Shown: piece by piece, positions 1 through 35,923 of the stretch
Layout: each line of letters begins with the position of its first letter
Numbering within the stretch: the first letter of the stretch is position 1
DNA from: Anaerolineales bacterium
GTDB taxonomy: Bacteria; Chloroflexota; Anaerolineae; Anaerolineales; E44-bin32
Assembly (NCBI GenBank): GCA_004376895.1
Contig: SOIH01000185.1
Coordinates: forward strand, 1-35,923
DNA: 35,923 nt
Direction: 5' to 3'
The notes under the pieces: generated by a model
Seen by the model: the letters and a program-made list of their open reading frames with translations, nothing else
Told to the model about the DNA's origin: nothing
Database searches by the model: none
Position numbers and translations under genes: made by a program

Positions 1-758
1 GTAACACAGCTAGGATCGACGGCGACGGTGAAGGCGCGCGACTCAGAGAAAGAACCCTGGACGCCCCCATACATTGGGGCTACACGCCAGTAGTAGGTGG
101 TGCAATCGGTTAGCTCATCGGTAAGTACATAGGTGCCGGGGATGCCGAACTCTCCCAACAGGTTCGTACCGCTGAAGCCCGAATCAGTTTGCAGGTCGAC
201 GAAGTAGCCCTCGGGCAAACACTGAGGTTCGCCTACCTGGTAGTGCAGTTCGGCGTACAGCTCCCCAATGACCTCGCCCGGATCGGGCGAGAGCAGTTCC
301 GGAGCGCCCATCTCACCGGCGGTCGCACACAGAGGCCCGGTGAAGAATACGCGTGTAGACGAGTCCGGTCCATTCACCCCGTCGGTCCAGGCGCGCACCT
401 TCCAGAAGTACTCGGTGGACGGCTCCAGGGCCATTTGAGGATAAGGGGCATCGCTCAGTGGCCAGGTCAGCTCGCCGTCCGTCATGCCTGCCCGAGAGTT
501 GCCAAAATGCCGGTCGGGAGAGATTAGAAGTTTGAACTGTTCGGGAGTGCAGTCTGGATCAAATTCCCACTGAAACAACTCAGGAGTCAAGGTGTCGATC
601 GTAGGGGCAGTGCCGACATTGGAATAGTGACCGGGGGAGGTGATCGTAGGTGGTTCCAGATCCGCGGGTGTACAGGGGTCCGCGCTGGGACGGTTGCAGG
701 CCGTAAGCCCGAGCCCCAATACGAGCAGCGAGGATAGCAGCAACAGCTTCTTCGTCAT
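1..758 (-). CDS. Secreted lipoprotein with fibronectin-III-like repeats (C-terminus truncated by window start)
   Basis: Reading the minus strand from ATG at 758: MTKKLLLLSSLLVLGLGLTACNRPSADPC..., a signal peptide with LTAC lipobox; SD AAGGAG upstream; repeated motifs ...STEYFWKVRAW... and ...CTTYYWRVAPMYGG... typical of FN3-type repeats; frame is open to base 1. Missing from the ORF track because it has no stop in the window. Confidence 0.8.
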   Translation of the reverse strand, partial: MTKKLLLLSSLLVLGLGLTACNRPSADPCTPADLEPPTITSPGHYSNVGTAPTIDTLTPELFQWEFDPDCTPEQFKLLISPDRHFGNSRAGMTDGELTWPLSDAPYPQMALEPSTEYFWKVRAWTDGVNGPDSSTRVFFTGPLCATAGEMGAPELLSPDPGEVIGELYAELHYQVGEPQCLPEGYFVDLQTDSGFSGTNLLGEFGIPGTYVLTDELTDCTTYYWRVAPMYGGVQGSFSESRAFTVAVDPSCV

Positions 759-857
759 GACCATTCTCCTTGCGTTGGTTACAGGCCACCAATAAAAATG
801 GGTCTGCAGGAACGGTGTCAGGGAGCTTCTATGTATAGAACGTGAAACTTCTCAATT

Positions 858-873
858 TGTGACAGTGGTCACG
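858..873. promoter_or_regulatory. CRP/FNR-family-like palindrome TGTGA-N6-TCACG
   Basis: tgtgacagtggtcacg between the divergent lipoprotein gene and the pheST leader; GTGA-N6-TCAC core. Confidence 0.4.
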
Positions 874-1057
874 AGCTTTGATGAATTGTATTCATCCCGT
901 AGAAACGCGCTACTCAGCGAGAATCATCCATCTTTGCTAGATGCCCCATTAACTAGTGAAGGACCAAGACCCTTGGTTAATGTTCTAATGGTTCGGTTTT
1001 ATTGAGCGTGCTTAACAATCCACGGATTGAAGGGGAAGTGTCGAATGCGGGTGATGG

Positions 1058-1086
1058 TTGACACAGGCTTTGAAATGGGCATAATT
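1058..1086 (+). promoter_or_regulatory. Putative sigma70-type promoter of the pheST T-box transcript
   Basis: TTGACA (1058-1063), 17 nt, ATAATT (1081-1086), just upstream of T-box Stem I. Confidence 0.5.
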
Positions 1087-1107
1087 GGAGTCGTAACCTA
1101 TAAAGGC

Positions 1108-1398
1108 TAAGACTGAGGAAAGTAGGCGGATCGAACTCGCCAGAGAGGCTGGGGCGTGGCTGGAACCCTGGTCCGAGAGAGTCCCGTTGAAGTTCCCTCA
1201 TGAGCCGCTCGGGGGAACGCCTCGCGAGAGGCCAGTAGTTCGGGCCGGAACCCCACCGTTAGCGACGGGGACCTGATCGCCGTATGTTGAGATTTGCAGC
1301 GGCGGCCGTCGGGATTGAGAGGGCCCTTAGGGGTCAACAAGGGTGGTACCGCGGGATTGCTCTCCCGTCCCTTGATCGGGCGGGGGTGTTTTGTTTAA
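1108..1398 (+). promoter_or_regulatory. T-box leader (tRNA-Phe responsive) upstream of pheST
   Basis: Stem I base tgagg(1114)/cctca(1196); AGTA...AGAGAGG...GCGTGGCTGGAA distal motifs; specifier loop with TTC (Phe) at 1193-1195; T-box bulge GGGTGGTACCGCGG with TGGT at 1344-1347 complementary to an ACCA tRNA end; terminator downstream. Confidence 0.92.
1364..1396 (+). terminator. T-box intrinsic terminator
   Basis: CCCGTCC-cttgatc-GGGCGGG stem followed by gggtgttttgttt. Confidence 0.75.
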
Positions 1399-1440
1399 AG
1401 CGCCGTCTGAAACGGCGCGAGTGAGTGAAAAGGAGCATCG

Positions 1441-2466
1441 ATGCTGAAACGTCTGGACGAACTTGAACGGGAGGCACTTAAGAATCTGGAGGAAGCGTTG
1501 GATGAACACACGCTTCAAGCCTGGAAGGTAAGCTACCTGGGACGTGCGGCCGAACTGGGAAAGATCACCGAGAGTCTGCGGGAGCTGTCGAAAGAGGAAC
1601 GTCCTGCTGTTGGGCGGCGCGCGAATGAGGTCAAGAAGGCGTTAGAAGCCGCCTATGAAGGGCGCGAAACGTCCATGCAGCAAGCCGCGGTAGAAAGAAG
1701 TTTGAGGGAAGAACGACTGGATGTCACCTTGCCCGGCCGCAGCATGTCGCGCGGCAGGATCCACCCTGCCAACCAGATGCTTCGCCGCATCTATGCGATC
1801 TTCGCCGAGATGGGCTTCCAAATCTACCGTTCACGCGAGGTGGAGACGGATGAATATAACTTTGGTCTCTTGAACATGCCCCCCTTTCACCCTGCCCGGG
1901 ACCTCTGGGACACCTTTTACACCACCGGAGAGGGCGTGCTCTTACGAACGCACACTTCTCCAGGGCAGATACTCGTGATGCGCGAGCGTGCTCCAGAGCC
2001 GATACGCGTAATCCTGCCGGGGATGTGCTATCGCTATGAGCAGATCTCGGCTCGGTCGGAGATCCAATTCAATCAAGTCGAAGGGTTGGCGATCGGAAAG
2101 AATATCACCTTTACCGACCTGAAAGGAACGCTAGTCGCCTTTGCTCGCCGTCTATATGGAGATGAGGTACGCACGCGCTTTCGAGCGGCCCACTTCCCCT
2201 TTACAGAGCCCTCAGCCGAGATGGATATCGAGTGTTTCGTCTGTGACGGTGAGGGATGTGGGGTATGTAAGAAGACCGGGTGGCTGGAGGTCCTGGGTTG
2301 CGGCATGGTCCACCCTACCGTGCTGGCCAACGGGGGCTACGATCCTGAGATCGTCTCCGGCTTTGCTTTCGGCATGGGACCTGAACGCATCGCCATGAAT
2401 ATTCACCGTATTGACGACATCCGCAACTTCTGGGCGAATGATCTGAGATTCTTACAGCAATTCTGA
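1441..2466 (+). CDS. pheS: Phenylalanyl-tRNA synthetase alpha subunit
   Basis: 341 aa; class II aaRS motifs (e.g. HPARDLWDTFYT..., GGYDPEIVSGFAFGMGPERIAM); SD AAAAGGAG. Confidence 0.97.
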   Translation: MLKRLDELEREALKNLEEALDEHTLQAWKVSYLGRAAELGKITESLRELSKEERPAVGRRANEVKKALEAAYEGRETSMQQAAVERSLREERLDVTLPGRSMSRGRIHPANQMLRRIYAIFAEMGFQIYRSREVETDEYNFGLLNMPPFHPARDLWDTFYTTGEGVLLRTHTSPGQILVMRERAPEPIRVILPGMCYRYEQISARSEIQFNQVEGLAIGKNITFTDLKGTLVAFARRLYGDEVRTRFRAAHFPFTEPSAEMDIECFVCDGEGCGVCKKTGWLEVLGCGMVHPTVLANGGYDPEIVSGFAFGMGPERIAMNIHRIDDIRNFWANDLRFLQQF

Positions 2467-2506
2467 GCCCCAATCGGGCTTTAAATAGGATGACAAGGGA
2501 GGCTTC

Positions 2507-5065
2507 ATGAAAGTTCCCATAACTTGGCTGCGCGAGTTTGTCGATATTGAACTTCCAATTCCCGAGCTAGCCCACAGGCTGACTCTGGCCGGACTGGAGG
2601 TGGAGGAGATCCGCTTTGTTGGACTTCCACAACCAGAGGAAAAGATAGAGGGCCATACCGGTCGCAAGCGAAGCATCGGAACGAACGTAACAGGACTAGC
2701 ATGGGACCCCGAAAAATTCGTCGTCGGGGCGGTGTTAGAAGTCATGCCTCATCCGGACGCAGATCGCCTGGTGCTGTGCCGTTTGGATGATGGTGAACAG
2801 GAACACACCGTGCTCACCGGCGCGCCCAATCTTTTCCCCTATAAAGGGCAAGGAACCCTGAAGAACCCTTTGAAGGTAGCCTACGCACGCGAAGGAGCCA
2901 CACTTTTCGATGGCCATATCTCTGGTTGGGAAACCTTCACGCTCAAGCGGGCGAAGATCCGCGGGGTAGAGTCTTATTCGATGGCCTGTTCGGAAAAAGA
3001 ACTCGGTATCTCTGAGGAACATGAGGGCATTATCATCCTCGACGAGGACGCGCCGGTTGGGCAGCCACTCGTGGAGTACATGGGTGATGCGGTCCTAGAT
3101 ATCACGCTCACGCCCAATGTATCCCGCAATGCCAACATCCTGGGGGTGGCACGGGAGGTAGCTGCGCTGACAGGGGCGGCGCTGAATGAGCCCTCCTACG
3201 AAGTCCCATGGAAGGGTCCTTCGATCGATGGGCGGGTGAGCATCGATATCCGCAATCCCGAACTGAACCCGCGCTTCGTACTGGGACTTGTTGAGGGGGT
3301 AGATGTTGGACCCAGCCCATACTGGGTGCAGCTCCGCCTGCAATTAGCAGGGATGCGGCCGATCAATAATATCGTTGATGCCACGAACTACGTCATGCTT
3401 GAAATTGGCGAACCTCTGCACGCGTTTGACTTCGATGTCCTCGTCGAACGCGCCGGTGGAAACGCGCCGGAGATCATCACCCGGCTTCCGGAATCGAAGG
3501 AGCGCATAACCACACTCGACGGCGTCGAGCGGTCACTGGACGATTTCACGGTCTTAGTGACCGATAGCGCCGGGGCGCTTTCGATCGCCGGCGTGATGGG
3601 GGGCGCCGAGTCAGAGGTTAGTGAGAAGACCACCCGCGTTTTGCTTGAGGGGGCTTCCTGGAATTTCATCAACATCCGCCGGACGGCAGGGTCGCAGAAC
3701 CTACAATCCGAAGCCTCCTACCGTTTCGAGCGCGGAGTTCCCCCGGCGATGGCGGAACGGGGGGTCAAGCGCAGCCTGTCCCGGATCCAACAATTTGCCG
3801 GTGGCGAAATCGCCCAGGGGCTTGTTGACGAATATCCATTGCCGCCAGAGCCGTCGATTGTAGAGATTTCCCCAGTTGATGTGGAGCGCTCGCTCGGGAT
3901 CCGACTTGAGATCGATGCTATCGAGGAAATACTCGGTCGGCTCGGTTTTGAGATCGAGAACAAAGGGGAAAAGCTGCATGTGACAACGCCAGATCATCGC
4001 ATGGATATCGGTGAGGGCATCGTAGGTGTTGCAGACTTGATGGAAGAAGTGGCACGGATCTATGGTTACGACCGTCTGCCGGAGACAATGATCTCTGATG
4101 AGATCCCGCCTCAGTACAGCAATACAGCCCTGGAGCGTGAGGAGCAAATCCGAAACCTGCTCGCTGGTCTTGATTTACAGGAGATCGTAACCTATCGCCT
4201 AACAGCCCCAGACCATGAAGCTAGAATCTTGCCCACCGGGATGAAACCCGACGATAGACCGTATATCCAATTAGAGAATCCAATCAGCGTCGACCGTATG
4301 GTCATGCGCCACAGCTTATTAGCAAGCGTACTGGAAATCGTGGAAAGCAACGCCCGTTTCCAGGAGCGCATCGCCGTGTTCGAAATTGGACCGGTTTATT
4401 TGTCTGCTGAAGAGGGTGAACTCCCGGTCGAATCGCTCAAACTCGCCATAGCGCTAACCGGACCGCGCGCGCTTCCTTCCTGGCGGGAACCATCATCAAA
4501 GGAATTCGACTTTTTCGATTTAAAGGGCATTCTCGAGGCGTTGTTCGAAGGTCTTAAGGTCGGGATAGTGGAGTATTCCCCGGGGGAACACCCATCATTT
4601 CATCCCGGAAAATGCGCGCGGATATTGGTCGATGGAAAGCAAGCGGGTGTTATGGGAGAGCTTCACCCTCTAGTGAAGGAGCGCTACAATTTTCAGTCCT
4701 TTCCTCTTCTTGCTGCAGAATTGGATGTAGAAATGGTCATCCATGCGATCCCTGAATCGATTGACGTGGAATTGGTCAAGGCCTTCCCGCCCGTATTGGA
4801 AGATCTCGCGATCGTCGTCGATGAGGCAATCCCAGCGGAACGAGTCCTTGGCGTCATCCGGAAAGCGGGAGGGGATCTGCTGGAGGACATCCGCCTCTTC
4901 GATCTCTACCGGGGCGAACAAATCGAGGCGGATAAGAAGAGTCTGGCATATGCCCTGACGTATCAGGCTCTGGATCGAACATTGACAGATGAAGAAGTGG
5001 CAGGGCTGCGGAAGAAAATCGTTAAGGCGTTAGAGAAAGAACTCGGCGCCTACCTGCGATCTTAG
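2507..5065 (+). CDS. pheT: Phenylalanyl-tRNA synthetase beta subunit
   Basis: 852 aa; MKVPITWLREFVDIELP start, CSEKELGI, B5 and C-terminal FDX-ACB region; follows pheS. Confidence 0.97.
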   Translation: MKVPITWLREFVDIELPIPELAHRLTLAGLEVEEIRFVGLPQPEEKIEGHTGRKRSIGTNVTGLAWDPEKFVVGAVLEVMPHPDADRLVLCRLDDGEQEHTVLTGAPNLFPYKGQGTLKNPLKVAYAREGATLFDGHISGWETFTLKRAKIRGVESYSMACSEKELGISEEHEGIIILDEDAPVGQPLVEYMGDAVLDITLTPNVSRNANILGVAREVAALTGAALNEPSYEVPWKGPSIDGRVSIDIRNPELNPRFVLGLVEGVDVGPSPYWVQLRLQLAGMRPINNIVDATNYVMLEIGEPLHAFDFDVLVERAGGNAPEIITRLPESKERITTLDGVERSLDDFTVLVTDSAGALSIAGVMGGAESEVSEKTTRVLLEGASWNFINIRRTAGSQNLQSEASYRFERGVPPAMAERGVKRSLSRIQQFAGGEIAQGLVDEYPLPPEPSIVEISPVDVERSLGIRLEIDAIEEILGRLGFEIENKGEKLHVTTPDHRMDIGEGIVGVADLMEEVARIYGYDRLPETMISDEIPPQYSNTALEREEQIRNLLAGLDLQEIVTYRLTAPDHEARILPTGMKPDDRPYIQLENPISVDRMVMRHSLLASVLEIVESNARFQERIAVFEIGPVYLSAEEGELPVESLKLAIALTGPRALPSWREPSSKEFDFFDLKGILEALFEGLKVGIVEYSPGEHPSFHPGKCARILVDGKQAGVMGELHPLVKERYNFQSFPLLAAELDVEMVIHAIPESIDVELVKAFPPVLEDLAIVVDEAIPAERVLGVIRKAGGDLLEDIRLFDLYRGEQIEADKKSLAYALTYQALDRTLTDEEVAGLRKKIVKALEKELGAYLRS

Positions 5066-5677
5066 TCTTTCTCCTCGGATAAGGCTTCGGCGCGTTGGAT
5101 CGCCATAGAAGCAAGTTGTGCCACGACCATCAGTAAATGGTGGTCTTCGGTTGAAAAATCTCGGTCACCGAGTTTGTTGATCGCTTCGATCACACCGAGA
5201 ATGCGCTCGCCATCAAGGAGAGGCACACAAACAAGTGCTTGCGTGTGAAAACCCATAGTTTCATCAACTTGGTTGAAGAAACGAGGGTCTTTGCGCACAT
5301 CGAGGACAATTGCGGGTTCACGATTATCCGCCACCCATCCGGCGATACCCTTCCCGGGTGGCAGCTTGTAGCCCTGAAGGCGATCACGTGCTTCGCCGCG
5401 GACAACAACGAATACCAATTCCTCAGTCTCATCGTCTCGCAGGAGCAGCGAACCATCGCGTGTTCCCAAGACTGCCAAAGCGGATCCTAATAGATCATCA
5501 AGGACATGGATCAAGTTTGTTTGAGGTCCCATGCGCTGGATCAGATCCTGGATGGCGCTTAAGCCGCGCACGGAGGAGCGCAGGATTGTCAGCTCCTCTC
5601 GTAGTTCTTGATTCTCCTGGTTTAGTCGGGAGACCTCTGTTTGCAGAAAGCGTAGGGGGTCGCGGGTATCTACCATG
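5062..5677 (-). CDS. Coiled-coil plus GAF-domain protein
   Basis: ORF 5062..5733; likely start ATG at 5677 (MVDTRDPLRFLQTEV...) with SD AAAGGA; GAF motifs (GIAGWVADNREPAIVLDVRKDPRF...TQALVCVPLLDGERILGVIEAINK). Confidence 0.85.
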
Positions 5678-5802
5678 ATGGGTCCTTTAGATAGGTTGAT
5701 ATTAGCACAAGTAGAATTCCCAGGAAAGTTCATTTCTGGACGGATCTCACCGAAATATCGCCTTTGGGGATTATCCCCGAGTTGGATTAATATGCGGTGG
5801 CT

Positions 5803-5836
5803 TGCACATCGGGCATGATATGATGCCCGTCATGCA
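5803..5836. promoter_or_regulatory. 34-bp interrupted palindrome in a divergent intergenic region
   Basis: TGCAcatCGGGCATgatatgATGCCCGtcaTGCA, symmetric about 5819.5. Confidence 0.45.
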
Positions 5837-5931
5837 CTCGTTAGGGCGAAAACGCCGATTGTACAATAATGGGGAGCGAGGGCGGTCCTTACTCTTAAAT
5901 GAGGTATCAGCGTGGAGGGAATAACTGTGTG

Positions 5932-6357
5932 ATGAATATATATTTCTCATGCTCTCTCACAGGAGGGAGGCAGGACGAATCAGTCTACATGACGATTGTG
6001 GGTCATCTATTGGAGATTGGACATGACGTGCCCACCGCGCACCTCGCTCATCCGCAGGTGATGGATTTGGAGCGCGTTGTAGACGCCGGAGAAGTCTATG
6101 AGCGGGACATGGCCTGGATCGAAGCCTGTGATGCGGTTATTGCTGAGGTGAGTACGCCATCACACGGAGTGGGGTATGAGATCGCTGTAGCGCTCAAGCG
6201 GGGAAAACCGGTGCTGTGCTGTTACCGTGACGGTGTGACTGTGTCGAAGATGATCACAGGAAACGACTCGAAAAGGCTGACGCTATGCACCTATCAAGGG
6301 ACTGAAGACGCGCTGACGGCGATTGATGATTTTCTGCAAGCGCTGCCTGGCGCATGA
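5932..6357 (+). CDS. Nucleoside 2-deoxyribosyltransferase family protein, DNPH1/Rcl-like 2'-deoxynucleoside 5'-phosphate N-hydrolase
   Basis: MNIYFSCSLTGGRQDESVYMTIV...AEVSTPSHGVGYEIAVAL... resembles the YFxxSIRGGR / AEVTQPSLGVGYE motifs of DNPH1; start refined from ORF 5899. Confidence 0.75.
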   Translation: MNIYFSCSLTGGRQDESVYMTIVGHLLEIGHDVPTAHLAHPQVMDLERVVDAGEVYERDMAWIEACDAVIAEVSTPSHGVGYEIAVALKRGKPVLCCYRDGVTVSKMITGNDSKRLTLCTYQGTEDALTAIDDFLQALPGA

Positions 6358-6379
6358 GAGAGACTGAGGGTAAGTTCGC

Positions 6380-6413
6380 ATCCCCCGAGAAGAAATTGGG
6401 GGATTTTGTTTTA
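6380..6413 (+). terminator. Intrinsic terminator
   Basis: ATCCCCC-gagaagaaatt-GGGGGAT followed by ttttgtttt, downstream of the DNPH1-like gene. Confidence 0.75.
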
Positions 6414-6485
6414 TCCAGCGTGCAGTGCCAATAATTGTGGGCGCGAATTTGCTTGCGTGTTGTGTTTGTTGATATTGAGTTGTTT

Positions 6486-6749
6486 TCACACAGCTTCGAC
6501 GCTCTTTATGTCGGGGAAGAACTGACGGACCGAACCCTCTACCCAACCGCGGAGTGTCCCTTCTGAGAGATGACAACCCTCGCAGGCACCGCCCATCTTC
6601 ACCTTAAGAACCTCCCCGTCGAAGGAAACCAAACGTACCCATCCACCGTGATATTGCTCGATGTATGAACTGACGACTTCCAACAACGCCCGCATTCGCT
6701 CTTCCGGCGGGGCGTCTATGTCATGGCTATGATTGGCTGTTATTGACAT
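6486..6749 (-). CDS. NifU C-terminal-domain (Fe-S scaffold-like) protein
   Basis: 87 aa with GGACEGCHLSEGTLRGWVE (CxxC NifU-C motif); SD GGAGG. Confidence 0.85.
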   Translation of the reverse strand: MSITANHSHDIDAPPEERMRALLEVVSSYIEQYHGGWVRLVSFDGEVLKVKMGGACEGCHLSEGTLRGWVEGSVRQFFPDIKSVEAV

Positions 6750-6779
6750 ACCTGCCTCCGATCGTGGGTTTGTGCTTTC

Positions 6780-7250
6780 TCAAAGCGCCTTGGTGGCGAC
6801 ACCATCCCTCAGTAATCTAACCACATGTGCATGCGTATTTTGCAGTCGCTGCGCGATCACATCTGCTAAACGTTCAAGGATGACCACGCCCGCATCAGGA
6901 TGTTTCTCGCATAACATGGTGAGGTCCTCGCCCTTAATGCTCAAGACCAGACTTGGTTTAATGCTTACAGCACAGGACGTGTAACTCTTGCGCCCGAGTG
7001 CCGCGGACCAGCCGAAAACACCCCCTTCTTCGATCTCGGTCACAGGTATCACGTCCCCATCATGAGGCTTAAAGCGGATAGCCACCTTGCCCGAGATCAA
7101 GAAGTATAACCTCTCGGCGCGGGCATCCTGCTCGAAGATCACATCACCTTCTCCAAAGGTTTCTGAGTCAAATCTTTTTGCCAGGAGATTGAGGTGTTTT
7201 GTGTCGAGCCCCTTAAATAGAGGTAGCGAATTGAACGTATCCCGGTTCAT
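6780..7250 (-). CDS. Cyclic nucleotide-binding domain protein (no recognisable HTH)
   Basis: 156 aa; LPLFKGLDTKHLNLLAKRF...GEGDVIFEQDARAERLYFLISGKVAI... cNMP-binding fold; C-terminus too short for a Crp HTH. Confidence 0.85.
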   Translation of the reverse strand: MNRDTFNSLPLFKGLDTKHLNLLAKRFDSETFGEGDVIFEQDARAERLYFLISGKVAIRFKPHDGDVIPVTEIEEGGVFGWSAALGRKSYTSCAVSIKPSLVLSIKGEDLTMLCEKHPDAGVVILERLADVIAQRLQNTHAHVVRLLRDGVATKAL

Positions 7251-7388
7251 AGCCTTAGTTCAGCAGGTGGCGACTTCAGTGTAGTTTGGCTGTTAATGGG
7301 CTTCGAAGTGGATTCTTTCCCGATCTGTACGACAACCGTCACATCCTTCGGATTATGGGTCCTATTGCACAGCCTCAAGAAAAATACC

Positions 7389-7417
7389 TTGACGCAACAT
7401 CTAATTGTAGGTATATT
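7389..7417 (+). promoter_or_regulatory. Putative promoter TTGACG-N17-TATATT
   Basis: TTGACG 7389-7394, exact 17-nt spacer, TATATT 7412-7417; the expected start falls at the base of the hairpin beginning at 7421. Confidence 0.5.
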
Positions 7418-7420
7418 ATC

Positions 7421-7475
7421 AAACACAGGCAGGCATCTGGGTGCCCCCCTCACCTAGATGTTTGTCTGTGTTTTT
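7421..7475 (+). ncRNA. Candidate minimal hairpin RNA (23-bp stem plus U-tract) with its own promoter
   Basis: AAACACAGGCAGGCAUCUGGGUG / CACCUAGAUGUUUGUCUGUGUUU pair in all 23 positions (19 WC, 4 G-U); loop CCCCCCU; followed by T run. No + strand gene is nearby upstream. Confidence 0.4.
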
Positions 7476-7597
7476 AACTAGGATTTTCAGCTTTAATTCT
7501 ATTGAGAAGAATGTGAGAAAGCCGCTAAGTTGTGCCGGGGAAGCTACCTGTTATAGGTCGCTCTTCCCTGCTGAGCGGACCCTCGTGATTTCGGGAT

Positions 7598-8209
7598 TTA
7601 CGAAGAGCGGGTGATCCGGGCGTCTCGTTTAAGGAGCTGTTCCGCTCGTTCTAAGTCTTCCGCTGTGTTTACATTGAAGAAACTCAAACCGGAAGGATCA
7701 AGCTCGGAGAGTTCGGGCTCTTCGATGGGGAGGACATGTACTTTCGGAAAGAAACTAACCATTCGTTGTTCGCCGGATTCCAGCACCGCTTCCACCGCGG
7801 GAAGGCAGCGCACCCTGTTATAAACTGATTGGAGCGGTTCGTACTTGTCCCCATGTTTGGGGACGATCATATCGGCCTCATGCGCTCGGTTGAGAAGGTG
7901 CTCGAGCAATTCACGACTCACGAAAGGTGTATCGCAAGACAAAACCAGGACGACCTCACCCTGCGCAGCTCTAAGAGCGGTTTTGAGACCGTGCAAGGCG
8001 CCAGTGCCGGGGACCTCGTCGGGCGCCATCCGCAGATTGAGATGGGTCAGAGTCTCCGGGCGATTGGTTGTTATCAGGATTTCGTCCGCCAGACCATCGA
8101 CTCGACCGAGCACTCGCTCGATGAGTGGAGTCCCCGCCAGACGGATCAGAGCCTTATCTTCCCCCATACGGCTGGATTTCCCGCCCGCTTGAATAGCAAT
8201 GGTGATCAT
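7598..8209 (-). CDS. mobA: Molybdenum cofactor guanylyltransferase
   Basis: 203 aa; AIQAGGKSSRMGEDKALIRLAG...PGTGALHGLKTAL...LSCDTPF... MobA motifs. Confidence 0.88.
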   Translation of the reverse strand: MITIAIQAGGKSSRMGEDKALIRLAGTPLIERVLGRVDGLADEILITTNRPETLTHLNLRMAPDEVPGTGALHGLKTALRAAQGEVVLVLSCDTPFVSRELLEHLLNRAHEADMIVPKHGDKYEPLQSVYNRVRCLPAVEAVLESGEQRMVSFFPKVHVLPIEEPELSELDPSGLSFFNVNTAEDLERAEQLLKRDARITRSS

Positions 8210-8271
8210 GGCTACATTTTACCCTCGCTGATAACGCCCTGGGGGCGGGTGATATAATTCGCAATAATCTC

Positions 8272-9399
8272 ATGACAACTCTAGCCGAAGTGCTCGATGC
8301 GATGACCATCCCCGGAGAGCTTTACACGGCGCTCCCGAATGGGGACGTGCGCTGTTTCGCTTGTGGTCATCGCTGCCTGATTCGGGACGGTCGGCGCGGG
8401 GTATGCAAGGTCCGCTTCAACGATGGTGGAGAGTTGCGTGTTCCGTGGGGTTATGTCGCAGCTTTGCAGTGTGATCCCACCGAGAAAAAACCTTTCTACC
8501 ATCTTCTTCCGGGCTCAGATACGCTAACATTCGGGATGTTGGGCTGTGACTTCCACTGCTCCTATTGCCAGAACTGGGTCTCGTCACAAGCTTTGCGTGA
8601 TCCCGCCTCTGACGTCTCCGGAGCCTACCTGCGCCCAATCGAACCGTCCGAGATGATTGAGTACGGACTTAATATGGGGGCTCGGGTTGTGGCTTCTTCA
8701 TACAACGAGCCTTTGATCACTTCCGAATGGGCCGTCGCAGTATTCAAGGAGGCTGTGAAAGCAGGTTTGAAGTGCGCTTACGTCTCAAATGGAAACGCGA
8801 CACCGGAAGTGATTGATTATCTCAGCCCATATCTCAGCGGGTTTAAAATTGACCTCAAGACAATGCAGGACCGGAATTATCGTGAGTTGGGCGGTGTACT
8901 CCAACATGTGCTTGACAGCATCAAGTTGGCGCACGAACGGGGCCTCTGGGTGGAGGTTGTCACGCTTATCGTCCCGGGCTTCAACGACAGCACCGAGGAA
9001 TTAATGGAGGCGGCCAGGTTTATCGTCTCTGTGTCGCCGGATATTCCCTGGCATGTCACCGCATTCCACAAGAATTACCGGATGACCGATACGGAGGACA
9101 CCACTGTCGATATGCTGATCCGGGCGGCTGAGATTGGCCAGGAGGCCGGGTTGCAATATGTATATGCCGGGAACCTTCCGGGCCGGGTTGATCCTTATGA
9201 GGACACCACCTGCCCAACATGCCAACAGAGTCTGATCCGGCGTTATGGCTTTGTGATCCTGGATTATCAACTGACCGGGCAGGGAACTTGCCCACATTGT
9301 GGAATCACAATTCCCGGAATCTGGCCTGAGTCGGTCGATGAAGTGAGGTATGGTTCGGCAGCGGACCTGTTTTCAAGGCGACCGCGCATTGTCCCGTAG
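8272..9399 (+). CDS. amrS: AmmeMemoRadiSam-system radical SAM enzyme (PflA-like)
   Basis: 375 aa; CFACGHRC...GRRGVCKVRFN..., radical SAM GCDFHCSYCQNW, EPLITSEW, ...PGFNDS...DIPWHVTAFHKNYRM; C-terminal CPTCQQ/CPHCG. Confidence 0.9.
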   Translation: MTTLAEVLDAMTIPGELYTALPNGDVRCFACGHRCLIRDGRRGVCKVRFNDGGELRVPWGYVAALQCDPTEKKPFYHLLPGSDTLTFGMLGCDFHCSYCQNWVSSQALRDPASDVSGAYLRPIEPSEMIEYGLNMGARVVASSYNEPLITSEWAVAVFKEAVKAGLKCAYVSNGNATPEVIDYLSPYLSGFKIDLKTMQDRNYRELGGVLQHVLDSIKLAHERGLWVEVVTLIVPGFNDSTEELMEAARFIVSVSPDIPWHVTAFHKNYRMTDTEDTTVDMLIRAAEIGQEAGLQYVYAGNLPGRVDPYEDTTCPTCQQSLIRRYGFVILDYQLTGQGTCPHCGITIPGIWPESVDEVRYGSAADLFSRRPRIVP

Positions 9400-9444
9400 T
9401 ACGCCTTCGCAAATGTGGTGTTGGATCCCAGAGGAGCGTAACGG

Positions 9445-9747
9445 TTGGAAACCAAATTAATACTAACGTACGATCCAATACCGGAGCAGCGAGAGGCTTA
9501 TTTTCGTTATGTCCTGGGCGAGTTTGTGCCCACAATGGAGCAGATGGGTCTGAGGATGTGCGAATCTTGGCATACCGCTTACGGATCCTACCCTCTCAGG
9601 CTTCAAGGTTTCACAGCTGACGACAGCGATGCGATGGCAAGGATTCTGAACTCTCGAGACTTCAAGCAGCTTGAGGAACGGCTGCAGGAGTACGTGGTCA
9701 ATTACCGGCGACGCGTCGTCCCCCGTAAAAAAACTTTCCAGTTTTAG
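9445..9747 (+). CDS. Conserved hypothetical protein (100 aa; small dimeric alpha/beta-like)
   Basis: TTG start with GAGGAG SD; METKLILTYDPIPEQREAYFRYVLGEFVPTMEQMGLRMCESWHTAYGSYPLRLQGF... coherent protein. Confidence 0.7.
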   Translation: METKLILTYDPIPEQREAYFRYVLGEFVPTMEQMGLRMCESWHTAYGSYPLRLQGFTADDSDAMARILNSRDFKQLEERLQEYVVNYRRRVVPRKKTFQF

Positions 9748-9790
9748 TCACAAAAACAAGTAATTACTCAGGCCTCTCGCGGCATTGTCA

Positions 9791-9964
9791 GTCATTCTGA
9801 GTATCCCTTCGGCGTTGCTCCCCACTCCCTTCGGTCGGGGACTTCGCCCCCGATAAAACCGGGGACTTCGCGGGATAAATTCCTCGACGAAGAATCTCGC
9901 CTATCCACAGATGTCTTTTAGGCGTATCCGAGATCCTTCGCTCCCTGTGGTTAACCAGAATGAC
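9791..9964. repeat. Dispersed palindromic repeat, copy 1
   Basis: Starts gtcattctgagtatcccttcggcgttgctc (30 nt identical to copy 2), contains gaagaatctcg...cgagatccttcg, ends ccagaatgac (inverted end). Confidence 0.75.
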
Positions 9965-9991
9965 ATGCCTGAGTAGTTCAATAAAAAGATA

Positions 9992-10096
9992 TTACGGGAG
10001 ATGAGCAGGTGAAGAGAACAGTCCTTCCGGCGCCTTCGGCATCAACTGCTGACGAAGCGCCATCGCGAGGCGAATTATCCAGGGTAATATCTTCAT
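9992..10096 (-). CDS. Possible 34-aa small protein
   Basis: ATG at 10096 with SD AAGGTGATAAATATG; MKILPWIIRLAMALRQQLMPKAPEGLFSSPAHLP. Bracketed by a 10-bp inverted repeat (9986-9995/10084-10093). Confidence 0.25.
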   Translation of the reverse strand: MKILPWIIRLAMALRQQLMPKAPEGLFSSPAHLP

Positions 10097-10164
10097 ATTT
10101 ATCACCTTGCCGTTCTTGTTCTGTGTGCAATAGGCGCATGCATCCAGTCTGCATCCGAGTCGTC

Positions 10165-10194
10165 GGTGACAGCTTTCACAATGTGATGTATAAT
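10165..10194 (+). promoter_or_regulatory. Putative promoter GTGACA-N17-TATAAT overlapping a GTGA-N6-TCAC palindrome
   Basis: GTGACA 10166-10171, 17-nt spacer, TATAAT 10189-10194; ggtgacagctttcaca overlaps the -35. Confidence 0.5.
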
Positions 10195-10200
10195 TGCGCC

Positions 10201-10271
10201 GCCCTGGCCTATCGAACATCGCAGCTGCATTGAAACCAACCCTCACCAAAGCCCAGCCAGGGCTTTTTTTA
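10201..10271 (+). ncRNA. Candidate ~70-nt small RNA
   Basis: Begins about 7 nt after the -10; 5' end GCCCTGGC (10201-10208) is an exact reverse complement of GCCAGGGC (10256-10263); ends in T7. Confidence 0.4.
10248..10270 (+). terminator. Intrinsic terminator
   Basis: AAAGCCC-agcca-GGGCTTTTTTT. Confidence 0.75.
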
Positions 10272-10481
10272 TATTGCAGATTGACCTGCGTTCATCGGAA
10301 CGCAAGCTGAATCGGAATTGTTTCTCTTGTCTGGAGGAGATAGCCTGATCGCCGTAAGGCTGGCGTTGCCCGTCCTCATTCGCGCGAGGCGCCCATAAGA
10401 CCTATTGGTGTCCGTCAGGATTCTAGAGAGGGAATGCCCGCGCACAGGCGCGGTATTGCTGTTGTACGGGATAGAAAGAGA

Positions 10482-11672
10482 TCAGATAACGCCCAGTTCC
10501 TGGCCAACGCTCTTGAAGGCGGCGAGTCCTTTGTCGAGGTCCTCCCGGGAGTGCGCCGCAGAGATCATCACCCGGATTCGGGCCTTGCCGCGCGGGACAG
10601 TCGGAAAACCGAGAGCCATGGCGAAGATGCCCTCCTCGAAGAGTCGCCGGCTGAAATCCTGCGCCAGGGCTGCCTCGCCCAACATGATGGGTGTGATAGG
10701 CGTTGTGCTTAGGCCGGTATCGAAACCTATCTCCCGCATTGCGCGCTTGAAGTAGTCCGTGTTTTCCCAGAGTTTGTCGACCAGATCGGTGGACTCTTCG
10801 AGTAGATTCAGAGAGGCCAGGCAAGCGGCCACATCCGGGATGGTCATTGCCGAGGAGAACAGGAAAGGACGCCCGCGCTGCCGCAGCCAGTCCACGATTA
10901 TCTGGCTGCCCGCCACTACGCCGCCGACGACGCCGAAGGCTTTCGAAAGCGTGCCCATTTCGACGTCCACTTTGCCATGCAGATTGTAGTGATCAACGAT
11001 GCCGCGCCCGCCTTTACCGAGGACGCCCTCTCCATGGGCATCATCGACCATCAGCAAGGCATCGAAATCTTGGGCTACCCCGTATAGTTTATCGAGCGGA
11101 GCGACATCCCCATCCATGCTGAATACACCATCGGTGATGATCAATGAACGACGGTAGCCATCGTCCTTACTTTTTTCTATTTGCACCCGCAGGTCATCCG
11201 GATCGCAGTGCGCGTATCGGATGACCTTGGCGCGCGAAAGTCTGCAGCCGTCGATAATACTGGCATGATTGAGTTCGTCTGAATAAATCACGTCTTCCTT
11301 GGAGACAAGAGCGGGGATCGCGGCCAGGTTGGCGTTGAATCCGGATTGGAAAGTGACCGCCGCCTCTACGCCCTTGAATGCTGCTAGGCGGCGTTCAAGC
11401 TCAAGGTGGATGGCCATCGTGCCGGCGATTGGCCGCACGGCTCCCGGGCCAACCCCGAATTCGTCGATCGCCGCCTTGGCGCTCTCGACGAGAAAGGGGT
11501 GGTTGGCGAGACCAAGGTAGTTATTCGAACAAAAGTTAAGTACTTCCTTGCCGTCCACAACAAGCCAGGCGCCTTGAGGGGAACTCAAGGTGCGGATGTT
11601 GGTAAAGAGACCGGATTTCTTCAAGTTCGAGAGTTCATCCGCGATCCACTGGGTTCTTGATTCTTCTGACAT
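10482..11672 (-). CDS. kbl: Glycine C-acetyltransferase (2-amino-3-ketobutyrate CoA ligase)
   Basis: 396 aa alpha-oxoamine synthase; [52 protein letters not shown]. Confidence 0.93.
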
Positions 11673-11685
11673 TGATCTCCTCGCG

Positions 11686-11958
11686 TTAATTATTTGGTGC
11701 TTCTTCCATCGCGGAAGTGATGATCAGCGCTTCCTTTCGGTCATGCGAGAGGCGCTTTATCCTTAGTTCGCGGCGTTGTGCTGCGGACCGATCGGGCTGG
11801 CGCTCTGTATAAACGAGCTGTAAGGGGCGTCGTGAGCGCGTGTAACGTGCGCCTCGGCCAGCGCTGTGTTCCTTCAGACGACGGGTGGGATTCGTTGACC
11901 AGCCTGTGTAGAACGATCCGTCGGCGCATTCGATGATGTAACAGAAATACTCGGACAC
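11686..11958 (-). CDS. GIY-YIG nuclease superfamily protein (UPF0213-like)
   Basis: From GTG at 11958: [50 protein letters not shown]... Confidence 0.9.
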
Positions 11959-12137
11959 GGGGGCATTATACGTCTCCCTGCACAAGTGACCAAATCCAGG
12001 GGGAGCCCCTCGAAGGGTATGTTTGTATGACCGAAGTTGATGGGAGGATTTCGAGATTGCCATCGAGCAGCCACTGCGCTTGAGAATGTGGTCTCAAGGG
12101 CATGTGCAGCGATATATGGCTATTTTCTCTCAGGTAC

Positions 12138-13127
12138 CTACTTGCCCTCGCTTGGTTTCGCTCGGCGAAAGCCGAGCAAATTTGCAAAGATCCCGGCCGA
12201 TGTAATTCTCTCCGCCGGTCGCAGCTCAGCGCTGGCCCAATCGTTCTGTTCACGCGCTCGAATCCAGGATTGGTGCGCGCGATCGGCTTCCTTTAGATAG
12301 TCAGATATTCCCGGTCCATCTTCTTCCGCCAGCACCTCGCGCAGGTCATGCAATTCTTGGATGAATTGGTCGAGTTTATCGAGGACTTTCTGTCGATTCA
12401 AAATCAAACGCTTCTCAAAGACAGTTAACGGAATAGTACTGCATAAGCTCGTCGCATGCGCGAAGTTGCGACCGGCTACGCGCTGGAGCTCCTTCCAGGA
12501 TGTGGAGTGTGCGGCTGCCTGAAGAAGTGCGGCGCTTAGCAGGACTGGGAGCTCCTCCGTGGATGCCAGCGTGGCATCGTGCTCGTGCAAGTCGATGAAG
12601 AAAGGGGTGGCTTCGATGATTGATGCCAGGTTAACCGCCACAGCCAAAGCGATTTCCGAGGCATTGAGCGGAGCGATGATAGCGAGCATTCCATCCGCGT
12701 AGAGATCCGCGCGAGGCTCTTCTGATGGCGCTCCCCCGCTCGTCAGGCTTGATGGACCGACGATGGGTGTAGCGCCGATGTACGATCTCCCTTCAGGAAG
12801 ATATTCCTCTGCCCACTTAAAGAAAGGTGCCTTTACTTGAGCAGTCTCTATGATGACGGCGCCCTCTTTAGTTTTTGCCCCGAGATGTTCAAGGTAGACC
12901 TCAACTTCGTCTATGGGAAGGGAGAAGATCACGATGTCTGCGCTCGCGATCGATTTTCGGGGATGAGATACAAGGCGATCGACAGCGCCAGCCTTTTCGG
13001 CGCGCTTTGAAAGAAGCCGATCGGGATCAAATCCGATTCGAACGATATCGCCATCTGCGTCATTGAGCGCCATACCGAGTGAGGCGCCAACCTGATCCAA
13101 ACCGATGAGTAGTATTTCGTATGCCAT
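12138..13127 (-). CDS. Prephenate dehydrogenase-family (TyrA-like) NAD(P)-binding protein
   Basis: 329 aa; ILLIGLDQVGASLGMAL..., SADIVIFSLPIDEVEVYLEHL...GATPIVGPS; SD GAGGT. Confidence 0.75.
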   Translation of the reverse strand: MAYEILLIGLDQVGASLGMALNDADGDIVRIGFDPDRLLSKRAEKAGAVDRLVSHPRKSIASADIVIFSLPIDEVEVYLEHLGAKTKEGAVIIETAQVKAPFFKWAEEYLPEGRSYIGATPIVGPSSLTSGGAPSEEPRADLYADGMLAIIAPLNASEIALAVAVNLASIIEATPFFIDLHEHDATLASTEELPVLLSAALLQAAAHSTSWKELQRVAGRNFAHATSLCSTIPLTVFEKRLILNRQKVLDKLDQFIQELHDLREVLAEEDGPGISDYLKEADRAHQSWIRAREQNDWASAELRPAERITSAGIFANLLGFRRAKPSEGK

Positions 13128-13136
13128 TTTGATACC

Positions 13137-13655
13137 TCAATTCATCCCGTCGGCTGCTTGCAGCCGTTTAATGAGTTCCTGAACATTCTTCCTAATGGAT
13201 GGTAGCGCATGCTCTTGATGGTAGCGAATAAGGGTGACCAGCGTTTCTGAGCCGCCCTCTTGTTGGACCAATGCAGCCCCCCACTCGGGGTGCTGGAGTG
13301 CGACGACGAATGGTTTTCGCCAGCCGCGCGGTTCACCCTGGCCCCAATTTAATACCTGATTTGGGAGTATCTGGTTCGTTACCACAACTAGAGAACGCTC
13401 CCAGGCTCGCAGCGAATTCTGGGACTTTCCCACATCATGCAACAGAGCAGCCATCAAGAGGTCCGAATTCTCCTCCCCTTGGTCAACCAGCGTCTGAAAC
13501 ACCCGAATACCGTGAGATTGATCTGGGTCACTCATCCGGAAAAAGAGCGCAGCCAAAGACGGATCGAGTATCTTAAAGACGAACCTTCTATGATCTCGCT
13601 TTCGTTTGGCGGTGAGCAGGTGTCGGAATTGACCCGCTCGATAAGATATTCCCAT
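13137..13655 (-). CDS. HD-domain protein
   Basis: 172 aa; SHGIRVFQTLVDQGEENSDLLMAALLHDVGKSQN. Confidence 0.85.
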   Translation of the reverse strand: MGISYRAGQFRHLLTAKRKRDHRRFVFKILDPSLAALFFRMSDPDQSHGIRVFQTLVDQGEENSDLLMAALLHDVGKSQNSLRAWERSLVVVTNQILPNQVLNWGQGEPRGWRKPFVVALQHPEWGAALVQQEGGSETLVTLIRYHQEHALPSIRKNVQELIKRLQAADGMN

Positions 13656-13658
13656 ATG

Positions 13659-14285
13659 CTAGAGGACGAGCAGCCTCATGATGCTCATTGCGGGTTTCAG
13701 CACAACGACCCCGAGGATATCTAAACTTCCAAAGCTCCCAAGGATGATTAAACCCATCAGGATATACATCCCATAGGGTCGTATCTGCAGCAGGATCTCC
13801 TGACCGCGCGGCGGGAGGAAAAAATCGAGAATTTTCTCTCCATCGAGCGGAAAAATCGGAAGGAGGTTGAAGAAAAGCAGGATTAGATTGATCCAGATGA
13901 ATTCCACAAAGAATTGGGAGAGGAAGGATGAGGATGTAACTGAGATCAGTCCAGCCCGAATCGGGATCGTGGCGACAATGGCGAGCAAGAGATTTGAGAA
14001 TGGGCCCGCGCCGGCGACGATCATTAACCCGGCTGGAGATCTGCGCCGAATGGCGTATGGATTGATTTGTACAGGGCGAGCCCAACCGAAGCCGGCGATA
14101 ATGAGCATCAACGAACCTACCGGATCGAGATGAACGAGGGGATTAAGCGTAAGCCGACCTTGCAGACGGGGTGTGTCGTCTCCGAATTGGTCGGCAGCCA
14201 GGGCATGTGAAAACTCATGCACAGTAAAGGCAATTACCAGTGTTAAAACACGTGAAATTAACGTAGTAAGCGATAAACCCAACAT
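13659..14285 (-). CDS. Site-2 protease family (M50) membrane metalloprotease
   Basis: 208 aa; HEFSHALAAD (HExxH), GPFSNLLLA, FNLLPIFPLDGEKIL. Confidence 0.93.
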   Translation of the reverse strand: MLGLSLTTLISRVLTLVIAFTVHEFSHALAADQFGDDTPRLQGRLTLNPLVHLDPVGSLMLIIAGFGWARPVQINPYAIRRRSPAGLMIVAGAGPFSNLLLAIVATIPIRAGLISVTSSSFLSQFFVEFIWINLILLFFNLLPIFPLDGEKILDFFLPPRGQEILLQIRPYGMYILMGLIILGSFGSLDILGVVVLKPAMSIMRLLVL

Positions 14286-14456
14286 GACGGACGGATTATA
14301 CCATTTAGGCGGGTGTTATAATCCGGCTCCCTGGGGATAATCCGTGTGTGTATTTAGCCATTTGTCTACCCTATGACGAGTCTGCAATAGACTTCATGGG
14401 TGGAGAACCGGAACAATCTTGATTGAGCTCTCAGGACCAAGTATCAGCGAGTCTTT

Positions 14457-14657
14457 ATGCTCCCAGAAATCCAATTGGACGATGTAATTCGCCTGCGCAA
14501 GCCACATCCCTGCGGCGGCACGGATTGGATTGTGGTGCGTATCGGTGCGGATATCGGGCTGAAATGTCTGGGCTGCGGTCGCAGGATTCTGCTTCCACGG
14601 AGAGAGGTCGCGCGTAGAATGAAAAAGCGCCTCCCCAGAGATGAGGAGAACGCTTAG
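14457..14657 (+). CDS. DUF951-family protein
   Basis: 66 aa; [40 protein letters not shown]. Confidence 0.9.
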
Positions 14658-14720
14658 TTGTGAGCGGGGCATTGATCAGTTAAGCAGCGATTTACTCGCC
14701 CTTAGCCGGGACAGGCGGGC

Positions 14721-14864
14721 TCAGATTGCGGCAACCACGGTGCTGAACATGTTTCCCACAGCAGAGCCAAAAAGGGCCACAATGATGACGACGATAATCG
14801 CAACGAGCACGAGTATCATGGCGTACTCAACCAGCCCCTGTCCCCTTTGATAGAGATGATTCAT
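14721..14864 (-). CDS. Flp-family type IVb pilin
   Basis: 47 aa, absent from the ORF track: MNHLYQRGQGLVEYAMILVLVAIIVVIIVALFGSAVGNMFSTVVAAI; SD GGAGA; GQGLVEYAMILVLVAI is a class Flp pilin segment. Confidence 0.88.
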   Translation of the reverse strand: MNHLYQRGQGLVEYAMILVLVAIIVVIIVALFGSAVGNMFSTVVAAI

Positions 14865-14997
14865 AGATGTCTCCAAATAATATAAGCAATAATATAACTA
14901 AGTATAGGGCAGGTTATATGAAACCAACAATAGCCCCGCGGTCCAGCGACGATAAATTTTGGTTTCTAGCTTGCGAAGCTAGCCGAAAGGTGCTCTC

Positions 14998-15318
14998 ATG
15001 CACAAACTCATGATCCTTTTTAAGCGATCTGCAGACTCTCTTGATATGGAGACACGGTGGAGTAATGAGTTTGTGAAGCGGGCCGAGGCGATGCCGGGTC
15101 TTCGCCGGGTAAGTGTGAGCCGTGTAACCGGAGGACTCTCGGGGGAAGTGGATTTGCACATGGTGCACGAGTTCTATTTCGACGATTTACAGGCGCTGCA
15201 ACAAGCGCTCGCCTCGCCTGAAGGCCAGATCGCGGGCAAGGCGCTGATGTCCTTCGCGTCGGAGCACGTGACCTTGTGCTTTGCTGAATCCATGGAGGAG
15301 GCTCGCGGAGAAAATTGA
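14998..15318 (+). CDS. EthD-like family protein
   Basis: 106 aa; MHKLMILFKRSADSLDMETRWSNEFVKRAEAMPGLRRVSVSRVTGG...YFDDLQALQQALASPEGQIAG; SD AAAGGTG. Confidence 0.8.
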   Translation: MHKLMILFKRSADSLDMETRWSNEFVKRAEAMPGLRRVSVSRVTGGLSGEVDLHMVHEFYFDDLQALQQALASPEGQIAGKALMSFASEHVTLCFAESMEEARGEN

Positions 15319-15409
15319 CCTGCCGCAGAATTGGAATGGCCAATCGCCTATTAATGGATCATCACTTATATGTACACAGCTTATCAACCCCAGGAAAAGG
15401 AATTTTAAT

Positions 15410-15889
15410 GTGCTTTCGCCTTCGGATTTAGCACATTTTCTCCGTGAACGGGGATTGCGCGCCGAGCTTCTAACTCTGCCAATGGAGACGCCTACTGTCG
15501 AGGCCGCGGCAGAGGCCGTGGGGACATCGTCAGAAAAGATTGTCAAATCAGTGCTCTTTATGGTTGACGACCGACCGGTGCTGGCTATCACCTCAGGCTC
15601 AAGACGGATCGACCGCAGACGGATAGCAAAAAGCTTCGGCGTGGGTCGTAAACGGGTACGACTTGCCGACGAGAACCAGGTCCAGACCGCAACCGGCTAC
15701 CCCGTAGGCGCAGTGCCTCCATTTGGTCATCCCGAGCCGCTGCTGACAATCATCGACCCCGGCCTCCTGGTGCACGATGTGGTCTACGCTGGAGGAGGAG
15801 CGAGCGATCATTTGATCAGAGTGGAGACGGTGGAAATCCTGCGCGTTACGCAGGGCGAGGTGCTGGAGCTGATAGATCGATCGGTATAG
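15410..15889 (+). CDS. YbaK/EbsC (aminoacyl-tRNA deacylase-like) protein
   Basis: GTG start with AAAAGGA SD; VGTSSEKIVKSVLFMVDDRPVLAITSGSRRID...GYPVGAVPPFGH. Confidence 0.88.
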   Translation: MLSPSDLAHFLRERGLRAELLTLPMETPTVEAAAEAVGTSSEKIVKSVLFMVDDRPVLAITSGSRRIDRRRIAKSFGVGRKRVRLADENQVQTATGYPVGAVPPFGHPEPLLTIIDPGLLVHDVVYAGGGASDHLIRVETVEILRVTQGEVLELIDRSV

Positions 15890-15929
15890 TGAGCCCTATT
15901 GGGGCATAGAGTTAGGTGCAAGTGAAAAT

Positions 15930-16667
15930 GTGAACGGGATGGGGTTAGGCGACAGGAAAAAGAGCATCGGTTGGGGCTTGTCGATTTTGGCAGTTATCGC
16001 CATAGTCGGCGGTTATTTGATCTTCCAGCGCATTCGCCCATCCACGGTTCGTCTTAAGCGATTACGTCAATTTTGGATTGACCCAACCACCCATACTGAA
16101 TGGATGATTTATTCTGGCGAGCGATGCGGAAATGCGCCTTTTATCATGCCGACGGATGGTTTAATCGGGTTCTTCTGGGGGGATTCCTTCGCGCCCGGTC
16201 ATACCCATCAGGGGATCGACATCTTCGGTCCCAGCGGTCCTGACGGACTGGGCCAGACAGCGGTCGTCGCTGCCCATGACGGCTATCTCACTCGGCTTCC
16301 AGAGTGGCGCTCCTCCGTAATTATCCGCATCCCATCTGACCCTCTTCGACCGGAAAGGCAGATCTGGATATATTACACACACCTGGCGGACGCCGAGGGC
16401 AGCTCGTTTATCGTGGAGGATTTTCCGCAGGGAACAATGGATGTTTTTGTGAAGGCTGGAACCCTCCTGGGGTATCAAGGGAATTACTCCGCAGATCCAA
16501 ATAACCCCACTGGCATGCATCTGCACTTTTCGATCGTAAAAGATGACGGTCACGGACAGTTCTTGAACGAACTCGAGATCGATAATACGCTCGATCCCAG
16601 CCCCTACTTGGGTATCGAAGTGAACGTTAACCGCGCGGGAGATCAGCCCGCAGTGTGTGATCATTAG
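15930..16667 (+). CDS. Membrane-anchored M23-family peptidase
   Basis: 245 aa; N-terminal TM; GHTHQGIDIFGP ... HAHLADAEG-like (YYTHLADAEG), PTGMHLHFSI. Confidence 0.85.
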   Translation: MNGMGLGDRKKSIGWGLSILAVIAIVGGYLIFQRIRPSTVRLKRLRQFWIDPTTHTEWMIYSGERCGNAPFIMPTDGLIGFFWGDSFAPGHTHQGIDIFGPSGPDGLGQTAVVAAHDGYLTRLPEWRSSVIIRIPSDPLRPERQIWIYYTHLADAEGSSFIVEDFPQGTMDVFVKAGTLLGYQGNYSADPNNPTGMHLHFSIVKDDGHGQFLNELEIDNTLDPSPYLGIEVNVNRAGDQPAVCDH

Positions 16668-16702
16668 TTCACGGGACCCGTGATGACATTCGGTCCTCGA
16701 AA

Positions 16703-17608
16703 ATGAAAAGGTTACCGGGAAGCGGACAAGTCGATGATCGTGGAGAGACCTCTCACCCGACCGAATCGCCACCAACAGCCGAGAAGCTCAAATCGATCAT
16801 AGGAATTAAATCAATGGGCTTCATCTCAGATCAATATAGAGATTCCTCGCGTTTGAATGCAAGGTTTCGTTTACACAGGGATTTCAGCACAAGTCAGCGT
16901 CCATTTCCTCGTTGGGTTTTCGACCAATTTGATTTCAATGCGGCAACATCCATCCTGGACATAGGCTGTGGTCCAGGCTATCTGTGGGCGGAGAATCGAG
17001 AGAGGGTTCACCATGAGTGGGAGATCGTGTTGGTAGACCGATCGTTCGGAATGCTTGCCGAAGCGCACAAGAATCTCCAGGGTTGGGGGTTGAAGGTTCG
17101 GTGGTTAAATAGCGACGCACGGGCGTTGCCGCTTGATGAGCGCGTCTTTGATGTTGTGGTGGCGAATCATATGCTCTATCACGTAGAGGATAGGCCGGGT
17201 GTACTCGGGGAGATAGGCCGTGTAATGAAACCTGAAGGGCGTCTGTACGCGGCAACCAATGGTCGAGAGCATCTACGTGAAATTCGAGAACTTATCGAGC
17301 GGTTTCAACTCGACAGTTCAATTTGGGCACATCATAACGCATTCAGCTTGGAGAACGGCGAAGCACAGCTCCGCGGTTCGTTCGAACGGGTCTCATGTGT
17401 AAGGTTCGATGATTCGCTTGAGGTAACCGACATTGAGCCGATCATGGATTATATTCAATCAGGTTTTTCGTCGGAGGAGCTGGCCGCCAACGCAAAAGGA
17501 CTACAGGACATACAGGTGTTTATTGGAAGGCAGCTTAATGAGGAGGGTGTCATTCGGATCCGCAAGGAGACTGGAATGTTCATCGCCGAGAAGCCACACC
17601 CGACTTAG
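16703..17608 (+). CDS. Class I SAM-dependent methyltransferase
   Basis: ILDIGCGPGYLWAENRERV...DARALPLDERVFDVVVANHMLYHVEDRPGVLGEIGRVMKPEGRLYAATNG; the true start may be MGFISDQ at 16814. Confidence 0.9.
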   Translation: MKRLPGSGQVDDRGETSHPTESPPTAEKLKSIIGIKSMGFISDQYRDSSRLNARFRLHRDFSTSQRPFPRWVFDQFDFNAATSILDIGCGPGYLWAENRERVHHEWEIVLVDRSFGMLAEAHKNLQGWGLKVRWLNSDARALPLDERVFDVVVANHMLYHVEDRPGVLGEIGRVMKPEGRLYAATNGREHLREIRELIERFQLDSSIWAHHNAFSLENGEAQLRGSFERVSCVRFDDSLEVTDIEPIMDYIQSGFSSEELAANAKGLQDIQVFIGRQLNEEGVIRIRKETGMFIAEKPHPT

Positions 17609-17919
17609 CCATGATTGATCTCCCATGGTCCCACAAGGAAAGGATCATGGATTACAAAGCTACACTAGGGGCGTAGCACGGGCGCGGTTCTGTCGACGTA
17701 TAATAGTTGAGTTTTATGCCTCTGCTCACCCCGGGCAATGGTTTTCATTGAGATGTTTTCGCGTCTGAGAGAACCCGGAATAAGTGGTTGCGGCACCGTA
17801 GAGGATGATTGAACACCAAGTATGAATACATAGGGCGTATCCTTGATGTTCTCAGGAACATAGCCTTTAATAGAACGAGCCGACGCTATTCCTGCATCGA
17901 AGCGGAATGAGGGTTTGAG

Positions 17920-18594
17920 ATGGCTTACATTGTCTGTGCAGAAGAAAACCAGAACCTATGGATTGCACATGTCCCCGATCTGCCTGGATGTTTTGCTAGC
18001 AATGAAAATCGCGAGACGGCAATACAGGCGATACCGGTGGTGACCGACAATTATCTCGATTGGTGTAAAAAACATGGGATTCGAGTAACGGGTCTCTCGG
18101 CGCCGATGATTGTATCGGAAGTGATTCGAGCCTGGGAATTCGAAGACGGCCACATGGTGAATGCTTTCTTCGCAGCAGACCGTCCGCCTCTCGTTGGCGC
18201 TGAGATCAGCGAGTTCAAGCTCCTGCTCGAGGCGACCTATGAAGATTTGCTCGCTTCAGTGGAGGATATCGAGCCTGAGGATGCAAACAAGATTTTACCG
18301 GGTGAGCGGTGGTCAATTGAGGGGGTTCTGGAGCATGTCGCCAAGTCAGAGTGGTGGTACTTAGATCGTCTCGGTTTGGCGTTCCCACGCGTTGGGATTC
18401 CCGCGGATGCTAAACTCTTTCTGCGCGAAGTGCATGCTCATATGCTTGTAACATTGCCGGAGCTTCAAAAGCGTGGGGGTGCCGTAACCCTGGCGGGCGA
18501 GACGTGGTCTGCACGGAAAGTTCTACGGCGGAGTCTTTGGCATCGGCGAGATCACACAGCGCATATCGCCAAGCTGCGGGCGCGGCTGCGTTGA
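17920..18594 (+). CDS. HicB-like N-terminal domain fused to DinB-like domain
   Basis: N-term YIVCAEENQNLWIAHVPDLPGCFASNENRETAIQA (HicB/UPF0150-type); C-term LLEATYEDLLASVEDIEPEDANKILPGERWSIEGVLEHVAKSEWWYLDR...LWHRRDHTAHIAKL (DinB-like). Confidence 0.78.
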   Translation: MAYIVCAEENQNLWIAHVPDLPGCFASNENRETAIQAIPVVTDNYLDWCKKHGIRVTGLSAPMIVSEVIRAWEFEDGHMVNAFFAADRPPLVGAEISEFKLLLEATYEDLLASVEDIEPEDANKILPGERWSIEGVLEHVAKSEWWYLDRLGLAFPRVGIPADAKLFLREVHAHMLVTLPELQKRGGAVTLAGETWSARKVLRRSLWHRRDHTAHIAKLRARLR

Positions 18595-18754
18595 CGCGGC
18601 TGTACCGGGTTGCCCACATACTTTTTGCAGGGAAGAAATTACCTATCGAAATGTATACCCCAACCTACTGAAGGACTGCGATGCAGGAGCAGTGGCACGG
18701 CTCATAGTTCACGGGGCTCTGAATACGCAGTCGATGAAATATCGGAGGTTATGT

Positions 18755-19528
18755 ATGTCCTACAAAAGTATCAAGACGGAAATCCACGAAGGCGTGGGGC
18801 TGGTTCGTATCGACCGACCGAAGGAGTTAAATGCGCTTAACAGCACTATTATGGCAGAATTGGGACAGGCGCTTATGGTTTTCGATGCTGATCCCCAGAT
18901 CGGCGCAATTGTCATTACCGGCGATACGCGCGCCTTCGCGGCGGGAGCTGATATCAAAGAGATGGTCGACGCAACTGCAGCGGAGATGCTTCAAACCGAG
19001 CCTATCGAGCGTTGGGATTTGATACGGGAAGTGAAGAAGCCGATCATCGCCGCTGTTTCGGGATGGTGCTTGGGTGGCGGGAATGAACTGGCTATGGCCT
19101 GCGATATGATCATCGCCTCGGAGACGGCTAAGTTTGGCCAGCCGGAGATTAATATTGGCGTGATTCCTGGTGCGGGTGGTACCCAACGGCTTACTCGTGC
19201 GGTAGGAAAGGCGCTGGCGATGGAGATGGTTCTCAACAATCGACACCTGAATGCCGAGGAAGCCTGTAGGTTTGGGCTGGTGAACCGCGTCGTCCCCGAG
19301 GAGATTTATCTTGAAGAGGCGCTCAATCTGGCACACGAGATCGCTAAACGTGCACCTTTAGCCGTGAGAATGGGAAAAGAAATGGTTAACCAAGCTTTTG
19401 AATCTTTCCTGGCTGACGGCATTGCCTATGAGCGCCGAAGTTTCTATTTCCTTTTCAGTACGGAAGACCAGAAGGAAGGTATGCGGGCTTTCATGGAGAA
19501 ACGTGAAGCGGAGTGGAAGGGAAAATAG
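18755..19528 (+). CDS. Enoyl-CoA hydratase/isomerase
   Basis: Start refined to ATG 18755 with [60 protein letters not shown]. Confidence 0.93.
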
Positions 19529-19626
19529 GCGAGCCTGCGCAGGATCCTGATAAAAGGAGCCGTTTAAGCGCTTCAGAATATTCATTTCTTATTGCAGATT
19601 GCAGGTTTCTGGTCATCTGAGGTTCT

Positions 19627-20469
19627 ATGCTCACGTATCGACAATTTGTCAATGCCCTGAAAGAGATCGGACTCGACTCCCACAGCCGGGTGATCGCTCA
19701 TAGCGGATCATCTGCTCCAACAAAAGTGTCTGGCGGGGCGGAGACGATCGTTGGCGCTCTGGTGGCGACTTGTGGAGGGGTTATGATGCCGGCGTTCACA
19801 CAGCGCACGACCATCATCCCACCCTTCGGGCCGCTCGACAACGCACTCGAGTATGGTTCGGAGCCGGATGGTAATCAAGAAGCCGAGATATACAATCCGG
19901 GATTGCCGGTAGATTCCGAGCTTGGAGAGGTCTCCGAGGTCATTCGCGGCCTTACACAGGCACGACGTTCCAATCACCCTATTCTTTCGTTCGTAGGCGC
20001 TAATCTCGATGAGGCGCTGCTAAGCCAGACGATCGAGGAGCCATTTGCACCGATCGAATGGCTGGCAGATTTTGACGGTGATGTGCTGTTGATCGACACA
20101 GATCACCGCTCGAATGTGAGTTTGCACAGTGCGGAACGCCTGGCGGGGCGCAGGAGCTTTATCCGCTGGGCGCTAACAGAAGAAGGGGTTGTTGAGTGCA
20201 GGAATATGCCGGGCTGCCCTGACGGCTTCGATGCTATCAGGAGTCGACTCGAGGGAATCTCACATGCTGCTGAATATGAAGGATTGAGGCTTGAGGTAGT
20301 CCCGGTCCGAGATTTGGTCAACGTTGCTGTGGGTTGGATTCACGAGGATCCGCGGGCGCTCCTGTGTGACCGACCCTTTTGTCCTCGCTGCGCGGCTGTT
20401 CGGACATCGGTTCGTAAAGAAGACGCGAATCTGGAGGACGGTGAGCAAGGCCAAGAAAACACCGGTTGA
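19627..20469 (+). CDS. AAC(3)-family N-acetyltransferase-like protein
   Basis: 280 aa; VIAHSGSSAPTKVSGGAETIVGALVATCGGVMMPAFT, RSNHPILSFVGANLDEAL, VLLIDTDHRSNVSLHSAERLAG. Confidence 0.8.
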   Translation: MLTYRQFVNALKEIGLDSHSRVIAHSGSSAPTKVSGGAETIVGALVATCGGVMMPAFTQRTTIIPPFGPLDNALEYGSEPDGNQEAEIYNPGLPVDSELGEVSEVIRGLTQARRSNHPILSFVGANLDEALLSQTIEEPFAPIEWLADFDGDVLLIDTDHRSNVSLHSAERLAGRRSFIRWALTEEGVVECRNMPGCPDGFDAIRSRLEGISHAAEYEGLRLEVVPVRDLVNVAVGWIHEDPRALLCDRPFCPRCAAVRTSVRKEDANLEDGEQGQENTG

Positions 20470-20623
20470 GGGCACCTGAACATACACGAGCTCATTTGAG
20501 AAGGACAGGTGGCATGGATTTCTCACAAGGACTCTTCAGCGTGTGTGGCAGGAGATGTCGGTATGTATTCATCCTAGCCTATTAGCGAGATTTCCCTGAA
20601 AAAGTTGGTCTGACTGTAACTAT

Positions 20624-20664
20624 AAAAAAACGGGGCATATACCGGATGTGCCCCATTTTCGTTT
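20624..20664. terminator. Bidirectional terminator between convergent genes
   Basis: aaaaaaacGGGGCAtataccggatgTGCCCCattttcgttt. Confidence 0.7.
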
Positions 20665-20689
20665 AACGATATGCGGATTTCGTGAAGGG

Positions 20690-21553
20690 TTATGCGCTCG
20701 AATTCACCTTCCAATCGTAGCGCAAGTAACGAACCTTGAAATCTCCGCTTTCGAGGGCGCTTCGTACTTCCATGTCATGAACATGGCGCTGGACTAACTC
20801 CAAGACAGCAGGCAGCCCACCGAAGTCCGCGAGATACCATTGGAAGATCTTTGAGAGCTGGAGCGTATTCGTCTCCGCCAAATAGTGAACCCCATCCCCG
20901 TTAATGAACGCGGCCGCGGCTTGGTCGAGCTGCCGGTCCAGGTGTTCGTGATCGTAAAAAGCGATTGGAGGGCAGGAACGGGCGCCGCAAACAAGGCTGA
21001 AATGGATTCGAGGGTCTAGGTGATCCACCATCAGCGATAGACGGGGATCGTCCGCGGCGAATGACCGGAAATGCATAACAGGGTTGGGGCGGTTCCGCCG
21101 CAGGATGCCATGCTCGATCTCATCAGCCGAGAACCGCAACCCGCCCACATTGTAGGCAGCCTGGCGGAAGATCCCCGGTCGACTCATAATGGAGCCCTGA
21201 ATGCCGAAGCTAATAACCGCGTCGATGATCAGCGCGTTGTAGAGATTTATCCAGAAAGCCATCAGGGCAGGGCCATGGCCAAGATCGCCAGGTTTGCACG
21301 CTGAGAGTTGGCGGGTGATCCCACGGAACTGAGTATACGCATCGCTCTCGCGCAAACTGCGGTAGTCAATCAATCCCGTATCCGGATCGAGTGCATCAGC
21401 CAACAAGGATTTGCTTGCCTTCATCATCGCCCGGGCAGGATTGCTAGACTTCTCGGTGGGAGTTCCAGCGTTGAGGACATCTCCTGGGTCTATGCGCAGG
21501 AAGAAATCGAACGTACGATTGCCCCCGCGGATAAGTGTGTCTGCTAGAGTCAT
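20690..21553 (-). CDS. DUF547-domain protein
   Basis: ORF 20690..21745; likely start MTLADTL at 21553; ALMAFWINLYNALIIDAVI...IEHGILR...DPRIHFSLVCGARSCPPI. Confidence 0.85.
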   Translation of the reverse strand: MTLADTLIRGGNRTFDFFLRIDPGDVLNAGTPTEKSSNPARAMMKASKSLLADALDPDTGLIDYRSLRESDAYTQFRGITRQLSACKPGDLGHGPALMAFWINLYNALIIDAVISFGIQGSIMSRPGIFRQAAYNVGGLRFSADEIEHGILRRNRPNPVMHFRSFAADDPRLSLMVDHLDPRIHFSLVCGARSCPPIAFYDHEHLDRQLDQAAAAFINGDGVHYLAETNTLQLSKIFQWYLADFGGLPAVLELVQRHVHDMEVRSALESGDFKVRYLRYDWKVNSSA

Positions 21554-21878
21554 GGTTTTGACCCTCATGTGAGGCGAATGCTCAAGTTGTTCAAGATGAT
21601 TGTTGTCGATATTATGTATCATCCCTTTGACGTGTCGTCTGACAAGAAACTTTCGTGCACGGACCAATTGGGATAAGGTGCTTGTTGGACGGGAGCATCC
21701 CGCGCCAGCTGGAAAGAAACCGTTCAAGGGGCTTGAGAGGAACATAAGTGTCAGTTATGGATCGATATCCATGCCTACATGGCACCACACTTATTTTCCA
21801 CAAGCAAGGTCCACGAAAAGCGGGTAGAATCTATGGTAAGATACCGCCGCCTGCAGAACAGCGGGCGATGAGGAACCC

Positions 21879-22280
21879 ATGCCTGAGCCCGAGAAAATCA
21901 CCATTATCGAAGGACCACCACCGACATTTGAGCTAGTCGGTGATACCTGGCTGTTTGGTTTGACCGAGGGCCCAATCCCTTCGAGAGTCGCATTCTGCCG
22001 TGTAAGAACTGCGAATGGGCCAGCGCTGGTAGAGCGCTGCTATCGCGCTTGGCGGCAGAGACAATCTATCTTTCTCGAGTTCCGCTCACAGGATGGTCTC
22101 ACCCAGGAAGCACCCATCGTAGCTGTCCGTTGGTTAGAAGCCCCTGAAGGGCACGTACTTATGCTCTGGATTCGTCTGCAGGAAGATGAAATTGAAATTG
22201 AATTCGGTTTCGATTTTGGTGACATCGACGACGATGTTGATGAATTGGATGATAACTTAGATTTTGGCCTTTCTCTGTAA
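21879..22280 (+). CDS. Hypothetical protein with acidic C-terminal tail
   Basis: 133 aa; ...FCRVRTANGPALVERCYRAWRQRQSIFLEFRSQDGL... tail EIEIEFGFDFGDIDDDVDELDDNLDFGLSL. Confidence 0.7.
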   Translation: MPEPEKITIIEGPPPTFELVGDTWLFGLTEGPIPSRVAFCRVRTANGPALVERCYRAWRQRQSIFLEFRSQDGLTQEAPIVAVRWLEAPEGHVLMLWIRLQEDEIEIEFGFDFGDIDDDVDELDDNLDFGLSL

Positions 22281-22288
22281 GAAAGTCG

Positions 22289-22315
22289 ACCGGGCGCACC
22301 AGCGCCCGGTTTTTT
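22289..22315 (+). terminator. Intrinsic terminator
   Basis: ACCGGGCGC-acca-GCGCCCGGT followed by TTTTT. Confidence 0.85.
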
Positions 22316-22373
22316 CCTTAAAGTCACATGCTGCAGCATTATTCCAGGGAATTGCAAAAGGGAGAGAGATTTC

Positions 22374-23156
22374 ATGGCTACGATGAGTATCTATACTGAC
22401 CAGAGCGACGGCGTTCTGACAATTAAGCTGGATCGACCGAAGGTGAACGCATTCGACCTGCCCATGGTCGACAAATTATTGGCGGCATTAGCTGCTGCTG
22501 AGAAGGATGATTCTGTTCGCTGTATGGTGCTTACGGGTTCCGGGAGGTTCTTCAGTGCTGGTCAGGACATCAGCGATATCCAGGAGGCGGGGGAAGATAT
22601 CCCTTATCGAGATCACCTGGAGCGCACCTACAACCAGGTGGTTCGTAAGTTGCGAGCAATCGAAAAGCCAATTATCGGGGCGATCAATGGTCCTGCTGCC
22701 GGGGCAGGTCTCGGTATTGCATTGGCGACGGATATTCGCTGGGCGGCAGAAAGAGCAAGTTTTTCCTTCGGGTTCACTCGGATCGGACTTGCGGCCGATT
22801 CGGGCACTTCGGTCTTCCTCCCAATGATTCTCGGTCTTTCGATGGCAAGTGAATTTGCCTTTGACGGCCGGATACTCACCTCGGAGGAAGCTTATAGGCA
22901 TGGCTTAGTAAGCCGAGTCTTTCCCGATTTAGAGCTCCACCAAGAGGTCCATGAATATGCTGTAAAGCTCGCTGCGGGACCGACGAGGGCGATAGGTCTC
23001 ACAAAGCGGGCCTTCAATCGAACTGTGCTGAAATCCCTCGATGCAGCATTGGCGTATGAAGCCATTTTGCAGGAGATCGCAGGTCGAACGGCAGACCACA
23101 AGGAGGGGGTGGCCGCCTTCCTCGAGAAACGTTCCCCGTCCTTTCGCGGAGCCTGA
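22374..23156 (+). CDS. Enoyl-CoA hydratase/isomerase family protein (PaaG-like)
   Basis: 260 aa; RFFSAGQDISDI, GAINGPAAGAGLGIALATDIRWAAERASFSFGFTRIGLAADSGTSVFLP. Confidence 0.92.
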   Translation: MATMSIYTDQSDGVLTIKLDRPKVNAFDLPMVDKLLAALAAAEKDDSVRCMVLTGSGRFFSAGQDISDIQEAGEDIPYRDHLERTYNQVVRKLRAIEKPIIGAINGPAAGAGLGIALATDIRWAAERASFSFGFTRIGLAADSGTSVFLPMILGLSMASEFAFDGRILTSEEAYRHGLVSRVFPDLELHQEVHEYAVKLAAGPTRAIGLTKRAFNRTVLKSLDAALAYEAILQEIAGRTADHKEGVAAFLEKRSPSFRGA

Positions 23157-23241
23157 CCAGGCTCCCTCCTGGCAAGAAGCACCCGCCTGTTTGAAGAACG
23201 AGAGGCTTCGCTCCGCTCAGCATGACAGGTTCCCGCTTAAT

Positions 23242-23373
23242 GTCATTCTGAGTATCCCTTCGGCGTTGCTCAGGATAAACTCCGCGACTAAGAATCTCGT
23301 TTTTCCCAGACAGAAGCTCCCTCAATTGTAGATCGAGATTCTTCACCACCGCTGCGCTTCGGCTCAAAATGAC
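23242..23373. repeat. Dispersed palindromic repeat, copy 2
   Basis: 30-nt identical head to copy 1 (gtcattctgagtatcccttcggcgttgctc); internal AAGAATCTCG(23290)/CGAGATTCTT(23334); inverted end aaaatgac. A related half-element cttcgctccgctcagcatgac lies immediately upstream. Confidence 0.75.
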
Positions 23374-23488
23374 AACCCAGCACGACTACTATGATTTAGC
23401 ACTAGTATCCCGTCCAATGAAATTGGGTGATTAACTTCAGGGGAATATCCACCATTCGTTGTGCGTAACAATTAGAACGAGGGGCACA

Positions 23489-24637
23489 TTAGTCAAAGGT
23501 AGTTGTCGGGGTGGCCTCAGGCGGGGTTGTTGGAAACCGCGAATCAGCGCGGTCCAGCCCGTAGAAAATATCGAGTCCACTCGTCAGGCGTGCGGCGAAA
23601 GTGAAACTCGTGTTATCCACATCGATTGGATCGCCCCCCCAGTTTCGTATAGCTGCGATAATCACGCCGTCATTGTGAACATAGGACTCAGGTGAAATGA
23701 TCGGGTTATCGCCCCAATACACACCGAAAGGTTCCCACGTGTTGATTGGCGAGTTCCAGAGATAGAGCTCGACAGTCAAGGGCTGTGCGGGCTCAGAACT
23801 GAGCAGGTGAAAGGTCAACGTCGCAATAGTTTGAATATCCAATGTGTCTCTCGGTTCAAACTGGAAGACGCTGAAGGAGTCGGGGAACAGGATTAGGAAG
23901 CCGGTGCCATCGTTAAGGACAACCGGTTGAGCATCGGAGATCGATGGGAGTGCGGACGGTGTGGGTGGAATCGGCGTCGGTGAGCCAGCCGGCTGGGGTG
24001 TGCTGGTCGGCGTCGGCGAGGGTGTTTCCGGAGGAGGCGTTGGCGAGGAGGTGGGGGTCCAGGTGGGAATGCTGGAGAGCGAAACGCCTTCGGTGGTCGC
24101 GGTCGCTGTGAGCGGTGGGATAGGCGTTGTTAGAGACGCCTCGGGATCGACAAAGTTGAACAACTGATCGAGAGCCCCGGATGTGTCGAAGAAGACATAC
24201 GCAGCTCCGCCGACGAAAACCAACAAGACGGCAAAGGCAAGAAGAACTAGGATGACTGTTTGACGCGTGGTCCTCGCGCCTCTCGGGCGTGCGGCTTTCT
24301 TTTTAGGAGACGATTTGGGGCGACTGCGGGCGGCAGCGTTGGTTTGGGTAGCACGTTTCTCTGGGGCAATCGCCGCCCGGGATGCTGACTGCTGCGAACT
24401 CTCGGCGGTTCCTTGCAGTAACTCTCTCGCGCCCCTGTGCCGGGGGTTGATCTCGAGGATCTTCTGCGCGCAGAACTCGCGTTGCCGCGGATCATCAACG
24501 CTTTTTGCAAGCCACCACCAAGCTTCTTCTGAATCCGGCATTTCGAGCACGACCTTGCTGAGCAAGGCGCGCGCCCGCTCCTTGTCCCCATCCTTTGCCG
24601 CGGCGATGCCTTTTAATAAAAGATCATTCGAGGCCAT
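23489..24637 (-). CDS. TPR-like N-terminus, single TM, Pro/Thr/Ser-rich linker and extracellular domain
   Basis: Likely start MASNDLLLKGIAAAKDGDKERARALLSKVV at 24637; TM TVILVLLAFAVLLVFVGGAAYVFF; PTWTPTSSPTPPPETPSPTPTSTPQPAGSPTP linker. Confidence 0.8.
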   Translation of the reverse strand: MASNDLLLKGIAAAKDGDKERARALLSKVVLEMPDSEEAWWWLAKSVDDPRQREFCAQKILEINPRHRGARELLQGTAESSQQSASRAAIAPEKRATQTNAAARSRPKSSPKKKAARPRGARTTRQTVILVLLAFAVLLVFVGGAAYVFFDTSGALDQLFNFVDPEASLTTPIPPLTATATTEGVSLSSIPTWTPTSSPTPPPETPSPTPTSTPQPAGSPTPIPPTPSALPSISDAQPVVLNDGTGFLILFPDSFSVFQFEPRDTLDIQTIATLTFHLLSSEPAQPLTVELYLWNSPINTWEPFGVYWGDNPIISPESYVHNDGVIIAAIRNWGGDPIDVDNTSFTFAARLTSGLDIFYGLDRADSRFPTTPPEATPTTTFD

Positions 24638-24858
24638 TGAGAACTTCCATCGGAAAACCGTGATGATCGAACGCAACGCCGATTGTATAAAAAGGTTCAA
24701 TCGAGCGAAACGGTAAGATGTTTTATCTTCTCCTTTGATCTACCATTCTATGGCTCCTGGCGGCTGCGGTCAATTCACTCTCTGGTTCTACATCAAGAAA
24801 TGAGGCCGCGCATGAGCTTAATAGGAGTTTAGGGATACTAGCGTGGATCTCCTCTATG

Positions 24859-26637
24859 TTATTCGCTTGGCTGGCCAAGTCGCTCACGTTCTTCGTCAAT
24901 TACCGATTCGTCTAATTTGCGATACATTGGTTTGGGTTTTTTTAATCTATGGCCAGGTTCGAGATCGCTGGGCGCCCACCGGCCAGTGGCAGATGACGCG
25001 TCGTAGATTAACGCTTCGTGGGGGCGCTCGGACTCCTCGTAGGTTACGATCTTCTGTTCGCCGAATATTGGTTCATCATAACCGAGACACTCGTGGAGCT
25101 GCTCGCTGCTGAAGGGCAGAAATGGGGCAAAGAGGATCTTGAGCGAGTCTATAGCGCGCAGTGCCGTATAAACCGTGGTGGCCGCGGCCTGGCGGTCTTC
25201 TTCAATTACCCCGAACCACGGTGCCCGGTCGAGATATCCGTTCACATCGCGCGCCAGAGCGAGCGTCTCCTGCAGAGCGGCCCTGATCTTTACTTCTTCG
25301 AGTAGAGAACCGATGCGATCGAATCCGGCATCGATCTGTTTGAGTAAATCCTGGTCTATCTCGCGCAATTCTCCAGGATCGGGCACAAGGCCTTCCCAAT
25401 GTTTGTAGGTGAATGAGAGAACCCGATTGGCGAGGTTGCCCCAGGCAGCAACCAACTCGCCATTGTTGCGGCGTACGAAATCCGACCAGGAGAAATCGGA
25501 GTCGCGACTCTCGGGCATGGCCGCGGTGATGTAAAAGCGAATAGCATCCGGATCGTAACGGTCAAGAATATCAGGCAGCCAGATGGCCCAATCGCGGCTC
25601 TTACTAAATTGAGATCCCTCGATGTTCATGAATTCGTTGGAGGGAACATCGTAAGGCAAGTTGAGCGGCCGGTTTTGGGGTTCGTCGTAGATGCTCCCCA
25701 CGCCGAGCAGTTCGGACTGCCAGAACACTGTGTGGAAGGGGATGTTATCCTTGCCGATGAAATTATAGATTTTCGCCTCCGGGTTGTACCACCATTCTTT
25801 CCAAGCCTCAGGCTGTTCGGTGTTCTGTGCCCACTCTATCGAAGCTGTGAGATATCCCATTACAGCTTCGAACCACACGTAGATACGCTTGGTTTCCCAT
25901 CCGTCCAGCGGTACGGGGATTCCCCATGATACATCACGTGTTACAGCTCGCCCCTTTAGTCCACCTTCGATGAAATTGCGGGCAAAATTGATCACGTTTG
26001 GGCGCCAGTGGCCGGCGTGTTGGGCAAGGTATTCCAGAAGTTGATCGGTGAATGCCGGCAGATCCATGAAGAAGTGCTCCGTCTCGCGCACTACAGGTCG
26101 GCTGTTGTCGGTTTTACTGCGCGGGTTGATCAACTCCAGGGCGTCGAGCAGGTTGCCGCAGTTGTCACACTGATCTCCACGCGCTTCATCGTAACCGCAG
26201 ATTGGACATGTACCTTCGACATACCGATCGGGAAGAAAACGCCCCTCCTCTTCGGAATAGAGCTGCTTTTGAATCTCTTGATACAGGTATTCGTTCTTGT
26301 GCAGCCGCAAGAAAAAATCACGGGCGATACGGTGATGGTTCTCGGTGTCGGTATGCGTGAAAAGGTCGTAGCTGATGCCGATCTGTTTCTGCGTCTCCAG
26401 GAAGCGGTGATGGTAATGTTCGAAGAGCTCGCGCGGCGTAATGCCCCGCTTGTCCGCTTCGATTGTGATCGGCGTGCCATGAGAATCCGATCCGGAAACC
26501 ATGAGCACCCGGTTGCCTTTCAGGCGATGGTAGCGGGCGAAGATATCGGCTGGTAGGTAAGCACCGGCAAGGTGGCCCACGTGCATGTCACCGTTGGCGT
26601 AGGGCCAGGCGACGCTTACATGAATAGTCTCGGTCAT
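24859..26637 (-). CDS. metG: Methionyl-tRNA synthetase
   Basis: HVGH in PYANGDMHVGHLAGAYLPADIF; Zn knuckle CPICGYDEARGDQCDNCG; KMSKS-equivalent SQFSKSRDWAIW; start refined to 26637 with SD GAGAGGAA. Confidence 0.96.
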   Translation of the reverse strand: MTETIHVSVAWPYANGDMHVGHLAGAYLPADIFARYHRLKGNRVLMVSGSDSHGTPITIEADKRGITPRELFEHYHHRFLETQKQIGISYDLFTHTDTENHHRIARDFFLRLHKNEYLYQEIQKQLYSEEEGRFLPDRYVEGTCPICGYDEARGDQCDNCGNLLDALELINPRSKTDNSRPVVRETEHFFMDLPAFTDQLLEYLAQHAGHWRPNVINFARNFIEGGLKGRAVTRDVSWGIPVPLDGWETKRIYVWFEAVMGYLTASIEWAQNTEQPEAWKEWWYNPEAKIYNFIGKDNIPFHTVFWQSELLGVGSIYDEPQNRPLNLPYDVPSNEFMNIEGSQFSKSRDWAIWLPDILDRYDPDAIRFYITAAMPESRDSDFSWSDFVRRNNGELVAAWGNLANRVLSFTYKHWEGLVPDPGELREIDQDLLKQIDAGFDRIGSLLEEVKIRAALQETLALARDVNGYLDRAPWFGVIEEDRQAAATTVYTALRAIDSLKILFAPFLPFSSEQLHECLGYDEPIFGEQKIVTYEESERPHEALIYDASSATGRWAPSDLEPGHRLKKPKPMYRKLDESVIDEERERLGQPSE

Positions 26638-26701
26638 GATATTCCTCTCAAAAGCGCACTTGTGTTTAGGGCTAAACAATACCAGCGGGCGATTTCCCTG
26701 T

Positions 26702-26730
26702 AAAGGAAACCGCCAGCGCGAGGCTGGCGG
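26702..26730 (-). terminator. Terminator-like hairpin in the metG leader
   Basis: Minus strand CCGCCAGC-CTCGC-GCTGGCGG followed by TTTCCTTTA, about 65 nt upstream of the metG ATG. Confidence 0.5.
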
Positions 26731-26757
26731 AGGATATGCTGCCGGGGCAGGCGGCTG

Positions 26758-26853
26758 TCAGGCGCGACTGACCCACGCCGATGGGCCTCGGTCCATCGGC
26801 CACGGCAGCTGGCGCATGGCCATCAATTGAGAAACGTATACGTCTATCGTCAT
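26758..26853 (-). CDS. Possible 31-aa leader peptide upstream of metG
   Basis: MTIDVYVSQLMAMRQLPWPMDRGPSAWVSRA; four Met codons; lies between promoter-like TTGACT-N16-TAGAAT and the hairpin; SD is weak. Confidence 0.25.
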   Translation of the reverse strand: MTIDVYVSQLMAMRQLPWPMDRGPSAWVSRA

Positions 26854-26884
26854 CTGATTCAACCGTATTGCCTCGATGCTTCGT

Positions 26885-26912
26885 ATTCTACAACGAGGAA
26901 AACGAGAGTCAA
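26885..26912 (-). promoter_or_regulatory. Putative metG promoter TTGACT-N16-TAGAAT
   Basis: Minus strand TTGACT (26912-26907) overlapping the stop of the RPH-like gene; TAGAAT (26890-26885). Confidence 0.5.
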
Positions 26913-29713
26913 GCATCAAAGGTAGCTCTCGCGTCGTCATTGTGCTGCTGCTCATCATCGATAAGTGTGATTTCGCCCGTGGATCCATTTACCCGCAGCC
27001 TTTGACCGGTTTTAATCCGCTCGGTAGCCTGATGCACGCCAACCACAGCAGGGATGCCAAATTCCCTGGCTACCACCGAGCCGTGAGTCATCATCCCGCC
27101 GACCTCCATAACGAGCCCGCTAGCGGTCAGAAAGAGCGGCGTCCAGGCCGGGTCGGTTCCGGGGCAAACCAGAATTTCACCAGGGGCCAATTGGGAGCTG
27201 TGGGGGTCAAAGATCACCCGTGCAATCCCTTCCACTTCGCCGGGAGAAACCGGGTCGCCTATGATGGCGCCTTCCTGCCCATCAGGGGCACGCACACCTT
27301 CATAATAGGTTGTTCCGTCGCTGAGCAGCACGCGCGGAATCTGTTTGCGTAAATGCTCGCGCTCGTAGTTCGCCCGACGTTCGGCGATGCGAACTTGATT
27401 TGCCTGCATGAGTGTGTGCAAGTCGGGTTCATTTTGTTCTGTTGTCGGTCTATTTTTTGACTTGACCATTGCCTCGTTCAGTTCATCAAGTTCACGGATG
27501 CTCAAGAAGAACAGGTCATCGCGCTGCTTTAAATGACCTGCGTCAACGAGTTCTTGGCCGCTTTGCAGCAATCCCTGACGGATAATACCCATCATACGTA
27601 CGGCGAAGAATTTCGGGGCCTCGCGCATCCCCGCCAGCGCCCTATAGCGGCTAATCGTCCAACGTAATATCCGGGCTTTGATAAAACCACCGTGCATTTG
27701 ACGGACGGCAGATTCAAGATGAGCTGCAGCCTGCTCGGCCGACTTCGCAGAGCGGGCGAAGACGGCGTCGGGGGCCTTGTCGGGATCCTTGATTTGCAGG
27801 TAGCTTTGGAGAACCTGCATGATGTGCGTTGGGTCCTCTCCCCATCGCGGGAGACCAATGTCGATCTCACCGATGCCGCGCGCTCCATAGCGCTCAATGA
27901 AGCTGGCGACGCTTTCCTGAACCCGGGAGGGAAGATCCGCCTGTAGGTAGTGGGCAGCCAGATCTGAGGCAGATGTTTCTTGGAACATCTTGGAAGAATC
28001 TGAATCTGCGACAATGGTCTGCGCGACTCGCCACAGCGCCAGATCCATTTCTGTTGTGACGTTATGGGGTAGCCCGCGCGCGATTTCGAGGTATGACTGT
28101 GCGAAAGCGGGGTTTCCCGATGCTTCAGCAGCCTGGGCACTGAAGCGCCGCATAATACCAAAGAAGGGTGCCATCGAGGCGACAATGGGGGTGATGCCCT
28201 GGGGGATGACCACATCTGGGAAAATGTCGCGGGCATCATGCAGTAATTTCAGCCGTTGAGTGAGAACATCCCGGTTGTCTCCGGTCACTGCGCTGAGAGT
28301 TTTGGCTTGACGGACTGTCTCGTCCATGAGCTGGGTTATCCGTTCCCGCTCTCGTTCGGGAGTCCGCCAGAGCTTGATGACGCGCCTCATTGTAGGTAGC
28401 AGGAATCCTGCTAATTGCCGGAGCGTACTGAGGCGGATGCCGCCGCGTCCTACAGCAAGGCGGGGATCGTCGAGAAGGAGATCTAGGGTCTGAGCAACTC
28501 CCGGAGCAACAGCTGGCAGGGCCCCGGACAAGGCTTTTCGCCCAAGCGAATTGCGCAGCACTGGGGTTATATTGACCCATAACCTCTCACCCGCGGTGAA
28601 TAGTACTCTCTGGGTTTCCTGGGTGAGGTTGAAACCGAAAATTTTGGCTCCTCCGGCGAAAACCAGCTTCATGACGTCCTGCCCTAAAGGAGTGACTGGG
28701 GCGAGCAACCCCTGAATGACTGCGAAGGAGATAAACACGCGAAGCGGGTCGGTGGGGACATTGGGGATAGGGTAGAGTGAGGTGATGGGCCGGGATTGCA
28801 ACAGATGGAGTTGGCCCTCGCTCCAGGCCCATTCGATGTCCTGCGGGGAGGGATATAGTTCGGAGACGCGCTGACCCAATTCGGTCAGGCGCAAGATGAC
28901 GTCGTCGGGGATGGCTTGTCGTTCGGCGGCATTGGCATCCTCGCTGATGACACCGCCCCCAGCCACCCCGCGGATTGTCAGGGCTTTTCCCCCTAAGGTT
29001 TTGTGGATGATTTCTCTTGAACCGGCGTCTACGACGTAATGATCGGGCTCCACGAGTCCACCGACAAGTGCCTCGCCCAACCCGAGGGTGGCGTCGATCG
29101 CAGTTTCTGATCGTTTCCCGGTAAGTGGGTTTGCTGTGAAAAGAACACCGGAAGCCTCGGATTGCACCATGCGCTGCACAATCACGGAAAGAGCCACATC
29201 TTCATGAGGGACATTGTTGCGCGACCGATAGCTGATGGCTCGCGCGGTCCATAGGCTGCTCCAGCAATTGACGATCGCTTCGAAAAGCATCTGCTCGCCG
29301 ACAATATTGAGGAAGGTTTCCTGTTGACCGGCGAAAGACATTTCCGGCAGGTCTTCTGCGGTAGCGGAGGAGCGCACGGCAACTGGACCACCGCCGAGGT
29401 CTGCGTACGCGCGCCGGATGTTGGAAGTCCATCCGCCGTCTGTCTTTTCGACGAGAAACCACGCTCGTATCTCCACGGAGGCTTCTTGAGAGGCCGCGGG
29501 TTCATCAAACGGCAAGTTGGTCAGGCGGGATAAGATCCGCTTCTCTAAGTCGTTTGAGGCCACATAATCAAGATAGGCCGCGGTCGGGATCATAAAACCG
29601 TCTGGGACGGGAAAACCGGCGCGAACCAGTCTGGCAAGGCTGGCGCCCTTACCGCCGACGGTCTCGAGCGTTGCCTCTTTTGATTGCAGTGGAAGGATTC
29701 GTGGTTGGGTCAT
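26909..29713 (-). CDS. Rifampicin phosphotransferase (RPH)-like / PEP-synthase-related dikinase
   Basis: 934 aa; VGGKGASLARL, AVRSSATAEDLPEMSFAGQQETFLNI, QSRPITSLYPIPNV, C-terminal phosphohistidine motif GGMMTHGSVVAREFGIPAVVGV; RPH-type domain order. Confidence 0.85.
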   Translation of the reverse strand: MTQPRILPLQSKEATLETVGGKGASLARLVRAGFPVPDGFMIPTAAYLDYVASNDLEKRILSRLTNLPFDEPAASQEASVEIRAWFLVEKTDGGWTSNIRRAYADLGGGPVAVRSSATAEDLPEMSFAGQQETFLNIVGEQMLFEAIVNCWSSLWTARAISYRSRNNVPHEDVALSVIVQRMVQSEASGVLFTANPLTGKRSETAIDATLGLGEALVGGLVEPDHYVVDAGSREIIHKTLGGKALTIRGVAGGGVISEDANAAERQAIPDDVILRLTELGQRVSELYPSPQDIEWAWSEGQLHLLQSRPITSLYPIPNVPTDPLRVFISFAVIQGLLAPVTPLGQDVMKLVFAGGAKIFGFNLTQETQRVLFTAGERLWVNITPVLRNSLGRKALSGALPAVAPGVAQTLDLLLDDPRLAVGRGGIRLSTLRQLAGFLLPTMRRVIKLWRTPERERERITQLMDETVRQAKTLSAVTGDNRDVLTQRLKLLHDARDIFPDVVIPQGITPIVASMAPFFGIMRRFSAQAAEASGNPAFAQSYLEIARGLPHNVTTEMDLALWRVAQTIVADSDSSKMFQETSASDLAAHYLQADLPSRVQESVASFIERYGARGIGEIDIGLPRWGEDPTHIMQVLQSYLQIKDPDKAPDAVFARSAKSAEQAAAHLESAVRQMHGGFIKARILRWTISRYRALAGMREAPKFFAVRMMGIIRQGLLQSGQELVDAGHLKQRDDLFFLSIRELDELNEAMVKSKNRPTTEQNEPDLHTLMQANQVRIAERRANYEREHLRKQIPRVLLSDGTTYYEGVRAPDGQEGAIIGDPVSPGEVEGIARVIFDPHSSQLAPGEILVCPGTDPAWTPLFLTASGLVMEVGGMMTHGSVVAREFGIPAVVGVHQATERIKTGQRLRVNGSTGEITLIDDEQQHNDDARATFDA

Positions 29714-29886
29714 GTTTTGTCCGTTTATGATGTGTCGGTGTATACGATGCTTTTTCGGTTGGGTAAGTGGGCACCTGAGCCGGATTTTCAGCCCTGGGTG
29801 TCCCCATCGAACCCATCATGCAGGATTATTTGGTGCGTAGGCAGAAGTGTACCGTGTTATTGGTGAGATGTAGAATCCTGCTGCCC

Positions 29887-31761
29887 TCAAGAAGGCTTCA
29901 CACCCCGGATCGCCTCGATGATCTCTGCTGCCAGGTCGAAACGGCCAAAAGGCGGCATGATATAGGCTCCCTGGACGCTCTGGCGCAGCTCGGCGAGGAG
30001 ATCGACGGCAATTTCAACGCCGACATCGGCGGCCTTGTCGCCCGCCTGCTCAATTCGCCGTTGGAAATGTGGGGGGATATGAATGCCGGGAACTTCGTTG
30101 TGCAGAAAAGCGACATGCCCCTTGCTGTAGAGCGGGAGGACGCCGACGATGATCGGGATTGGGGGTTCTCCGAAGCGCTCCCGGTAGCTGTCGATGAAAC
30201 TTGAGGCCAAGTCCGGTTGGTAGACCGGCTGCGTAAGGATGAAGTCGGCGCCAGCTGCGATCTTCTTACGCAGCACCCGCAGTTCGCGTTCGGGATCCTG
30301 TGCGCACAAGTTGAGCGCGGTGCCGGCGAAAAAGGAAGTCGCCTCGCCGATGTCCGCGCCGCTGTGGTCAATGCCGGTGTTGAAGCCCTGTTTGATGAGC
30401 TTGATCAAACCCGAAGGGACCAGGTCGAAGTCGTCCATTGCGTCGGGGTAGTCGCCGATGGCGGTGGGGTCGCCCATCACAACGAAGATGTTGCGCACAC
30501 CCACGGCGTGGGCGGCCAGCAAGTCGCCCTGCACGCGCAGTAAATTGCGGCCGCGCGTGGGGAAGTGCAGCACGGATTCGATGCCCACATCGCGCTGTAT
30601 CAACTGGCACACAGCCCAGGGGCTCATACGCATGCGAGCCATCGGACTATCGGCGACGTTGATCACATCCGCGCCGGCTTCCGCCAGCAGATGTGCGCCG
30701 GCGAGCATCTTGTGCGTCGAGAAACCCCGCGGCGGATCCATCTCGACCGAGATCACAAACCGCCCACCCGCCAGACGGTCCGCAAGTTCAGTTGGCGGGT
30801 GCTCGCTGGGTCCGGTGGGAGACGCGGCGCTTTCGAAGAGTAGCGGTTCCGGGGCGAGCCGGGGTTTATCAGCGGCGTCCAGCGCGGCGCGCATGTTGGC
30901 GATGTGCTCAGGTGTGGTGCCGCAGCAACCTCCGACGACGCTGGCTCCCGCCTGGCAGAATTGGATGGCGTAGTCCGCGAAGTAATCGGCGGTTGCGGGG
31001 TACATAATGCGACCCGCCACGCGCTCGGGCCATCCAGCGTTGGGCATCACGGAGAAACGCGTCTCAGGGGCTGCGGCACGCATCTGCTGCAGGACTCGCA
31101 TCAGCTGGGCGGGTCCACCGGAACAGTTGGCGCCGATTACCTGCGCCCCGCTCTCAACCAGCACCTGAGCCACACGGCGGGGAGAATCGCCGAGCAGCGT
31201 CCGATCATCGCGGGTGAAGGTCAACGTCGCAATCACGGGAAGATCGGTAATCGTACGGGCGGCTCGAATGGCTTCTCGGATTTCGTATAGATCGTTCTGT
31301 GTCTCGAAGATAAGCAGGTCTGCGCCGGCTTGGATTAGAGCCTCGATCTGTTCATGGTAGGCATCATACGCCTGTTCGGGTTTAACCCGGCCGAAAGGCG
31401 CCAGGCGAACCCCGAGCGGGCCGATGCTCCCGGCGACAAGAGCATCTTTGTTGCTTGTGGCGACGGCCTGGCGGGCGAGGTTAACCGCCGCGGCGTTGAT
31501 CTCGCCGACGCGCCGCTCCAGCCCGTGCTCGGCGAGTTTGAAACGGTTGGCGCCGAAGGAGTTGGTTTCGATGATTTGGGCACCGGCGTCGAGGTAGGCG
31601 CGGTGGATGTCGGCGACGAGCGTTGGCTGACTCAAGTTTAAATCATCGAAGCAGACGTTGAAGGAGATCCCGCGCGCGTGCAACATGGTCCCCATCGCAC
31701 CGTCGGCGAGGATGGGTTCACCGGAGGCCAACCATTCGTTAAAGAGGTTTTGGGAGGGCAT
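29887..31761 (-). CDS. yitJ: Bifunctional homocysteine S-methyltransferase / 5,10-methylenetetrahydrofolate reductase
   Basis: N-term DGAMGTMLHARG...GANCSGGP...VVGGCCGTTPEHI (Zn-Cys Hcy methyltransferase); C-term MTHFR (ISVEMDPPRGFST..., ILTQPVYQ). Start refined to 31761 with AAAAGGA SD. Confidence 0.92.
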   Translation of the reverse strand: MPSQNLFNEWLASGEPILADGAMGTMLHARGISFNVCFDDLNLSQPTLVADIHRAYLDAGAQIIETNSFGANRFKLAEHGLERRVGEINAAAVNLARQAVATSNKDALVAGSIGPLGVRLAPFGRVKPEQAYDAYHEQIEALIQAGADLLIFETQNDLYEIREAIRAARTITDLPVIATLTFTRDDRTLLGDSPRRVAQVLVESGAQVIGANCSGGPAQLMRVLQQMRAAAPETRFSVMPNAGWPERVAGRIMYPATADYFADYAIQFCQAGASVVGGCCGTTPEHIANMRAALDAADKPRLAPEPLLFESAASPTGPSEHPPTELADRLAGGRFVISVEMDPPRGFSTHKMLAGAHLLAEAGADVINVADSPMARMRMSPWAVCQLIQRDVGIESVLHFPTRGRNLLRVQGDLLAAHAVGVRNIFVVMGDPTAIGDYPDAMDDFDLVPSGLIKLIKQGFNTGIDHSGADIGEATSFFAGTALNLCAQDPERELRVLRKKIAAGADFILTQPVYQPDLASSFIDSYRERFGEPPIPIIVGVLPLYSKGHVAFLHNEVPGIHIPPHFQRRIEQAGDKAADVGVEIAVDLLAELRQSVQGAYIMPPFGRFDLAAEIIEAIRGVKPS

Positions 31762-31776
31762 ATGGCGATTCCTTTT

Positions 31777-31822
31777 CACCCTCTCTCTGGAAGGGAGAGG
31801 GTAGGGGTGAGGGTTGATTGAG
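31777..31822. repeat. GC-rich palindromic repeat, left copy
   Basis: caCCCTCTCtctggaagggGAGAGGGtaggggtgagggttgattgag (stem 31779-31785/31795-31801). Confidence 0.75.
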
Positions 31823-31826
31823 TCAC

Positions 31827-32207
31827 TTAGGATTCGTCCTTGATCATTTCAAGCACACCTGGCAAGTTGTCAAGCACGTCACGATTATTAAAACGAATAA
31901 CCCTGATTCCCTGTTCTTCCAACCAAGTAGTTCGCGATGCGTCGTATCTTCCTTGTTCGGCATGGGTGTCGCCGTCTATTTCGATGACCAGTTTGCGTTC
32001 TGCGCAGTAGAAATCTGTGATGAAAGGACCTATAGGATGTTGGCGGCGAAACTTCAAACCAGCGAGCCGTCGAGAGCGCAGCCTCTGCCAAAGGATCGCC
32101 TCAATTGGGGTCAGGTCTCAGCGCAGTTCTCTGGAGCGCTTTCGTGTTTTGGGCGAGACGCGTTTCCGTTTGTTACTCATAGTCTCAATTTCCATCTCAA
32201 CCCTCAT
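31827..32207 (-). pseudogene. DUF559 (Vsr-like endonuclease family) ORF with one in-frame TGA
   Basis: Minus strand: MRVEMEIETMSNKRKRVSPKTRKRSRELR*DLTPIEAILWQRLRSRRLAGLKFRRQHPIGPFITDFYCAERKLVIEIDGDTHAEQGRYDASRTTWLEEQGIRVIRFNNRDVL...; TGA at 32120-32118 in an otherwise continuous frame. Confidence 0.8.
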
Positions 32208-32216
32208 CGGAGAGGA

Positions 32217-35200
32217 TTAAATCCCCTCACCCTTACCCTCTCCCCCTCTTGGGGGAGAGGGAGTGTGCAGTTCGCCCATCAACTGCTCCACCCGAGTGAC
32301 ACCAACGCTGAAATATTTCGCTTGTGGATGGTGAAGGATGATCGCGGCGGTGGATTGCTCGGGGATCAGCTGGAAGGCGGGCGATAAGCGCATGCCGAGC
32401 GCCTGCTCGGCGGGGAGCAATTGGAAGACCTTGGCGTGGTCCGCCAGGTCTGGGATTGACGGATAGCCCCATGAATATCGCTTCCCCTGCTCGGTACCGA
32501 TCCCCAGTTCACGGCGGATATGGCGGTGTAAATACTGGGCCGCGGCTTCGGCGGTCTGTACAGCGAGGCCGTGGGTGTAGTAAGCCTCAGAATAATCACC
32601 GGATTCCTGTAGCGTGTCGACGCGGGCGGTGGCTTCGGCGTCGACCGTCACTACCTGCAACGCCACGACATCCATTGCGCCTGAATCCAGCGGCGCGAAG
32701 TAGTCCGCCAAACATAAGGCAGGATCCTTAGGCTGACGTGGGAACGTGAAGCGCAAAAGCTCCTGCGGATCACCCCCCTTGACCGAATTGGGTATGAATA
32801 GGATCAGATCGTCCCCTTGCGACTGGGCGGGCCAATATCCGTAGACGCCTTTGGGTTGCAGCCATCCTTCGGCCAATGCTTGCGCCTGCATCGCAGTCAG
32901 GCGGCGTTCAAAGTCGGCTTTTAGCTCCTCCCACTCCGCGCCGTGGGCGTTCTTGCCCCCCCACGATAACCGGAAAAGTTCCTTCTTGAAGATGTCCTGG
33001 AAGACGATCTCGAGCGGCATCTCAGCGACGACACGGGAACCCCAGGAAGGCGGAGAGGGGATGGTTTCTGCAGGTTTAACATTCGATCGTTGTGCCTTTG
33101 GGCGTTCGGCTGGTCTGACAGCCTCGCGCTCTCGTTGAGCCTGTTCCAAGTGATGGGCGAAGAGATCGGACCTTCGCTCGTCGTCCTGGAGTTGATCCAT
33201 AATGTCCAATCCCTCGAAGGCGTCCTTGCAGTAGTAGACGCCAGGCGCATAGGGGCTGCCGTCGTCCGTGAAGAGTATGCGCCGTGCGAAGCGGCGGTTG
33301 ATGGCCGCGCCACCGATTAGCACGGGAATAGAGAGGTCACGGCGCTGGAGTTCGTTCACGATGAGCGGCATCTGCTTGCTCGTGCTCACCAGTAGGGCGC
33401 TCAATCCAATGGCGTCCGCCTTGACATCGATCGCTTGATCGATGATCACATTCGCCGGGACTTGTTTTCCGAGGTCATGGACCTCATAACCGTTATTGGC
33501 CAGGATCGTCCTCACCAGGCTTTTGCCGATGTCGTGGACGTCGCCGTAAACGGTGGCCAGGACAATTCTCCCTTTGCTGATCCCCTGCTGTCGCTCGAGG
33601 AACTGTTCAAGGTGAGCGACGGAATTTTTCATCACCTCGGCCGATTGCAGCACGAAGGGGAGGATCAATTCGCCCGCACCGAAACGGTCGCCGACTTCTT
33701 TCATGGCGGGTAGGAGCACGGTGTTGAGAATTTTTACCGCGGCATCCGAACGTTCTTCCAGCGAAGATCGCTCTAGGATTTCATCGATGTCCGTCTCCAC
33801 CCCGTCTTTATGCCGGTGGAGGATTCGCCAGTGGAGCCGCTCCTCGGGTGAGAGATCGGCCGTCGGATCGGCTTGCGGTTCGCTGGCTGGAGAATCGACA
33901 GCCTGGAAGTGCTCGATGACACGCTGCAGCGCATCTGGGCGGCGGTTGAAGATAAGATCCTCGGCTAATTTGCGTTCGTCATCTGGGATTTCGGCGTACG
34001 GTGTTATGTGGGCTGGGTTAACGATCGCCATGTCTAAACCGGCTTCGACGCAGTGATAAAGCATGACGCTGTTGATCACCGGTCGCGCCTTCCGGTCGAG
34101 ACCGAAGGAGACATTGGAGACGCCGAGTGAGGTCAGGACGCCGGGCAGCTCGCTCTTGATGCGCCGGATCCCCTCCAGGGTTTCGATGGCGGAATCGGTG
34201 AACTCGCGATCGCCGGTCGCGAGCGTGAAGGTCAGGTCATCGAAGATCAGATCTTCGGGCTGGAAACCGTACTCCTCGACGGCGATGGTGTAGATGCACC
34301 GCGCGATTTCCAATTTCCGTTCCGCCGTCTTCGCCATCCCTTTCTCGTCGATCGTCAAGGCGATGACCGCCGCGCCGTGCTCGCGCGCCAAAGATAGGAT
34401 GCGGTCTAATTTCACACGCCCGGATTCGAGGTTAACGGAGTTCAATAGGCTCCGACCGGGATTGGCTTTCAGCGCGGCTTCCATCACGTCTGGTTCTGTC
34501 GTGTCGATGGCCAACGGGGCTTCAACGCTCAGCGCAAGGCGGTGGACGACCTCGGTCATCATCTCGGCCTCGTCCGCGCGTTCAGTCAGCGCGACGCAGA
34601 TGTCGAGCACGTGTGCGCCTTGTTCAACTTGAGCACGCGCCAACTCGACGATCTCGTCGTAATCCTCCGTCAGTAGCAAACGCTTCGCTCGCCGTGAGCC
34701 TTGGGTGTTGATCCGTTCGCCGATCAGGAGCGGTCGAGGCTCTTGTATCATGGATATCGCCCGGATGGCGGAACTCAGGTGCGGCTCGCGCCGCTCCGGT
34801 CGGGGAGGATGCGCACGCTCACCTAGTGCCTCGACCAATAATTTGATGTGTGCGGGCGTTGTGCCGCAGCAGCCGCCCACGACGCTGACCCGGTGTGTGT
34901 CCACAAAATCGACCATGTCACCTACAAACGGCTCGGGTTCGAGTGGGTAAACCGCTTCGCCGTCGACATTCAAGGGCAGCCCGGCGTTGGGGATGCAGGA
35001 GATTGGGAGTCTCGCGTTTTCTCCAAGGTAACGCATCGGTTCGCGCATATGTTCCGGACCGGTCGAACAATTCAACCCCATCACGTCAATCGGAAGACGC
35101 TCCAGCGAGTGCCAGGCTGCCGCGATGTCGGTCCCGAGCAGCATGCGGCCTGATGTGTCCAGAGTGACCTGGGCTTGAATCGGGATGCGCCTCCCGGTCT

Positions 35201-35798
35201 CCGCGAATGCGAGTTGGAAGCCGTGGATGGCGGCTTTCACTTCGAGCAGGTCCTGGGAGGTCTCGATCAGGATTAGATCTGCACCTCCCTCGATCAGGCC
35301 AACCGCTTGTTCGCGGAAGACATCCATCAACTCGTCGAAGCTGATGTCGGAGAGATCGGGGTCGTCGCTAGAGAGGAGCTTCCCGGTCGGTCCGACGCTG
35401 CCGGCGACGAAACGCGGCTGCTCGGGTGTGCTGAATTCATCGGCAAGACGGCGGGCGAGTGAAGCCGCGGTGTGGTTGATCGCCAGCGTTTGATCCGCGA
35501 GGCCGAAATCGCCGAGCGTGATGCGGTTGGCGCGGAATGTGTCGGTCTCGATGACGTCGGCGCCGACTTCGAGGAAGGCGCGGTGCACATCTTCGACGGC
35601 CTCCGGTTTGGAGATCACCAGGTAGTCGATACAGCCCTCGAAACGCTCCCCGCCAAAGTCCTCAGGCGTGAGACCCAGCGCCTGTAAGTTGGTGCCCATC
35701 GCTCCGTCGAAAACCAGCACGCGTTTCCCCAGGGCTGCAAGGTATCCGTGAGCCGAGTTGTTTGTTTTCTTCAAGTTCCAGCCTCCAGGGGCTTCCAT
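32217..35798 (-). CDS. metH: Cobalamin-dependent methionine synthase
   Basis: 1193 aa from MEAPGGWNLKK; DGAMGTNLQALG, Zn-site VVGGCCGTTPAHI, pterin domain, B12 motif GDVHDIGKS, activation domain RYSWGYPSIPDLADH. Confidence 0.96.
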   Translation of the reverse strand: MEAPGGWNLKKTNNSAHGYLAALGKRVLVFDGAMGTNLQALGLTPEDFGGERFEGCIDYLVISKPEAVEDVHRAFLEVGADVIETDTFRANRITLGDFGLADQTLAINHTAASLARRLADEFSTPEQPRFVAGSVGPTGKLLSSDDPDLSDISFDELMDVFREQAVGLIEGGADLILIETSQDLLEVKAAIHGFQLAFAETGRRIPIQAQVTLDTSGRMLLGTDIAAAWHSLERLPIDVMGLNCSTGPEHMREPMRYLGENARLPISCIPNAGLPLNVDGEAVYPLEPEPFVGDMVDFVDTHRVSVVGGCCGTTPAHIKLLVEALGERAHPPRPERREPHLSSAIRAISMIQEPRPLLIGERINTQGSRRAKRLLLTEDYDEIVELARAQVEQGAHVLDICVALTERADEAEMMTEVVHRLALSVEAPLAIDTTEPDVMEAALKANPGRSLLNSVNLESGRVKLDRILSLAREHGAAVIALTIDEKGMAKTAERKLEIARCIYTIAVEEYGFQPEDLIFDDLTFTLATGDREFTDSAIETLEGIRRIKSELPGVLTSLGVSNVSFGLDRKARPVINSVMLYHCVEAGLDMAIVNPAHITPYAEIPDDERKLAEDLIFNRRPDALQRVIEHFQAVDSPASEPQADPTADLSPEERLHWRILHRHKDGVETDIDEILERSSLEERSDAAVKILNTVLLPAMKEVGDRFGAGELILPFVLQSAEVMKNSVAHLEQFLERQQGISKGRIVLATVYGDVHDIGKSLVRTILANNGYEVHDLGKQVPANVIIDQAIDVKADAIGLSALLVSTSKQMPLIVNELQRRDLSIPVLIGGAAINRRFARRILFTDDGSPYAPGVYYCKDAFEGLDIMDQLQDDERRSDLFAHHLEQAQREREAVRPAERPKAQRSNVKPAETIPSPPSWGSRVVAEMPLEIVFQDIFKKELFRLSWGGKNAHGAEWEELKADFERRLTAMQAQALAEGWLQPKGVYGYWPAQSQGDDLILFIPNSVKGGDPQELLRFTFPRQPKDPALCLADYFAPLDSGAMDVVALQVVTVDAEATARVDTLQESGDYSEAYYTHGLAVQTAEAAAQYLHRHIRRELGIGTEQGKRYSWGYPSIPDLADHAKVFQLLPAEQALGMRLSPAFQLIPEQSTAAIILHHPQAKYFSVGVTRVEQLMGELHTPSPPRGGEGKGEGI
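32223..32265. repeat. GC-rich palindromic repeat, right copy (overlaps the metH 3' end)
   Basis: ccctcacccttaCCCTCTCCCCCtcttGGGGGAGAGGGagtg; 11-bp perfect stem 32236-32246/32251-32261; inverted relative to the left copy. Confidence 0.8.
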
Positions 35799-35799
35799 C

Positions 35800-35825
35800 A
35801 AAAAAACCTCTTCTATGAGAAGAGG
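35800..35825 (-). terminator. metH: Intrinsic terminator of the metH leader, immediately 5' of the start codon
   Basis: Minus strand CCUCUUCU-CAU-AGAAGAGG-UUUUUUU-G-AUG. Confidence 0.85.
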
Positions 35826-35923
35826 TATGAGGTCGAAGTGAAAGCTCATCCCTCATCTTCCAGAAAAACCGCGTATTGCCGCAGCTTCTGCCGGACTTGG
35901 CACCTTCGGCAGCAGTTGAACAC
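35800..35923 (-). promoter_or_regulatory. SAM-I riboswitch (3' portion; 5' portion beyond the window)
   Basis: Minus strand ...GAAGGUGCCAAGUCCGGCAG...CUGGAAGAUGAGGGAUGAG resembles the SAM-I GGUGCNAAnUCCnGCAG...GGnAGAUnAGAG block; terminator follows; upstream of metH. Confidence 0.85.

Follow-up and report, generated by a model that had tools for sequence, protein, structure and literature searches.

The window, that is the whole 35,923-nucleotide stretch of DNA that was analysed, carries at positions 7389-7475 of the + strand the hexamer TTGACG (-35 element, 7389-7394), a spacer of 17 nucleotides, the hexamer TATATT (-10 element, 7412-7417) and, following these, a hairpin. An earlier note, made from the letters alone, had read this arrangement as a promoter of the form TTGACG-N17-TATATT driving a fully paired hairpin with four G-U wobbles, and both elements were found as described. 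The promoter scan returned TTGACG/TATATT at 7389-7417 with 10 of 12 matching positions, the -35 element also being conserved in the genus, and the 5′ arm of 23 nucleotides (7421-7443) pairs at 23 of 23 positions, four of them G-U, with the 3′ arm (7451-7473) around the loop CCCCCCU (7444-7450). The T5 tail (7471-7475) forms part of the short U tract and end UUUUUAA (7471-7477), which is a probable site of intrinsic termination. As + strand RNA, the hairpin reaches a folding energy of -35.2 kcal/mol (z = -7.8), which 0 of 200 shuffled sequences matched, whereas the minus strand of the region folds at only -22.4 kcal/mol. In the window scan the hairpin was called terminator-like.

Upstream of the hairpin, the nearest genes lie on the minus strand, namely a gene for a cNMP-binding-domain (Crp-like) protein (6780-7250) and, before it, a NifU-domain gene. 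The downstream neighbour, mobA (7598-8209), is likewise encoded on the minus strand. The last + strand gene upstream of the hairpin ends at 6357, which is in accordance with the earlier claim that no upstream + strand gene needs a terminator at this place.

A conserved block on the minus strand upstream of the Crp-like gene (7250-7361) reads as a short ORF of about 28 amino acids (...VQIGKESTSKPIN...), the stop of which seems to overlap the ATG of the Crp-like gene. Since the few changes in this ORF within the genus include a synonymous one, its sequence suggests a small coupled protein or a leader peptide. Further towards the start of the window, a T-box leader (RF00230, 99.4 bits) is located at 1100-1375, upstream of what read as the pheS and pheT genes (1441-5065).

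Distribution and genomic context

In four of the five other genomes of the genus, the 87-bp stretch has matches of 94-95% identity. Within the genus, hardly any change is seen between the -35 element and the tail, and conservation drops 3′ of the latter, while across the family and the order the match narrows to the hairpin alone. The core pattern GGTGCCCCCCTCAYC was present in 150 of 250 Anaerolineales genomes, compared to 2 matches for the reversed control pattern. Carrier genomes in the order contain one to six copies, some of which are arranged in tandem, about 145-210 bp apart and each with its own promoter. A search with a longer pattern against 85,462 species yielded 83 contigs, all labelled Chloroflexota, Anaerolineales or their genera. 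The RNA gene extends over at least eight Anaerolineales families, with the stem checked in each, and its carriers include two isolates, Leptolinea tardivitalis and Levilinea saccharolytica. Outside the order, the 15-base core gave sporadic matches, and the 16-bp stem was seen in 0 of the 20 that were read. A viral collection scanned with the hairpin pattern gave no match. The hairpin, together with the promoter in close relatives, recurs across the Anaerolineales (Chloroflexota) far beyond chance. Sludge, sediments and the subsurface often harbour members of this order in abundance.

The genes flanking the hairpin vary by lineage and comprise the Crp-like and mobA genes, a class-V aminotransferase, a SpoU methylase and an E1 dehydrogenase. 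The position between the gene for the cNMP-binding protein and mobA is shared by several genera of the source family. For the 117 copies with both neighbours called, the flanking orientations were +/- (38), +/+ (36), -/- (22) and -/+ (21).

A class-V aminotransferase gene (cysteine-desulfurase-like) is found beside the hairpin at 20 loci and in both orientations (among them L006-L008, L016, L017, L040, L043, L045, L073, L080, L082, L094, L112, L113 and L116).

Stem, loop and promoter across homologous copies

Among 29 homologues, 19 of the 23 pairs had changed on both sides, compared to a shuffle mean of 10.6, and 88% of the cells were paired, compared to 33-48% in the slid controls. As compensatory changes thus exceed both types of control, a structured noncoding RNA gene is well supported by the alignment. 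In a set of 119 distinct copies, 112-119 were paired at each of positions 1-16 and 59 at position 17, with 100 copies being fully paired. From this sharp drop the family stem is taken to be 16 bp (7428-7443 and 7451-7466 in the window), and the 23 bp of the window, judged from the same comparison, are a lineage-specific lengthening. Whereas the outer stem positions carry several pair types, the apex hardly varies: the loop reads CCCCCCU in nearly all copies, rare variants having seven C or U for C, and of the closing pairs GGUG/CAYC, pairs 1, 2 and 4 are constant in 119 of 119 copies and pair 3 is nearly so. The 119 copies contain 237 G-U cells as opposed to 5 A-C cells, an imbalance which supports the + strand as the functional RNA.

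A pair of -35 and -10 elements scoring at least 9 of 12 precedes the hairpin in 80 of the 119 copies, compared to about 4.5 when the upstream sequence is shuffled. In 76 of the 119 copies the -10 element ends 18-19 nt 5′ of GGTG, the corresponding distance in the lineage of the window being 21-22 nt. With the usual spacing of 6-8 nt after the -10 element, this near-fixed position of a sigma-70-type hexamer predicts that transcription should begin roughly where the 16-bp stem does, the first base of this stem being a purine in 110 of the 119 copies. The tail is TTTAA, with three to five T in most copies. Termination at this U tract is plausible, not certain, because the tract is so short. In the window, the predicted start falls at 7423-7425, so that the A-U pairs at the foot of the 23-pair stem (7421-7423) probably lie upstream of it and are not transcribed. 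The RNA from this locus would then likely have about 20-21 pairs.

These comparisons bear on most of what the earlier note had proposed. The orphan promoter driving a + strand hairpin RNA gains support from the 119 copies, and the strand specificity agrees both with the G-U bias and with the poorer fold of the minus strand. The stem is conserved with compensatory changes in relatives, its 16 core pairs being kept. The 23-bp uninterrupted hairpin RNA was correct with regard to the pairing in the DNA, but probably has to be shortened as an RNA, given the family stem and the predicted start. Taken together, RNA structure, strand, invariant apex, promoter position and independence from neighbouring genes are supported at the level of sequence comparison.

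Alternative explanations and possible mode of action

Several explanations that do not require a free-standing RNA were weighed. The strong stem, the U tract and the terminator-like call would suit an intrinsic terminator or a transcription insulator between genes, lacking any function as RNA. However, no + strand gene ends immediately upstream in the window, the upstream gene lies on the opposite strand in 43 of the 117 copies with both neighbours called, a promoter sits directly 5′ of the hairpin, and an invariant loop and apex are not needed for terminating, all of which makes this explanation very unlikely. A cis-acting leader controlling the downstream gene is suggested by copies that are located 50-120 bp 5′ of a + strand gene (SpoU-type methylase, E1 dehydrogenase or class-V aminotransferase). 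Against such a leader, which we regard as improbable, stand the 60 of the 117 copies with an oppositely oriented downstream gene (mobA in the window included), the change of the downstream neighbour from lineage to lineage and the drop in conservation 3′ of the tail. In general, the mixed orientations and varying neighbours argue against a terminator of a fixed gene as well as against a conserved leader.

The palindromic sequence, the presence of up to six copies per genome and their occasional tandem arrangement are also reminiscent of a REP/MITE-like mobile or repeat element. Many near-identical genomic copies, given by the earlier note as the sign of such an element, were looked for, and the 87-bp stretch occurs only once in its own 2.95-Mb assembly. 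Furthermore, the site between the gene for the cNMP-binding protein and mobA is fixed in several genera of the family, the stems diverge with covariation while the promoters are kept, the G-U pairs are biased to one strand, the viral collection contained no match, and near-identical copies with target-site duplications were not seen. This makes a mobile or repeat element the most improbable of the explanations considered, to the point that it can almost be dismissed. Since flanking genes and orientations vary, the copies have diverged and no viral match exists, the hairpin does not appear to be a REP/MITE, a leader or the terminator of another gene.

The reading that we favour, with a probability of roughly 0.55, is that of a free-standing gene for a trans-acting hairpin RNA of ~45-55 nt which pairs with G-tracts without Hfq. 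Transcription, the exact ends of the RNA, its action in trans and the pairing with G-tracts are what we infer in this model. A SigA-type RNA polymerase would start at the foot of the stem, or a few bases off, and would stop at the short U tract just 3′ of it; the single hairpin would then constitute the entire RNA, including its own terminator and its C6 recognition loop. The 16-bp stem (about 20 bp in the window) would serve as a rigid, nuclease-resistant handle that is free in sequence provided that pairing is kept, and would display the apex GGUG-CCCCCCU-CACC. With a stem that varies in sequence yet stays paired, and with a frozen apex, it is the apex that would represent the working part of the molecule. 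Most likely it would pair in trans with G-tracts in a small set of RNAs, thereby lowering translation or stability of these targets in the manner of the mycobacterial 6C/B11 RNA. Since a search for Hfq in 26 relatives found none, such an action would have to be Hfq-independent.

Searches for targets with G-tracts identified none, conserved or otherwise. At start codons, AGGGGG, GGGGGG and related words were represented 0.6-1.2-fold, compared to 7.7-7.9-fold for AAGGAG (800 kb of genome G046 and other loci), and in six genomes of the genus AGGGGGG-N(3-13)-ATG did not exceed its reversed control in frequency. Due to this lack of enrichment, sequestration of Shine-Dalgarno sequences as a genome-wide rule was rejected for the sequences covered. 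Those AGGGGGG-ATG sites kept in the genus that were checked lie within coding sequence, and with regard to avoidance on the sense strand of coding regions, AGGGGGG did not differ from sister words. The G-tracts kept between two related genomes, which were not retained as targets, comprised only coding matches and, in a single genus, one leader. This leader, located 5′ of a gene without assigned function, has a CCCCCC/GGGGGG hairpin of its own.

The leader hairpin, CACCCCCC-GATACTAGCA-GGGGGGTG, is kept at a distance of about 40 nt 5′ of that gene (G046:C1 near 1484799; G058:C1 near 144), and its GGGGGG arm is, by sequence, a possible pairing partner of the C6 loop. The same Anaerolineales genome, G046, shows on contig 1 (L146-L185) a 12-13-fold enrichment of TATAAT-like hexamers at 5-10 nt 5′ of ATG, which suggests that many of its mRNAs may be leaderless.

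Alternatively, the apex GGUG-CCCCCCU-CACC might be bound by an RNA-binding protein; rather than pairing with mRNAs, the RNA would then sequester or deliver this protein, or be stored together with it. The constancy of closing pairs 1, 2 and 4 in all 119 copies, although any pair would hold the loop open, keeps a protein partner in consideration. GGUG/CAYC is as constant as the loop, while simple loop pairing needs no such constancy. Also consistent with a protein partner are the G-tracts without enrichment at start codons, the uniform stem length of 16 bp and the failure to find Hfq in the 26 relatives. Conversely, the neighbouring genes are not constant, and hence no co-encoded protein is apparent, and a loop of C only is a well-known RNA-pairing device. 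We consider protein binding possible but clearly the less probable reading, and give the same tentative standing to the broader proposal of an order-wide RNA of ~50 nt, the constant apex and C6U loop of which would be recognised either by a single dedicated partner RNA or by an RNA-binding protein. If true, bacteria without detected Hfq would here possess a minimal regulatory or ribonucleoprotein system that had not been described before. Pairing in trans is thus ranked first and protein binding second, both as proposals.

Comparison with known RNAs

A covariance-model search against Rfam 15, performed at gathering cut-offs and then at E-values up to 10, assigned the hairpin to no family at the gathering cut-offs, and the same search with 12 homologous loci yielded none either. 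Only ftsZ-DE and mir-210 appeared below threshold, mir-210 being a chance match. The closest model, ftsZ-DE (RF02985), shares a hairpin of 15 pairs with the pyrimidine loop CUCCCU, preceded by AACACA; it was rejected with a match of 23 bits where the gathering score is 72.2, and its second hairpin is absent from the Anaerolineales element. In 151 Chloroflexota genomes no ftsZ-DE match above cut-off was found, the weak matches being terminator-like. Our literature search, which was limited for small-RNA work on Anaerolineales and found none, revealed no description of this hairpin RNA, a published collection of 224 candidate RNAs lying outside the comparison.

With intrinsic terminators, the element has in common a GC-containing stem followed by U's, but it differs from them by its own promoter at a near-fixed distance, its invariant loop and apex and the lack of a gene to terminate. 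The LhrC-type sRNAs of Listeria are multicopy and partly tandem, and bind Shine-Dalgarno regions through C-rich single-stranded motifs. While copy number, partial tandem arrangement and C-richness are similar, LhrC is longer and has several motifs, whereas the Anaerolineales RNA has one hairpin and the G-tracts are not biased to Shine-Dalgarno positions.

Similarity is also seen to 6C/B11, a small RNA whose hairpin loops, that of the terminator hairpin among them, carry tracts of about six C or more, and the Anaerolineales hairpin likewise has a loop with about six or more cytosines. In B11, the C-rich loop of the terminator hairpin pairs with G-tracts in 5′ UTRs and represses the targets (PMC12395582; PMC10470900), and the work on M. 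tuberculosis speaks in its title of independence from RNA chaperones. However, B11 consists of three stem-loops, including two C-loop hairpins, as opposed to one hairpin here, and belongs to a different phylum (Actinobacteria, mycobacteria); moreover, the Anaerolineales hairpin has no covariance-model match and its closing pairs are constant. A stem that is paired but changes freely, combined with a frozen C6 loop, would point to a conserved regulatory or RNA-protein system in organisms with no Hfq detected, and the simplicity of one hairpin with a start predicted at the stem base, together with cultured carriers, should make structure-function tests easy. Small RNAs with a C-rich loop are a known kind, whereas this family and its single-hairpin design appear to be new.
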